Part shown: positions 1-64,000 of the stretch, in pieces
How positions within the stretch are numbered: the stretch's first letter is position 1
Layout: each line of letters opens with the position of its first letter
Assembly: GCA_026003755.1 (NCBI GenBank)
Contig: BPHV01000005.1
Location: forward strand, 186,001 to 250,000
Direction of reading: 5' to 3'
DNA: 64,000 nt
Origin: Candidatus Roseilinea sp.
Lineage (GTDB): Bacteria; Chloroflexota; Anaerolineae; J036; Brachytrichaceae
The notes under the pieces: model-generated
Told to the model about the DNA's origin: nothing
Databases searched by the model: none
The model's input: only the letters and a program-made list of their open reading frames with translations
Translations under genes and position numbers: made by a program

Positions 1-1998
1 GCCTGGTTCACGCCGCTGCGACTGGAGGCCACCTGCGTGGCGGTTACCTTCGTGGCCATGATGGCCGGGCTGCTCACGTCGAACATGGACGTGAATCCAA
101 CTGTGCCGGCGATCTTCTACCTGGTCGCTTACGTCAGTGGCGGCATCTTCGGTGTGCAGGCCGGCATCGAGTCTCTGCGCCACTTCCAGATAGACGTAGA
201 CCTGCTCATGGTCCTGGCTGCGCTGGGCGCGGTGGTCATCGGTTCGCCGTTCGAGGGGGCGATGTTGCTGTTCCTGTTTTCGCTCTCGAACGTCTTACAA
301 GCATACGCCCTGGGGCGCACCCGCAGCGCCATCCAGGCGCTGATGAAACTGCGACCCGAGCGAGCGCTGGTCAAGCGCGATGGCCAGACCCTGCTGATGC
401 CGATTGAACAACTCGCCATCGGCGACCGTATTCTGGTGCGGCCCGGCGAGCGCGTGCCGTTGGACGGCATCGTTGTGGAGGGCGAAAGCACACTCGATCA
501 GTCCTCACTCACCGGCGAGTCCATGCCGGTCGGCAAGCGCGTCGGCGACATGGTCTTTGCCGGCACGGTCAATCAGTCCGGCAGCCTGGAAGTGCAGGTC
601 ACCAAACTGGCTCGCGACTCGACCATCGCCCGGCTGATCCAGATGGTTGAAGAGGCGCAGAGCCAAAAAGCCCCCACCGAGCGCTTCCTGGACAAGTTCG
701 AGCAAGTGTATGCCGTCGGCGTGATCCTCTTCACGCTGTTGCTGATGATCGTCCCGCCGGCATTCTTCAACGCACCGTTCGAGGCGTCGCTCTACCGCGC
801 TATCACGGTGATGGTGGTCGCGTCGCCCTGCGCGTTGATCATCAGCACGCCGGCGGCTATTCTCTCGGCCATCGCCAATGGCGCGCGTCGCGGCATCCTC
901 TTCAAAGGCGGCGCGCACCTGGAGCGCGCCGGCCAGCTCGACATCGTCGCCTTCGACAAGACCGGCACGCTCACGGTAGGCAAGCCGACCGTCACCGACG
1001 TGATGATCATTCCGCTCAACGCCCCAGATTGCGACGAGCAAGCGGATAACGCCGCAGATGATCCATGCCTGCCGGACGTTCCTGAACACGTCCGCAGGGA
1101 ACAAGAGAACATCCTGCTTGCGCTGGCTGCCGCCGTCGAATCCAAATCCGAGCACCCGCTGGCGCTGGCCATTGTGCAAACCGCCAAACATCGCGGCCTG
1201 AACATTCCGGAAGCGACGGACTTCGTGAATACTACGGGCCAGGGTGTGCGGGCGCGGGTTGCTTTCATGGGTGGGCTGACCATCGCCATCGGCAACCCAC
1301 GCTACTTCGCAGACTATCAGGTGGCCGGCATGACGCGCGCCATGCGCCAGGTGGTTCAACTGCAGGACGAGGGCAAGACCTCGGTGTTGGTCGCCAAGAT
1401 CAACGAGGGGCGCGCCAACATCCTGGGCGTCATCGCCATCGCCGACGTCGTCCGCCCCAGCGCCCTCAGCGTCATCCAGCGACTGCGCAAATTGGGCATC
1501 AAACGCACGGTGATGCTCACGGGCGACAACGAACGCGTGGCGCGCGCCGTCGCCCAGCAGACCGGTGTGGACGAGTTCTATGCCGACCTGTTGCCGGCGG
1601 ACAAGGTGGCGCAGATCAAACGCCTGCGCGACGGGGCGGGCAAGCCGAGCACGGTGGCGATGGTTGGCGACGGGGTCAACGATGCGCCGGCGCTGGCCAG
1701 CGCGAGCTTGGGCATTGCGATGGGCGCTGCCGGCACCGACGTGGCGCTCGAGACCGCCGACGTCGTGCTGATGTCGGACGACCTGCGCAATATCCCCTAC
1801 GCGATCTCGCTCAGCCGACAAGCGCGCCGCATCATCATCCAGAATCTGGCATTCGCCATCGCCGTGATCGCCCTGCTGGTGATCGCCGCGCTGGGGTTCG
1901 ATCTGCCTCTCCCCATCGGCGTCGTCGGACACGAGGGCAGCACGGTGATCGTGGTGTTGAACGGGTTGCGCCTCTTGGCGTTCCGCGAGCAGTCGTGA
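1..1998 (+). CDS. P1B-4-type heavy-metal P-type ATPase (3' part; start lies outside the window)
   Basis: ATP-driven efflux pump of the inner membrane. The frame is open to the window edge, so the start and N-terminus are missing. Numbering from the first visible codon, I see the actuator TGES (171-174), the membrane metal site SPC (275-277) in place of the commoner CPC, the phosphorylated Asp in DKTGT (319-323), the P1B SEHPLA motif, GDGVND (556-561), and HEGST (644-648) in the last membrane region. SPC together with HEGST is the signature of the P1B-4 group (cobalt, ferrous iron, sometimes zinc), so export of Co/Fe is likelier than Cu. No metal regulator is visible nearby. A terminator follows the stop. 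The family is clear; the exact metal is an inference. Confidence 0.93.
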   Translation, partial: AWFTPLRLEATCVAVTFVAMMAGLLTSNMDVNPTVPAIFYLVAYVSGGIFGVQAGIESLRHFQIDVDLLMVLAALGAVVIGSPFEGAMLLFLFSLSNVLQAYALGRTRSAIQALMKLRPERALVKRDGQTLLMPIEQLAIGDRILVRPGERVPLDGIVVEGESTLDQSSLTGESMPVGKRVGDMVFAGTVNQSGSLEVQVTKLARDSTIARLIQMVEEAQSQKAPTERFLDKFEQVYAVGVILFTLLLMIVPPAFFNAPFEASLYRAITVMVVASPCALIISTPAAILSAIANGARRGILFKGGAHLERAGQLDIVAFDKTGTLTVGKPTVTDVMIIPLNAPDCDEQADNAADDPCLPDVPEHVRREQENILLALAAAVESKSEHPLALAIVQTAKHRGLNIPEATDFVNTTGQGVRARVAFMGGLTIAIGNPRYFADYQVAGMTRAMRQVVQLQDEGKTSVLVAKINEGRANILGVIAIADVVRPSALSVIQRLRKLGIKRTVMLTGDNERVARAVAQQTGVDEFYADLLPADKVAQIKRLRDGAGKPSTVAMVGDGVNDAPALASASLGIAMGAAGTDVALETADVVLMSDDLRNIPYAISLSRQARRIIIQNLAFAIAVIALLVIAALGFDLPLPIGVVGHEGSTVIVVLNGLRLLAFREQS

Positions 1999-2076
1999 GC
2001 GCGCTGCAGAGCCGTGAGGTGGAGGTGAGCATTGACGCGCCGGCGCGGCTCCCCCGCCAGCAATCAAGCACAACAA

Positions 2077-2114
2077 CAGGCCCGGACGCAGAACCTCCGG
2101 GCCTGTTTGCTTTT
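2077..2114 (+). terminator. Rho-independent terminator between convergent genes
   Basis: A perfect 10-bp stem (2077-2086 with 2096-2105, 9-nt loop) is followed on the plus strand by TTTGCTTTT. It sits between the ATPase stop (1998) and the convergent rpsT stop (2158). On the minus strand the stem is followed by a weaker T-rich tract, so it may serve both genes. Confidence 0.8.
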
Positions 2115-2157
2115 ACCGCTGCGCAACTGCGCGATCAACGCAAGCAGCGCTCAACGC

Positions 2158-2445
2158 TCACGACTTCTTGGCCGCAGCCGCAGCGACGGCTTTGTTGTAC
2201 AGCTTCATCAAGCGCGACTTGCGCCGGGCGGCATTGTTCTTGTGAATCACGCCCTTGCCGGCGGCGCGATCGAGATAGCTGATCGCCTTAGCCAGTTCGA
2301 CTTTGGCCTGCTCAAGGTCTTTCAACGCAATCGCCAGGCGCGTCTTCTTGATCGCAGTGCGCGAGCGCGAGCGATGCAAACGGTTGAACTGCGCCTTGCG
2401 CGCGCTGTTCCGAATGCGCTGTTTTGCCGATGCGGTATTGGCCAC
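2158..2445 (-). CDS. rpsT: 30S ribosomal protein S20
   Basis: Small basic protein of 95 residues that binds 16S rRNA in the small subunit. The sequence opens VANTASAKQRIRNSARK and is Lys/Arg/Ala-rich throughout, with the conserved GVIHKNNAARRKSRL region near residues 65-80, typical of S20. The start is the GTG at 2443-2445, preceded by a purine-rich GGAGAGGG at suitable distance; longer readings run through non-coding sequence and lose the family's start. A possible -10 (TAAAAT, minus strand, 2525-2530) lies about 80 bp upstream. It is monocistronic and convergent with the metal ATPase. Confidence 0.95.
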   Translation of the reverse strand: MANTASAKQRIRNSARKAQFNRLHRSRSRTAIKKTRLAIALKDLEQAKVELAKAISYLDRAAGKGVIHKNNAARRKSRLMKLYNKAVAAAAAKKS

Positions 2446-2575
2446 TGGAATCCCTCTCCGATTCGCTTGAATGAAAATTTGAGCTGGACTTGTGCGCCTT
2501 CCCGTCGGCGCGCAAGCAGGCCGTATTTTACCTGGGGGCGGCCAGGCCGTCCAGCGGTGATACACTTCCGGCGTT

Positions 2576-4219
2576 GTGTTGCCCTTTGTGCTGCTGATCG
2601 CGCTCATGGCATCGCCGTGGCTCGGCATTCTGCTTGCCGCCGCCTTTGCCCATCCCCGTTGCCGGACTGCGCGGCTCGCGTTGCCAACTCGGCTGCCGAT
2701 CATCGCGGGAGCCGGCGCCGCGCTGATCGCAGCGTGGATGCTGCTCGGACAAGCGGATTGGGAAACTGTCGTCGGGAACTGGTCGCCTGTGTCGTTCACC
2801 GGCCTGCCTCTGGTCGTAGCCGGGTTCGCCCCCTCGGCCGGCATCGTCATCGCCTGGACTACGCTCTACTTTCTGCATAGCGTACGGTCGCTGCCTGCGA
2901 CATACTCTGAAAGCCTCCCGGTTGCACCGGCGCTCCTCATCGCTGCGCTGACGATCGTTGCATTTGCCAACAACCTGGTGACGCTGCTGGTCGGACTGGG
3001 CCTCACCGATCTGCTCACAGCATACTGGGCGCTGCGGCGGCAGGACAACGAGCGCAATGCGCTGATCGGGCTGATGCTGAACGGCTTGTCTATCGCCCTC
3101 ATGACCCTGGTGACCGCGGTGCACATTGCCGCGGGCAACAGCCTGCACCTCCCCCTTGTCCGTTTAGACGCCTCCACAGCGCCGACGCTGGCGCTGGCCA
3201 TCGCGCTGCGGCTGAACTTTGTGCCATTTCGCGCATCATCCAACGTGTGGGGCAACCCGCAGACGGCTGCCGGGGCGCTGGGCGGTCTGCTGACGCTGAC
3301 CCGCTTGCCGGCGCTGGGCGTCACACGCCTGCCGGAATGGTTCTCTATGCTGGCGCTCGTGAGCGCGCTGCTCACACTCATCATCGCGCTCTTGCAGGCC
3401 GAAGACCGGGCCGATGCGCTTGCGCCGGCCGTTGCGACATCCAGCGCGTATCTCGCCTGCACAAGCGCCGTCCTGGCCACGCCCGGCGCAACGGCAGCCG
3501 CGACCATCGCCTGGCTTGTCGGATCGGCGCTGATCGGCCAGCCCCGATTCGCCGATGCGCCGTTATGGGCCGAGCGAGTCCGGCGCGCTGTGCGCGCCGC
3601 TGGCGCGCTGTGTCTGATCGGCTCGCCGCTCACTGTGGGGTTCGTCGGACAAGCCGGCGTCGTCGCAACCTGGGCGGAGCGCGGCGCAGACGGATGGCCG
3701 TTTGCCTTTGCCCGGAGCGTCGTTTTCGCGGTGATGACCTACGTTTTGCTAAAGCTCGTTGTCTGCCCAGCCGACGAGCCTGCGCAACCGGCGCGCTTGA
3801 TCGCACATCCTCTTCGCCCGAACGTGTGGGCCGCGCGTGAAGCGGTCGGGGGACTGGCAGCGCTGGCTCCCATCCTGATCTTTGGCATCGCCCCGGCGTT
3901 GCTGATGGCCGGCTCCCTGGCCGACGCCCTGGCGCGCAACGGCGTATTCGGCTGGGCCAGTTGGGGCATCGCCATCGTCGCCGGCGCCCTGCTCTGGCGG
4001 CTGGAACCGCGTTGGCGGCCTGCCCTCCGCTCAATCAGCGATCGCCTCGTCGGCGCACTGGAACTCGGTTGGTTCTACAGCCTGTTGGACGGCGCCGTGG
4101 CGCGGCTGCGCCATCCGTTCGGCCAGGTGTTCACGCTGTTGGAGGGCGACGGCATGTTGCTGTGGGCAATCATCGCCGTGTTGCTGACCGTGCTGATCGC
4201 GCGGCCAGGCGGGCCATAG
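2576..4219 (+). CDS. Divergent NuoN/MrpA-like polytopic membrane protein
   Basis: A 547-residue protein made almost entirely of hydrophobic helices (about 14). Its plan resembles the proton-conducting subunits of complex I and Mrp antiporters: NNLVTLLVGLGLTDLLTAY (about residues 138-156) aligns by eye with the segment that carries the key Glu in NuoL/M/N, and SPLTVGFVGQAG (about 345) with their GxPPTAGFxGK segment. The conserved Glu is replaced by Gly/Leu and the conserved Lys by Gln, so proton translocation by the usual residues is doubtful. The GTG start at 2576 gives the first hydrophobic segment. The stop is only 3 nt from the DUF2085 gene, so the two are probably co-transcribed. No other complex I gene is present. 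Function unknown. Confidence 0.6.
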   Translation: MLPFVLLIALMASPWLGILLAAAFAHPRCRTARLALPTRLPIIAGAGAALIAAWMLLGQADWETVVGNWSPVSFTGLPLVVAGFAPSAGIVIAWTTLYFLHSVRSLPATYSESLPVAPALLIAALTIVAFANNLVTLLVGLGLTDLLTAYWALRRQDNERNALIGLMLNGLSIALMTLVTAVHIAAGNSLHLPLVRLDASTAPTLALAIALRLNFVPFRASSNVWGNPQTAAGALGGLLTLTRLPALGVTRLPEWFSMLALVSALLTLIIALLQAEDRADALAPAVATSSAYLACTSAVLATPGATAAATIAWLVGSALIGQPRFADAPLWAERVRRAVRAAGALCLIGSPLTVGFVGQAGVVATWAERGADGWPFAFARSVVFAVMTYVLLKLVVCPADEPAQPARLIAHPLRPNVWAAREAVGGLAALAPILIFGIAPALLMAGSLADALARNGVFGWASWGIAIVAGALLWRLEPRWRPALRSISDRLVGALELGWFYSLLDGAVARLRHPFGQVFTLLEGDGMLLWAIIAVLLTVLIARPGGP

Positions 4220-4222
4220 CTT

Positions 4223-5011
4223 ATGAGTGAGAGGTTGCCGCTGCGCGTCCTTCCGCTCGCTGTCTTCGCCATATTGGCGCTGTTGGCTGCGGTGGTGCCG
4301 GCCGATGCGTTGCGCGCTTTGGATTGGGTTGGGAATGCCGTGTGCCATCGCATCCCGGCGCGGTCGTTCTTCGTCGCTGGACGGCAACTGCCGGTGTGCG
4401 CCCGCGATACCGGCATGTTCTCCGCCGCGCTGCTCGGGGTCATCGGCTTCGCGTGGACTTTGCGCAGCCGCGCTTCCGCCTTCCCGCCTCGCCCGTACGC
4501 CTACGTCTTTGCCGCAAGCTTCGTCGCCTGGGCGTTCGACGGCTTCAACTCCTACTGGCTGCTGGTGACCGGGCGGACGCTGTTCTACCAGCCGCAAAAC
4601 TGGCTGCGCTTAACCACCGGCGCATTCATGGGCGTCGCGCTCAGCGCCTACGTGACGGCACTGGCCAATCAGGCAATCTGGCGGACGGCAGACCCTACGC
4701 CGGTGGTCCACTCGTGGCGGGATGTGCTGCGGCTTATTGCCATCGCCGTCTTTGTCGTGCTCGTTGTGCTCTGGCGTCCCGATTTCTTATTTGGGCCGAT
4801 CGCGCTCACCAGCGGCCTCGGCGTGTTCGTGCTGCTCACGCTGGTGAATGGCTTGATCGCGCTGGTGGCCATGCGACAGCACGGGCGCGTGGAACGGTGG
4901 CGACAGCTCGTCCTGCCGGGGATCATCGGTTTCATCCTCACGCTGGCGCAGATTGGCCTGATCAACCTCATCCGCGCGGCGCTCATCCAGCCGTTCGATG
5001 CGCCGTTCTGA
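4223..5011 (+). CDS. DUF2085 family membrane protein
   Basis: A 262-residue membrane protein with about seven hydrophobic segments. The family signature is a Cys-His-Arg after the first helix (CHRIPARSFF, about residues 41-50) and RQLPVCARDTG (about 54-64); these Cys and His residues could bind a metal or be redox active, but the family has no assigned function. It begins 3 nt after the NuoN-like gene and appears to form a two-gene unit with it. It is convergent with the LLM oxidoreductase gene, 8 bp away. Family assignment is by the CHR/CxR motif. Confidence 0.8.
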   Translation: MSERLPLRVLPLAVFAILALLAAVVPADALRALDWVGNAVCHRIPARSFFVAGRQLPVCARDTGMFSAALLGVIGFAWTLRSRASAFPPRPYAYVFAASFVAWAFDGFNSYWLLVTGRTLFYQPQNWLRLTTGAFMGVALSAYVTALANQAIWRTADPTPVVHSWRDVLRLIAIAVFVVLVVLWRPDFLFGPIALTSGLGVFVLLTLVNGLIALVAMRQHGRVERWRQLVLPGIIGFILTLAQIGLINLIRAALIQPFDAPF

Positions 5012-5019
5012 GCGCCGCC

Positions 5020-6045
5020 TCACGCGCCCGATTTGCCGAGCATGCGCTCGGCGAACAAGCGCATACCGCTCTCGTCCGGCGCATCCGCGAACCACAGCAT
5101 GAAGTGCGTCACGCCCAATTCGGCGAAACGGCGGATCTGCGCTTCGATTTCGTCCGGCGCGCCGATCAACCAGGTTTCGCGCATCCAGGCCGGCGGCTCT
5201 GCCGCCTCGCCCCGCGCGAACGCCACGACGTCGGCCGGTCGCTCGCCGGGCGGGATAAGCGCCAGCATCGCGTCGAGCTTGCGGCGCAGCTCATCGCGAT
5301 CCGACGCGATCAGGATTTGCACCTCGTAGGTCTTTTCGATGGCATCGTAATCGCGGCCAACGCGGGCGCAGGCGGCGCGCAGCTCGGCCAATCGTTGCCG
5401 CAGCGCTTCGAGACCCACCGGCACGCTGTTCCAGGCGTCGGCATAGCGCGCGGCGGCATCGAGCAGCATCGGGTGCGCTTCGCCGATCCAAATCGGCGGA
5501 TGGGGCTGCTGCACGGGCGTTGGCCGGCACACTGCCCCGGCGACCGCATAGTAACGCCCGGCAAAGGTGACCGGCTCGCGCGCAGACCAGAGCTTAAGCG
5601 TCAGCTCTAGCCCCTCGACCATCTGCGCGATGCGCTCCTCAACAGCGTCGTCGGGGTGCAAGCCGTAAGCCAGGAACTCGCGCGGTTGATTGCCGTAGTC
5701 TATGAAGTGGATATACCGGCCGCCGCTGATCTGATCGAGCGTCGCAGCCATCTTGGCCGTCAACGCTGGATGGCGGAAGGCGTGGTTGTAGTGGATGACG
5801 CCGAGCTGGGCGCGTGCGGTCATGCCGGCCAACGCACAGAGCGTCGTCCAACCTTCGAGGATCGCCTCGTCTTGTCCCAACATGAGGTGATCGGCGACCC
5901 ACAGCGAGTGATAGCCGAGTTGGTCCGCCAGGCGACCGAGGCGCATCGTCGTCGCCGCGTTGAGACTGGGATAGGCCGGCGCGCGAAACAGCCGCGCCCC
6001 CGGACAGGCAAAGATGGGTAGGCAGAAACCGAATTTGAGCAACAT
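5020..6045 (-). CDS. LLM-class (luciferase-like, flavin- or F420-dependent) oxidoreductase
   Basis: A 341-residue TIM-barrel enzyme of the bacterial luciferase-like superfamily. It shows the N-terminal strand FGFCLPIF, the LGYHSLWVADHL segment (about 43-54), the LDQISGGR motif (about 103-110) and the late PPIWIGE segment (about 178-184), in family order. Such enzymes use FMN or F420 to oxidise varied organic compounds; the cofactor cannot be told from sequence alone. It is the last gene of a minus-strand operon (isomerase, Gfo/Idh, 2-hydroxyacid dehydrogenase, this gene), 39 nt after the previous stop. That context suggests oxidation or monooxygenation in a catabolic route of unknown substrate. 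Confidence 0.85.
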   Translation of the reverse strand: MLLKFGFCLPIFACPGARLFRAPAYPSLNAATTMRLGRLADQLGYHSLWVADHLMLGQDEAILEGWTTLCALAGMTARAQLGVIHYNHAFRHPALTAKMAATLDQISGGRYIHFIDYGNQPREFLAYGLHPDDAVEERIAQMVEGLELTLKLWSAREPVTFAGRYYAVAGAVCRPTPVQQPHPPIWIGEAHPMLLDAAARYADAWNSVPVGLEALRQRLAELRAACARVGRDYDAIEKTYEVQILIASDRDELRRKLDAMLALIPPGERPADVVAFARGEAAEPPAWMRETWLIGAPDEIEAQIRRFAELGVTHFMLWFADAPDESGMRLFAERMLGKSGA

Positions 6046-6084
6046 GCGCGCGGTGAGCGGTGGAGCGGTCAGCTCGCCGCTATA

Positions 6085-7149
6085 TCAAGCTACGCGAAAG
6101 TCAATCGGTTCGCCATTGAGCACCCGTTTCACGTTGCCCCAGATCGCCTGTGAGTCGCGCACATGCGTCCAGACGCTCTGCCAGGCGTCATGCGGGGTCA
6201 GCGTCACGTGATAGCTCAGGTCTTCGTGCAGCGCATGTAGCGGATCGTCCACCGGCAGCGGCTCCTCGTAGAACACGTCCAGCCCGGCGCCGCCCAGCCG
6301 GCGCTCCTGGAGCGCGCGCACCAGCGCCGGCTGATCCACCAACTTGCCGCGCGCCGTGTTGACGAAGAAGGCCGTCGGTTTCATCAGCCCGATCTCGCGC
6401 TCGCCGATGATCCGGTGCGTCTGATCGTTGAGGGCCAGGTGCACGCTGAGGATATCCGCTTGTTTGAACACTTCGTCCCACGGCACCCATTCCACTCCGT
6501 AAGCCTGCTCAAGGGCGGGGAAGCGCGCCACGTCCCAGAAGATCACGCGCATGTCGAAGGCTTTCGCAATGCGCGCCATCGGCCGGGCGATTTCGCCGAA
6601 ACCCAGCAGGCCGAGCGTGCAATCGCGCGCCAACTGCAGGCCGGGCGGGAACAGCCCCCACCGATCCACATATTCGCGGCGCTGCATGTAGGGTCGGGTT
6701 TGCGGCAGGCGCTTGAGATGGTTCAGGATCAGCGCCCAGCTATGCTCGGCCACGGCCAGGTAGTTCACCATGGGCACGGCAGCCAACGGCACACCCAAAT
6801 CGGCGATCGCATCGCGTGGGATGCCGCGATCGTCCAGGCCGAGATGCTGCACCAGCCGCAAGCGCCGGCCCTTGCGCAGTACTTCGCTCGGCACATTCAC
6901 CTTGTGGGCCACGAAGAATTCGGCGTCACCCATGACGGCATCCAGTTCTTCGACGCCGGCGACTTTTTGAACGCAGACGGCATGGGGCGCGAGGAACTCC
7001 TCGATCGTCTGGATACGCGCGCGCCCCTGCGGGTCTTCATGCAGGAACTGCGCCTGGATGAGCGGTGGATATTCGTCCCAGCCGCGCATGCCCCAGGTCA
7101 CGTTGCCCACGGCATCCCAGACGACGACGAGCGGCTTGTGATCCTTCAT
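6085..7149 (-). CDS. D-isomer-specific 2-hydroxyacid dehydrogenase (NAD-dependent)
   Basis: A 354-residue cytosolic dehydrogenase interconverting 2-hydroxy and 2-oxo acids. The Rossmann motif is GLLGFGEIA (about 179-187), followed by the NAD-binding strand ending VIFWDV. The catalytic Arg lies in NTARGKLVD, the Glu in FYEEPLP and the His in LTPHDAW, so the triad is complete. The ATG at 7147-7149 overlaps the TGA of the upstream Gfo/Idh gene (ATGA), which indicates translational coupling in the same operon. The substrate is not predictable from sequence; a sugar-derived 2-keto acid would fit the neighbours. Confidence 0.9.
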   Translation of the reverse strand: MKDHKPLVVVWDAVGNVTWGMRGWDEYPPLIQAQFLHEDPQGRARIQTIEEFLAPHAVCVQKVAGVEELDAVMGDAEFFVAHKVNVPSEVLRKGRRLRLVQHLGLDDRGIPRDAIADLGVPLAAVPMVNYLAVAEHSWALILNHLKRLPQTRPYMQRREYVDRWGLFPPGLQLARDCTLGLLGFGEIARPMARIAKAFDMRVIFWDVARFPALEQAYGVEWVPWDEVFKQADILSVHLALNDQTHRIIGEREIGLMKPTAFFVNTARGKLVDQPALVRALQERRLGGAGLDVFYEEPLPVDDPLHALHEDLSYHVTLTPHDAWQSVWTHVRDSQAIWGNVKRVLNGEPIDFRVA

Positions 7150-8357
7150 GATTGCTTGACAACATCCTCCAGTTCGTCTTGATAGTTGGAAGCTTGACCG
7201 GATAGCAAGTCCTCTAAGCTGACCGGCCGGCCCAGGCGATCGGCTTCGAGGAAGCCGTAGACCAGCGCAAGTGAGCGCAGGCCGGCTACGCCGTCCACCT
7301 CCGGCGGACGATCCTCAAGAATGGCGGAAGCGAAGTCGTCGTATTCGATCGCGATCAGGTTCGCGTCAATGTCGGGAAACGACATGCTGTAGCTACTCAA
7401 CCGCTCGCCACCGAACAGCGCCGCCGTCGCCGGATCGAGCACGAAGTCCGGCACCAGCGCCAATTGCTCCGCCTCGCTCAGCGGGACATCGCTGCCATTG
7501 CGCCGCACGGTGAGCTGCAAGGGCCGGCCGGTGCGATCCATGGGGATGACCAGCGAGCCGCCATCACCGTAGACCGCGCGATGAAAGTATGCCGCGCCGC
7601 GCCCGGCCATGCTCAACATCCAGTTGGCCAGTGCACCGCTCTCGAAACGCGCGACGCCAACCGAGAGGTCTTCGGCATCGGCAGGGTATAGCGCGCCGTC
7701 GGCGCCTTTGCGCTGAGCGTCTACGATGGCATTCATGCCTACCACGGTCGTGATCGGGCCGAGCAGATACTCGAGGATGTCGGTGTAGTGCACGCCCATA
7801 TCCACGACGATGCCGCACTTGCGGCGCAGGTGTCGCCACGGCGTGATGATGACGAATTCGCCGCTGCTGGAAAATACCTGGACCGCCAAGAACGGACGGC
7901 CTAGCACGCCAGCTTCAATCAGCGCCTTGGCCAGCCGGTTGATCGGGTCGCGGCGGTAGTTCTCGGCGACGGCCAGCTTGCGTCCAGCCTGCCGCGCCGC
8001 CTCAACCAGTCGTCGCCCTTGTCGCACCGTCAGCGCGATCGGCTTCTCAACCATCACGTGCGCGCCGGCCTGCAATGCTTCGAGGCCAAGGTCCAGGTGC
8101 GCGTCGGGCATGGTCGTAATGCTGATGCCGTCGAGCGGGATGGCGGCGTGCATCTCGGCGAACGACGCGAACACGCGGGGGCGCTTGCCCAGCAAGGCCT
8201 CGGCCAGGTCGGCCGCGCGCTCGGCGCTGGACGGAATCAGGTCGCATACGCCCTCCAGCGAAAAGCGCATGCGGCCGGCCTGGCGCAGTTTGGCCATGCC
8301 TTTGATGTGGCGTTGACCCATCACGCCGCAGCCGAAGAGTCCAAACGAGAGCGTCAT
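7146..8357 (-). CDS. Gfo/Idh/MocA family oxidoreductase
   Basis: A 403-residue NAD(P)-dependent dehydrogenase of sugars or cyclitols. The N-terminal Rossmann fold starts LSFGLFGCGVMGQRH; VMVEKPIAL (about residues 96-104) is the EKP motif whose Lys is catalytic; the second domain with a conserved DMGVHYTDIL (about 192-201) is the substrate-binding beta-sheet domain. It overlaps the next gene by 4 nt and follows the isomerase gene by 40 nt. Together with the isomerase/epimerase it suggests oxidation and rearrangement of a sugar or inositol. The substrate is unknown. Confidence 0.9.
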   Translation of the reverse strand: MTLSFGLFGCGVMGQRHIKGMAKLRQAGRMRFSLEGVCDLIPSSAERAADLAEALLGKRPRVFASFAEMHAAIPLDGISITTMPDAHLDLGLEALQAGAHVMVEKPIALTVRQGRRLVEAARQAGRKLAVAENYRRDPINRLAKALIEAGVLGRPFLAVQVFSSSGEFVIITPWRHLRRKCGIVVDMGVHYTDILEYLLGPITTVVGMNAIVDAQRKGADGALYPADAEDLSVGVARFESGALANWMLSMAGRGAAYFHRAVYGDGGSLVIPMDRTGRPLQLTVRRNGSDVPLSEAEQLALVPDFVLDPATAALFGGERLSSYSMSFPDIDANLIAIEYDDFASAILEDRPPEVDGVAGLRSLALVYGFLEADRLGRPVSLEDLLSGQASNYQDELEDVVKQS

Positions 8358-8397
8358 CGTTCAGGGATTCGGTGTCCGTTGTATAGATGCGCGATTG

Positions 8398-9165
8398 CTA
8401 AATCGAATAGCCCAGGCTGCGCAGATATAGCGCATTGACCCGCGCGCTGTCGAGCGGCGAGGTCTTGCTCACGCTGTGCTCAACCACGCACCAGCCGGCG
8501 AAGCCTTGATGTTCGAGTTCCCTCAAGCACGCGGCGAAGTCAATGCCCAGCGTCCCCCGACCCATCTCGACGAACTCGCCGCGCGCCCAATCCTTGAGGT
8601 GAACGTAGCCCAGCCGCTCGTGATATTTTCGCAGGTGCGCCACGGGATCTTCGCCCACCAGGGCGATGTGCGATACGTCCAGACAGAGCTTCAACGCTTG
8701 CGTCTCGTTCATCAGCGCGTCTATTTCCCCCTCGTTCTCGACGGTGCAGCGCGTGTGGGGATGATAGGCGACGCACAGGCCGACTTCCGCGGCGTATTCG
8801 GCCAACGACTCACACGCCCGCGCCAACGCGCGGATGTCGTCCGCAGTCGGCGGATGCGCGCGTGGGCGTGACGCACCGACTAGTCCGTAGGCCTGCGCGC
8901 CCATCTCGGCAGCGTAATCAATCCGCCGCTTGTGGACGGTCAAGGCGCGTTCCGCAGCAGGCAATTCGACTGCGCCGAAGCATGTGGCCACTTGCAGGTC
9001 ACCCAACCAGTCTCGCAGCCGACGAGGTGGGCCAAGCCAATCGAGCGCATGGTTGAACAGCTCGACGGCACGCCAGCCGGCCGCGCGAATGTCGTCAAAT
9101 GTCGCGCGCAAGTCGCACCATTCGCCCCAGTTGATGGTGCTATAGGCGAAGCGAAGGGAAGGCAT
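8398..9165 (-). CDS. Sugar phosphate isomerase/epimerase (xylose isomerase-like TIM barrel)
   Basis: A 255-residue TIM-barrel protein of the AP-endonuclease-2/xylose isomerase-like family, which binds a divalent metal and isomerises or epimerises keto-sugars. Visible features are LRFAYSTINWGEW at the first strand, a central LCLDVSHIAL strand carrying metal-ligand Asp/His, YVHLKDWARGEF with the His-x-Lys-Asp metal motif, and a Glu near the end (WCVVEHSV). It is the first gene of the minus-strand operon that runs to 5020 and is divergent from the ars remnant. A 120-bp scrap of a second copy lies at 10315-10437. Confidence 0.85.
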   Translation of the reverse strand: MPSLRFAYSTINWGEWCDLRATFDDIRAAGWRAVELFNHALDWLGPPRRLRDWLGDLQVATCFGAVELPAAERALTVHKRRIDYAAEMGAQAYGLVGASRPRAHPPTADDIRALARACESLAEYAAEVGLCVAYHPHTRCTVENEGEIDALMNETQALKLCLDVSHIALVGEDPVAHLRKYHERLGYVHLKDWARGEFVEMGRGTLGIDFAACLRELEHQGFAGWCVVEHSVSKTSPLDSARVNALYLRSLGYSI

Positions 9166-9196
9166 GGGTAAGGATGAAGTGGTCAGCGAAGGTTCA

Positions 9197-9225
9197 TTGA
9201 AAGCGACCTTTACGGATTTTACTAT
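9197..9225 (+). promoter_or_regulatory. Sigma-70-like promoter ahead of the arsR remnant
   Basis: TTGAAA at 9197-9202 and TACTAT at 9220-9225 are separated by 17 bp, an ideal sigma-70 spacing. It points at the truncated arsR reading frame starting at 9244 and would also drive arsC. No clear ArsR operator dyad was seen around it. Confidence 0.55.
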
Positions 9226-9243
9226 GTGCCTACAATTCGACGC

Positions 9244-9423
9244 ATGTTGAACTATTCAGTTGCGGCTCGGTTGGAGACGATAAGCCTCGAACTGTTAGCC
9301 GAACGACTCAAAGTCTTAGCGGAGCCAACCCGCCGGCGCATCTTCAACCTGTTGTTGATGGATGGCGTGCGGTGCAACTGCGAACTCAGCGAGGCGCTAG
9401 CCATATCCAGCCCCAACGGCTGA
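9244..9423 (+). pseudogene. arsR: Truncated ArsR/SmtB-family repressor
   Basis: Fifty-nine residues matching the first half of an ArsR-type winged-helix repressor: LLAERLKVLAEPTRRRIF is the N-terminal helix, and CNCELSEALAIS is the turn carrying a Cys-x-Cys arsenite-binding motif and the start of the recognition helix. The frame stops right after SSPNG, where the family normally continues into the DNA-recognition helix and wing. The DNA between 9424 and 9498 does not restore the missing half in any frame, so this looks like deletion rather than a simple frameshift. It should not bind DNA normally. It precedes arsC. Confidence 0.75.
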
Positions 9424-9498
9424 CTTGCGGGCCGCAACACGCGAGCTGTCGCCCCCAGTAGCCGGTCCTGACATGCAAAAGCTCAAGCATTGAAGACG

Positions 9499-9903
9499 AT
9501 GAAGCGCAAGGTGCTCTTTCTTTGCACGGGAAATTCCTGCCGTTCGCAGATGGCCGAAGCAATTGTCAACGCGCGGCTGGGCGACACGTGGGAGGCGGCC
9601 AGCGCAGGAACGAAACCGGCCGGCTACGTCCACCCCAAGGCGCTGGCGGTGCTGGCGGAAATCGGGATTCAGCACAAGGGCCGGTCGAAGCATATGGACG
9701 AGTTGCTGAACGTGGATTTTGACCTAGTCGTCACCGTCTGCGATTCGGCGGCGGAGGAATGTCCTGTCTGGCCAGGAAAGGGGAAGCGCATCCATTACAG
9801 CTTCCCCGATCCGGCGCTGACCGATGACCTTGCCGATTTTCGCAAAGTGCGCGACGAAATCGAGCGCGCGATTCTCCCATTGCTGCGTGAAGCCGGCGGG
9901 TGA
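9499..9903 (+). CDS. arsC: Arsenate reductase, thioredoxin-coupled (LMW-phosphatase fold)
   Basis: A 134-residue cytosolic enzyme that reduces arsenate to arsenite. The phosphatase-type anion loop is CTGNSCRS with Cys9 and Arg15, and the redox pair is Cys81 and Cys88 in VTVCDSAAEECPVWPG. This matches the Cys10/Cys82/Cys89 relay of the Staphylococcus plasmid pI258 enzyme. The ATG at 9499 is preferred over an upstream TTG at 9490 because the family begins immediately before the first strand. It lies between a truncated arsR and an acr3 fragment, so the product arsenite has no adjacent efflux pump. Confidence 0.93.
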   Translation: MKRKVLFLCTGNSCRSQMAEAIVNARLGDTWEAASAGTKPAGYVHPKALAVLAEIGIQHKGRSKHMDELLNVDFDLVVTVCDSAAEECPVWPGKGKRIHYSFPDPALTDDLADFRKVRDEIERAILPLLREAGG

Positions 9904-9912
9904 TTCGCCGGC

Positions 9913-10215
9913 TTGATTTTGATCGGCCCGGCGCGCTGCATCGCGATGGTGATCGTGCGGGACGAACTGGCGCGCGGTGATACCGAATACGCGGCCGGCC
10001 CGGTGGCGTTCAACAGCGTCTTCCAAGTGCTGTTCTACAGCGTATACGCCTACATCTTCCTGACGGTGCTGCCCGCCTGGTTCGGCTTGACGGCGGTCAC
10101 AGTGGACATCACGATAGGGCAAACCGCCGAGGGGGGTGTTCGTTTACTTGGGCGTGCCATTCCTGGCCGGCTTTCTCACGCGCTTTATCCTGGTGCGCGC
10201 GAAGGGCAAGGACCT
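9913..10215 (+). pseudogene. acr3: Internal fragment of an ACR3-type arsenite efflux permease
   Basis: The frame from 9913 reads [15 protein letters not shown] and [19 protein letters not shown], which are core helices of ACR3 including the conserved RCxAMV region with its Cys. At a run of six G (10131-10136) the frame shifts; one base fewer continues it as [19 protein letters not shown]. Both the N-terminal third (the start through about residue 110 of a ~350-residue family) and the C-terminal third are absent, so the gene is dead irrespective of the frameshift. It begins 9 nt after arsC, which marks it as the remains of an arsR-arsC-acr3 operon. Confidence 0.85.
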
Positions 10216-10314
10216 GACATCCCCCGGTTTGTGCGCGGTAGTCTTGCTTAGCTTGACCCGCGCCGGCAATGTGCCCTTGCCGTAGACGGTCAATCGTGAG
10301 GGCCCAGACGGCGA

Positions 10315-10437
10315 AAAGCTTTCGCACCCTTGCGTCAGGACGCGAATGTCGTCCAAAGTGGGCGGATGCGCGTGGGCGCGTCGCGCCGACCAACCGACAG
10401 GCCTGCGCGCCCATCTCGGCAGCGTAATCAATCGGTC
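10315..10437 (-). pseudogene. Fragment of a second sugar isomerase/epimerase gene
   Basis: The minus strand here reads IDYAAEMGAQACRLVGATRP, nearly the same as residues in the intact isomerase at 8398-9165 (IDYAAEMGAQAYGLVGASRP). At the DNA level about 120 bp align with roughly 8805-8930, the last 35 bp almost perfectly. The remainder of the gene is missing. It lies directly after the acr3 scrap and before the enolase-superfamily gene, and marks a duplication followed by deletion. Confidence 0.8.
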
Positions 10438-10481
10438 GAGCGCACTCCTGCGTCTTTCCTGGTTTGGCGCAAAATAGCCTC

Positions 10482-15290
<4,809 letters not shown>

Positions 15291-15319
15291 TTGGGTTCAG
15301 CACGGCGCGCCCAAACGAA

Positions 15320-15594
15320 AACGCCTCTGGCCTGCCATGGGGCGAGAGGCGTTCGGTCTCGCGGTTCCACCCACCTTCCGGCCGTCCGCGATAGTCGTCT
15401 ATGCAGCCGACTGAATGCGAGCGAGCCGCTCATCGGTCGCGCTAACGGGCGAATCCCGGCTGGCCTTGCCGTCTCGGCCAACGCTCGCGGAGGGTGCCGC
15501 TGCGCCGCCGGCTGCCATCACTCGCACCTGACGATGGCTCGCTGAGAGCTGCGCTGCGCAGTGCATGTTCCGCTCGTCGCTTTAGCCTAATGCA
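15320..15594 (-). promoter_or_regulatory. T-box leader (tRNA-Thr-sensing riboswitch) of thrS
   Basis: On the minus strand the antiterminator T-box core TGGAACCGCGA is at 15359-15369. It is followed by a terminator hairpin (stem 15345-15353 with 15320-15328) and a T-rich tail TTCGTTT. Upstream is a stem I with the conserved distal-loop pattern (AGGTGCGAG near 15520) and an ACC triplet at 15493-15495 placed as the specifier codon, which is threonine and matches the gene. Uncharged tRNA-Thr would favour antitermination and thrS expression. Confidence 0.88.
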
Positions 15595-15600
15595 ACGGTA

Positions 15601-15606
15601 ATTATA
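15601..15606 (-). promoter_or_regulatory. -10 element of the thrS T-box transcript
   Basis: A perfect TATAAT on the minus strand, about 7 nt upstream of where the T-box leader would begin. The -35 region is weak (CTGCCC-like at 16-18 bp). Nothing else is seen in 15607-15684. Confidence 0.5.
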
Positions 15607-15684
15607 CGCGTCCCTAAATCGTTGGGCAGAGGGTAAGCCACTTTTGTGGGTATAAGGGTCGCCTGAACACGCTCACTTGCGCCT

Positions 15685-16545
15685 TCACGCGCTGAATAGA
15701 CCTGGCTGGTCGGCCAGATTGCCCCTGCCCCAATCTGGCAGCGGCGGTAACGTGCGCCATCGTTCACGGACGAAGTCGTAAAAGAGGCGCGCGAGCACAG
15801 GCGCGTACGTGTCATCCGGGTGATGGCAGAAGAAGTAGACGTCCTCATCGCCGGCGAGCCAATTCGCCACACGAGAGGCCCACGCGGCCAGCCAGGCCTG
15901 GTTTGCCGCTATGTCGGGGTGCCCGACATAGCGCACGAAAGCGAACGTCGCCGTGCGTGTGGCGCGCACGGGCCAACGCGGCTTGCGCGCTTGAGCCTCT
16001 ACCACTTCTGGACTGGATGGTGGCGCGCTGAATAACGGCGCTGTGTCGAAGGTACAACGGGCCACGCCGTATTGCCGCAACAACGCATCCAAATCGGCCT
16101 CGGCCATGCCGAAAAAGTCGGCGTGGCGTGGCTCGACCGCAAGTTGCAGATCGGCCGGCCAAGTGGCCAGCCAAGCGCCGAGCGCGTCCAGATGTGCTGC
16201 ATCGAACGACGGCGGCAATTGCAAGAGCGCAGGGCCGCGGCGCTCGCCCAGCAAGCGCAGGCGGTCGGCAAATGCGGCGGTGTCGGCCTCGCATTGGCGC
16301 AACCGCTTGTGATGGCTAATGGACTGAGGGACCTTGAAGCAGAACTGGAATCCAGGTGGCGTGGCGTCACGCCAGCGCGCGATGGTGTCCGCATCCGGCA
16401 GCGCGTAGAACGTGGTGTTGCCCTCCACCGCGTTCAGGCGCCGGCTATACGTCGCCAGGAAGTCCTTCGGCTGCGTGCCCTTCGGGAAGAAGTGGCCCAC
16501 CCACGTCTTCAACCCCCACATCGGGCAACCCAAGTAGAACGCCAT
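15685..16545 (-). CDS. DUF72 family protein
   Basis: A 286-residue TIM-barrel-like protein of the DUF72 (YecE) family. Features are FYLGCPMWGLKTWVG at the N-terminus, the VEGNTTFYALP strand (about 41-51), FKVPQSISHHKRL (about 70-82), and LAVEPRHADFF in the middle. The molecular function of the family is unknown; nuclease-like roles have been suggested. The ATG at 16545 is preferred to a TTG two codons upstream. It is separated from the TrpB2 gene by 134 bp with no visible gene or strong hairpin. Confidence 0.85.
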   Translation of the reverse strand: MAFYLGCPMWGLKTWVGHFFPKGTQPKDFLATYSRRLNAVEGNTTFYALPDADTIARWRDATPPGFQFCFKVPQSISHHKRLRQCEADTAAFADRLRLLGERRGPALLQLPPSFDAAHLDALGAWLATWPADLQLAVEPRHADFFGMAEADLDALLRQYGVARCTFDTAPLFSAPPSSPEVVEAQARKPRWPVRATRTATFAFVRYVGHPDIAANQAWLAAWASRVANWLAGDEDVYFFCHHPDDTYAPVLARLFYDFVRERWRTLPPLPDWGRGNLADQPGLFSA

Positions 16546-16679
16546 AGGCAACGCTCACAGGGGGCAGATAGTGCCCTGGGCGCACGCAGCGCGATGCACA
16601 TGCGCGCTGGGAGTGACCTGGCGCCGTCGCCCCCAAGAGACGCCCAGGTGAGATGCGCGTTGTTGCCGTTCAGCGCAGG

Positions 16680-18047
16680 CTACGCAACCACCGGAAGTTC
16701 CGCTTGTGCGCGTTCGATCTCGCTCTGCGGCAACTCGTAGTCCTCGATCTTGCCGGCCAAGTAACGCTCATAGGCCGATAGGTCGAAGTGGCCGTGGCCG
16801 CACAGGTTGAAAGCGATCACTCGGCTGACGCCTTCCTCGCGGCAGCGGATCGCCTCGTCGATCGCGCCGCGGATGGCGTGGGCAGCCTCCGGCGCGGGCA
16901 GGATGCCTTCCGTGCGCGCGAAGAGCACGCCGGCCTCGAACGTGGCGCGCTGCTGCACCGCGCGCGCTTCGATCACCCCATGCCGGTATAGCTCGCATAC
17001 GCTCGACGCCATGCCGTGATAGCGCAAGCCGCCGGCGTGGATCGGCGCGGGGATGAAGCTATGGCCAAGCGTGTACATCTTCAGCAGGGGGGTCATCATG
17101 CTGGTGTCGCCGAAATCGTAGGCGTACACGCCCCGGGTGAGCGAAGGCGCCGCTGCCGGCTCGATGGCGATCACGCGCAGGTTGGGCGCTTGGCCGGTCA
17201 GCTTGTCGCCGATGAACGGATAAGTGAAGCCGGCGAAGTTGCTGCCGCCGCCGACGCAGCCGACTAACACATCGGGATACACGCCGGCCATCTCCAGTTG
17301 TCGCTTGGCCTCCAGCCCGATCACGCTCTGATGCATCAACACGTGGTTGAGCACCGAGCCGAGCGCGTATTTCGTCGGCGTCGGGTGGGTCACGGCATCC
17401 TCCACGGCCTCGCTAATGGCGATGCCGAGCGAGCCGGTGTTGTTCGGGTCCCTGGCCAGAATGGCGCGCCCGGCGTTGGTGTCCTCGCTGGGCGAGGCGA
17501 CGACTTTCGCCCCCCAAGCCTCCATCAACGCGCGTCGGTAGGGCTTCTGCTCGTAGCTCACCTTGACCATGTATACCTTCAGCTCGATGTTGAAGAGTTG
17601 ACAGGCCAACGCCAGCGCGCTGCCCCATTGGCCGGCGCCGGTTTCGGTGGTGATGCGCTGGGTGCCGGCTTCCTTGTTGTAGAAAGCCTGGGCGACAGCC
17701 GTGTTGGGCTTGTGACTGCCGGCCGGGCTGACGCCTTCGTATTTGTAGAAGATCTTCGCCGGCGTCTGCAGCGCCTTCTCCAGACGATGGGCGCGATACA
17801 GCGGCGTCGGGCGCCAGAGCTTGTATACATCGCGCACCGGCTCGGGGATCTCCACCCACCGTTCACGCGATACCTCTTGCCGGATGAGCGCCATGGGGAA
17901 GAGCGGCGCGAGGTCATCCGGGCCGACCGGCTGCTTGGTGCCGGGGTGCAGCACCGGCGGCAGCTCGAACGGCAGATCGGCTTGAATGTTGTACCAGGCA
18001 GCGGGAATGTCGCTCTCGGCGAGGAGGAACTTCGTTTGATCGGCCAT
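16680..18047 (-). CDS. Tryptophan synthase beta-like protein (TrpB2 type, PLP-dependent)
   Basis: A 455-residue PLP enzyme of the TrpB2 subgroup, which condenses indole with serine and occurs apart from trpA. The PLP Lys is Lys113 in [11 protein letters not shown]; a glycine-rich phosphate cradle [11 protein letters not shown] and the [10 protein letters not shown] loop are present. The long N-terminus ([17 protein letters not shown]) and C-terminal [10 protein letters not shown] segment are TrpB2 features absent from canonical TrpB. The ATG at 18047 replaces a longer reading from 18095. No trpA or other trp gene is near. Indole salvage is a likely role, but that is inference. Confidence 0.92.
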
Positions 18048-18143
18048 GCGCCGAGTTTTAGCAGAGAACGCAGGGCGCGCAACTCCGCTGCTCATCGAGG
18101 AACTGGCGGCTGTTGAGCAGCCGCGTTCCTTCCACCGAAAGCG

Positions 18144-18446
18144 CTATGTCTTGTCGGCCTTGGATTGGGGCTTGGCGGGCGCTTTGGACGCGGACTCCGC
18201 CTTGCCGTCGGTCGAGCTTGACTCGGTCTCGCTGTGCTTCGTCTCTACCGAATGCTTGGCCTTGTCGCTCTTGCTGTCGGTGATATACCAGCCGCTGCCC
18301 TTGAACGTGACGGCCACCTGGCTCACCACGCGATAGACGCTGCGTTTTCCGCATTTCGGGCAGCGCTTGATCGGTTCATCGGTGAACTTCTGCTGCTTCT
18401 CAAATTCGAAGCCGCAATCGGGACAAGCGTACTGATACACGGGCAT
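18144..18446 (-). CDS. FmdB-type zinc-ribbon protein
   Basis: A 100-residue protein beginning MPVYQYACPDCGFEFE, with a CPDC and a CPKC pair forming a zinc ribbon in the first 40 residues, as in the FmdB/CxxC regulatory family. The C-terminal half is low-complexity and rich in Ser, Lys, Glu and Thr, probably disordered. Its role is unknown; the family name comes from a formamidase operon regulator. The start at 18446 is set by the family N-terminus. Confidence 0.85.
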   Translation of the reverse strand: MPVYQYACPDCGFEFEKQQKFTDEPIKRCPKCGKRSVYRVVSQVAVTFKGSGWYITDSKSDKAKHSVETKHSETESSSTDGKAESASKAPAKPQSKADKT

Positions 18447-18589
18447 AGCATTCGGATTATAGCGGGTCATGCCGGTCGGGCTGCTATATCCGCAGGGGCG
18501 GGGCAGGGGAGTGGCAGGGCATGCCCGTGCCTACCCGCTCGAAGTGCGCCTCAACCATGAACGGCTCGACTCGTTCGGATCGGTTGCGC

Positions 18590-19000
18590 TCACGCGCGCT
18601 TGAGCGTGACAAGCGCCGGCACCCGGTCGAACATCCAAAAGCCGAACGGCAGGCCGATGATCGTCATGCACAATGCGTAGGCCACCGCAATCCAGATGGC
18701 GCTCACCCACCATCCGATCAACACAAAGTAGATGGCGCGGATGAAGAAATTGACCTGCGGCGCATCGCTTACCCAACCATCGGGTGATACCTGCACCAGC
18801 CGCCGGCCGCGCAGCGCCATGATCTGTGGCACGTGGTTCAGCATCGCCGCGCCCAGCGGCAGGCCGACAACGGTGAGGCACAACAGCCAGGCCACAGCGA
18901 CCCAGAATGCGCCCAGCCACCACCCGACGAATGCAAACCAGAGAATTTGCAGCACACAACCCGGTCGGTTGGTCTGCTCGTAAACGACGGGGCGAGTCAT
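18590..19000 (-). CDS. YccF domain membrane protein
   Basis: A 136-residue inner-membrane protein with two tandem copies of the YccF module: WFAFVGWWLGAFWVAVAWLL with TVVGLPLGAAMLNHVP, and YFVLIGWWVSAIWIAVAYAL with TIIGLPFGFWMFDRVP. Four membrane segments result. The ATG at 19000 has a strong Shine-Dalgarno (GGAGG) upstream, so it is preferred to a GTG at 19015. Family function is unknown. Confidence 0.9.
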   Translation of the reverse strand: MTRPVVYEQTNRPGCVLQILWFAFVGWWLGAFWVAVAWLLCLTVVGLPLGAAMLNHVPQIMALRGRRLVQVSPDGWVSDAPQVNFFIRAIYFVLIGWWVSAIWIAVAYALCMTIIGLPFGFWMFDRVPALVTLKRA

Positions 19001-19232
19001 GTCGCTATCCTCCACCCAGGATCACCCATTATGTTCAACCTTTGGTTGCGCGATGCCGCGCTGATAAACTGCTTCGCGCGATTATAGGGGCGCGCACAGC
19101 AGCGCCCTCTTTCGGCAGCAGCCAGGGAGCGGCGCCTTGCGTTCGCGCGCCTCGGCGGGCGATGTCGGCATGCGCAGCGGCTGTCGGCTCGCGCCAATCC
19201 TTCCCGAACCGGCCCGCCGAGCGAGCCCATCA

Positions 19233-21776
19233 TCAAGCTGCTCGCGGATCAGCGCGAGGATCGGCCGTCCCCGGCGCCGACGCCGTCTTCTTGCGCGATC
19301 GGCGCGGTTTGGACGCGCCGTTTTGTCGCGGATCGGGCGCGAGGGGTTGCGGCTGGGCAACCAGCGCTACGCGCAGCACCTCGTCCATCGTCGCGGCTTG
19401 AATCAGCGTCATATCGCGCTGAACCCGCCGGGGGACTTCCTCGAGATCTTTGGCGTTCTTCTTGGGCAGGATGAACGTGCGGATGCCGGCCCGGTGAGCC
19501 GCGAGCAGTTTCTCTTTGAGGCCGCCGATGGGCAACACGCGCCCGCGCAGCGTGATCTCGCCGGTCATCGCCACGTCGTGTCGCGTCGGGATCTTCGTCA
19601 GCGCCGAGATGAGCGCCGTCGCCATGGCGATGCCGGCGCTTGGCCCCTCTTTCGAGATCGCACCCTCCGGCACATGAATATGAATGTCGTGTTTCTCGAA
19701 CGTCTTCTTGGGGATGCCGAATTCGCGCGCGCGCGTGCGCGCGTAACTGAGCGCGGCCTTGGCGCTCTCTTGCATCACTTCGCCCAGTTGGCCGGTCAGC
19801 GTCAATTCTCCCTCGCCCTCCATGAGCGTCACCTCGATTTGCATCAAGTCGCCGCCGGCCTCATCCCATGCCACGCCATTTGCCACGCCGATTTGATCTT
19901 GCTCGTCGGCCTTGCCAAAGTCGAACTGGGGCGGCCCGAGGAAACGATGCAGCATGCTCGGCGTGATGCGGTGCGCATGCGGCCTGCCCTCCGCGACGCG
20001 CCGCGCAATCTTGCGGCAGATGGTCGCGATGGCGCGATCAAGGTTGCGCACGCCGGCCTCATAGGTGTATTCGCGAATGATCTGTCGCAGCGCCTTGTCG
20101 CTGAACGTGACCGGCTTATGGCTGTTGCCCCCCACTGCGGCATCGAGGCCGTTTTCGGCGATCTGTTTGGGCACCAAGAAGCGGCGCGCGATCTCCAGCT
20201 TTTCCTCCTCGACATAGCCGGTGAACTCGATCACCTCCAAGCGGTCGCGCAGCGCCGGCGGGATGTCATACAGATAGTTGGCCGTCGTCACCCACATGAC
20301 CTGGCTCAGGTCATAGGGGATGTCGAGATAGTGGTCCTCGAACTCGAAGTTCTGCTCTGGGTCAAGCACCTCCAGCAAGGCCGCGCTGGGATCGCCGCGA
20401 AAGTCGCTGCCCAGCTTATCAATCTCATCCAGCACGAACAGGGGGTTGATCGTGCCGGCGCGGCGCATGGTTTGTAGGATGCGCCCGGGCAGCGCCCCGA
20501 CGTAGGTGCGGCGATGTCCGCGGATCTCGGCTTCGTCGTGCACGCCGCCCACCGACATGCGCACAAACCGGCGTCCGAGCGAATCGGCGATGCTGCGCGC
20601 GAGCGAGGTCTTGCCGGTGCCGGGCGGCCCAACGAAGCACAGAATGGGGCTGCGCGATAGGTTGCCCTTAAGTTTGCGCACGGCGATGTGTTCGAGGATG
20701 CGCTCCTTGGGCTTGGTCAGCCCGTAGTGGCGCTCGTCGAGGATGCGCGCAGCGCGCTTCACGTCCAGGATGTCCTCGCTGCGCTCCGTCCATGGCAGCG
20801 CCAGCAGCCACTCGACGTAGTCGCGCACCATGCTCACCTCGGGCGACGCGCTGTGGAGCTGTTCGAGCTTGTGGATCTCGCGTTCAACGCGTTCGCGCAC
20901 CGCATCGGGCAGCGCTTTCTTCTCCAAGCGTTCGCGCAGAAGCTTGATCTCGCTTGCGCTGGCGTCTATCTCGCCCAGCTCGGTCTGAATCGAGCGCAGT
21001 TGCTCGCGCAGATAGTACTCGCGTTGGCTCTTGTCCACTTCGCTCTGCGCGCGCTCGTGAATGCGATCCTCCAGCTCTAACACGTCCAGCTCGCGGGCGA
21101 GGATGGTGCTCAGCTTCTGCAGACGGCTCGTCGGATCCACCGCCTCCAAGATGCTCTGGCGCGCAGCGACGTTGAGCGGCATGGTCTGCGCGATGAAATC
21201 GGCTAACCAACCCGGCTCGTGGATGTTCATCGCATAGACGAAGGATTCCTCTGGGATGCGCTCGTTCAGCTCGACCACGTTGTCGAACAGGGTGAGCACC
21301 GCGCGCATCAGCGCCTCAGCAGCCGGCGACTGCGCCTGGGGTTCGTGCAGCACCTCCACGCGCGCCATCAGAAACGGCGTGGCCTGTAGCCACTCCACCA
21401 CCTTCACCCGCGCGCGCCCTTGCACGATCAAACTGGCCGACCCGTCCGGCAAATTCAACATGCGACCGATGGCCACGGCCGTGCCGATCTCGTATAAGTC
21501 GGATGGGCGCGGGTCTTCGACATCTGCCGACTTTTGCGCGATGGCGACGGCTAGGCCCAGCGAGCGCGCCACTTCGAGCGCGCGCAGCGAGCGCTCGCGC
21601 CCGATCGTCAGCGGCACGACCGAGCGCGGATACACGACCAGGTCGCGCAGCGGTATGACCGGCGCCTCGAAGACATCCGGCAATTGCGCCTTGGCCTCGG
21701 CTTGTTGGGGCAACCCGTCGCCAAAACTGGCGCTGAGCAGCCAATCGTGCATTGGGGAAGTGAACGAACTTTTCAT
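19233..21776 (-). CDS. lon: ATP-dependent protease La (Lon)
   Basis: An 847-residue cytosolic AAA+ serine protease that degrades misfolded and regulatory proteins. Order: N-terminal substrate domain ([17 protein letters not shown]), coiled-coil linker, AAA+ module with Walker [12 protein letters not shown] (about residue 382) and Walker [12 protein letters not shown], then the protease domain with catalytic Ser in GPSAGIAMA (about 711) and Lys in GGLKEKL (about 751). The C-terminus carries a basic, disordered tail rich in Arg, Lys, Ala and Pro. The ATG at 21776 lies 7 nt after the folC stop, and a longer reading would overlap folC. The two are probably one transcript. Confidence 0.95.
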
Positions 21777-21783
21777 CGAAGCA

Positions 21784-23163
21784 TCAGTCGAAAACTGGCA
21801 GCGTTTCGGCGCCCGTCCGCTGCGCCCACCGGACGCGCGCCTCCCCGACAAAAGCGACGCTGCCAAAAATGCAAACGGGTTCATCCCCCTTGCTGGCGAC
21901 ATCCAGCGCGTCAGCCAAGCTGGGCAGCGCCACGGCGCGCGCGATATCCGCCTGGGCGGCAATCGCCAACAGGTGTTCGGCCGGGATGGCGCGCGGCGAG
22001 TTGGATTGCTGCGAGAAAATCCATCGCGTCGCGCGCGGGTTGAGCGCCTTGATCATGCCCTCCGCGTCTTTATCCTTCAGCGTGCCGAAGATGAAGACCC
22101 AGCGGCGGCCTGGGAAGACTTCAGCCAGCGTCGCTCCGAGCTTGTTAGCGCTGTCCAGGTTGTGCGCGCCATCGGCAACAACGGGGGGATCGGCCCGCAG
22201 GATCTCAAAGCGGCCCGGCCAGGCCGCTAGCCGCAACCCATCGCGCACCGCGCGCGCGCCGAAGTCGTGCGCGCCCGTGGCCAGCAGCGCATCGCGGATC
22301 ACATCAATCGCGGCTATCACGGTCGCCGCGTTTTCGATTTGATGTTTGCCGAGCAGGGCAATTTCATACCAACCCTCCAGATCGTTGACGAACGGCTTCT
22401 CCTTGCTGCGGATGAGCGACACCTTCTTGATCTCGAACGATTGCTTGACGAGCGAGGACGGCCCCGGCGTCCAGCGCCAATGTCGCCCGATCACGGTGAG
22501 CGGCGCGCCGCGTTCCTGCGCGACGCGCTCGATCACAGCCATGGCGGCTGCCGGCTGTGACTGGCTGATCACCGGCACGCCCGGTTTAATGATGCCGGCC
22601 TTCTCCCCGGCAATCTCGCTCAACGTGCTGCCGAGGATGTGCTGATGGTCATAGCTGATCGAGGTGATAATCGCCGCCTGCGGGGTGATCACATTGGTCG
22701 CGTCAAGCCGGCCGCCCAAACCGACTTCGATCACCGCCCAATCCACATCTTGGTGTGAGAAGTGTAGAAAGCCCATGGCGGTGATCGCCTCGAACGTGGT
22801 GAGGCCGGGCGCTGCTTCGGCCGCCTCTTTGACCTTCTGCGCGAGCGCGCCAACCGCCTCCGGCGCGATCAGCTCGCCGTTGACCTGAATGCGCTCGCGA
22901 AAGCTGCTCAGGTGCGGCGAGGTATAGAGACCAACTTTCAAGCCGAGCTGCTTGAGGCATGACGCCATGAGCGCACACGTCGAGCCTTTGCCCTTCGTGC
23001 CGGCCACGTGGATCGTGCGATAGCGCTCCTGTGGGTTGCCTAGCCGAGCCAGCACGGCGCGCATCCGGTCGAGGTTCAGCGTCTCGGGCGTGTATGCGCC
23101 TATTGAAACGCGTTCGTAATTGGCGAGCGAATACAGATACTCCAGCGCTTCGGTGTAAAGCAT
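21784..23163 (-). CDS. folC: Folylpolyglutamate synthase / dihydrofolate synthase
   Basis: A 459-residue Mur-ligase-like enzyme adding glutamate to folates. The ATP loop is GTKGKGSTCALM (about 55-66), then YTSPHLSSFRERI with the conserved SPH, GLGGRLDATN, and the C-terminal domain containing VVADGAHNLDSANKL. The ATG at 23163 (MLYTEALEYLYSL) is the typical family start; upstream in-frame starts would add a non-conserved stretch. The gene is immediately followed by lon and is divergent from purM, with about 98 bp between them holding an AT-rich patch (CATATAT) that may include promoters. Confidence 0.93.
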   Translation of the reverse strand: MLYTEALEYLYSLANYERVSIGAYTPETLNLDRMRAVLARLGNPQERYRTIHVAGTKGKGSTCALMASCLKQLGLKVGLYTSPHLSSFRERIQVNGELIAPEAVGALAQKVKEAAEAAPGLTTFEAITAMGFLHFSHQDVDWAVIEVGLGGRLDATNVITPQAAIITSISYDHQHILGSTLSEIAGEKAGIIKPGVPVISQSQPAAAMAVIERVAQERGAPLTVIGRHWRWTPGPSSLVKQSFEIKKVSLIRSKEKPFVNDLEGWYEIALLGKHQIENAATVIAAIDVIRDALLATGAHDFGARAVRDGLRLAAWPGRFEILRADPPVVADGAHNLDSANKLGATLAEVFPGRRWVFIFGTLKDKDAEGMIKALNPRATRWIFSQQSNSPRAIPAEHLLAIAAQADIARAVALPSLADALDVASKGDEPVCIFGSVAFVGEARVRWAQRTGAETLPVFD

Positions 23164-23261
23164 GGCATCATGCGTAATCGCCGCGTTAGGCGTGTGCCCC
23201 CCATCGCGCACAGCCGACAAACGCCGAGCGATCGCCGACGTGAATCATATATCATTCGCGC

Positions 23262-24207
23262 ATGGCGCCTTCCGCTGATGCGGCTGCCGGAGTAGACATT
23301 GGTGCCGGAGCCGTCACATTGATGGGAGCGGCGGTTCGATCTACCTATACGTCGGAAGTGCCGGCGGGCATCGGCAGCTTTGGCGGCTTGTTCGATGCAT
23401 TACCCTTGCGGGACATGCGTGCGCCGGTGTGGGTGGCGAGCACGGACGGCGTCAGCGCCAAGGTCGAACTGGCTGCTGCCTTCGGCCGATATGCGTCCAT
23501 CGGCCACGACATCGTGAATCATTGCATCAACGACATCCTCATACAAGGCGTGCGCCCGCTGTTCTTCCTCGACCCCATCGCAGCAGCGAAGCTCGGCCCA
23601 AGCCAGGTCGCCGCAGTGGTGAGCGGCATGGCCGAGCCATGCCACCTGGTCGGCTGCGCGCTGCTGGGCGGCGAAACCGCCGAAATGTCCGGCGTGTATG
23701 TCGAGGGCGCGTTCGACGGAGCCGGGACGACCGTCGGCGTCGTCGAACGCGAGACGTTCCTGCTTCGCCGAAGCGAGATCGCGGCAGGCGACGTGCTCAT
23801 CGGCCCGGCGTCGTCCGGTCCTCGTGCGAACGGCTACTCGCTGATCCGCAAGGTGCTGGCCGACCGGCTGGCCCTGGTTCAGCCCGATGATCCGCCCGTG
23901 CAAGCCCTGCTCGCGCCGCACCACGGCTATCTGGCCCTGGTCGAGCGGGCGCACATCACCGGCGGCGGGTTTGTCGAGAACACCCCTCGCGTGTTGCCGC
24001 CCGGATTGCGCGCGGCGATGGCCGATGCCGCCCTTCTTCGCGCTCATTCAGTTGGCGGGCCGCGTCAGCGACCAAGAGGGGCGGCGTGTGTTCAACGGCG
24101 CCGTTGGCATGGTCATGATCGTTGCGCCGGAACATGTCAATGCCATTCAGGCGGCGTTGGGCGAGCCGTCTTGGGTGATCGGGCGCGTGGCCCCCGCTGA
24201 CCCTTGA
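23262..24207 (+). CDS. purM: Phosphoribosylformylglycinamidine cyclo-ligase (AIR synthetase), with a frameshift near 24025
   Basis: Purine biosynthesis enzyme making AIR from FGAM. The N-terminal domain has GIGSFGGLF, STDGVSAKVELA and CINDILIQGVRPLFFLD; GGETAEMSG and SGPRANGYSLIRK follow. After HITGGGFVENTPRVLPPGL (about residue 250) the frame is lost, and the rest (PPFFALIQLAG, RRVFNGAVGMVMIV) is read one frame on. Joined length is about 314 residues against roughly 340-350 in the family, so some codons may also be missing at the junction. Either a sequencing indel or a recent mutation; loss would normally impose purine auxotrophy. The stop is 16 bp before the GT2 gene. Confidence 0.85.
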
Positions 24208-24223
24208 TGGCCTGTGAGCGACC

Positions 24224-25204
24224 ATGCGCGTCACCCTCGTCTTCACCGTGCTCAACGAGGCCGACAGCCTGCCCGCACTGCTCGATTCGATTGCCGCGCA
24301 GACGCGCCGACCGGATGAGATCGTCGTGTGCGACGGCGGCAGCCGTGATGCTACCGTCGCCCTCCTGCGCGGCGATCGGCGCCTCGAGATTCGCGTGATC
24401 GAAGCGCCGGGCGCGAACATCTCGCGCGGGCGCAATCTGGCCATCGCCGCAGCCTCTCACGACGTGATCGCCTGCACCGACGCCGGCGTGCGGCTCGCCC
24501 CGCGTTGGCTCGAAGCCATCGTGGCGCCGCTGACGGATGAGCGCCAACACGCCGTCGCCGGCTTCTTCACGCCAGACCCACGCACGACGTTCGAGGTGGC
24601 TATGGGCGCCACGGTGCTGCCCGAACTGCGCGACATCCGGCCTGAGGCCTTCCTGCCGTCATCGCGCTCGGTCGCCTTCCGCAAGTCGGCTTGGGAAGCG
24701 GTGGGCGGCTATCCGGAGTGGCTGGACTACTGCGAAGACTTGATCTTCGACATGGCGCTGCGCGAGCGGTGGGGCGCATTCGCCTTCGCGCCGGAAGCCG
24801 TGGCGCACTTTCGCCCACGCGGCTCGCTGCGCGCGTTCTTCAAGCAATACTATCGCTACGCGCGGGGCGATGGCAAAGCCAATCTCTTCCTCGAACGGCA
24901 TTTGGTGCGCTATGCGACGTATCTGATTGCGCTGCCGGCGCTGCTGGCCGGCCTGGTGGGGGGCGCGCCGATGGTCAAGCTGCTTGCCGCAGCCTTGCTG
25001 CTGGCCGGCGCTGCGGCATATACGCGAGCGCCCTATCGCCGGCTGCGTCGCTTATGGTCGCATCTAACCTGGCCGGAGAGGCTGAAAGCCATCGCCCTTG
25101 TGCCGGTCATTCGCGTCGTGGGCGACATGGCGAAGATGCTCGGCTATCCGGTCGGCGTTGGGTGGCGATTGCAACACCGGCCGGGCCGCCGATCACATCG
25201 CTGA
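24224..25204 (+). CDS. Family 2 glycosyltransferase
   Basis: A 326-residue GT-A fold glycosyltransferase. The N-terminus VTLVFTVLNEADSLPALLDS and VCDGGSRDAT bind the nucleotide sugar; TDAGVRLAPRWL is the DxD-like metal site region; YPEWLDYCEDLIFDMAL (about 167-183) contains the ED-x-x-F/D acceptor motif. The C-terminal third has two hydrophobic segments, suggesting membrane association. Acceptor and donor are unknown. It follows purM by 16 bp and overlaps the convergent beta-glucosidase gene by 12 bp. Confidence 0.88.
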   Translation: MRVTLVFTVLNEADSLPALLDSIAAQTRRPDEIVVCDGGSRDATVALLRGDRRLEIRVIEAPGANISRGRNLAIAAASHDVIACTDAGVRLAPRWLEAIVAPLTDERQHAVAGFFTPDPRTTFEVAMGATVLPELRDIRPEAFLPSSRSVAFRKSAWEAVGGYPEWLDYCEDLIFDMALRERWGAFAFAPEAVAHFRPRGSLRAFFKQYYRYARGDGKANLFLERHLVRYATYLIALPALLAGLVGGAPMVKLLAAALLLAGAAAYTRAPYRRLRRLWSHLTWPERLKAIALVPVIRVVGDMAKMLGYPVGVGWRLQHRPGRRSHR

Positions 25205-26533
25205 GCCGGATGGCTCGATCACCGCGTTCGCGGCGATTACATCGCGCAGGTAATAGCCGCTGTCCTTGATGGTGCGCTTCTGCGTGGCGTAGTCCACGTG
25301 CACGATCCCGAAGAACTGCTGATAGCCGAACGACCACTCGAAGTTGTCCATTAGCGACCAGACGAAGAAGCCACGCAGGTCGGCCCCGTCTTGGATCGCG
25401 CGGTGGGCCGCGGCGAAGTGTGCGCGCAGATAAGCGATGCGCCGCTCGTCGTGCACGCGCCCATCCGTGATCTGATCGTCGAATGACGCGCCATTCTCGG
25501 TAATGTAGAGCGGCGTGCGCCCGCGCGTTGCGCGGTGTAGCTTCATCAGGATGGCGTAGAGCCCTTCCGGCCTCACCGCCCAGCCCATGCGTGTGAATTC
25601 TGGATCGTCGTCGTACACGACGCCACGTTTGGCGCTGATGCGGGTGGCCGTGTAGCAGTTTATGCCGATGAAGTCGTTGCGCGCGGCGATCATCGCCAGG
25701 TCGCCGGCGCGAATATCGGCGGCGCCGGCCATGCGGTCGAGCATGCGCTGGCTGTAGGCACCGGTCAGGATCGGCTCGGCGAAGCCTTCGTATTGCCAGT
25801 CGAAGTCCTGCTCGGCGGCTTGGCGGTCTTCGTCGCTGTCGGTGGCCGGTAGGCGTGGCTCGAAGTTCAGCGTGATGCCCACGCGGGTCTCGGCGTCGCC
25901 GGCGGCGCGGATTGCTTGCAGGCCCAGCGCGTGCGCCAACAGCAGGTTGTGGGCGGCGCGCGCAGCGAGCGCTTTGTCCTGGTAGCCCGGCGCGTGCATC
26001 CCGAATTCGTAACCCAGGTAAGCGCTGCACCACGGCTCGTTTAGCGTGATCCAGTCTTTCACGCGGTCGCCCAGGGCGCGCACGACGACCGCAGCGTAAT
26101 CGGCGAACCAGCCGGCGCTGTCGCGCGTCGTCCAGCCGCCCTGCGCGTTGAGCGCCGAGGGCAAATCCCAGTGATACAGCGTGACGAACGGACGAATCCC
26201 CGCAGTGAGCAATTCGTCCACCAGCCGGTCGTAGAAAGCGACGCCCCTCGGATTGACCGCACCGCGACCTGCGGGCAGGATGCGCGGCCAGGCGATGGAG
26301 AAGCGATAAGCCTTCAGGCCGAGCTGCTTCATTAATGCGACGTCGTCTCGATAGCGGTGATAGTGGTCGCAGGCGACGCTGCCGTCGCTCCCATCGGTGA
26401 TGGCGTCTTTGTAACGGCAGAAGTCGTCCCAGATAGATCGCCCGCGGTTGTCTTCGTTCGCTGCGCCCTCGATCTGATACGAGGACGTGGCTGTGCCCCA
26501 CAGGAAACCAGGAGGAAAGGAATGTGTGCTCAT
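25193..26533 (-). CDS. Family 1 glycoside hydrolase (beta-glucosidase)
   Basis: A 446-residue cytosolic retaining beta-glycosidase. The GH1 N-terminal signature FPPGFLWGTATSSYQIEGA is intact. The acid/base is Glu166 in TLNEPW and the nucleophile Glu346 in YITENGAS. No signal peptide is visible. The ATG at 26533 is preferred to a TTG at 26542. It likely cleaves cellobiose or other beta-glucosides; no transporter is next to it. It overlaps the end of the convergent GT2 gene. Confidence 0.95.
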   Translation of the reverse strand: MSTHSFPPGFLWGTATSSYQIEGAANEDNRGRSIWDDFCRYKDAITDGSDGSVACDHYHRYRDDVALMKQLGLKAYRFSIAWPRILPAGRGAVNPRGVAFYDRLVDELLTAGIRPFVTLYHWDLPSALNAQGGWTTRDSAGWFADYAAVVVRALGDRVKDWITLNEPWCSAYLGYEFGMHAPGYQDKALAARAAHNLLLAHALGLQAIRAAGDAETRVGITLNFEPRLPATDSDEDRQAAEQDFDWQYEGFAEPILTGAYSQRMLDRMAGAADIRAGDLAMIAARNDFIGINCYTATRISAKRGVVYDDDPEFTRMGWAVRPEGLYAILMKLHRATRGRTPLYITENGASFDDQITDGRVHDERRIAYLRAHFAAAHRAIQDGADLRGFFVWSLMDNFEWSFGYQQFFGIVHVDYATQKRTIKDSGYYLRDVIAANAVIEPSGSAM

Positions 26534-26569
26534 GATGTGCAATGGAGCGTAAGCGTTGGAGATGAGAGA

Positions 26570-27037
26570 TTACCGATCGGCAATTTGAACGAGTTGGTCG
26601 GCGGTGAAGGCGAAGGCGCGCCCGAAACCACCGATGAACCGCCCGCTTGTCGGCGTGATGCGGAACAGGTCGAAATCGGGTAAGCCGAACATGATCTCGC
26701 TGGACGGCAGACGCGCTAGGAAGCGCGCCTTGGACTGCGCATAGTCTTCGCTCGCTTTTTCAATCTTGACGGCGTTCCCTTGCAGCGTCACGCGCGCCAG
26801 CGACATGACCTCGGCGCGGCCGTCGTCGGCTTCGGCGATCAGCAAGCTGCACTTCGGGTTGGCCAGCAGCATGCGCTTGTGCGGCGCGAGATCGCTGAGG
26901 TGAATCAGCAGGCCGGTCACCCCTGGCTCGGGGACGTACGACGTCATCGCGGTAAACGGCTCGTCGTGGTCGCAAACGGCGAGCGTTGCCAGCCGGCGCG
27001 CAAGGATGAAATCGCGAACTTCGGTGAGCGCATTCAT
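26570..27037 (-). CDS. Pyridoxamine 5'-phosphate oxidase-like FMN-binding protein
   Basis: A 155-residue split-barrel protein of the PNPOx/HugZ-like group. Family features: LATLAVCDHDEPFTAMTSYV strand pair near the N-terminus, LSDLAPHKRMLLANPKCSLLI (the Asp-x-x-Pro-His-Lys FMN/heme region, about 48-66), and FLARLPSSEIMFGLPDFDLFRI. Such proteins bind FMN or heme and may act in heme breakdown or general oxidoreduction; the exact role cannot be set here. It lies 36 nt upstream of the beta-glucosidase start and probably shares a transcript with it. Confidence 0.8.
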   Translation of the reverse strand: MNALTEVRDFILARRLATLAVCDHDEPFTAMTSYVPEPGVTGLLIHLSDLAPHKRMLLANPKCSLLIAEADDGRAEVMSLARVTLQGNAVKIEKASEDYAQSKARFLARLPSSEIMFGLPDFDLFRITPTSGRFIGGFGRAFAFTADQLVQIADR

Positions 27038-27090
27038 GCATGAGCCGATGCTGATGGATGAGGGATCGCGCGCGGGGCCGCCCTCATGCT

Positions 27091-30000
27091 TTAAGGCGCA
27101 GAGGCCGAAGCGCGTCTTAAACGAACGTCATCCAGATAGAACGTCGTACCGGCGGCGCCGTTGCCTGCAGTGATCGCCAGCGCTTTGAGGTCGGCGAGGC
27201 CCTCCAGCGGCACGCGCACTTCGCGCCACGCGTCCGCCGGTGCGTCAAACGTGACCGTCACCGGCGCGCCATCGCCCGACGAGTAGAGCGCTACGGTGAG
27301 GCCTTTCACGCCACTCGGTCCGCCGTTCACCCAGAACGAGAGCGCCTCGAAGTTGCCCGCGTCTAGGGGCGACTCCGCCTGAAGTCGGAGGGCGCCATTG
27401 GGCTGTTCGAACTGCACAGCGATGGCATACAAGGCGCGCGCAGTGCCCGCCTCGGTGAACGACACGCGCGCGCCCAGTGAGGCGTCGCGCCAGCCTTTGG
27501 CCAGCCGGTTGCTGAACAGTGCAAGGAAGGGCGGCGGCGCCGGTGGTTTCTCTGCCGAGGGCGGCAGGAGCGTGATCTCGTCAATGTAATACTCGGCCGA
27601 CGAACCCAGTTCGCCCAGGTCTTGGATGTTGATGCGCTTGATGGTCTGCGGACTGCCCAGCAAGCTGAGCGGGACTGTGAATGTCTGCCAGCGGTTGGGC
27701 ACTACGTCGAAGACGTAGCCGGGCGTCTCGCCGCCGATGTCGGTGGTTTGCAGGTAGAGTTGCATCCGCCGGGGCAGGTCGTAGGTGGCGAAGATGCGCA
27801 AGAGCACACCGCCGTAGTCCTTCGCGGTGAGCGTGACCGGCGAGCGCAGCGACAGGCCGCCGGTGGCGTTGCCGCGCACCGCGATTGAGCGGCTGCCGAA
27901 CAGCACCGGCTGAGTGTTTCGGAAGTTGACGCGGCTCTCCCACGACCAGTTCTCCCAGCCGGTGTCCAGGTAGCCATCGCGATACACCACCCGGCGACCA
28001 TCGGGCTGGGGGCCGACGTTCGGCGCCGGCAACGGCGTGCTGAGCGCCTCGCGCACCAACTGCACGCTGTCCACGTAGAATGGCGCCTGCTTTTCGCCGC
28101 TGGCATCCTGTAAGTTGATGCGCTTGATCGTGGTCAGGTCGCCGAAGTAGCTGAGCGGCACGGTGATCGGCGTCCACCCGCCGGCCGGCGCCTCGAAGAG
28201 CACGGCGCGCGAGTCGCCGCCGATGTCCTCTTGCTGGAGGAAGAGGCGCAGTTGCCGCTCGCCCTGTTCGCCGCCATGCACCCACAGGATCAGCGTGCCG
28301 TAGTCCTGCGCGCTAAGCGTGACCGGCGAGCGCAGCGACAGGCCGGCGTAACCTTGGGTGTAGCGCACCGCAATCGAACGCCGGCCCAGCGCCGGTTTGG
28401 CATTGTCGAAGTCTATCTCGCTCTCCCACGACCAGTTCTCCCAGCCGGGCGCGAGCTGATCGGCGTATACAAACCCGTTGGCAAGCAGCGGGTTACCACT
28501 CGTCGGCGGCGCTGCCGGCCCACCGCCGGCAGGGGGCGCGTCGGTGGGGGGCGCCGGCACTTGCAACTCTACCGGCCGGCCCACCAGCACGATGTTGTCC
28601 AGGTAGTAGGTCTGGGGCTGGCCGCTGCGGTCTTGGAGGTTGATGCGCTTGATGGCCTTCACATCGCCCAAGGCGCTCAATGGGATCGAGACCTGGTGCC
28701 ATCCGCCGGCGGGCACGTCGAACGCCAGGCGCTTGCTCTCCTCGCCCTCGTCCGCCTGTTGGATGAACAGTTGCAGGCGACGCGGCCCCTGATCGCCGGC
28801 GTGGATGCTGAAGCTCAACCCGGGGTACTGCGCCAGGCTCAGTGGCTCCTTGAAGCGCAGCGACAGGCCGGCGTAGCCCGCCTGATGTTGCACGGCCAAC
28901 GAGCGCAAACCCAGCGCCGGCTGGGTGTTGGCGAAGCTCAGCGTGGTCTCCCAGGACCAGTTCTCGAACAGGTTGGATACCGACTCATCGAAGACAAGCA
29001 AGTCGCCCGGCATCAGGTTGGCCATGTTGCTCAGGTCCACGCCGCCGGCGTCGCGCAAGAAGCAGATGTTGTCCAGGAAGACGGGCGGCTGGCCCTGGCC
29101 GGTGCGCTCCTGGAAGTTGATGCGCTTGATGGCCGGCACGTAGCCGAGCAGGCGGAAGGGGATGACGACCTGCGTCCACGTGCCTGAGGGCACGTCCATG
29201 TGGAAGCGGCGCGACTCCTCGCCCTCATCCGTGCCGTGCACGAAGAACATCAGTTGGCGCACGCCGGGGTCCTCGCCGCCACTGATCCAGAACGAGATCG
29301 CCTCGTAGTCGGCGCGGCTGAGCGCGACCGGCGTGCGCAGCGAGAAGCCGGCGTAGCCCTCGCGGTGCTGGAAGGCCAGCGCCTTACCGCTGAGCGCGTA
29401 GGGGTGCTCGCGTGCCACGTTGGTGTTCCACGACCAATCCTCCCAGCCGTCGGCAAGTGCATCGTCGTAGAGCACGTAGGCGCAGCCCGCTATGTTGGAC
29501 GGGCGCGGCGCCGGCGGCGCCGGCGGGGGCGGCGGTGGTGGGGGGGGCGGTGGGGGCGGCACCGGCGCGTTGCTCAGGCATACCGTGTCCACATAAAACG
29601 TGGGTTGGCCGGCGCCGGTGCGGTCTTGGATGTTGATGCGCTTGATGGTGGCCGGGCTGCCGAACGCCCACAGCGGGATGCCGATCTGCGTCCACTGACC
29701 GGCCGGCGCATCAATCGGCACCGTGTTGGTGTCGCCGCCGGTGTCGTTCTGTTGAATGAACACCTGCAACTGACGCACGCCGCTGGTGCCGCCGTGCACC
29801 CATAAGAGAATGGAGGTGTAACTGCTGCCCGGCAAACCAGGGTCCACGCGGAAGGATAGACCGCCGTATGACGACATGGTCGCCTCAATGGCGAAGGTAC
29901 CCGCCTGCACAACCGTGTCGCTGGCAAAGTCGTAGCTACCGTTCCAAGACCAGTTGTACCAGTTTGGCGCCAGGGCATCCAGGTAGATCGGCGTGGTGCA

Positions 30001-31119
30001 GTTCGGCGGCGGTGGAGGCGGTGGCGGCACCGGCGTGTTGCTCAGGCACACCGTGTCCACATAAAACGTGGGTTGGCCGGCGCCGGTGCGGTCTTGGATG
30101 TTGATGCGCTTGATGGTGGCCGGGTTGCCCAGCGCGTCAAGCGGGATCACCACTTGCGTCCACTGGCCAGGTGTCGCATTGAACGGTACGGCGTTGGTTT
30201 CGTTGCCAGGGCCGCCGCTATCGGTGAGGTGGACGAACACCTGTAGCTTGCGCTTGCCGCTTGCGCTGCCGCCGTGCACCCAAAAGCGAATGGAGGTGTA
30301 ACTGCTGCCGGGCAAGCCGGGGTCCACGCGGAAGGACAGGCCGGCGTAGCCGCTGGTCATGTTTGCCTCGATGGCAAAGTTGCCGTCCTGCAAGGTCGTG
30401 CTGTGGGCAAAATCATGCGGGCCGCCCCACGACCAGTTCTGCCAGCCGGCGGCGAGCGCGTCAAGGTAGACCGGCGTGGTGCAGTCCGGTGGCACCGTCG
30501 GTGCTGCCAGCAACTTGATCTCATCCACGTAAAACGTGGGCTGGCCGGCGCCGGTGCGGTCTTGGATGTTGATGCGTTTGATGATGGTCGCCGGAGGGCT
30601 GTTGAACGCGCTGAGCGGGATGACGACCTTTGTCCACTGGCCGGCTGGCGCGTCAAACGGCACGGCGTTGGTCTCGTTGCCAGAGCCGCCGCTATCGGTG
30701 AGGTGGACGAACACTTGCAGTTGGCGCGTGCCGCTGGCGCCGCCGTGCACCCAAAACTGAATGACGCTGTAGTTGGCGCCCGACAAGCCCGGATCCACGC
30801 GCAGCGACAGACCGGCGTAGCCGCTGGTCATCGTGGCCTCGATAGCGTTGCTCCCTGCGTAAACCGTGCCGGTGTAGCTTAAGTTGTAGCTGCCGCCCCA
30901 CGACCAGTTCTGCCAATTCGTGCCGAGGGCATCGGCATAAACGACCTCACCACCTAGGGCGAACGCAGTGCGCGCGGGTATGCGCACGGATGCATCGTTC
31001 AGAGCAAACCACAGAAGAGCTAACGCTGCGCCGATCCGCGGAACGCATTCAGCGATTACTTCTACAACAGGTCTTCTACTGCGTCCCTCATTCGCACGTT
31101 CTCGCGTCGAGATTGACAT
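27091..31119 (-). CDS. Exported protein of eight tandem WxNWSW beta-sandwich repeats
   Basis: A 1342-residue protein with no recognisable catalytic domain. A basic N-terminus and hydrophobic segment (about residues 29-42) look like a signal peptide. From about residue 58, eight repeats of roughly 150-165 residues follow. Each opens with a Tyr/Phe-x-Asp strand and WxNWSW, then a GYAGLSLR strand, ISFWVHGG-like and RQLQVFVHLTD-like strands, WTQVVIPL, IKRINIQDRTG and a final YVDxI strand. The last copy is diverged (WRDASLG). Linkers are proline-rich, with 8 and 13 consecutive prolines after copies 2 and 3. The layout resembles galactose-binding-like carbohydrate modules. No cell-wall anchor or C-terminal helix is seen. 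Surface binding or an adhesin role is inference. Confidence 0.8.
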   Translation of the reverse strand: MSISTRERANEGRSRRPVVEVIAECVPRIGAALALLWFALNDASVRIPARTAFALGGEVVYADALGTNWQNWSWGGSYNLSYTGTVYAGSNAIEATMTSGYAGLSLRVDPGLSGANYSVIQFWVHGGASGTRQLQVFVHLTDSGGSGNETNAVPFDAPAGQWTKVVIPLSAFNSPPATIIKRINIQDRTGAGQPTFYVDEIKLLAAPTVPPDCTTPVYLDALAAGWQNWSWGGPHDFAHSTTLQDGNFAIEANMTSGYAGLSFRVDPGLPGSSYTSIRFWVHGGSASGKRKLQVFVHLTDSGGPGNETNAVPFNATPGQWTQVVIPLDALGNPATIKRINIQDRTGAGQPTFYVDTVCLSNTPVPPPPPPPPNCTTPIYLDALAPNWYNWSWNGSYDFASDTVVQAGTFAIEATMSSYGGLSFRVDPGLPGSSYTSILLWVHGGTSGVRQLQVFIQQNDTGGDTNTVPIDAPAGQWTQIGIPLWAFGSPATIKRINIQDRTGAGQPTFYVDTVCLSNAPVPPPPPPPPPPPPPAPPAPRPSNIAGCAYVLYDDALADGWEDWSWNTNVAREHPYALSGKALAFQHREGYAGFSLRTPVALSRADYEAISFWISGGEDPGVRQLMFFVHGTDEGEESRRFHMDVPSGTWTQVVIPFRLLGYVPAIKRINFQERTGQGQPPVFLDNICFLRDAGGVDLSNMANLMPGDLLVFDESVSNLFENWSWETTLSFANTQPALGLRSLAVQHQAGYAGLSLRFKEPLSLAQYPGLSFSIHAGDQGPRRLQLFIQQADEGEESKRLAFDVPAGGWHQVSIPLSALGDVKAIKRINLQDRSGQPQTYYLDNIVLVGRPVELQVPAPPTDAPPAGGGPAAPPTSGNPLLANGFVYADQLAPGWENWSWESEIDFDNAKPALGRRSIAVRYTQGYAGLSLRSPVTLSAQDYGTLILWVHGGEQGERQLRLFLQQEDIGGDSRAVLFEAPAGGWTPITVPLSYFGDLTTIKRINLQDASGEKQAPFYVDSVQLVREALSTPLPAPNVGPQPDGRRVVYRDGYLDTGWENWSWESRVNFRNTQPVLFGSRSIAVRGNATGGLSLRSPVTLTAKDYGGVLLRIFATYDLPRRMQLYLQTTDIGGETPGYVFDVVPNRWQTFTVPLSLLGSPQTIKRINIQDLGELGSSAEYYIDEITLLPPSAEKPPAPPPFLALFSNRLAKGWRDASLGARVSFTEAGTARALYAIAVQFEQPNGALRLQAESPLDAGNFEALSFWVNGGPSGVKGLTVALYSSGDGAPVTVTFDAPADAWREVRVPLEGLADLKALAITAGNGAAGTTFYLDDVRLRRASASAP
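29571..30128. repeat. Near-identical 90-bp direct repeats within the octarepeat gene
   Basis: 29571-29660 and 30039-30128 are 90-bp copies differing at two positions, spaced 468 bp (156 codons, one repeat unit). They encode the conserved INIQDRTGAGQPTFYVDTV end of repeats 2 and 3. A third, less exact copy is near 30526-30580. This points to recent unit duplication or gene conversion. Confidence 0.9.
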
Positions 31120-31276
31120 GGCTAGGAGATGCTCCCGCTGCCGCTAAGGGTAAATATTCTCGGCATTTTAGCCCATGTTTTGAGCAAGCCCTAACCGCCA
31201 CAAGCGCTGCTAAAAGTCGCGCGAATCGGACTACGCCAGGCGGGCGACACGGGCATCGGCATCAAATCTTGTCCAC

Positions 31277-31445
31277 TCAACGCGCTGTCTCACCCAGGGG
31301 GTGTTCTCCTCGGATAAGCCGGCCGGTGCCGTAGTCTTTGGCCTCTCGGCGCGAGTCAATCAGCGGCTTGGTGATCGCCGGCGCCGCCGACACGCCAACC
31401 GCCAGGCCGGCGTAGGGGATGGCTGTGAGGCGGTCGAGAGAGAGC
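31277..31445 (-). pseudogene. pyrE: Fragment of orotate phosphoribosyltransferase (PyrE)
   Basis: The minus strand reads LDRLTAIPYAGLAVGVSAA, then a stretch matching KDYGTGRLIRGEHPLGETA, which I recognise as the middle of PyrE (substrate loop region before the PRPP-binding DDL motif). The N-terminal half and the PRPP-binding end are missing; a TGA follows GETAR. It lies downstream of the PyrF-like gene on the same strand, as in PyrF-PyrE pairs or fusions, separated by heptamer repeats. In 31120-31276 I see no gene. Confidence 0.65.
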
Positions 31446-31464
31446 CCAGAACCCGGAGTCCAGC

Positions 31465-31527
31465 ATTCTGTATTCTGTATTCTGTATTCTGTATTCTGTA
31501 TTCTGTATTCTGGATTCTGGATTCTGT
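31465..31527. repeat. Tandem heptamer repeat (ATTCTGT)n
   Basis: Nine consecutive 7-bp units starting at 31465. Six are ATTCTGT, two are ATTCTGG (31507-31520), and the last is ATTCTGT. The tract lies between the PyrF-like gene and the pyrE fragment. It is a simple tandem repeat without spacers, so not a CRISPR array. Confidence 0.97.
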
Positions 31528-31605
31528 GATCTTCTGCGCTATTACTTGGGCGACGCGCTTCAGCGCGGCCGGATGCGAGACCAAGCGGGATGCGCAATGC
31601 CGGCG

Positions 31606-32466
31606 CTACGGCGCACCCAGGCTACGCATCTGCTCGACCCACTGCAGCGCGGCGGCACGGGCCGCTTCGGCGAAGTCGGCCTTGCGCGAGGCGTAAATCA
31701 CCGAATGCGAGACGCTGATCACCGGCCCCAGGCCATCGCGCGTTCGCCCGAATTCCACTGCGGCGGCCAGGTCGCTGTCCTGCGCCCCCACGCTGAGGAT
31801 GAGGAACGGCAACTGTGGGGACAATGCGCGGATGCGCCGCATCTCCTCCGGCGCGGTCGCGCTCACTACCAGCCCGCATGCGCCGGGTCCTTCGGCATGC
31901 CAACGATTGGCCATCAGCGCAACCTTCTCATAAAGGCGCAGCGTGAGCGCGTTGGCGCGCCGGTCATCCATAGCCGGCCGGACCTCTACTTCCAGGTCTT
32001 GCAACTCCCAGGCGTGCGCGTTGCTCGTGCGCGCCATCACGAACACGCCCCGGTCGGCATATTTCAGGAAGGGGCGAATGGCATCGCTGCCGATGTAGGG
32101 GGAGAGCGTGACGGCGTCGGCGCGGAACTGCTCAAAGGCGCCGCGCGCATAGGCTTCGGCCGTGCGCCCGGCGTCGCCGAATGTGCCGTCGAGGATGATC
32201 GGGATATCCGGCGGAATCAGGCGCACGATGCGTTCTAGGGCGATCATGCCGGCGGCGCCCTCTGCCAGGTAGAAACCGAGGTTGGGCTTGTAGGCGCAGA
32301 CTAAATCGCTGGTCGCCTCGATGATGGCGCGGGCGAAGGGGAGCATCGGCTCATCATAGGGTTGGATCGGCAACGGCGTATGCGCTACCACGATGTCCAG
32401 GCCGATGCACAGATAGGAGCGATTCTTGTGCTGCGCTTGCGCGAGCTTTTCGATGAAGGCGGACAT
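31606..32466 (-). CDS. Orotidine 5'-phosphate decarboxylase-like protein (type 2) without the catalytic lysine
   Basis: A 286-residue TIM barrel clearly of the type-2 PyrF family: SYLCIGLDIVV, AYKPNLGFYLAEGAAG, RTAEAYARGAF, TLSPYIGSDAIRPFL, VVSATAPEEM and SVGAQDSDL are in family order. The catalytic Asp-x-Lys-Arg-x-Asp tetrad motif (usually DAKRGD) reads Asp93-Gly-Thr-Phe-Gly-Asp98, so Thr95 replaces the catalytic Lys. The phosphate-gripping Arg of the late SRGI motif reads His254 (VSHSV), and the PGIGAQGG loop reads SVGAQDS. The frame is intact. UMP synthesis by the known mechanism is unlikely. It could be a decaying gene (a pyrE scrap lies downstream) or a changed activity. Confidence 0.85.
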   Translation of the reverse strand: MSAFIEKLAQAQHKNRSYLCIGLDIVVAHTPLPIQPYDEPMLPFARAIIEATSDLVCAYKPNLGFYLAEGAAGMIALERIVRLIPPDIPIILDGTFGDAGRTAEAYARGAFEQFRADAVTLSPYIGSDAIRPFLKYADRGVFVMARTSNAHAWELQDLEVEVRPAMDDRRANALTLRLYEKVALMANRWHAEGPGACGLVVSATAPEEMRRIRALSPQLPFLILSVGAQDSDLAAAVEFGRTRDGLGPVISVSHSVIYASRKADFAEAARAAALQWVEQMRSLGAP

Positions 32467-32481
32467 CGGTCGGGTTTGTGG

Positions 32482-34185
32482 TTAGCCGGGCAGATAGTAG
32501 CTGATGGTGAGCCCACTGTTGGGATAGGCGACTTCATCCACCAACCGATGACTGCGCACCGCGGCGAACGCGCGCACGATGCGCTGGCGCCACGCGTTCT
32601 TGTTGCGCATGTCGTCGGTTTGATACAGCGGCGACGATTCATCCACGCGGATGAGCGTGACCTGCGCGCCGGGATTCTCGTCCAGCCAGCGTTGCACGCG
32701 AGCGATGTCGTTCGGCCCTTCCACCGGCGGCGCGTCGTATTGGATCGGATGCGGGGTGTTGGCGAATGCCGGCAACGGGCGCAGCCGCCACTCGAACAGC
32801 GGCGGGCTAAGCTCGCCGAAGGTGCCGATGATGAGCACCGGTCGGTCAGCTTGCTGCCACTGCACGATCTGATGCGCAGCGGCGCGCAGGTCGTCGGCGA
32901 GATGACCGGCCCACACGGGCTGTAAGCGCGGCAGCCAGGTCAGCCAGCTCCACGACGCAACTGCAAAGAGCGCGAGGATCGAGACGAAGAAGGGGAGATT
33001 TGAGATTTGAGATTGGGGAGTAGGGAGTGGGGAGTGTAAGTCATGATGCACAATCGCTAATCTCCAATCTCTAATCGCTTTGACCAATTCTGCGAAGCCC
33101 AGCCCCGTCAACAACCAAAGCGATGGGAAGAGCGGCGTGATGTAGCGATCGGCTTTGAGCGGATGCAGCGTGGCCAGCGTGAAGCCAAGCGCGAAGAACA
33201 CCGCCAGCAGCATGACGCCGGGGTGGCGGATGCGCGCCACCGCCCAGGCAGCGCCGACCAGCGCCGCGCCGGCCAACAGCGGGCTGGGCATCAGCCAGTA
33301 GAGCGTCGTCCGCACATAGAACAGCAAATTCTCGGAGCTCCAGAACGGATAGCCGCTGTCTTCATTGGTGACGAAGAAGCGGAAGTCCCGCCACTTCACC
33401 TCGGTTGGCACGATATCCGTCCCGCCGAAGAACCAGAACAGGACACCCGCAACGAGCGGCGCATACAGCGCGAAAATGGTGGATGGGGACGTTGAGACTG
33501 GGCGATCGGGCGCTCCGGCGCTGCGCCTCGTTCGGAGCAGGCGGAGGCGTTCGCCGAGGTCCACGATGCCCACGGCTGCGATGGCAAAAGCGGCGTAGTT
33601 GAACTTGGTGAGGAAGGCGAAGTACAGCGCGCAGCCGGTGAGGAAGAACCAGAGCGTGCGCCGTGTGCGCAGCGCTTGCAGGAAACACCAAAATGCGACC
33701 AAGACGACGAACGCCACCGGCGTCTCCTGCATCGCCCAACTGCTCGCGAATAACCAACCTGGGGCGCTCAGCGCGATCAACCCGCTGACCAGCCCGGCCA
33801 ACGGTGCCAGCTCCGGGCGAATCGAGTAGGCGATGGCGCATGCCATGAGCGTCGTGGCAACGAGCATGATGTAGGCGAATAGGCGCGCGCTCTCGTCGCT
33901 GCGCCCTAGGATGCCGAGGAACGGCGCCTGGAGCAAGGAGAAGCCCGGCGGCCATAGGGTCTGGATGTGGAAGTCGCCCCACAGCGCGCGCAGGTCGAGC
34001 GCCAGGATGTCGCGCAGGATGTAGTAGCCTGGCAGGCTATGCGCGGCTTCGTCGAAGTTGAGCGGCGGCGCAGGCGCGATCAAGCGCAGGAAGACTTCAC
34101 GGCCGATGATGATGGAGATTAGCGCGAGCGCGCCGGCGACGAGCCACGTGCGGGCTTTGGGCGACACGCCGATCAGTATACTCAC
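32482..34185 (-). CDS. GT-C-fold (GT39/ArnT-like) polytopic glycosyltransferase-like protein
   Basis: A 567-residue protein with about 11 membrane helices. The first periplasmic loop holds PPLNFDEAAHSLPGYYI, the acidic DE motif of GT-C transferases that use polyprenyl-phosphate sugars, and WPPGFSLLQAPF follows. A soluble C-terminal domain of about 130 residues ends the protein. The GTG at 34185 is the likely start (GTG at 34170 is an alternative); longer readings run antisense through the next gene. Transcription is divergent from the YfhO-like gene with only about 15 bp between, so promoters must lie within coding sequence or be compact. An in-frame heptamer insert at 32996-33077 encodes part of a loop. 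Confidence 0.8.
   Translation of the reverse strand: MSILIGVSPKARTWLVAGALALISIIIGREVFLRLIAPAPPLNFDEAAHSLPGYYILRDILALDLRALWGDFHIQTLWPPGFSLLQAPFLGILGRSDESARLFAYIMLVATTLMACAIAYSIRPELAPLAGLVSGLIALSAPGWLFASSWAMQETPVAFVVLVAFWCFLQALRTRRTLWFFLTGCALYFAFLTKFNYAAFAIAAVGIVDLGERLRLLRTRRSAGAPDRPVSTSPSTIFALYAPLVAGVLFWFFGGTDIVPTEVKWRDFRFFVTNEDSGYPFWSSENLLFYVRTTLYWLMPSPLLAGAALVGAAWAVARIRHPGVMLLAVFFALGFTLATLHPLKADRYITPLFPSLWLLTGLGFAELVKAIRDWRLAIVHHDLHSPLPTPQSQISNLPFFVSILALFAVASWSWLTWLPRLQPVWAGHLADDLRAAAHQIVQWQQADRPVLIIGTFGELSPPLFEWRLRPLPAFANTPHPIQYDAPPVEGPNDIARVQRWLDENPGAQVTLIRVDESSPLYQTDDMRNKNAWRQRIVRAFAAVRSHRLVDEVAYPNSGLTISYYLPG
32996..33077. repeat. Composite heptamer repeat inside the GT-C gene
   Basis: Six consecutive 7-bp units at 32996-33037 (AGATTTG twice, AGATTGG, then GGAGTAG, GGAGTGG, GGAGTGT). 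After a 19-bp spacer come three units in the opposite sense (CTAATCT, CCAATCT, CTAATCG at 33057-33077), so the outer parts are inverted repeats. The frame stays open and encodes a loop around HSPLPTPQSQISNL. The GGAGTAG unit also occurs at 49772. Confidence 0.85.
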
Positions 34186-34200
34186 CCGCGTCGCGCTTTC

Positions 34201-36549
34201 ATGCTCACAACCTCGCATCGCGTGCGCCGCCGGCTGGAGGCGGCCGCGCCGCTCGTCGTCCTTGCGCTGCTCTGGGCGTTGTTCTTCTGGCGCATCCTCA
34301 CGCCTGCGCCGGCAGACCGGTTGACCTTTCAGCAGGGCGACTTCACTTTGCAGTTCTTGGCCTACCGGCAACTGGCTTATCGCCAGCTCGTCGCCGGCCG
34401 TTTCCCGGTGATCGAGGAGTGCTTGTACAGCGGTCATCCCTTTCAAGCCGACCCGCAGTCGCAAGTGTTGTATCCGCCGGTGTTGGCCGCCTTGTTGATC
34501 GGCCGCGCGCTGGGTTGGGCGGAGTACCCGCTGCGCGCGCTGGAATGGGAAGTGATGCTGCATGTGCTCCTGGCGGCGGTCGGCATGTATGGCTTCCTGC
34601 GCGTCGCCGGTAACCCGCCGGACAAACCGAGGCTGCATCGCCTCGCGGCGCTCGTCGGCGCCGTCGCCTATGGCTTCGGCGGCTTCATGACCGGCTACGC
34701 CATGTTGCAGACGGCCATCTTGCAAACGGCGGCCTGGCTTCCGCTGATTCTGCTGGCGCTCCGGCAGCTTGCGACCCGGCAGCGCTGGTTGCCTGTCGCA
34801 GTGCTGCTGGCAATCCTGGTCTTTTGCGCCTTCACCGCCGGTCATCCGCAAACGCTGCTCTTCGTCGTCTACACCGGCGCCGTCGCGTTCATCTTCTGGC
34901 TTGGGCAGGCGCGTCGCAACGAGGGGCGCATCGCCCTGCTGCGGCACGGGCTGGCGCGCGGCGGCGTCGCTGCGCTGCTGTCCATCGGTCTGAGCGCGGC
35001 GCAGCTCATGCCCACCCTGTCGTTCATGCTGGCCTCGACGCGCGCGTCGCTGACCTTCGAGCAGGCTGGGCGCGGCTTTGCGCTGCACGACATCGCGCTG
35101 GCCGCGCTCACCGGCGTCATCAACGTGTGGCAGCCGATCTATGTAGGCATCGCGCCGCTGGCGCTGGCCGGCGTAGCCGTCCTCTCAAACATCCGCGTGC
35201 CCAGCTATCGGCGGGACATCGGGCTATGGGTTGCGATTGGCCTCGGTGCGCTTGTCCTCAGCTTCGGCGCGAACGCCATCGGCTTCGACGTGGCATATCT
35301 GCTTGCGCCCGGCTACCGCCAGTTCCAAGCGCAGGAGCGCCACGCCGTGATTGTGACGTTCGCGCTGTGCGTGCTTGCGGCCTATGGTGCGGGCTTGCTG
35401 TTGTGCCCGCTGCGCGCGCGCGCCCGTTTGAGGTTGTGGCACGCAGCGCGTGGCTTGGGGTTGTGGGGCGCGGTTGCGTTCAGCGCGTTGATCGGCCTGC
35501 TCGTCTCGCAGCGCCTGGCCGGCGAGCCTGCGCGGGCGACGCTATCCATCCTGGCCGACAAGTCGGCGCTGCTCGTGCTCGGCCTGCTCGCCGCGGCAGC
35601 GCTCTTCGCGTGGCGCGCGCGCCTGGGGACGACGCCGCGCCGGCTATGGGGCAGCGTGCTGCTCGGCCTCATCGTCTTCGATTTGTTCAGCGCCAACCGC
35701 GATACCGCCATGCAGCCGCCCGCCGAGCCGTTCCCGCCCAACCCGCTGATTGCGCCGATTGGCCCGACTCAACAGCCAAACCAATACGCGCGCGTGTATA
35801 ACCACTTCGGCCTGCCGCTGAACGGCGCGTGCATCGCCGGCCTGAACGAAGTTGGCGGCGGCTCGCCCATCGTCCTGCGCGCCTACAAGGCGTTCCTGGA
35901 TAACGCGCCTGAAGATGTGATGGTGAAGCTGCTCAACGCGCGTCATGCGGTGACCTGGCGCGGCGCCATGGAGACGCCGGAGGGCGTGATGATCCCGTGG
36001 TTTTTGCTGGCGCGAGATATGTTCGAGGGCAAAGAAGCCAGCACCTACCGGCTGGATTGGGAACCGCAGACGTTCAACGGCGCATGGATCCCCAGTCGCA
36101 TCACGTATGTCCCCTCCGAGGCAGCGATGTATGCGCGCATGCGCGCGCCCGATTTCGACCCTTTTGCCGAGGCAATCCTAGTGCGCCCACCGGACGGGGC
36201 AACACTGCGCGGCGCCGATGGCAGCGCGGCCATTGAAGGCAAGTCGCCTGGCTACATTAAAGTTGCGGTCAATGTTGACGCGCCGGCGCTGCTCGTCGTC
36301 AGCGAGGCGTATCACTGGAACTGGGTGGCGCTGGTGAATGAACAAGTCATACAACCCGTCGCAGTCAACGGTGCGTTGCTCGGCGCGCCGATTCCGGCCG
36401 GCGCATTCAGTGTGGAGTTCAGCTATCGCCCGCTCGACCTCTATGCCGGCGGCGTCATCAGCGCGCTCACGGCGATGGTCATGGTGTGGGCGGTTGTGTG
36501 GACGATGAGCCGGCGAGGCATCCATCCGAGCGCAAGGAGCACCGTATGA
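34201..36549 (+). CDS. YfhO-like large membrane protein
   Basis: A 782-residue protein with about 12 helices and a long C-terminal extracytoplasmic part. The first loop TFQQGDFTLQFLAYRQLAY, the FPVIEECLYSGHPFQADPQ segment and AGHPQTLLFVVYTG match the YfhO family of GT-C-like membrane proteins linked to glycosylation of lipoteichoic or other surface polymers. The C-terminus contains the family's SEAYHWNWVALVN strand region before a last helix. The end overlaps the next gene's ATG by four bases (ATGA), so the two are translationally coupled. Confidence 0.8.
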   Translation: MLTTSHRVRRRLEAAAPLVVLALLWALFFWRILTPAPADRLTFQQGDFTLQFLAYRQLAYRQLVAGRFPVIEECLYSGHPFQADPQSQVLYPPVLAALLIGRALGWAEYPLRALEWEVMLHVLLAAVGMYGFLRVAGNPPDKPRLHRLAALVGAVAYGFGGFMTGYAMLQTAILQTAAWLPLILLALRQLATRQRWLPVAVLLAILVFCAFTAGHPQTLLFVVYTGAVAFIFWLGQARRNEGRIALLRHGLARGGVAALLSIGLSAAQLMPTLSFMLASTRASLTFEQAGRGFALHDIALAALTGVINVWQPIYVGIAPLALAGVAVLSNIRVPSYRRDIGLWVAIGLGALVLSFGANAIGFDVAYLLAPGYRQFQAQERHAVIVTFALCVLAAYGAGLLLCPLRARARLRLWHAARGLGLWGAVAFSALIGLLVSQRLAGEPARATLSILADKSALLVLGLLAAAALFAWRARLGTTPRRLWGSVLLGLIVFDLFSANRDTAMQPPAEPFPPNPLIAPIGPTQQPNQYARVYNHFGLPLNGACIAGLNEVGGGSPIVLRAYKAFLDNAPEDVMVKLLNARHAVTWRGAMETPEGVMIPWFLLARDMFEGKEASTYRLDWEPQTFNGAWIPSRITYVPSEAAMYARMRAPDFDPFAEAILVRPPDGATLRGADGSAAIEGKSPGYIKVAVNVDAPALLVVSEAYHWNWVALVNEQVIQPVAVNGALLGAPIPAGAFSVEFSYRPLDLYAGGVISALTAMVMVWAVVWTMSRRGIHPSARSTV

Positions 36550-38502
36550 ACGCGGAGGGCCGGCCCCGAACGCAGCATGTCGCTGCGATGGCGCTGATCG
36601 CCGCGCCGACGCTCGCGTACGTCGCTGCGCTGTTGTTCGATCCGGCGCGCACGCTCGTGCTTTGGGAACGCGCGACGCCGCCGTTGCGGCCGCTGTTGTT
36701 GCTCACGGCGGGCTTGGCGGCTCATGCGGCGCTCTCCCTGCTCATCCTGGCGCGCATGCCGGCGCAGTGCTCGCGCGGCCAGGCGGCGCTGCTGTTGGGC
36801 TACGTCGTGGCGGCCGGCTTGGTGCTGCAAACGGCAGCCATCCACATCGTCGAACCATTCCCGCTGCGCGGCCTCGCCTTCCGGCAATACAGCGATTTCA
36901 CCGGCGGCTACTTCAGCGTGGGCGTGCGCGTGGACGACCTGGGCGCATGGTTGGGACGCTTTGCGCAGGAGATGGAAAGCTACAACGTGCATGCTGAACG
37001 TCATCCGCCGGGGTTGCCGATGATCTTCTGGGTCGGTGTGCAGTTGATGCGCCCGTTGCATGGTCTGGCCGAAGCGCTGGGCCCCACATTGCGCCCTTTG
37101 GCCTGCTTCGATTTGCGTGCGGCGACGCTCGACGATGTGCAGATCGCCGCCGGCTTGTTCGGCATTCTGATCGAGACCGTCCTCGCATGGCTCACGCCGA
37201 TCCTGCTCTTCTGCTTCGTCCGGCGAATCGCCGATGACCGCGCTGCAGCGACGGCGGCCTTGCTTTGCCCACTTGCCCCGGGCATGTTGATGTGGGCTTC
37301 GCAGTGGGATCGCGGCTTCGGTGTCTTCACGCTGGCCGGTTTGCTGCTGGTCGAGCAACTCGTCGCGCGGCCGCGGGCCATCAAGTCAACGGCGAGCGCT
37401 GTAGGGCTTGGCCTGGCCTTGTCCATCGGCGCGCTGATGAGCTTCGGCAATTTGCCGATCGTGATGATCTGCGGGCTGTATGCGCTCATCCGCATCTGGC
37501 AAACGGATCGCTTCCGGTCGCTGCCGGCGTGGGCGCTGCGAGGCGCAATCGTGCTGGTCGGATTTGCGGCGCCCTGGGCAGCCATGATCCTGCTGGCCGG
37601 GTTCGATTTGCCTGCCACCTACCAGACGGCTATGCGCATCCATCTATCGCTGGAGCGCGACTACTGGCCATTTCTCGTCTGGCACCCGTGGGACATTTTC
37701 ACCTTCGTCGGATTGCCGGCGGCGGCGATTGCGTTGCTGATGACCTGGCGCCATGCGCCGGCGCTCACCTTTGCCTGGGTTGCGACGATCACGGCTCAGT
37801 CGCTGCTTCACGTCGCCCGCGGGGAGACCGGCCGAGTGTGGATGTACTTCGCGCCGGTCATCCTCGCATTGGCCAGCATGTGGATCACGCAACGGTCGGC
37901 GGCGAATGCGCCGGGCAATGCGCGGCCGGTTTCTTGGCCTCACATCTTCGTGACGGCTCTGATGGTCATTCAAGCGACCGCGCACATCGCCCTGCTGCGC
38001 GTGATCGGCTACGGCGTTGACCCGATCACCGTGCCGAACGCGACGCCGCCGGCCGACCTGATCCCCTACGGAGATTCGCTTCGAGCCGAACGGCGAGGCG
38101 CGGCTGCTCGGCTACACTATGCCATCCAAGCTGACGCCGGGCCAATCGGCCACGCTCAATTTGTATTGGAAACTAGAGGGCGACGCCGCGCTGCCCACGT
38201 CGCGCAAAGTCTTCGTGCACGTCGCCGACACGCCCAAGGATGAATATCGCATCGTCAACCAGGACGGTCGTCCGGCCAATTGGACGCTGCCCACGACGTG
38301 CTGGCTGCCCGGACAGGTGATCCACGACCCGCATCATTTCACGGTTGCCGGCGACGCGCGCCCAGGCGAATACTATGTGCTGGTCGGGCTGTACGACGAG
38401 TTCACCGGCGAGCGCGCCTTTGTGCACACGGCGCAGATCGCTGTGGCGAACGCCGTCGCGCTGCCGACGAAGATCACCATTGCGCCGATGAGTGCTGAGT
38501 AA
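36546..38502 (+). CDS. Polytopic GT-C-like membrane protein with C-terminal beta-sandwich module (frameshift near 38066)
   Basis: About 652 residues after frame repair. The N-terminal part has about 11 helices and the GT-C-like loop motif HAERHPPGLPMIFW (about 157-170). The frame from 36546 runs to about 38066, where a CCCC run breaks it; one frame on, the sequence continues EIRFEPNGEARLLGYTMPSK and a beta-sandwich: LTPGQSATLNLYW, KVFVHVADTPKDEYRIVNQ, CWLPGQVIHDPHHF, and ARPGEYYVLVGLYDEFTGER. The start overlaps the YfhO-like stop (ATGA). The break is either a sequencing indel or a real mutation separating the membrane core from its sandwich domain. Confidence 0.75.
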
Positions 38503-38599
38503 GCAAAAGGGCAGCAGCCCCCTGCGTGCAAGCGCGCCATGGCGCAACCGCCTTACCGCAATGTGATGAAGCCAAGCGAGATCAGGTCATCGCGCGCCG

Positions 38600-38712
38600 G
38601 TTGGCCGCCTGGTTGCGCCGGCCAACGCTGTCCGCCTTTTTAGCTCGCCGACGCGCAGTGTGAAGGCAACGAGCGTAAGCAACGCAATCAGCCAGAGTTC
38701 GTGACGACGCAT
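38600..38712 (-). pseudogene. Possible N-terminal scrap of another polytopic glycosyltransferase
   Basis: The minus strand from 38712 reads MRRHELWLIALLTLVAFTLR, a typical first helix and Arg of GT39-like proteins, and then degenerates to a stop near 38590. It lies just downstream of the complete-length minus-strand gene at 38829-40907. The rest of 38503-38828 shows no gene, hairpin or repeat that I can support. Confidence 0.35.
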
Positions 38713-38828
38713 CATCGCTGTAGACCGACTTTCCATTGGCCAAACTGCCGACCTGGCATCGAACTAATCCCGACGCACAGTAGCGCGCAGGCTACCGTAG
38801 CGCCGATGGACGCACGTCCGCGACAGCG

Positions 38829-40907
38829 TCAGCGCAGCTCGAACGTGTGCAACATCAAGCTGTCGCCGCTGGCGTCGTTGCGCGGGTCGGCGATGGCGCG
38901 GCGCCGGCCGGTCTGTGGGTCATAGGCCCCGACGCGCACTTGGTATATCCCTGGCGGCAGCCCCTCCGGCAGCGTTACCCAGTGTGGGTCGAGCACAACC
39001 TCGCCGCGCTGCCAGCGCGAGAACGGATACGCGCCGTAGACCGGCTGCGTGTCGGCTGCCAGCACCACCTCGCCGGTGGATTGGTTCACGATGTGCAACA
39101 ACACCGTATCGTCGGGGAGCGGCTCGGTTAGCGCCTGCCAGTAGAGCATGACGGTCACTTCGCGCTGCGCGGCAGCGTAGCGCACCTCACCGCCCAGCAG
39201 TGCCACGCCGCTGGCGAGCTTGGCGTTGCGCGGGCTGGCCAAGTTGGGCGCCGCAAAGTTGCGCGGGGCCGGCTGGGCCTCGTAGATGAGCGTGTGGGTG
39301 ATGCCGTCGCGTTCGCGGATGACTGCCAATAGCGCGAGCTGCATGTGCGACTGCAGCGCTGCGCGCTCGAAGCGCTCCCAGTGACCGCCGAAAGCCGTTG
39401 TGTGCGGGGCGTGGAAGAGGTAAATGTGCTCCGGTGTCCTCAGGAGCACTTGGCTGAGCGCAACGAAGCGCTCTGAAGGCTGCTGCGCATACTCGAACGC
39501 TTCACGCATCCGCAAGCGGCCCTGGGTAAGCAAAGCAACGCTCCGCTCGAAGCCCCAATCCATCGCAATCACGGGGCGGCCGGCAAAGTCAAGCTCCAAA
39601 GAAGCTGCAAGCCGATTGATCGCATCCGACCACAGCGCTCGACCGCCGGTTCGCTCGAAGAACTGCAAAACGGCCAGGTTGCCGACCACACCGTTCATCG
39701 TTATCAACAGGGTGGCGACAGCACTGACGACGCGCGCAGCAGGAGGCGCACGGCCGCTTAAACCGTCCCCGATCACAACGGCGATCAGCAACATCACAAG
39801 CGGAAGCAAGATAAAAAGGTGCCGGCCACCGATCGAACTGACGCTAAAGGTGGCAAGCGGTACGATCGCCACTACGCTGAGCAGCAGAAACAGACGCGGG
39901 GTGCTCGTGGGCGCAGGCGCGCCCCGTCGGCGTCGCAGCCATAGCGCTGTGTAGAGCAGACTGAAAGCAAACGCGAGGCCCTGTCAGCGGCAGAGGGGGC
40001 CGGCGCGTTGAACTCGAGGGTGTCACCGCTGACTAGTCGAAAGAGTTGATCGGCCTGGAACCGCGTATTAGCGACAACATCCAAGTTGTTGTGGCCATAA
40101 AGCTGCGAGCGCAGTAGGTTTTGCGCGATGAAGCGCAGCGCGTCTCCGGCTGGGATGTTGTGCGCGATAAACGGCAACCATCCTGCGCAGAAAGCAGCCG
40201 CGCATCCCACCCAGACCCGCGCCGGAAGTGCACGAAGCCGCCGTAGGCATTGCCCTTGGCTGAGTTTGATGAGCGCAACGAGGGCAAGCGGCGCCAGCAA
40301 CCAGAAAAACAACAACTTGGTCGTGCACCCCAAGCCCGAACAAAAAGCAGGCTGCGACGAGCTGCACAGGACGCCCTGAGCGGTGCCATGCGGTTAGGAG
40401 GAGCAGCACTCCCAGGGCAAGCGGCAACATAGGGGATGAGAAGAATGCGCCGGCGCGATGCCACCACACAAAAGTGGGGGATGTGGCGGCGAGCACAACA
40501 GCCAGCGTAGCGATCCGCGCATCGAACCACAGGCGTCCCAGCCACCAGAGCAGAACCAGGGTGAGCAGGCCGATGAGCGTCTGCGTCAATCGCAGCGACT
40601 CGACGGAGACGCCAAACAGCGCAAACCCGGCCAGGCTGGTGTAGATCGAGGTTGGGCCGATGTAGTGCAGCATCATGATCGGCATGGGCTGGCCAAAGAC
40701 GCGGATCGTCTTCAGCGCGCTGGCCGGCCATTCGCCGCGCAACAGCTCCAACGCCGGGATGGCGTCCGCCACCTCATCGTAGTTCGGCCCAGGCAGGCTG
40801 AGGTTCGCGAGCGCAACGCCGAGATAAAGCGTCGCCGCCATGGCTAGGCCAATTACTGATAAGCTAACCGCTAAATGCTCGCGTCGCAGTGGCCGTGGGC
40901 AAGACAA
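38829..40907 (-). CDS. Polytopic GT39-like membrane protein with C-terminal beta-sandwich (two frameshifts)
   Basis: Three overlapping minus-strand frames join into one protein of about 690 residues. The first (40907 down to about 40320) has the acidic loop LPGPNYDEVADAIPALELL and helices to FGLGVHDQVVVF. At a T5 run near 40318 it shifts to a frame reading LLAPLALVALIKLSQGQ and VSGDTLEFNAPAPSAADR. Near 39980 it shifts again to LAFAFSLLYTALWLRRR, the last helices and a C-terminal sandwich (VTVMLYWQALTEPLPDDTVL, WQRGEVVLDPHWVTL, GLPPGIYQVRVGAYDPQTG). The first codon is a TTG at 40907 or an internal ATG near 40841. Possibly a pseudogene, possibly two homopolymer errors. Confidence 0.7.
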
Positions 40908-41043
40908 GGCAACGGAATTTTATTGGCAGTGGCTTGCTGCTCACCCATCTCTGATGACACTTGCGGGCTTGCCACGCCTGGCCATGAAGTGTGGATAATG
41001 CACCGCAGAGGCTGCTGAGCCGCGCACTGCCTTTCCCCCCTCT

Positions 41044-41780
41044 ATGTTGAGACACCAAGTTGCTTGCCGCGCGCGTCGGTTGTTCTTGCCTTTTGCGCTG
41101 GCGGTGTTCATCGGGCTGCTGTATTGGCCGAGCCTCTCTCTACCTTTGTCCTTCGATGACGCCTGGAGCATCCGCCTGGTGCGCGACTTTACGTTTGTTG
41201 ACCTGTTCACGCGGACGCAAAATTTCGGCTATTACCGGCCGCTATATCTGGCCTACTACCGGCTGGCCGCCGCTGCCGGCGCATCCGGGCCGCTGCTCCT
41301 GCACGTCTTGTGCATCGTCGCCCATGCCGCCAACGCGCTGTTGCTGCTCAAATTCATGCCCGTCATGCTAGGCCGGCACACCGGCGGCATGGCGTTCGGC
41401 GTCGCCTTTCTCTTCGCGCTGAACCCGTTTGCTGTCCAAGCCGTGTCGCTCCCCGCCGGCCTGAACCACTTGCTGGCGCTGTTGTTCATCCAACTGGCAG
41501 TGCTGGCTTATGCCCGCGCGCGCCAGCCCACGCGCGCCTATAGGCGTGCCGTATGGTGGGTAAGCTGCCTCGGGTTGTGCGTGCTGGCATTCCTCTCCAA
41601 CGAGATCGGCTTAAGCGTCGTCGGCTTTGTGCTGGCTTACGAAGCAGCGCGCCTCGGGCAGGCGCGTCGCTGGCCGCGTGCAGCCGCGCATGCGTTGCCG
41701 GTGATTGGGCTAGCTGCCGGCTACGTGGTGGTGTATGCGCTCATCCCCAAGGGCGCTGCGCCTGAGTTTGTCTTGGGTCT
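41044..41780 (+). pseudogene. 5' half of a polytopic membrane protein gene split by an insertion sequence
   Basis: Encodes about 245 residues with six or more helices and a first loop LPLSFDDAWSIRLV followed by FGYYRPLYLAYYRLA, a GT-C-like arrangement with an FDD acidic motif. Translation then enters the insertion sequence and ends at 41805 after FQFGGEE. The 3' half resumes at 43351. Removing 41781-43350 rejoins the two halves in frame as an approximately 657-residue protein. As it stands this half lacks the later helices and C-terminal domain. Confidence 0.85.
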
Positions 41781-43350
41781 ATTTCAGTTTGGGGGCGAAG
41801 AATAGGCAGCAGACCACATCGCGTCAAAGGCGTGACCCATGACGGCCGCCCGAATCGGGAGCAGACGCTCGATGCCGGGACGGCTCCAGCGCATCCCGCT
41901 ACCGGCGAAGCGATGACGGAATTGCTTGCAGGCGCTCTCGACCACGCCGCTGCCGATCGGCCAGCCATCTTCGCGCAGGCTCTGGTATTGCATGCGTCGC
42001 CGGTTGTCCCCGAAGTAGCCCGCTTCACGCCGTAGCATCTCGGCGTGCTGGGGATGGGTATGGGCGGCCTGACGGAGTCGAGCCGCAATCTGGTCGGCAT
42101 GGCCCTGGAACAAGAGGGTTTCGTGGGCACGATACCAAGCCTGGGCCGCCGGGCTGCCTGCTGCGTGCAGGCCGTGAGCAACCTGCCACAGATGCTGGCT
42201 GGCGTGATACCAGTCCACGGCTTGTCGGCTGTCGTAGAAGTGCTCGCTGACCAGATTCCAAATCCACGCGGCGCCATCGCCCAAGGCGATGGTGTCACGT
42301 GCCTGCGTCCAGCCGCGACGTTGGGCGGCCGTCCACAACACCTGGCCGAACCGTTCCGGCCCGCCCAGATGGGCGACGTAGCTGGCGCGGACGGCGTGGG
42401 CCGTGTCAACCCACTCCTCGCTCTGGCGATCCCAAGTCGGCTGTAGCACGACATCGAACACGCACCCCACCTTGAGTTCCTTCCAGCCTTCGCCACGCAC
42501 ATGAACCGTTGCTCCGTCCAGGGCGACACCCATCTTGCCCGGCACGGTCGCCGCCTCGGCGGTGCGCCCGCCGCCGTCCGCCAGGGCGCGTTGTGTGGCT
42601 TCTACCCCCCGAAAGCGCTCTCCCCATACCGCCACCCGCCGCCACACACTGCTGTCGGACATGACCAGCCCGCCCACCTGTCCCAGGATGCGCTCCGCTT
42701 CCTCAAACGTCACCAGCCCGCTCAGCCACACCGCCTGCTTGGCCACCTGTTCGCTCCAGTGCTTGTCCCACACCGCCAGCTGCCGATCGAGGGGGGAAAA
42801 GCCCGACGCGGCAGGCTTCACAGTAGTAGTATCCTCGCTGCACGGACAGGCTGCCCACGCGGCTCTCGACCGTGTTCCGCTTGCGGCCTTTGGAGTGCAT
42901 CTCCCGCCCGCACTGCGGACAGACCGGCCCCGGCACCGGGCGGCTCGCCTCTTGCGCCTCGATCACGGTGACCGCCATCGCCTCGCTCATCCGCTTGCGC
43001 AGCTTCAGGATCACCTCCTCGATCTGCGTCAGCGTCGGCTGGCCGGCCTGTTCATTCCAGTCCAGCAATTCATCGATCACGGCCTCCGCTTCTCGCATCA
43101 GCACCGCTTTCATCTCGCCTCGCCGTGGCGAAGACGCTGACTTGCGCTGTGTCGTCGCCCTGGTCTCTTTCATGGCACACCTCCCGGATATAACTGTCCT
43201 CGCATTATGCCCGCAGCGGCCTGCGGCTTGTCGTCCCTCGCTGAGATGCCGGTCTGTCAATCCACGACGACGTCCGTGATCTTCGGATGTTCACGCGGGC
43301 GAGGTCAATCTGCGCGCTTTTTGAGTGCGCTCCTGCCCCAAAACTGAAAT
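41781..43350. mobile_element. ISKra4-like insertion sequence, about 1570 bp
   Basis: The ends are imperfect inverted repeats: ATTTCAGTTTGGGGGC at 41781 and, on the opposite strand at 43350, ATTTCAGTTTTGGGGC. It carries the transposase reading frames on the minus strand. I see no target-site duplication: flanks end TTGGGTCT and begin GCACCCGT. The assigned length (1570, remainder 1 mod 3) is what is needed to keep the host gene's two halves in frame, which supports these boundaries. Confidence 0.8.
41784..43173 (-). CDS. ISKra4-family transposase in two overlapping frames
   Basis: The first frame (43173 to 42703) starts after a strong GGGAGG ribosome site at an ATG and encodes a helical N-terminus plus a zinc ribbon (CPQCGREM and YYCEAC). 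Near 42805-42820, at TTTTCCCCCC, the catalytic part continues in the +1 frame: GFSPLDRQLAVWDKHW, GVALDGATVHVRGEGW, GDGAAWIW, HFYDSRQAVDWYHASQHLW and GWPIGSGVVESACKQFRHRF, typical of ISKra4 transposases with their Asp/Asp/Glu residues. The last codon lies in the left inverted repeat. Either ribosomal or transcriptional slippage at the T4C6 tract, or an inactivating indel, explains the two frames. Confidence 0.85.
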
Positions 43351-44587
43351 GCACCCGTTTGTCTTCTCCGTCGAGGGTGCGCTCATACGCGCGTTGGTGG
43401 CGTTACAGACGCTCACGTATCCGCTCACCTTGCTGGTTACGCCGCTCCGGCTCTCTGCTGAGCTGGGGGTGCTCGCGGCGAGTGTTCTGCTCGCAGTCGT
43501 GTGCCTTGCACTGCGCAATCAAGCGAGCGATGCCTTACTCGTGGGAATGTTGATCTTCGCTGCGTCTGTGGCGTTGCCGGTGCTGCGTTTGGCTGCCGGC
43601 TATGTGCAAAACGCGCCCCGCATATTTTATGTTGCAAGCGTTGGCGCCGCTGTGCTGTGGGCATGGCTCGCGTGGGCTTTCTCGGCTCGACTGCGCCGCA
43701 GCCGCAGTCGGGCCGTCATGGCCGCGGTCTTGACGACAATTGGACTGGCCGGCGCATGGCACGTGCGCGAGCACCAGTCTTTCTTGGCTCGCGCGAGCGA
43801 GCCGGTGAGCGCGATCGCGCGGGCCGGCGCCGCGCTTGCCCCCAACGAGACCTTGTTGGCCATCAACGCGCCGGAGTGGATCACACCACCCCAGCGGCGC
43901 TTCCCGATGTTTTACGAAGGTGCCATCGTGCTGGCCGACTACGTGACAGGCAGCGACCTGGTGCTTGCCAACACCGGTCTCATCCGCCGCGTGCAGTTGG
44001 CGCAGCTCGCATTGCCCCACGATCCCGCTCGCCAATATGCCTTCCGGTCATTTGGGGATCCGCTCGACCTTGCTCAGTTGCACAACGCTGCGCGAGTGCT
44101 CCAGACGCATTACCTCCCCGATGGTCCGCGCACGGCATGGCTGGGCGGCGCAACGGCGCGGCGCTATTCGCGGTTTGAAGTCTCTTTCGCTCATGGGCTG
44201 ATGCTTGTACAGCATCATATCCAGCCCTGCCGCGAGGGATGGGTGACGTCGTTGCAGTGGCGAGGCGCATCATTTGCGCGCGAACTGAAGCCGACGCTCT
44301 CGGCGTTCGTCCAGGTGCTAGATGCCGACGGCGCCAAGCTCACCCAGAACGACGGTGCGCCGTTAGGCGGGCTGTTGCCGTTCGCACAACTCCCCAGCGC
44401 TCGCGACATCGTTGACCGGCGGGTGCTCATTGCGCCGGGCGTGGTGGGCGCCACGCTCCATGTTGGGCTATACGACTACGCGACCGGCGAACGCCTGCCG
44501 GCAACAGACGCCCAGGGCGCGCGTCTGGAGGGCGATGCACTGGCGCTGGCGCTTCCTCCGCTCGATCCGGGCGTCCCCTGCTGGTGA
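43351..44587 (+). pseudogene. 3' half of the IS-split membrane protein gene, with C-terminal beta-sandwich
   Basis: About 412 residues: HPFVFSVEGALIRALVALQT, four or so helices, then a long extracytoplasmic region and a sandwich module (GWVTSLQWRGASFARELKPT, LSAFVQVLDADGAKL, VGATLHVGLYDYATGERLP). The reading frame can also begin inside the element at a GTG (43325) or an ATG (43349), so a truncated protein might still be made. It converges with the GT39-like gene whose stop is at 44597. Confidence 0.8.
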
Positions 44588-44596
44588 TTGCGCGTC

Positions 44597-46501
44597 TTAG
44601 CGGGACAACACGCGAATCGGCAGCGACACCTGCGGCGAAATCTCACCCGTTTCGGTGTAGGGGATGACGCGCAAGGTGTAATCGCCTGATTGGAGATCGG
44701 GCGGCAGCGGGATGAGATATACCCCCCAGATCGGCTTCTCGAACGGCGTGTAGGGGAAGCCGTTGAAGGCGATGGGTTGGTCGGATTGCAGCACCTGCTC
44801 GCCCCGCGCGTCGGCCAGCCGCAATGACACTTTCGTATATACCGACAGCGGCACGAACGGCTGGGTTTGCCAAAAGCACTGCACCTCCATGAAGCCATCC
44901 CCGGCACGGGCCGGCTGCGGCTGCACGCAGCCCAGGCTGCGCAGTCCGACTTCGGGGCGATTGTGTTCGATCACGGCCTCGCTGGCGGGAATCTGCTCGG
45001 GCAGCGGGCGATAGGGCTGAAAGAAGCGGTAATGCTCCAAGCGCAAGCCGGCAAATTGCGGCGTATTAGGCTGTGGCGCAAGAGCCTGCGACTGGCGGCG
45101 CAGCAGCGCCGGCACGACGCCGGTCGGGTCAATCACGTCGGCCTGCCAAAGCAGTAGCCACGCGCCGCCCAGGTTGGCCAGCGCCGCGTTCGTCGTCGGC
45201 ACCACGCTGGTGTAGGTCAGCGTGTTGCGCACGTTCAGCACCGGGTCGGGTGGCAAAGCGACCCAGACATCCGTCGCGCCGCGCCAGTAATACTCGAAGG
45301 CCGGCGCGAAGTGGCCCGAGACCAGCACCACGCGCTCATCCGGCTGCAGGTGCGCGCGGATGTAGGACACCGCGCCGCGGAAGTCTTCGTTGGCATAGAG
45401 CGGGCTGATGCGCAGCGCGGGCAACGCGGCGCCGAATCCCAGGGCGAGCGCGGTGAAGCCGGCGCGCGCCAGCGCTTGCGCAACCCGACCATGTTGCGGC
45501 GCACCGGCAACGGCAACGCCGAGGGTCGCCAGCACAATGGGCGCGACGATGGTCGGATAGCGCGGCGAAAACTTGCCGACGACGGCGCAGAACGTCGCGA
45601 CGGCGACCGGCGACATGACCGCGATCGCGGCCAGCGCCGCCGCAAGGTGCGGCCGATCACGCCTCGCGACCAGCGCGACGCATGACAGCGCAAGCGCGAT
45701 CATGACGGCGACGCCGGCCGGCGTGATCCATGTCGCGGGTAACAGGCGCGGCAACACCTGGCCGGCGGCCGTTTGCACCATCAGCGTCGGCCAGTCCGCC
45801 GACGCAGCGTAGCTCACGCCGTAGTCGGCGCGATTCGCCCACAGCAGCGCGGCCCAGGCCAGGATGATCGCGCCGGTAACGACCGAAGCGAGAAGCTGTG
45901 CCTGGCCGAGCCGCCTTCTTTCAATCAGACGCGACGCGATGCCGATGGCGAGATGCACACCGACGACCAACCCGCTTAGCACGTGGGTTGCGAAGGCCAG
46001 CATGCCGAGCCCCCCCCACGCGAGCCAGAGACCCGGCTTCTCGCTGCGCAGCGCCATCAACAATGCGACGGTGGCTGCCAAGCTCAGACAGCTCGCCAGG
46101 GCGTGCATGCGCACATCCTGCGCTGCCATGACGCCGACCGGCGAGAGGGCGACGAGCGTCGCAGGGATCATCGAGGGCCGACGCAGGGCGACGACGCTCA
46201 AGCGGGAGGCCAGCGCAACGCTCACCACGCCGGCAAAAACGGAGGGCAATCGAACGGCGAACTCGCTCTCCCCCAATCCGGCCATCCATCCCTTCAAGAG
46301 GATGTAGTGCAGCGGCGTGTTCAAATTCAACTGCGCTTCGCGGACGAACAGCGCGAGGATGTCGTTCTGCTGTGCAAAGCGCACCGAGAAGGCTTCGTCA
46401 TACCACAGGCTCTGACCGGCCAGGTCGAAGGCACGCATGGCCAGCGCAAGCAGCAGGACGCCCAAAGCCCAGATTCGTCCGCGCAGGGGGGGATCACCCA
46501 T
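44597..46501 (-). CDS. GT39-like polytopic glycosyltransferase with C-terminal beta-sandwich
   Basis: A 634-residue membrane protein with about 11 helices. The first loop LAGQSLWYDEAFSVRFAQQ carries the YDE acidic motif of dolichyl/polyprenyl-phosphate sugar transferases, and NLNTPLHYILLKGWMA the following NxPLxY motif. After the helices come about 220 extracytoplasmic residues ending in a beta-sandwich (FMEVQCFWQTQPFVPLSVY, VYLIPLPPDLQSGDYTLRV). Unlike its frameshifted neighbours it is intact, and is the best-preserved member of the cluster for functional tests. Substrates unknown. Confidence 0.82.
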   Translation of the reverse strand: MGDPPLRGRIWALGVLLLALAMRAFDLAGQSLWYDEAFSVRFAQQNDILALFVREAQLNLNTPLHYILLKGWMAGLGESEFAVRLPSVFAGVVSVALASRLSVVALRRPSMIPATLVALSPVGVMAAQDVRMHALASCLSLAATVALLMALRSEKPGLWLAWGGLGMLAFATHVLSGLVVGVHLAIGIASRLIERRRLGQAQLLASVVTGAIILAWAALLWANRADYGVSYAASADWPTLMVQTAAGQVLPRLLPATWITPAGVAVMIALALSCVALVARRDRPHLAAALAAIAVMSPVAVATFCAVVGKFSPRYPTIVAPIVLATLGVAVAGAPQHGRVAQALARAGFTALALGFGAALPALRISPLYANEDFRGAVSYIRAHLQPDERVVLVSGHFAPAFEYYWRGATDVWVALPPDPVLNVRNTLTYTSVVPTTNAALANLGGAWLLLWQADVIDPTGVVPALLRRQSQALAPQPNTPQFAGLRLEHYRFFQPYRPLPEQIPASEAVIEHNRPEVGLRSLGCVQPQPARAGDGFMEVQCFWQTQPFVPLSVYTKVSLRLADARGEQVLQSDQPIAFNGFPYTPFEKPIWGVYLIPLPPDLQSGDYTLRVIPYTETGEISPQVSLPIRVLSR

Positions 46502-46597
46502 GGACGCGGCGGATTATAGGCTTGCGCATCAAAGCAACATTGTGATAATCACAGCGCGTTTCGGCTTTGTTGACGCAACCCAGGCCGAAGCGATGCG

Positions 46598-46800
46598 ATG
46601 GCCGCGGGCGGCCAGTTTCCTGCCCCGCGCTGGCGCGCCGGCGTCACGTTCGATGACTCATACACCTTGCTGCTGCCGGCCAAGCTGCCGCCGGGTCGGC
46701 ATTGCCTGTTCGTCGGCCTGTATCACGCCGCCGACCTGACGCGCCTGCCCGCATTCGACCGCGACGGCAAGCGATCTAGGCGAAGTGCGCGGCGTTCCGC
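46598..46800 (+). pseudogene. Scrap of a C-terminal beta-sandwich module
   Basis: Reads PAPRWRAGVTFDDSYTLLLP then AKLPPGRHCLFVGLYHAADL, the second half of the sandwich module seen at the C-termini of the neighbouring membrane proteins, with no start, no membrane part and a frame that decays after DRDGKR. Its plus-strand position just before the 46863 gene suggests the tail of a deleted neighbour. The rest of 46502-46862 holds nothing else that I can support. Confidence 0.6.
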
Positions 46801-46862
46801 CAACCTGGCCGATGCCGTCCAACTCAGTTCGTCCAACATCAGTGTGGTAGCGTTATCTCGAC

Positions 46863-49181
46863 ATGCCGCGCACTCAACTGACGCGCCTGCAGTGGCTCAT
46901 TGCGCTCGCGCACGTTGCGCTCGCATTGGTCTATGGCGCCATCAACCCGCCCTGGGAGGCGCACGACGAGACCGGCCACTTCGCCTATGTCAGCCATCTC
47001 GTCGCAGCGCGCAGCCTGCCCGATGCTTCCGCTGCCGAAAAGGTGCTGTTCGATCAATCGCACCAGCCGCCGCTGTATTACCTCGTCGCAGCCGTGCTGA
47101 CGTTCTGGGCCGACCGCAGCGACGACGTGAAGCCGGAGTTCAACCACTTTGCGCTCGACGGCACAAACCGGCGCGGTTTTCGCATCATGCTGCGGCAGCC
47201 GGGGGAAGCCTTCCCCTGGCATGGCGCGATCCTGGCCTTGCACGCGACGCGTGCGGTCTCGGCATTGCTCACCGGCCTGACGGTCTGCCTGGTCGCATCG
47301 AGCGCCAACCTGATTTTCGGCGCCGGCTCAACGGCGGCGCTGCTCAGCACGGCGATCGCCGCTTTCAACCCTCAGGTGATCTTCATGGGCGCGATGGTGA
47401 ACAACGACGCGATGGTCGCTGCGATGGGAGCTTGGGTGGCGCATCACACCCTACGCATCGCGCACGGCGCATCGCGCCCTGCGCTTCCCGCAACGTCAAG
47501 CCGCAGCTACGAAACGCAACCAGCCGAACGTCATCCGCAATGCGCGACGTTCGACAGGCAAGCCCTACGCCTTGGCCTTGCCCTCGGCCTGGCGTTCCTT
47601 GCTAAGAACAGCGCCCTCGCGTTGATCGGCTTCGCGGCGCTGGCGCTGACGTTCATCGCCAGGCGCTCGGCCTGGCCCGCGCGCGACCTGCTCCGGCGAG
47701 GCGCGTTGGCCCTCGGCGCATGCGCCCTGATTGCATTGCCCTACCTCGGCTACAACCTGGCGCGCTACGGCCGGCTGCTGACCGACCGCAACCCGAACAA
47801 CCCCATCCTGGTCGCGCCCACCAGCGTAATCGGTGAGGGGGTGTGGGTGTCCATCCGCGACGCTTGGCTGCCGCAGTTGTTCGCCAACACCTTCCGCACG
47901 TTTTGGGGCAAGTTCGGTTGGGGCAACGTCGGCCTGCCGGAGTGGGCGTATCTGGCGTTTGCCGTCTTGACGTTGGTTGGCGCGGTCGGCTGTGCAATCG
48001 GCTATCGCCGCGCCGAACGTGAGACGCGCACGGCCATCGTCGTGCTGCTGATGCTCGGCCTTTCGATGATGGCGCTGCCGCTGTATCGGGCGCTGTTCTA
48101 TCAAGACCCGGCGCTGATGCCGGGGCGTTACCTGATGCCGGCGCTGACGGCCTACGCTTGTCTGCTCGGCTTCGGGTGGAGCGTCCTGCTCCGGCCGTGG
48201 ACGTTTGCCGCGCGCAAACTGCCCTGTGCGCTCGCGGCCTGCCTGGCGAGCTTCGCGCTGATCGTGCCGTTCGCCTACATTCAGCCACGCTACCGACCTG
48301 CGATCATCGCGCCGCGCAGCGCCGGCGCGCTGCTCACCTTCGGCGACCTGGTGCAGCTTGTGGATGCGACGGCACAGACGGCCCTGCTGCCCGACCGCGA
48401 GGGTATGCGCCACTACGCGCGGGTAAAACTGACCTGGCGCGCGCTGCGCTCGACGGAGCGACATCACGCCTTTGGCGTCAGCGTGCTGGGGCGCGATAAC
48501 GAAGTCCTCGGTTCGATCGTCGCCTTCCCCAACCTCGGCAACTACCCCAGCACAAACTGGCGCGCCGGCGACACGTTCGTAGATGCCTACGACATCCTGC
48601 TGGAGAAGCCCTGCCCCCGGCTGCCGGCGCTCGGCAAGTTGCACGTGACGGTCTTTCCGTTTGAGCCGCTGACCGCATCTCGGCCAATCAGCATCGCGGA
48701 AGTCTTGCCGGCGACCGATGGCGAGGGCCGACCCGTTGCGCCCATCGTCGGTCGTTTCAAGGTTGGCATAGCGCCGCCGATGCCCGTGTTCTGGCAACCG
48801 CCGCTCGCCCGCTTCGACGGCATCTGGCTGCGCGAGGCGAAGTTGCCGGCTCAGGCGCGCCCGGGTGAGACCGTGATCGTCAACTTGACCTATGAAGTCG
48901 TGCAACCCACGCCCAAACGCGGCACCGCGTTTGTGCATGCGCTGGACGCGAACGGCCGACTCGTGGGGCAGGACGATCACGCGCCGCTGAACGGCGAATA
49001 TCCCACCGACCTCTGGGACGTTGGCGAGTGCGTGCGCGAGACCTTCCGGTTGACGCTGCCGATGGACGCGCAAGGCGCACTACGCATCGCGACCGGCTTT
49101 TATACCGCCGACGGCGCTCGATTCAAGACCGGCACACCGGACGATGTGGCGTTCATCGGCGAGGTTCGGGTGGAGGAGTAG
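46863..49181 (+). CDS. DUF2142-like polytopic membrane protein with C-terminal beta-sandwich modules
   Basis: A 772-residue protein. The first loop INPPWEAHDETGHFAYV is the DExxH-type motif of DUF2142/GT-C-like proteins, followed by FDQSHQPPLYYLVAA. About 11 helices reach residue 480, then roughly 290 extracytoplasmic residues form two sandwich modules; the second contains RPGETVIVNLTYEVV, GTAFVHALDANGRLV and YPTDLWDVGECVRETFRL. The GT-C fold suggests transfer of a lipid-linked sugar at the outer face of the membrane. It is followed by the sdh operon on the same strand. Confidence 0.78.
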   Translation: MPRTQLTRLQWLIALAHVALALVYGAINPPWEAHDETGHFAYVSHLVAARSLPDASAAEKVLFDQSHQPPLYYLVAAVLTFWADRSDDVKPEFNHFALDGTNRRGFRIMLRQPGEAFPWHGAILALHATRAVSALLTGLTVCLVASSANLIFGAGSTAALLSTAIAAFNPQVIFMGAMVNNDAMVAAMGAWVAHHTLRIAHGASRPALPATSSRSYETQPAERHPQCATFDRQALRLGLALGLAFLAKNSALALIGFAALALTFIARRSAWPARDLLRRGALALGACALIALPYLGYNLARYGRLLTDRNPNNPILVAPTSVIGEGVWVSIRDAWLPQLFANTFRTFWGKFGWGNVGLPEWAYLAFAVLTLVGAVGCAIGYRRAERETRTAIVVLLMLGLSMMALPLYRALFYQDPALMPGRYLMPALTAYACLLGFGWSVLLRPWTFAARKLPCALAACLASFALIVPFAYIQPRYRPAIIAPRSAGALLTFGDLVQLVDATAQTALLPDREGMRHYARVKLTWRALRSTERHHAFGVSVLGRDNEVLGSIVAFPNLGNYPSTNWRAGDTFVDAYDILLEKPCPRLPALGKLHVTVFPFEPLTASRPISIAEVLPATDGEGRPVAPIVGRFKVGIAPPMPVFWQPPLARFDGIWLREAKLPAQARPGETVIVNLTYEVVQPTPKRGTAFVHALDANGRLVGQDDHAPLNGEYPTDLWDVGECVRETFRLTLPMDAQGALRIATGFYTADGARFKTGTPDDVAFIGEVRVEE

Positions 49182-49305
49182 CAAGCGGCATCCCGCGTCA
49201 CACGTCGCGGCTGACGCTCGGATGGCGCGACGGGCGTCCTCCCCATAGACGGCATATACTTCATAGCATCGAACGGATTCTTGTAGGTGAGGAGAAGTTG
49301 TTGAG

Positions 49306-49716
49306 ATGTTCACCCCCCTGATGACTACTGCGCGCGAATCGCTGCGCTACAAGGGCAGCGGCCACGTCCTTTGGCTGCTGCACCGCGTGACTGGTCTTGG
49401 CGTCGTGATCTTCCTCGGCACGCACATCTTCGGCATGAGCATGGCAACGTTCAACCCGCCGCTGCACGAGGCGATGCTCGCGGTTTATAAGACGCCGTTG
49501 TTCTCCGTCGGCGAGATCGTCTTGGCCGCCTGCTTGATCTTTCACGCTGTGAATGGCACGCGCATCGCCATCCTAGAGCTGCGGCCGGCGCTGTGGGACA
49601 AACAAGAAGTCGCCACCCGCTGGTCGGTCATCATCACGCTCATCCTGCTTGCGCCGACCATCGCGATTATGGCGTTCAAGTCCCTCAGCTACTACGCGAC
49701 GCACGGCTTAAAGTAA
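49306..49716 (+). CDS. sdhC: Succinate dehydrogenase cytochrome b subunit (SdhC)
   Basis: A 136-residue membrane anchor of complex II with three helices. LLHRVTGLGVVIFLGTHIF (about 24-42) has the conserved HRxTG quinone-site motif, and FHAVNGTRIAILEL (about 83-96) carries the heme-ligand His. It precedes sdhD by 82 bp and opens the sdhCDAB set. An AGGAG-type ribosome site precedes the ATG. Confidence 0.92.
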   Translation: MFTPLMTTARESLRYKGSGHVLWLLHRVTGLGVVIFLGTHIFGMSMATFNPPLHEAMLAVYKTPLFSVGEIVLAACLIFHAVNGTRIAILELRPALWDKQEVATRWSVIITLILLAPTIAIMAFKSLSYYATHGLK

Positions 49717-49771
49717 AGTAAAGTAGAGACCGCCGATTCCCTAACTTCTGCTCAAGACGCGCTGTCGCTCG

Positions 49772-49785
49772 GGAGTAGGGAGTCG
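49772..49785. repeat. Short heptamer pair between sdhC and sdhD
   Basis: GGAGTAG followed by GGAGTCG. The first unit is identical to one in the composite heptamer at 32996-33077, suggesting a dispersed low-complexity repeat family. The remaining sdhC-sdhD gap shows nothing else. Confidence 0.5.
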
Positions 49786-49798
49786 TCAATCGCAACCA

Positions 49799-50260
49799 AT
49801 GGCTTCCACCACTATGACCCCCGGCCGCACCGTGCGCAAGGTGCAGCCAATTCCGCAAACCCGTAATCGCCTGGAGCTCGCGCTGTGGCTGTTCATGCGC
49901 TACAGCGGCCTGGCGCTCGTCTTCCTGGCGCTGTCACACTTTTGGATGCAGCACGTGCTCATCGGCACGCACGAGATCGAGTTCGCCGGCACCCAACTGC
50001 GCTGGGGAACCACCGGCCAGCCGGTTACGGTCGAGCAGCTCATCTGGCGCGCCTACTACGCCGTGATGCTCGTCCTGGCCGTGACGCACGGCATCAACGG
50101 CGTGCGCCAGGTCGCCTACGACTACTTCGGCCACCGTCCGGCAATCTACAAAGGGCTGATGTATGTTGTAGTAGCCGTTGCCGCGATCATCTCGCTAGGT
50201 GGCCTCCTTGCATTGTTCATGGGCGCGGCCGCCAGCAGTGGCGAGGCAGCGCTGCGGTAA
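49799..50260 (+). CDS. sdhD: Succinate dehydrogenase membrane anchor subunit (SdhD)
   Basis: A 153-residue protein with three helices. LALVFLALSHFWMQHVLIG (about 40-58) and VLAVTHGINGVRQVAYDYF (about 97-115) hold His residues placed as heme or quinone ligands. It is the second membrane subunit of complex II, after sdhC and before an unrelated membrane protein gene that separates it from sdhA. Confidence 0.9.
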   Translation: MASTTMTPGRTVRKVQPIPQTRNRLELALWLFMRYSGLALVFLALSHFWMQHVLIGTHEIEFAGTQLRWGTTGQPVTVEQLIWRAYYAVMLVLAVTHGINGVRQVAYDYFGHRPAIYKGLMYVVVAVAAIISLGGLLALFMGAAASSGEAALR

Positions 50261-50287
50261 AGCACGCACACGTCGTCTCTGAGCCGA

Positions 50288-52402
50288 TTGCATGCGCGCG
50301 CAGTGACCCGTGTGACGGCCGATGATGAACCGAGGACGGCGCAGGGCAGGCAGCTCTCGATATGGCTACCTGCCCTGGTCGTCGTTTGGATGGCGTTCGC
50401 CTTCCGGATGCACGGGCTGGAGCACGTGCGCCAGAACTACGACCGCGCCTACCCGCACGGCCTCGGCCTGTTCATCCGTCAAGCGGTTGCCGAAGGGCGC
50501 CTCGATCAACTGCCTGCGACCAGCCTGCTGGCCAGCATTAACCTGCCCAATCCGGTCGGCGCCAGTTACTTCTACGCCCTGCTGACGGCCATCGAACCGA
50601 GCGCCTACGTCGCCACGGCGCTCAATGCGATGTTGGGCGCGCTGGTGGCCGCCATCGCTTTCGACCTGGCGCGGCGACTTTTCGGCGGATGGTCTGCGTT
50701 CGTCGCCGGCTTACTTGCCGGTGTGAGCCTGTGGGCGGCCTGGGTTGCGCGCGGGGCATGGCTACAGGGGCCGCTCGAAGCGATGAGCGCGCTGGCGCTG
50801 TGGCTGGCGATGAATGGCCTAGCGCGCGGCAAGCCGAAGCACCTGTTCGCGGCGTTCGCTTGGGCTGCTGCCTGCTTGCAGACATACCTGGTTGCTGCTG
50901 GCCTGCTGGCCCAACTGGTCGTCGCGGCGTTCATCGGCGCGTTCAGCCTGTGCCCGCTGGGCCGATGGTCAACCGGCTCGCGCCGCGCTGCGGTAGCCGG
51001 CGCTGCCGTCGGCGTCTTGAGCGTGCTTGTTTACGCCGGCGCAGTCATCAGCGCGCGCGCCTCGCTCACAGCCGTGGTCAACAATCCACACGCCTTCAAC
51101 GAGGAGACCCGCGCCGGCCGGCTGAATCTCGATCCGATCAACCATGCGCTGCGCATTGCCAGCGGGCGCGATTTTGAGAACACGTTTGTCGAACCCGACA
51201 CGCCGCTGTTCGAGGCGCGCGATCGCTGGAGCGACGCGCGGGCCGCGCTCATTGACGCGCTCCTCTGGATCGGGCTGGGCATGTTGGCGATTCAGGCCGT
51301 CAGCCGATCGGGCTCTGATCCGGCTCGCACCGCGTTAATGAGCCGTCTCGCGCTGGGATGGTTTGTCTTGCCGGTTCTGGCGACCTTCCTGATTGCGAAC
51401 GCCGTCATGCGCGATTGGAAGGCGCATGTGTTCTACCTGCTGCTCACCTCGCCGATGCCTTACGCGCTGGCCGGCGCGCCATTGGCGCTGCTCGAGCGCG
51501 CAGCGCGCCATGCGACGCGCAAGACGCGATACGCGATTCTGGCTTTGGCGTTGCCTGTCGCCCTGGTCGCCGTTGCCCTCCCCTGGTGGAACGCCCACGG
51601 CGAGGCCGAAGCCGCGGTGCGCTTCCCTTACCATCACGACGGTTTGTATAGCCTGCCGCTCTTCTGGCAGATGCGCCTGGCCGAGCGATGGCGCGCGCTC
51701 GGTTGCGTCACGCTTCACGCCCAGGAGGACGCACGCTGGCTGGCCAGTTTGCTCGGAGACGCCCGGCCCGCGCGCGCCGAAGAGATCCACATCCGGGGCG
51801 CATCCAGCATCTGGCAAGTGCGGCCGGAGGGCGGCGAATGCGCTTTGTTGATGGCCGAATCACCTGCGCCGGCGCGCGCCGAAGCATTCCCGATGCCCAT
51901 CCCCGGTCAAAAGCGCACCGACCGGACGCCGGTCGTGCCCATGCTCTACCGCGCGCTGCCGCTCGCATCGGCCCTGCGCCCGTCGGAAGGCGCGTTCATC
52001 GTCAACCTAGGCGAGGGCTGGCGGTTGCTGGAGCTACACACGCCGGCTGCGGCGCGTCCCGGCGAGACGATCACCGTGACGCACGACTGGCGGGTGGGGC
52101 TGCCGCCGGCCGAGCCATACGGGTCATGGTATTTCGCGCCATTCGTCAAACTATTTGCGCCCGACGGCCGAATGATCGTGCAGGTGGATGATGCGCCGGC
52201 GATCCTCGGCTATCGTTGGCGCGCCGGCCACGTGCAAACCAGCGCGGTGCGCTTTGCGCTGCCCGCCGATCTGCCGCCGGGCCAGTATGCGTTGGAGATG
52301 AGCCTGTTCGATCCCAACCAGAAGAAGAACGCGGTGTACTTCGATCCCAAGCAACCGGACACGCCCATTGTTACAATACGGCATGTGTTGTGGGTTCGGT
52401 AA
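50288..52402 (+). CDS. Polytopic GT-C-like membrane protein with C-terminal beta-sandwich, inside the sdh operon
   Basis: A 704-residue protein with about 11 helices; the first loop RQNYDRAYPHGLGLFIRQA has the YD acidic motif and INLPNPVGASYFYALLTAI resembles the second GT-C loop. The C-terminal 180 residues include a sandwich (RPGETITVTHDWRVGLPPA, FAPFVKLFAPDGRMIVQVDD, LPPGQYALEMSLFDPNQK). The first codon is a TTG at 50288 or a GTG at 50303; no clear ribosome site is seen. It lies between sdhD (28 bp upstream) and sdhA (49 bp downstream), all on the plus strand, so it is probably co-transcribed with complex II. Confidence 0.78.
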   Translation: MHARAVTRVTADDEPRTAQGRQLSIWLPALVVVWMAFAFRMHGLEHVRQNYDRAYPHGLGLFIRQAVAEGRLDQLPATSLLASINLPNPVGASYFYALLTAIEPSAYVATALNAMLGALVAAIAFDLARRLFGGWSAFVAGLLAGVSLWAAWVARGAWLQGPLEAMSALALWLAMNGLARGKPKHLFAAFAWAAACLQTYLVAAGLLAQLVVAAFIGAFSLCPLGRWSTGSRRAAVAGAAVGVLSVLVYAGAVISARASLTAVVNNPHAFNEETRAGRLNLDPINHALRIASGRDFENTFVEPDTPLFEARDRWSDARAALIDALLWIGLGMLAIQAVSRSGSDPARTALMSRLALGWFVLPVLATFLIANAVMRDWKAHVFYLLLTSPMPYALAGAPLALLERAARHATRKTRYAILALALPVALVAVALPWWNAHGEAEAAVRFPYHHDGLYSLPLFWQMRLAERWRALGCVTLHAQEDARWLASLLGDARPARAEEIHIRGASSIWQVRPEGGECALLMAESPAPARAEAFPMPIPGQKRTDRTPVVPMLYRALPLASALRPSEGAFIVNLGEGWRLLELHTPAAARPGETITVTHDWRVGLPPAEPYGSWYFAPFVKLFAPDGRMIVQVDDAPAILGYRWRAGHVQTSAVRFALPADLPPGQYALEMSLFDPNQKKNAVYFDPKQPDTPIVTIRHVLWVR

Positions 52403-52451
52403 GTGCGATGACCAGAGCCGATAATTCAATCTCGTATCTTTAGGAGTTGGT

Positions 52452-54227
52452 ATGCCTCAGTATCATCAGTTTGATGCGCTTGTAGTGGGCGCGGGCGGCG
52501 CAGGGTTGATGGCGGCCCTGTATGCCAGCAGAGGTGTGAACACCGCCGTCATCAGCAAGCTGTATCCCACGCGTTCGCACACCGGCACAGCGCAGGGCGG
52601 CATCAGCGCTGCGCTGGGTAACCTGGAAGAGGACAAATGGGAATGGCACGCCTACGACACGATCAAAGGCGGCGACTTCCTGTGCGACCAAGACGCGGTG
52701 GACATCATGTGCCGCGAGGCCATTGACGCGGTGATTGACCTGGAACACATGGGCCTGCCGTTCGACCGCACGCCCGACGGCAAGATCAGCCAGCGGCGCT
52801 TTGGCGGGCACACCAACAACGAGACCAAAAAGCCGGTCATGCGCGCCTGCCACGCCGCCGACCGCACCGGCCACATGATCCTGCAAACGCTTTATCAGAA
52901 CTGTATCAAGAACAACGTCAAGTTCTTCGATGAGTTCCAGGTGATTGACGTGCTGATCGAGGACGGCAAGTGCAACGGCGTGGTGGCCGTGCAATTGGCC
53001 ACCGGCGAGATCCACGTCTTCCACAGCAAAGCAACGCTGATCGCCACCGGCGGCTTCGGCAAGATGTGGAAGGTGACCAGCAACGCGCACTCGCTCACCG
53101 GCGACCTGCCGGCGGCGGTGCTGCGGCGCGGCTTGCCGCTGGAGGACATGGAGTTCTTCCAGTTCCACCCGACCGGCGTGTATAAGCTGGGCATCTTGCT
53201 CAGCGAGGCCGCGCGCGGCGAAGGCGCGGTGTTCATCAACGACAAGGGCGAGCGCTTCATGGAGCGCTACATGCCCACCCTGAAAGACCTCGCCCCGCGC
53301 GACATCTGCAGCCGCTGCATCTATACCGAGATTCGCGAAGGTCGCGGCATCGGCGGCAAAGACTACGTGTATCTGGACTTCCGCCCCGAGCAAATCAACA
53401 AATACTTCGAGGCAGACGGCAACCCTAAGCGCATTGACGCGCACTACTTGGAGACCCGACTGCCCGACATCATCGAGTTCGCCCGCGTGTACCAGGGGAT
53501 TGACCCGATCAAAGAGCCGGTGCCGATTCAGCCGACGGCGCACTACGCCATGGGCGGCATCCCTACCGACAACGACGCGCGCGTGCTGGCCGACGAAACC
53601 GGTCGGATCGTGGAAGGGCTTTACGCCGCCGGCGAGGTGGCCTGCGTCAGCGTGCACGGCGCCAACCGGCTGGGCACGAACTCGTTGGTGGACCTGGTGG
53701 TTTTCGGCAAGCGCGGCGGCATCGCCATGGCCGAGTATTGCAAGCAAGCGTCGTTCCGCCCCATCAACCGCGACGCGGCGGCCAAAGAAGGCGCTGCGCA
53801 GCTTGACCGCATCCGCAACAACAACGGCAACGAACGCCCTCATGCCATCCGCAAAGAGATGCAGGCGGTCATGGATGAAAAGGTCGGCGTGTATCGCACC
53901 GGCGCCGGCCTGGAGGAGGCGATTGACAAAATCCACGAGCTGCAGGCTCGCTACAAGCGCATCCGCATAGACGACAAAGGCTTCAAGTGGAACACCGACC
54001 TGATGGAAGCCTGGGAGCTGGGTGCGCTGCTCGACCTGGCCGAGGTCACTGCGTTTGCGGCCCTGGCGCGCACCGAGAGCCGCGGCGGCCATTACCGCGA
54101 GGATTATCCCAACCGCGACGACGTGAACTTCCTCAAACACTCGATGGTCTGGAAGAACGGGACGATCACGCTGAAGTACAAGCCGGTGCGCATCACGCGT
54201 ATCCCGCCGCAGGAGAGGAAGTATTGA
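52452..54227 (+). CDS. sdhA: Succinate dehydrogenase flavoprotein subunit
   Basis: A 591-residue FAD subunit of complex [18 protein letters not shown] binds [18 protein letters not shown] contains the His for covalent [15 protein letters not shown] and [14 protein letters not shown] contribute substrate-binding residues; [18 protein letters not shown] is the conserved late motif. A strong ribosome site (TAGGAG) lies 5 nt before the ATG. The stop is 28 nt before sdhB. Confidence 0.97.
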
Positions 54228-54255
54228 TTCCTGACCGCTGGACTTGCGATTCGCA

Positions 54256-54972
<717 letters not shown>

Positions 54973-55050
54973 GATTGCGCTAGGGCCGGGGCGTCCGTGG
55001 CATCGTCATCGGGCCACGTCAAGCCGTTGGATTCGCCGTTGCCCGCGCCC

Positions 55051-55488
55051 TTAGCTTCGATTGGGCGCCTGGCCGGCCTCTTCTCGCTCGACGCGCTCCA
55101 GATAGCGCATGATGTCACCGAGCGAAAGGATGCCGATCGGGTTGCAGATGTCGTCCGGCTCGGCCACCACGACGCGGTGGATGCGGTGGTCAATGATGAT
55201 CTTGGCGGCCTCCTTCAGGGACATGTCCGGCGTCACCGTCAGCACGCGGTTGGTCATGATCTCGCCGACGGTGAGTTGGTCCCAAGGCTTGCCGCTCTCG
55301 TGGACCAGCCGCGCCGCGACGATGTCGGTCTCAGAGATGATGCCGGCCAGCGCGCAATCGAAATCCACCACCACGAGCGAGCGCAACCCTTTTTCGTTCA
55401 TGATGCGTGCAGCATCGCGCACGCTGATAGACGAATCGCAACTCACGACGCCCTTGTGCATGGCGTCTCGGACTGTCATGTGCTTCAT
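55051..55488 (-). CDS. Two-CBS-domain protein
   Basis: A 145-residue protein of two CBS domains (about 1-62 and 70-135): TVRDAMHKGVVSCDSSISVR, KGLRSLVVVDFDCALAGIIS, and TVGEIMTNRVLTVTPDMSL, HRIHRVVVAEPDDICNPIGI. CBS pairs bind adenosine nucleotides and usually act as energy sensors or regulators of a partner. No partner domain is fused. It is divergent from the isocitrate/isopropylmalate-type dehydrogenase gene. Confidence 0.93.
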   Translation of the reverse strand: MKHMTVRDAMHKGVVSCDSSISVRDAARIMNEKGLRSLVVVDFDCALAGIISETDIVAARLVHESGKPWDQLTVGEIMTNRVLTVTPDMSLKEAAKIIIDHRIHRVVVAEPDDICNPIGILSLGDIMRYLERVEREEAGQAPNRS

Positions 55489-55577
55489 ATTGTCTGACTT
55501 CCTCCGTGGGGCATAAGTTTAACGCGGGACTCACTCGCGGCCAATGGACGGTAGATGGACTATACAATCCCCCTGTC

Positions 55578-56591
<1,014 letters not shown>

Positions 56592-56683
56592 ATCCCTGCA
56601 TCGTCAAATTCCTCATCGCAAATTGGAATGGGCAGCGTCTGCCCTCTCGCCTAGCTATCAGCTTTCGCGCGTAGAATCGCGCT

Positions 56684-57601
56684 ATGCTGTCCGAGGCGTT
56701 CCTTCAGTCGTTGCGCACCCTTCGCCTAAACCCGCCGCGTCGGCGCGTCGGCTCGCTGACCGGCGAACGGCGCAGCGTGAAGCGTGGTCGCTCGGTCGAG
56801 TTCGCCGACTACCGCAATTACACCCCCGGTGACGACCCGCGCCGCGTAGACTGGAACATCTATGCCCGTCTGGAGCGCCCCTACATCAAACTGTTCGAGG
56901 ACGAGGAAGACCTCACCACGCACATTCTGCTGGACGACAGCCCATCCATGTTTTGGCAGCCGGACGAGGAGGCCGACGGCCAGCCTCTCGCGCAAAAGTG
57001 GCTGTGCGCCGCGCAGCTCGCGGTCGTGCTGGGCTACGTCGCGCTGGCCTCCGGCGACAAAATTGTGTTGGAGACGAGTTCGTCCCAACGCTTTGGGCCA
57101 AAGCGCGGCGTGGCTGCGGCTGCGGCGCTCATCGCGTTCGTCGAGCGCGTCTCGGCAACCGCCAAGCGCGACTTGCGCGCTGCGCCAACCGGCCGGCGAT
57201 CGCCCTTGAACGCCTGGCTGAAGCGTTACGCGCTCGACGCGCGCCCCGGCCTGTGCATCGTGATCAGCGACATGTTGGACGAGGACGGCTACGCTGAGGG
57301 GTTCAACGCGCTGGGCAACCGCCGGCTGGATGTGAACCTGTTGCACACGCTCAGCGCCGACGAACTCGACCCGCAATTCGCGGGCGACCTCCGGCTAAAG
57401 GATGTGGAGACGGCCAACCTGCAGGATATGAGCCTGGACGACGCCGTGCTCGGTCAGTATCGTCGGCGGTTGACCGCATGGAGCGAGGAGATCGCCGCCC
57501 ATGTCCGCCGGCGCGGCGGCCGCTACCATCTCACCGACACGTCGCTGCCGCTCGAACGAATCGTGTTGAAAGACCTGAGGCGCGCGGAATGGCTGGTTTG
57601 A
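56684..57601 (+). CDS. DUF58 family protein (MoxR-associated type)
   Basis: A 305-residue protein with the DUF58 signature GRSVEFADYRNYTPGDDPRR (about 35-54) followed by DWNIYARLERPYIKLFEDEE. A VWA-like core follows, with LLDDSPSMFW supplying a DxSxS-type metal site and CIVISDMLDEDGY later. Proteins like this accompany MoxR ATPases and BatA proteins in complexes thought to act as chaperones for surface or periplasmic factors. No MoxR gene is adjacent. The BatA-like gene follows 56 nt downstream. Confidence 0.9.
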   Translation: MLSEAFLQSLRTLRLNPPRRRVGSLTGERRSVKRGRSVEFADYRNYTPGDDPRRVDWNIYARLERPYIKLFEDEEDLTTHILLDDSPSMFWQPDEEADGQPLAQKWLCAAQLAVVLGYVALASGDKIVLETSSSQRFGPKRGVAAAAALIAFVERVSATAKRDLRAAPTGRRSPLNAWLKRYALDARPGLCIVISDMLDEDGYAEGFNALGNRRLDVNLLHTLSADELDPQFAGDLRLKDVETANLQDMSLDDAVLGQYRRRLTAWSEEIAAHVRRRGGRYHLTDTSLPLERIVLKDLRRAEWLV

Positions 57602-57657
57602 TGATTGTGCGGCGCGGTCACAGCCGCCGATTGCCATCGGTCAATTGAGGATCGCGT

Positions 57658-59485
57658 ATGGACTTGCTGAATCCCGCGGCCTTCCTGTTTGCCTTGTTAG
57701 CCGCGCCGATCATTCTGCTCTACTTGCTGCGGCTGCAGCGGCGCGAGCAGATTGTGAGCAGCACGCTGCTGTGGCGACAAGTGACGATGGATCGCGAGGC
57801 CAACACGTTGTGGCAGCGCCTGCGGCGTCACCTGCTGCTCTTCCTCCAACTCAGCACACTGGCCTTTCTCGTCTTCGCGCTCATCCGGCCCTACATGAAC
57901 GTGCCCAGCGAGGTGAGCGGGCGATCCATCGTGCTGCTTGATGCGTCGGCCTCGATGCAGGCGACCGACGTTGCGCCTTCGCGGTTCGAAGCGGCGCGCG
58001 CGCGCGTGCGCGATGCGATCAACAGCATGGGCGCCAATGACCAGATGACGCTCATCGTAGTGGATGGCGCGCCGCGCGCGCTCAGCGCGCTGACCCGCGA
58101 CAAGTTGCAACTGCTCGATGCGCTCGACGCGGCCCGGCCTTCGCTGGACGCGGCGAACTGGAGCGCAGCCATCGCCTTGGCCGTCGCCACCGGCGCCGGC
58201 AACGAGGATACGACCACCCTCGTGGTCAGCGACGGCGCGAATGCCGATGACTTGAGCCTGCTGCCCGGCAAAGCGCGCTTCATCCCGATAGGGAACCGCG
58301 GCGACAACGTCGCCATCTCCGCGCTGACGTTGCGCCGCACGCTGCGCGGCCTTTCAGCTTTTGTGCGGGTGACGAACAGCGGGCCGCAGGACGACCGTGT
58401 GCTGGTGTCGCTGCGCGCCGACGGCGCGCTGGTGGATGCGCGCGCGCTGGATGTGCCGGCCGGCGCATCGGCCGAATGGACGATCGGCAACATCAACCCC
58501 AACGCCGTCGTTGTCGGCGCTCGCATTGACGAAGCGCAGCGCAACTTCCTCGCTGTGGACGACGCCGCCTACGCGGTCAACGTGGGGAACACGACGCGCC
58601 ATGCCCTGCTGCTGACGCGCGGCAACCGCTTCCTCGAACAAGCGCTGGCGTTCCTGCCCGGCCTGCGCGTGACGCGGGCCGCCGCGATGCCGCCCGACGC
58701 CCAAACGTACGACCTCTATGTGCTGGACAACGTGACCGCCACCCTGCCGGCGCGAGCCAATGCGCTGCTGATCGGCGCGCAATCGGTGTTCACCCCCAGC
58801 GGCATCTTCAGCAACACCGACTACGTACGCACCGCGCCGCATCCGATTGCCCGCAACGTGGACTGGCGCGGCGTGAGCGTTTTGGACGCGCGGCGGGGTG
58901 AACGCGCCGAGCTGGCTGCGCCCGGTGATCGAGAGCCAGGGCGGCCCGCTGGTGCTTGCCGGCGAAAGCGTCGAGGACGATTTGCAGCGCGTGGTGCTCA
59001 TCACTTTCGACCTGCGCCGGAGCGATCTCCCGTTGCAGATCGCGTTCCCGATCCTGATCGCCAACAGCGTGGAGTGGCTGGCGCCGGCGCAAGGGCTGAA
59101 TGTGCCGCTCAACGTCAAGCCGGGCGAGGTGGTGCCGATGCCGGAAGGTACGCGGGTGACGCTGCCGTCTGGGGAGGAAGTCGTGGCCGGCCGGCGCGGC
59201 TTCGCGCAGACGGATTGGCCGGGCGTCTACACCTTCGACGCGGGCCGGGCGCAGGGCGCCTTCGCTGTGAACTTCATCAACGTGAGCGAATCGCGCATCG
59301 CGCCCAATCCCAACCTGCAAGTCGGCCGCGCGAGCGCCAACGCCGAGCAGGTCGAAAGCCGACCCACATCGCAGCGCGAGTTTTGGCATGGGATGGCCGC
59401 CATGGCGCTGGTCTTGCTGCTGGCGGAATGGTGGGTCTATCAACGCGGACTGCCGACCCGATGGCGCGCAACGCCTAGGCCATAA
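57658..59485 (+). CDS. BatA/VWA-domain membrane protein (frameshift near 58896)
   Basis: About 608 residues after repair. The N-terminal BatA helix FLFALLAAPIILLYLLRLQR and a second helix (LLLFLQLSTLAFLVFALI) flank a VWA domain with the DASASM metal site (about 98-103) and VVSDGANAD. At a GGGG run (58894-58897) the frame breaks, continuing one frame on as NAPSWLRPVIESQGGPLVLA and ending with a C-terminal helix (MAAMALVLLLAEWWVY). Unrepaired, translation would continue in the wrong frame to 59478. It pairs with the DUF58 gene upstream. Sequencing error or pseudogene. Confidence 0.82.
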
Positions 59486-59489
59486 ATGC

Positions 59490-59774
59490 CTATCGGAGGA
59501 GCGCAAGATAACCGGCCTCATCCGTCCCCTGCGGTGACGCAGCGATCAGCGCCAGCTTCTTCGCCCGGGGCAGGCGTTTGATGGCGCACTCGAACTGCAT
59601 CGCCTCGCGCCACGTTGCCACTTGGCGGCGCCAGACCAACGCCACCGGCCGCCGCGCCCGCGTGTAACGCCCGCCGTGCCCGGCCTGATGCGCCTTCAGC
59701 CGCGCATCAGCGTCTTTGGCGATGCCGGTGTAGAGCGAGCCATCGGCGCAGCGCAAAATGTAGACTTCCGGCAT
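59490..59774 (-). CDS. GIY-YIG domain endonuclease-like protein (UPF0213)
   Basis: A 94-residue single-domain protein: EVYILRCADGSLYTGIAKD contains the two GIY-YIG half-motifs (YIL and YTG), then Arg (DARLKAHQAGHG), and FECAIKRLPRAKKLALI with the catalytic Glu. The ATG at 59774 fits the family start and lies 1 nt after the upstream hydroxybutyrate dehydrogenase stop at 59776, so the two are coupled. Confidence 0.9.
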   Translation of the reverse strand: MPEVYILRCADGSLYTGIAKDADARLKAHQAGHGGRYTRARRPVALVWRRQVATWREAMQFECAIKRLPRAKKLALIAASPQGTDEAGYLALLR

Positions 59775-59775
59775 C

Positions 59776-60540
59776 TCAGCGCGCCGTCCACCCCAAATCG
59801 AGCATGTGCGCCGCGCCGGTGATGATGCCGCCTTTATCCGAGGCGAGATACAGCGCAAACTCGGCGACCTCGTCCGGCTCGATCAACCGCTTGATCGCCG
59901 CCGGACCGAGCATCACCTGTTCGATCACCTCGCTTTCAGGGATGTTGAGCGTGCGCGCCTGATCGGCGATCTGTTTGTCCACGATGGGCGTGCGCACGTA
60001 GGCCGGGCAGATCGCGTTGACGGTGACGCCGAATGCTGCAGCCTCCAGCGCCACCGTCTTGGTCAGGCCCATCAAGCCATGTTTGGCGCTGATGTAGGCG
60101 CTCTTGAACGGGCTGGCGACCACGCCGTGCAAGCTGCTGATGTTGATGATGCGCCCCCAGCGATTCGCTTTCATCGCCGGCAACAGATACTTGATCAGTT
60201 GGAACGGCGCAGTCAGCATCACTTGGATCATCTTGTTCCAGGTGGCCTCGGGGAACTCCTCCACCGGGTGAATGTGTTGGAAGCCGGCATTGTTGATGAG
60301 GATGTCCACGCGGCCGCCGGCAGCGTGCAACGCCGCCTGCGCGAGCGACTTGACTGCTTCCTGGTCCGACAGATCGGCCCGGAGGAAGGTTGCGCTGAGC
60401 GCGTCGGCGACTTGCTGCGCTTCGGGCGCGATGTCATGCACCAGCACGCGCGCGCCCGCGCGGGCGAACGCCTGTGCACAGGCGCGGCCGATGCCGCTGC
60501 CGGCACCGGTGACGAGGACAGTCTTATCTTCGAGCGGCAT
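59776..60540 (-). CDS. 3-hydroxybutyrate dehydrogenase (SDR)
   Basis: A 254-residue NAD-dependent short-chain dehydrogenase interconverting 3-hydroxybutyrate and acetoacetate. TGAGSGIGRA is the cofactor motif, NNAGFQHIHPVEEFP carries NNAG plus the FQHxxPVE stretch typical of this enzyme, and SLHGVVASPFKSAYISAKHG has the catalytic Ser, Tyr and Lys. It is 47 nt downstream of the acetoacetyl-CoA synthetase gene, which would use the acetoacetate. Confidence 0.92.
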   Translation of the reverse strand: MPLEDKTVLVTGAGSGIGRACAQAFARAGARVLVHDIAPEAQQVADALSATFLRADLSDQEAVKSLAQAALHAAGGRVDILINNAGFQHIHPVEEFPEATWNKMIQVMLTAPFQLIKYLLPAMKANRWGRIINISSLHGVVASPFKSAYISAKHGLMGLTKTVALEAAAFGVTVNAICPAYVRTPIVDKQIADQARTLNIPESEVIEQVMLGPAAIKRLIEPDEVAEFALYLASDKGGIITGAAHMLDLGWTAR

Positions 60541-60587
60541 CGTTTTTCGGCGAGGTCCGGGGAAGCGCGCGGAGCGCGTCAGCGTCG

Positions 60588-62597
60588 CTAGGCGGCAGGA
60601 TGCGGCGCGTCCGCGCGGTTCAGCGTGCGCGCGAACTCAACGAAGAACTGCAACGCCTGTGGGTTGGCCACCGAACCCAGGTTGACGGCCTTCTCCAGCG
60701 GCGCGCCCAGCAAAATCTTCTTGACCGGCACCTCCAACTTCTTGCCGTTCAGCGTGCGCGGCACTTCGGGGATGGCGATCACGTCGTCGGGCACTTGGCG
60801 CGGCGAAAGCTCGGTGCGAATGGTTTGCTTGATCCTCGCCACGAGCGCCGCGTCGAGCGCAACGCCCTCGCGCAACACGACGAATAACGGCATATAGGAC
60901 GGCCGGCCTAATATCTCCAAGTCAATGACGAGCGCATCCAACACTTCGGGCACGCTTTCGACCGCGCGGTAGAGTTCACTGGTGCCGATGCGCACGCCCT
61001 GCCGGTTGATGGTGGCATCGCTGCGGCCGTAGATGATCACGCCGCCGCGCGGGGTAATCTTCACCCAGTCGCCATGCCGCCATACGCCCGGAAACATCGC
61101 GAAGTAGCTCTCGCGATAGCGGCGCATCTCTGGATCGTTCCAGAAGTAGATCGGCATCGAAGGCATCGGCGCGGTGACGACCAGCTCGCCCACTTCGTCC
61201 ACGAGCGGCCGGCCTTGCTCGTCGAAGGCTTGCACATGCGCGCCCAAATAGCGACATTGCATCTCGCCCAGGTGCACGGGCAGCAGCGGACAACCGCCCA
61301 CGAAGGCCGTGCACACATCGGTGCCGCCGCTCATCGGGGCCAACCACAGGTCAGGCTTGACGTGCGCATAGACCCAGCGGAAGCCGTCTTCGGACAGCGG
61401 CGAACCGGTCGAGCCGATGTGCCGCAGCGCGCCAAGGTCGTAGCGCCGGCGTGGCTCGATGCCGGCCTTCATGCATGCGGTGATGTACGCCGCGCTGGTG
61501 CCGAAGATGGTCATGCCCGTCTCTTCGGCGAAGCGCCACAAGGCCCCCATCTCATCGCGCGCCGGGCTGCCGTCGTAGAGCAGCACTGTGCTGCCGATCA
61601 GCAAGCCGCCGATCACAAAGTTCCACATCATCCAGCCGGTGGTGGTGAACCAAAAGAAGCGATCGCTCGGCTTGAGGTCGAGGTGAAAGGAGAGCGCTTT
61701 GAGGTGCTCGATCAAAATGCCGCCGTGCGAGTGCACGATGGGCTTGGGCAGGCCGGTCGTGCCGCTGGAATACAGCACCCACAACGGATGGTCAAAGGGG
61801 ACCGGCTCGAAGCGCAGGTCGTCCTGCGCGCAGCGCATCGCGCCGAGGGCGTCATCCCAGGCCACTTCCCTGACCGCCTCGGTGAAAGGCCGAGCATCGC
61901 CTTCCAGGTAGGGGATGCGAAACACGCACTGCAACGTCGGCAGCGAACGGATCAGCTCGGCGACGGCGCCGCGCCGGTCGTTGGGCTTGCCGTTATACAC
62001 GTAGCCGTCCACGGCGAACAGCGCCTTGGGTTCGATCTGCTTGAAGCGGTCTAAAGCTGCCGACGCGCCGATGTCCGGCGAACAACTCGACCAGATCGCG
62101 CCCAGGCTGGCGCAGGCCAGAAAGGCGATGACGGCCTCGGGCATATTGGGGATGTAGGCGACGACGCGGTCGCCGGCCCCGACGCCCTGTTCGCGCAGCG
62201 CCGCCGCCACCGCCGCCACGGCGCGGCGCAGTTCGTCCCACGAGAGCGCGCTGGTCTCAGGCCGCAGGCGCGTCGTCTCGGTGCGGAAGATCACCGCCGG
62301 CCGGTCGCCGGCGGCGTTGCGGAAGGCGTGCTCGGCATAGTTCAGCTTGGCGCCGGGGAACCACTGCGCGCCGGGCATGTCGCGCCGGGCGAGGACTTGG
62401 CCGGCCGGCTGCGACGCGCGGATGCTAAAGTAATCCCACAGCGTGCCCCAGAACGACTCCAAATCGTTCACCGACCAGCGCCACAAGTCGTCGTAGCCCG
62501 CAAAGGTCAGCGCGCGCTGCTGCGCCAGCCAGTCCATGTAATGCCGCAGGTTGCTGTCGCGTCGAAGCGCATCCGAGGGCTGCCAGAGCACGGTCAT
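60588..62597 (-). CDS. Acetoacetyl-CoA synthetase
   Basis: A 669-residue acyl-adenylate-forming enzyme activating acetoacetate. Acetyl-CoA-synthetase-like architecture: N-terminal WDYFSIRASQPAGQVL, AMP-binding YSSGTTGLPKPIVHSHGG (about 271-288), TTTGWMMWNF, YGRSDATINRQGVRIGTSE, and the C-terminal catalytic Lys in RTLNGKKLEVP. The ATG at 62597 fits the family N-terminus; the longer reading from 62675 adds non-conserved sequence. With the dehydrogenase downstream it forms a ketone-body or 3-hydroxybutyrate catabolic pair. Confidence 0.93.
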   Translation of the reverse strand: MTVLWQPSDALRRDSNLRHYMDWLAQQRALTFAGYDDLWRWSVNDLESFWGTLWDYFSIRASQPAGQVLARRDMPGAQWFPGAKLNYAEHAFRNAAGDRPAVIFRTETTRLRPETSALSWDELRRAVAAVAAALREQGVGAGDRVVAYIPNMPEAVIAFLACASLGAIWSSCSPDIGASAALDRFKQIEPKALFAVDGYVYNGKPNDRRGAVAELIRSLPTLQCVFRIPYLEGDARPFTEAVREVAWDDALGAMRCAQDDLRFEPVPFDHPLWVLYSSGTTGLPKPIVHSHGGILIEHLKALSFHLDLKPSDRFFWFTTTGWMMWNFVIGGLLIGSTVLLYDGSPARDEMGALWRFAEETGMTIFGTSAAYITACMKAGIEPRRRYDLGALRHIGSTGSPLSEDGFRWVYAHVKPDLWLAPMSGGTDVCTAFVGGCPLLPVHLGEMQCRYLGAHVQAFDEQGRPLVDEVGELVVTAPMPSMPIYFWNDPEMRRYRESYFAMFPGVWRHGDWVKITPRGGVIIYGRSDATINRQGVRIGTSELYRAVESVPEVLDALVIDLEILGRPSYMPLFVVLREGVALDAALVARIKQTIRTELSPRQVPDDVIAIPEVPRTLNGKKLEVPVKKILLGAPLEKAVNLGSVANPQALQFFVEFARTLNRADAPHPAA

Positions 62598-62735
62598 TGC
62601 AACGAGATTGTACGCGCGGCGAGGCGATTGCATGCGGAGACGACAGCGTAAGATACAGGCGAGCTTTGCATACACCCCCCTGCGCGCAACGTAGAATTGC
62701 GCATGTAGAACGCTCTCGAACTCCGGAGGGGAACC

Positions 62736-63443
62736 ATGTCTCTGGCGACGAAATCTCGACCGTTCATCGCCTACGTCGAGGATTGGCTGAACCGGCTGCC
62801 GACGGCGAAGCTGTCGAAGTTAATCGGCGATCCAGCGCGGGTCGCTGTGGCCTCGGTGGACATCATCAATGGCTTCTGCACCGTCGGCCCGCTGGCCAGC
62901 CCGCGCGTGCAAGGCATCGTCAAACCCATCGTCAAGCTCTTTCGCGACTGCTACGACGCCGGCGTGCGCCATTTCATCCTGACGCAGGACGCGCACGAGC
63001 CGGACGCCGTGGAGTTCAAGCAGTATCCGCCGCACTGCGTGCGCGGCCACATCGAAGCACAAACTGCGCCGGAGTTGCGCAAACTGCCTTTCGCCGGCGA
63101 ATTCGTCGTATTCGAGAAGAACTCGATTTCTTCGGCGGAGAATACCGGCCTCGATCGCTGGCTGGACGCGCATCCCGACGTGACGACGTTCATCGTCGTC
63201 GGCGACTGCACCGACCTGTGCACGTATCAGCTCGCCATGCATCTGCGCCTGCGCGCCAACGCGTATCAGCAGCGGGAGACGCGCGTGATCGTGCCGGAGA
63301 ACTGCGTACAGACCTACGACACGCCGGTGAAGACGGCGCAGAAGCTCGGCGTTCCGGCGCACGATGGCGATCTGCTGCATGCGATCTTCCTCTACACCAT
63401 GTGGACGAACGGCGTGGAGGTGGTGAAGAAGATCACGCGATAA
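62736..63443 (+). CDS. Isochorismatase-like cysteine hydrolase (nicotinamidase-related)
   Basis: A 235-residue hydrolase of the nicotinamidase/isochorismatase superfamily. The catalytic Asp is in ASVDIINGFC (about 43), the Lys in VFEKNSISS (about 129) and the Cys in VGDCTDLCTYQLA (about 164). A LTQDAHEPDAVEF segment supplies a metal-binding Asp/His, which points to nicotinamidase-like members. A strong ribosome site (GGAGGGG) precedes the ATG by 4 nt. It is divergent from the acetoacetyl-CoA synthetase gene and converges with the next gene. Confidence 0.88.
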   Translation: MSLATKSRPFIAYVEDWLNRLPTAKLSKLIGDPARVAVASVDIINGFCTVGPLASPRVQGIVKPIVKLFRDCYDAGVRHFILTQDAHEPDAVEFKQYPPHCVRGHIEAQTAPELRKLPFAGEFVVFEKNSISSAENTGLDRWLDAHPDVTTFIVVGDCTDLCTYQLAMHLRLRANAYQQRETRVIVPENCVQTYDTPVKTAQKLGVPAHDGDLLHAIFLYTMWTNGVEVVKKITR

Positions 63444-63446
63444 ACT

Positions 63447-64000
63447 TCAAACCCGATTCGGCAGCGCGTTGATGGGCGTGAGCGGCGGCTTGCCGGTGAG
63501 CACGTTGACCAGGTTCTGCGCGGCCAACATGGCCATCGCCGTGCGCGTGCGTAATGTGGCGCTGCCGATGTGCGGCGTGCCGACGAAGTTGGGCAACCCG
63601 AAGAGCGGGTTGTCCTTGGGCGTCGGCTCTACCTCGAACACGTCCAGGCCGGCCGCCCACGGCCGGCCGCGCTTCAGCGCCTCCACCAAATCGGCTTCCT
63701 TCACCACGCCGCCGCGCGCGACGTTGACGAACACGGCGGTGTCCTTCATCAACGCAAACTCGCGCGCGCCGAACAGGCCGCGCGTCTCGTCGGTGAGCGG
63801 CGCCGTCATGACTACGAAGTCGCTCTCTCGCAACAGGTCGTCGAAGGCGCGGTACTCGGCGCCCAGCGCCACTTCCAAATGGGGCGCGCGCCGGCGGTTG
63901 TGATACAGCACGCGCATGTTGAACGCCTTCGCCCGCCGAGCTACGGCTGCGCCGATCCGTCCTGCGCCGACGATGCCGAGGGTCGCGCCGTATACGTCTT
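63447..64000 (-). CDS. D-2-hydroxyacid dehydrogenase (5' end outside the window)
   Basis: About 185 visible residues of the C-terminal two-thirds. The frame is open through the window end. TLGIVGAGRIGAAVARRAKA is the NAD-binding Rossmann motif, NVARGGVVKEADL has the catalytic Arg, FEVEPTPKDNPLF the Glu and TPHIGSATLRTR the His. Similarity by eye is to glyoxylate/hydroxypyruvate reductases. It differs from the dehydrogenase at 6085-7149. Confidence 0.9.
   Translation of the reverse strand, partial: DVYGATLGIVGAGRIGAAVARRAKAFNMRVLYHNRRRAPHLEVALGAEYRAFDDLLRESDFVVMTAPLTDETRGLFGAREFALMKDTAVFVNVARGGVVKEADLVEALKRGRPWAAGLDVFEVEPTPKDNPLFGLPNFVGTPHIGSATLRTRTAMAMLAAQNLVNVLTGKPPLTPINALPNRV

Follow-up and report, generated by a model that had tools for sequence, protein, structure and literature searches.

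The OMP decarboxylase PyrF is among the best-studied catalysts and has been treated as purely metabolic. In Roseilinea, its active type-2 form (TIGR02127/PF00215) is encoded directly before pyrE and pyrD, and a bifunctional PyrF-PyrE of the UMP synthase type (NF004034; the Leishmania protein 3qw4) is the active enzyme in Thermoflexus and in genera g2 and g5. Enzyme folds that have become inactive and are nevertheless kept by selection are known in general as pseudoenzymes (review PMC10211241). A literature search lying largely outside the subscription journals found nothing that links orotidine decarboxylase with pseudoenzymes, and nothing relevant on PyrF moonlighting or on pyrimidine auxotrophy in Roseilinea or Thermoflexus.

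The window analyzed here, a stretch of 64,000 nucleotides, comes from the genome of a hot-spring bacterium, Candidatus Roseilinea (G000; 3.34 Mb, 5 contigs, 95% complete), whose family, Roseilineaceae, belongs to the order Thermoflexales (PMC8446752). It contains a pyrF-like gene (31606..32466, minus strand) with an intact frame of 286 amino acids from ATG to stop, as the preliminary description had reported. The product passes the TIGR02127 (pyrF_sub2) profile with 196.4 bits (cut-off 110.6) and matches PF00215 with 62.7 bits; its AF2 model (pLDDT 85.8) has the barrel fold of OMP decarboxylase, and the best PDB matches to this model are all OMP decarboxylases (top entries 4mjz, 3qw3 and 3r89, E down to 8e-21), which are also the first PDB matches for both of the models made. 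The window protein shares family, length and fold with type-2 PyrF, corresponds in gene position to the active Roseilinea gene that precedes pyrE and pyrD, and is 91% identical to the active PyrF of the related genome G003. It differs from these enzymes in being without the catalytic Lys, the phosphate-binding Arg and the glycine loop, and in that the pathway it would serve is gone. With respect to the bifunctional enzyme, to whose PyrF half it is homologous, it is a standalone protein without the OPRT half.

Three changes in the active site, each noticed beforehand, stand out in an alignment with 35 active relatives. Thr replaces the catalytic Lys at codon 95 (32182..32184, minus strand), so that the D-x-K-x-x-D motif is broken even though D93 and D98 are kept; His replaces the phosphate-binding Arg at codon 254 (31705..31707, minus strand); and residues 225-231 (31774..31794, minus strand) read SVGAQDS in place of the G(V/I)GAQGG phosphate loop. 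K95, P224, Q229 and R254 are each present in 35/35 of the active relatives, and the loop G(V/I)GxQGG in nearly all. The Phe of DGTFGD, where the motif cited in the preliminary description has Arg, is normal and no damage, as active relatives read DGKFGD (DGKFGDIG).

An ordinary active pyrF disfigured by a sequencing or assembly error would be suggested by the oddity of these residues and nothing more, and we regard it as hardly credible. The nearest named genome, Candidatus Roseilinea sp. NK_OTU-006 (G002), encodes a PyrF-like protein 94% identical to that of the window; it reads Ala95, His254 and GAQDS, and shares R254H, G202S, G230D, G231S, N251S and the loss of K95, while pathway partners are missing as well. 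Because the same damage occurs in an independent genome, base-calling error is excluded. The sister copies differ from each other at positions 95 (T/A) and 225 (S/I).

Inactive copies are not confined to this pair. Within the Roseilinea genus they are found in G000, G002 and G008; in other genera of the family in G009, G010, G012, G013, G016, G017, G021 and G022; and in Thermoflexus in 7/7 genomes searched. The copies of G009 and G021 are presumably inactive although they keep Lys95 and Arg254, as the glycine loop and the majority of the remaining ligand residues are lost. On well-supported branches, the tree requires the inactive state to have arisen at least three times, once for G000 and G002, once for G008, and at least once in an older set that comprises several long branches and includes Thermoflexus. 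In genomes of this older clade the pathway has been lost or a fused PyrF-PyrE is present; G012, G016, G021 and the Thermoflexus genomes carry active-looking fused enzymes of this kind in addition to the inactive copy. All 21 of the family's good genomes have a pyrF frame free of stops, so that relatives do not show the random decay with stop codons that had been named beforehand as evidence against an inactive but retained protein. With regard to annotation, inactive copies tested from other genera score 33-87 bits against TIGR02127, below the cut-off, and that of G008 scores 123.8. With NCBIfam, the proteins of the window, G002 and G008 would all be named as active PyrF, and UMP synthesis would be falsely predicted in auxotrophs.

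A barrel re-tuned for another substrate is an explanation that has precedents, since evolution has put the OMP decarboxylase fold to other uses, in KGPDC and hexulose-phosphate synthase. In its favor, every inactive copy retains D93 of the catalytic tetrad, and every one outside Thermoflexus retains D24 as well. However, the inactive lineages have no common new residue at positions 95, 98, 102, 148, 224, 229 or 254, the phosphate-binding Arg and loop are lost, and conservation has shifted to helices away from the mouth of the active site. A new active site shared among the inactive copies was looked for in the alignment, and none was found. Because positions 95 and 225 differ between sisters, the phosphate site is gone and the lineages have decayed differently, the active site has been released from selection and not re-tuned. 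Of the two interpretations offered in the preliminary description, a new enzymatic activity thus finds no support and is highly improbable, and a pseudoenzyme agrees with the loss of catalytic Lys, phosphate Arg and glycine loop from a protein whose frame and fold are kept. Judged from its sequence, the window gene encodes such an OMP decarboxylase pseudoenzyme.

The metabolic setting of this protein has also changed. In a profile search of G000, the window protein is the sole PF00215 match; no second PyrF or PyrE was found, and pyrE, pyrB, pyrC and pyrD gave none over the cut-off, only the weak matches expected from related families. PyrE, the source of OMP, is therefore absent, and upp, which encodes uracil salvage, is present. 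This gene content indicates that G000 is a de novo pyrimidine auxotroph that has lost pyrB, C, D and E and relies on Upp for UMP, as had been anticipated for the case that the genome held no other pyrF. Total pathway loss of this kind is also seen in G006, G008, G010, G013, G017 and G022; in G002, pyrC, D and E are gone and pyrB contains an in-frame TAA. The pathway is kept in G001, G003, G004, G005, G007 and G011, where pyrE lies directly behind an active pyrF. In G006, whose loss looks recent because this genome is sister to the pathway-bearing G003, the active site is nearly intact (S148G, I99F).

The remains of pyrE lie downstream of the window pyrF, and the earlier proposal that the pyrF-pyrE pair had been dismantled here is borne out. 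What had been described as a PyrE fragment is in fact a pseudogene in two blocks, identified by tblastn and blastn with the G003 pyrE: a 5' part (31528..31584, minus strand) and a 3' part with frameshifts and stops (31229..31438, minus strand), split by a heptanucleotide microsatellite (31465..31529) that is found at the same place in G002. The open reading frame called at 31277-31597 is a mixture of frames. As the remnants in G000 and G002 have a common 5' deletion junction and a common repeat insertion, pyrE died before these genomes diverged.

Selection on pyrF was estimated from ω (dN/dS) in custom-written pairwise and branch codon models. The background ω of pyrF in the Roseilinea genus is 0.05. 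Since the split of G000 and G002 it has been 0.20, which rejects 1 (2ΔlnL 19.1; P about 1e-5), and on their stem branch it is 0.17 (2ΔlnL 11.0); because pyrE was already broken in their ancestor, this argues for selection on pyrF after loss of the pathway. Other inactive copies compared also reject 1, with ω of 0.054 in G008 (2ΔlnL 69.9; dS saturated, as in the old clade), 0.08-0.09 in pairs from g2 and g3, and 0.16-0.26 in Thermoflexus. Between G000 and G002 the pyrE remnant has 31/230 differences plus indels, about a neutral rate, and pyrF has 38/858 and no indels (Fisher P 5e-6). Within pyrF the constraint is uneven, as ω is 0.075 for residues 1-92 and 0.37 for residues 93-286, which alone reject 1 weakly (2ΔlnL 5.6).

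It is possible, though clearly not the reading we favor, that this pyrF is a pseudogene in the making, which simply decays after pathway loss and in which no stop or frameshift has so far arisen; if the window copy is considered by itself, this proposal is a serious one. The fourfold rise of ω over the background in the G000/G002 pair is consistent with it and, together with the weak rejection for residues 93-286, counts against a retained second role. The different drift of positions 95 and 225 in the two genomes, and the fact that other pathway genes are gone or, like pyrB of G002, broken, also fit with decay. Few stops would be expected in the time elapsed: only 2.3% of random substitutions produce a stop here, so that the 38 differences would yield about one, and for a pair this young an open frame is a weak argument on its own. 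The argument for selection rests on the ω tests and on the older lineages, for which the saturation of dS in G008 and the old clade must be kept in mind. In these lineages inactive copies keep their frame and the same sequence blocks, and Thermoflexus keeps an inactive copy beside an active fused enzyme, both of which count against simple decay. Loss of the gene does happen elsewhere in the class, where 9/20 genomes without a PyrF match have neither pyrB nor PF00215, in a contrast set that was chosen for lacking PyrF and so gives no rate of loss. Stops, frameshifts and an ω near 1, the marks of a pseudogene, are present in the adjoining pyrE and absent from the window pyrF, which displays those of a pseudoenzyme, namely missing essential catalytic residues and purifying selection on the protein (weaker for residues 93-286). 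The sequence comparisons show that the decarboxylase active site has been erased, with purifying selection still acting on the remainder of the protein.

To locate this constraint, positions with a conservation of at least 94% among active relatives were counted separately for active-site loops and for the rest of the protein; the changes fall on the loops. G000 and G002 keep 25/38 such cells in the loops vs 69/72 elsewhere, G008 keeps 4/19 vs 30/36, and the Thermoflexus inactive copies keep 21/133 vs 104/252. Columns invariant in inactive copies of two families define one preserved block at residues 31-85 (32212..32376, minus strand; PLPIQPYDEPMLPFARAIIEATSDLVCAYKPNLGFYLAEGAAGMIALERIVRLIP), which spans helix 1, strand 2 and helix 2, and columns invariant in inactive copies define another at residues 258-273 (31648..31695, minus strand; YASRKADFAEAARAAA), at the start of helix 8. 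The columns fixed in both families include P31, P33, D38, P40, P43, F44, R46, A68, E69, G70, G73, E78, R79, R82, P85, A259 and S260. In the models the preserved residues map to helices 1, 2 and 8 or to the loops before them, and these helices are presumably neighbors in the barrel, as known for this fold. Inactive lineages thus keep residues of these helices that most active fused PyrF-PyrE enzymes are without: P33, P43, E69, E78 and D264 occur in 17-18/18 inactive copies, are common in active standalone enzymes, and occur in 0/11 of the active fused enzymes compared. The copy of G016 (L039:5045-5659), only 205 amino acids long, keeps little beyond the N-terminal block and helix 8, and so represents the preserved part in a naturally minimal form.

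The simplest account of these data is a second role that is independent of decarboxylation. On balance, we think it probable that the standalone PyrF of Thermoflexales has such a non-catalytic role and turns into a pseudoenzyme when decarboxylation is no longer needed. The standalone protein would have had this function before catalysis was lost; its main seat would be the face of the barrel made up of helices 8, 1 and 2, with D38, P43, R46, E69, E78, R79, R82, Y258, S260 and D264 as candidate residues, and the protein would most likely act as a scaffold or regulator that binds another protein. Decarboxylation may become dispensable through loss of the pathway or through the presence of a fused PyrF-PyrE, after which only the second function would be selected and the active site would decay, repeatedly giving rise to pseudoenzymes. 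For the broader proposition that this function predates the split of Roseilineaceae and Thermoflexaceae, that the protein outlives UMP synthesis and that at least three independent conversions occurred, the chances seem about even. Against a second role, G006 is without the pathway yet keeps Lys, Arg and loop. Compared with pseudoenzymes in general, this conversion is distinctive in recurring within one bacterial order. A PyrF retained after the loss of both its pathway and its active site naturally separates catalysis from any second role. If the proposal is true, natural knock-outs of catalysis have revealed that a textbook enzyme moonlights. Thermoflexus, a genus in which an inactive form is found, has a species in culture, Thermoflexus hugenholtzii.

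The gene neighborhood bears on a further alternative, that pyrF is kept for coupling to the upstream gene or for another reason at the nucleic-acid level, and not for its protein. The pseudo-pyrF starts 15 bp behind a PMT_2-type glycosyltransferase gene (32482..34131, minus strand; the ORF caller extends the frame to 35088), an order also found in genera g1, g4 and g6. However, the neighbors differ in g2, g3, g5 and Thermoflexus, and in residues 1-92 dS is not lowered (0.18) while dN is, so that the constraint acts on amino acids; coupling is accordingly very improbable. By genus, pyrF lies beside the glycosyltransferase, YifB/5-formyl-THF cyclo-ligase, Uma2/UvrD-like or DUF58/VWA genes (names beyond PMT_2 read from sequences). 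This variation also weighs against the second role that we favor, as across the genera compared no constant neighbor names a partner.

Several other features were observed in these genomes. Of the two contigs of G164 that encode a pseudo-PyrF, one is identical to the contig of G136 (L149/L150), and G164 is probably two species mixed in one MAG. Two adjoining membrane-protein genes (clusters c2 and c4) are nearly identical between G002 (L052:11856-16413) and G007 (L056:3483-7806), with dS of 0 and 0.05, and both genomes differ strongly from other species there; either Roseilinea species have recently recombined here or one of the MAG contigs is chimeric. G000, G002 and G006 share the genes that replace pyrE-pyrD (window 22001-31119; L052, L054), despite which G006 groups with G003 in pyrF and the genes upstream, and the replacing block may have been moved by recombination. 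This block includes a gene (27091-31119, minus strand) for a 1342-residue protein with about seven repeats of a beta-rich unit of about 150 residues (..GWENWSW..YAGLSLR..IKRINLQD..FYVD..) and proline-rich linkers, which is probably a secreted carbohydrate-binding or surface protein.
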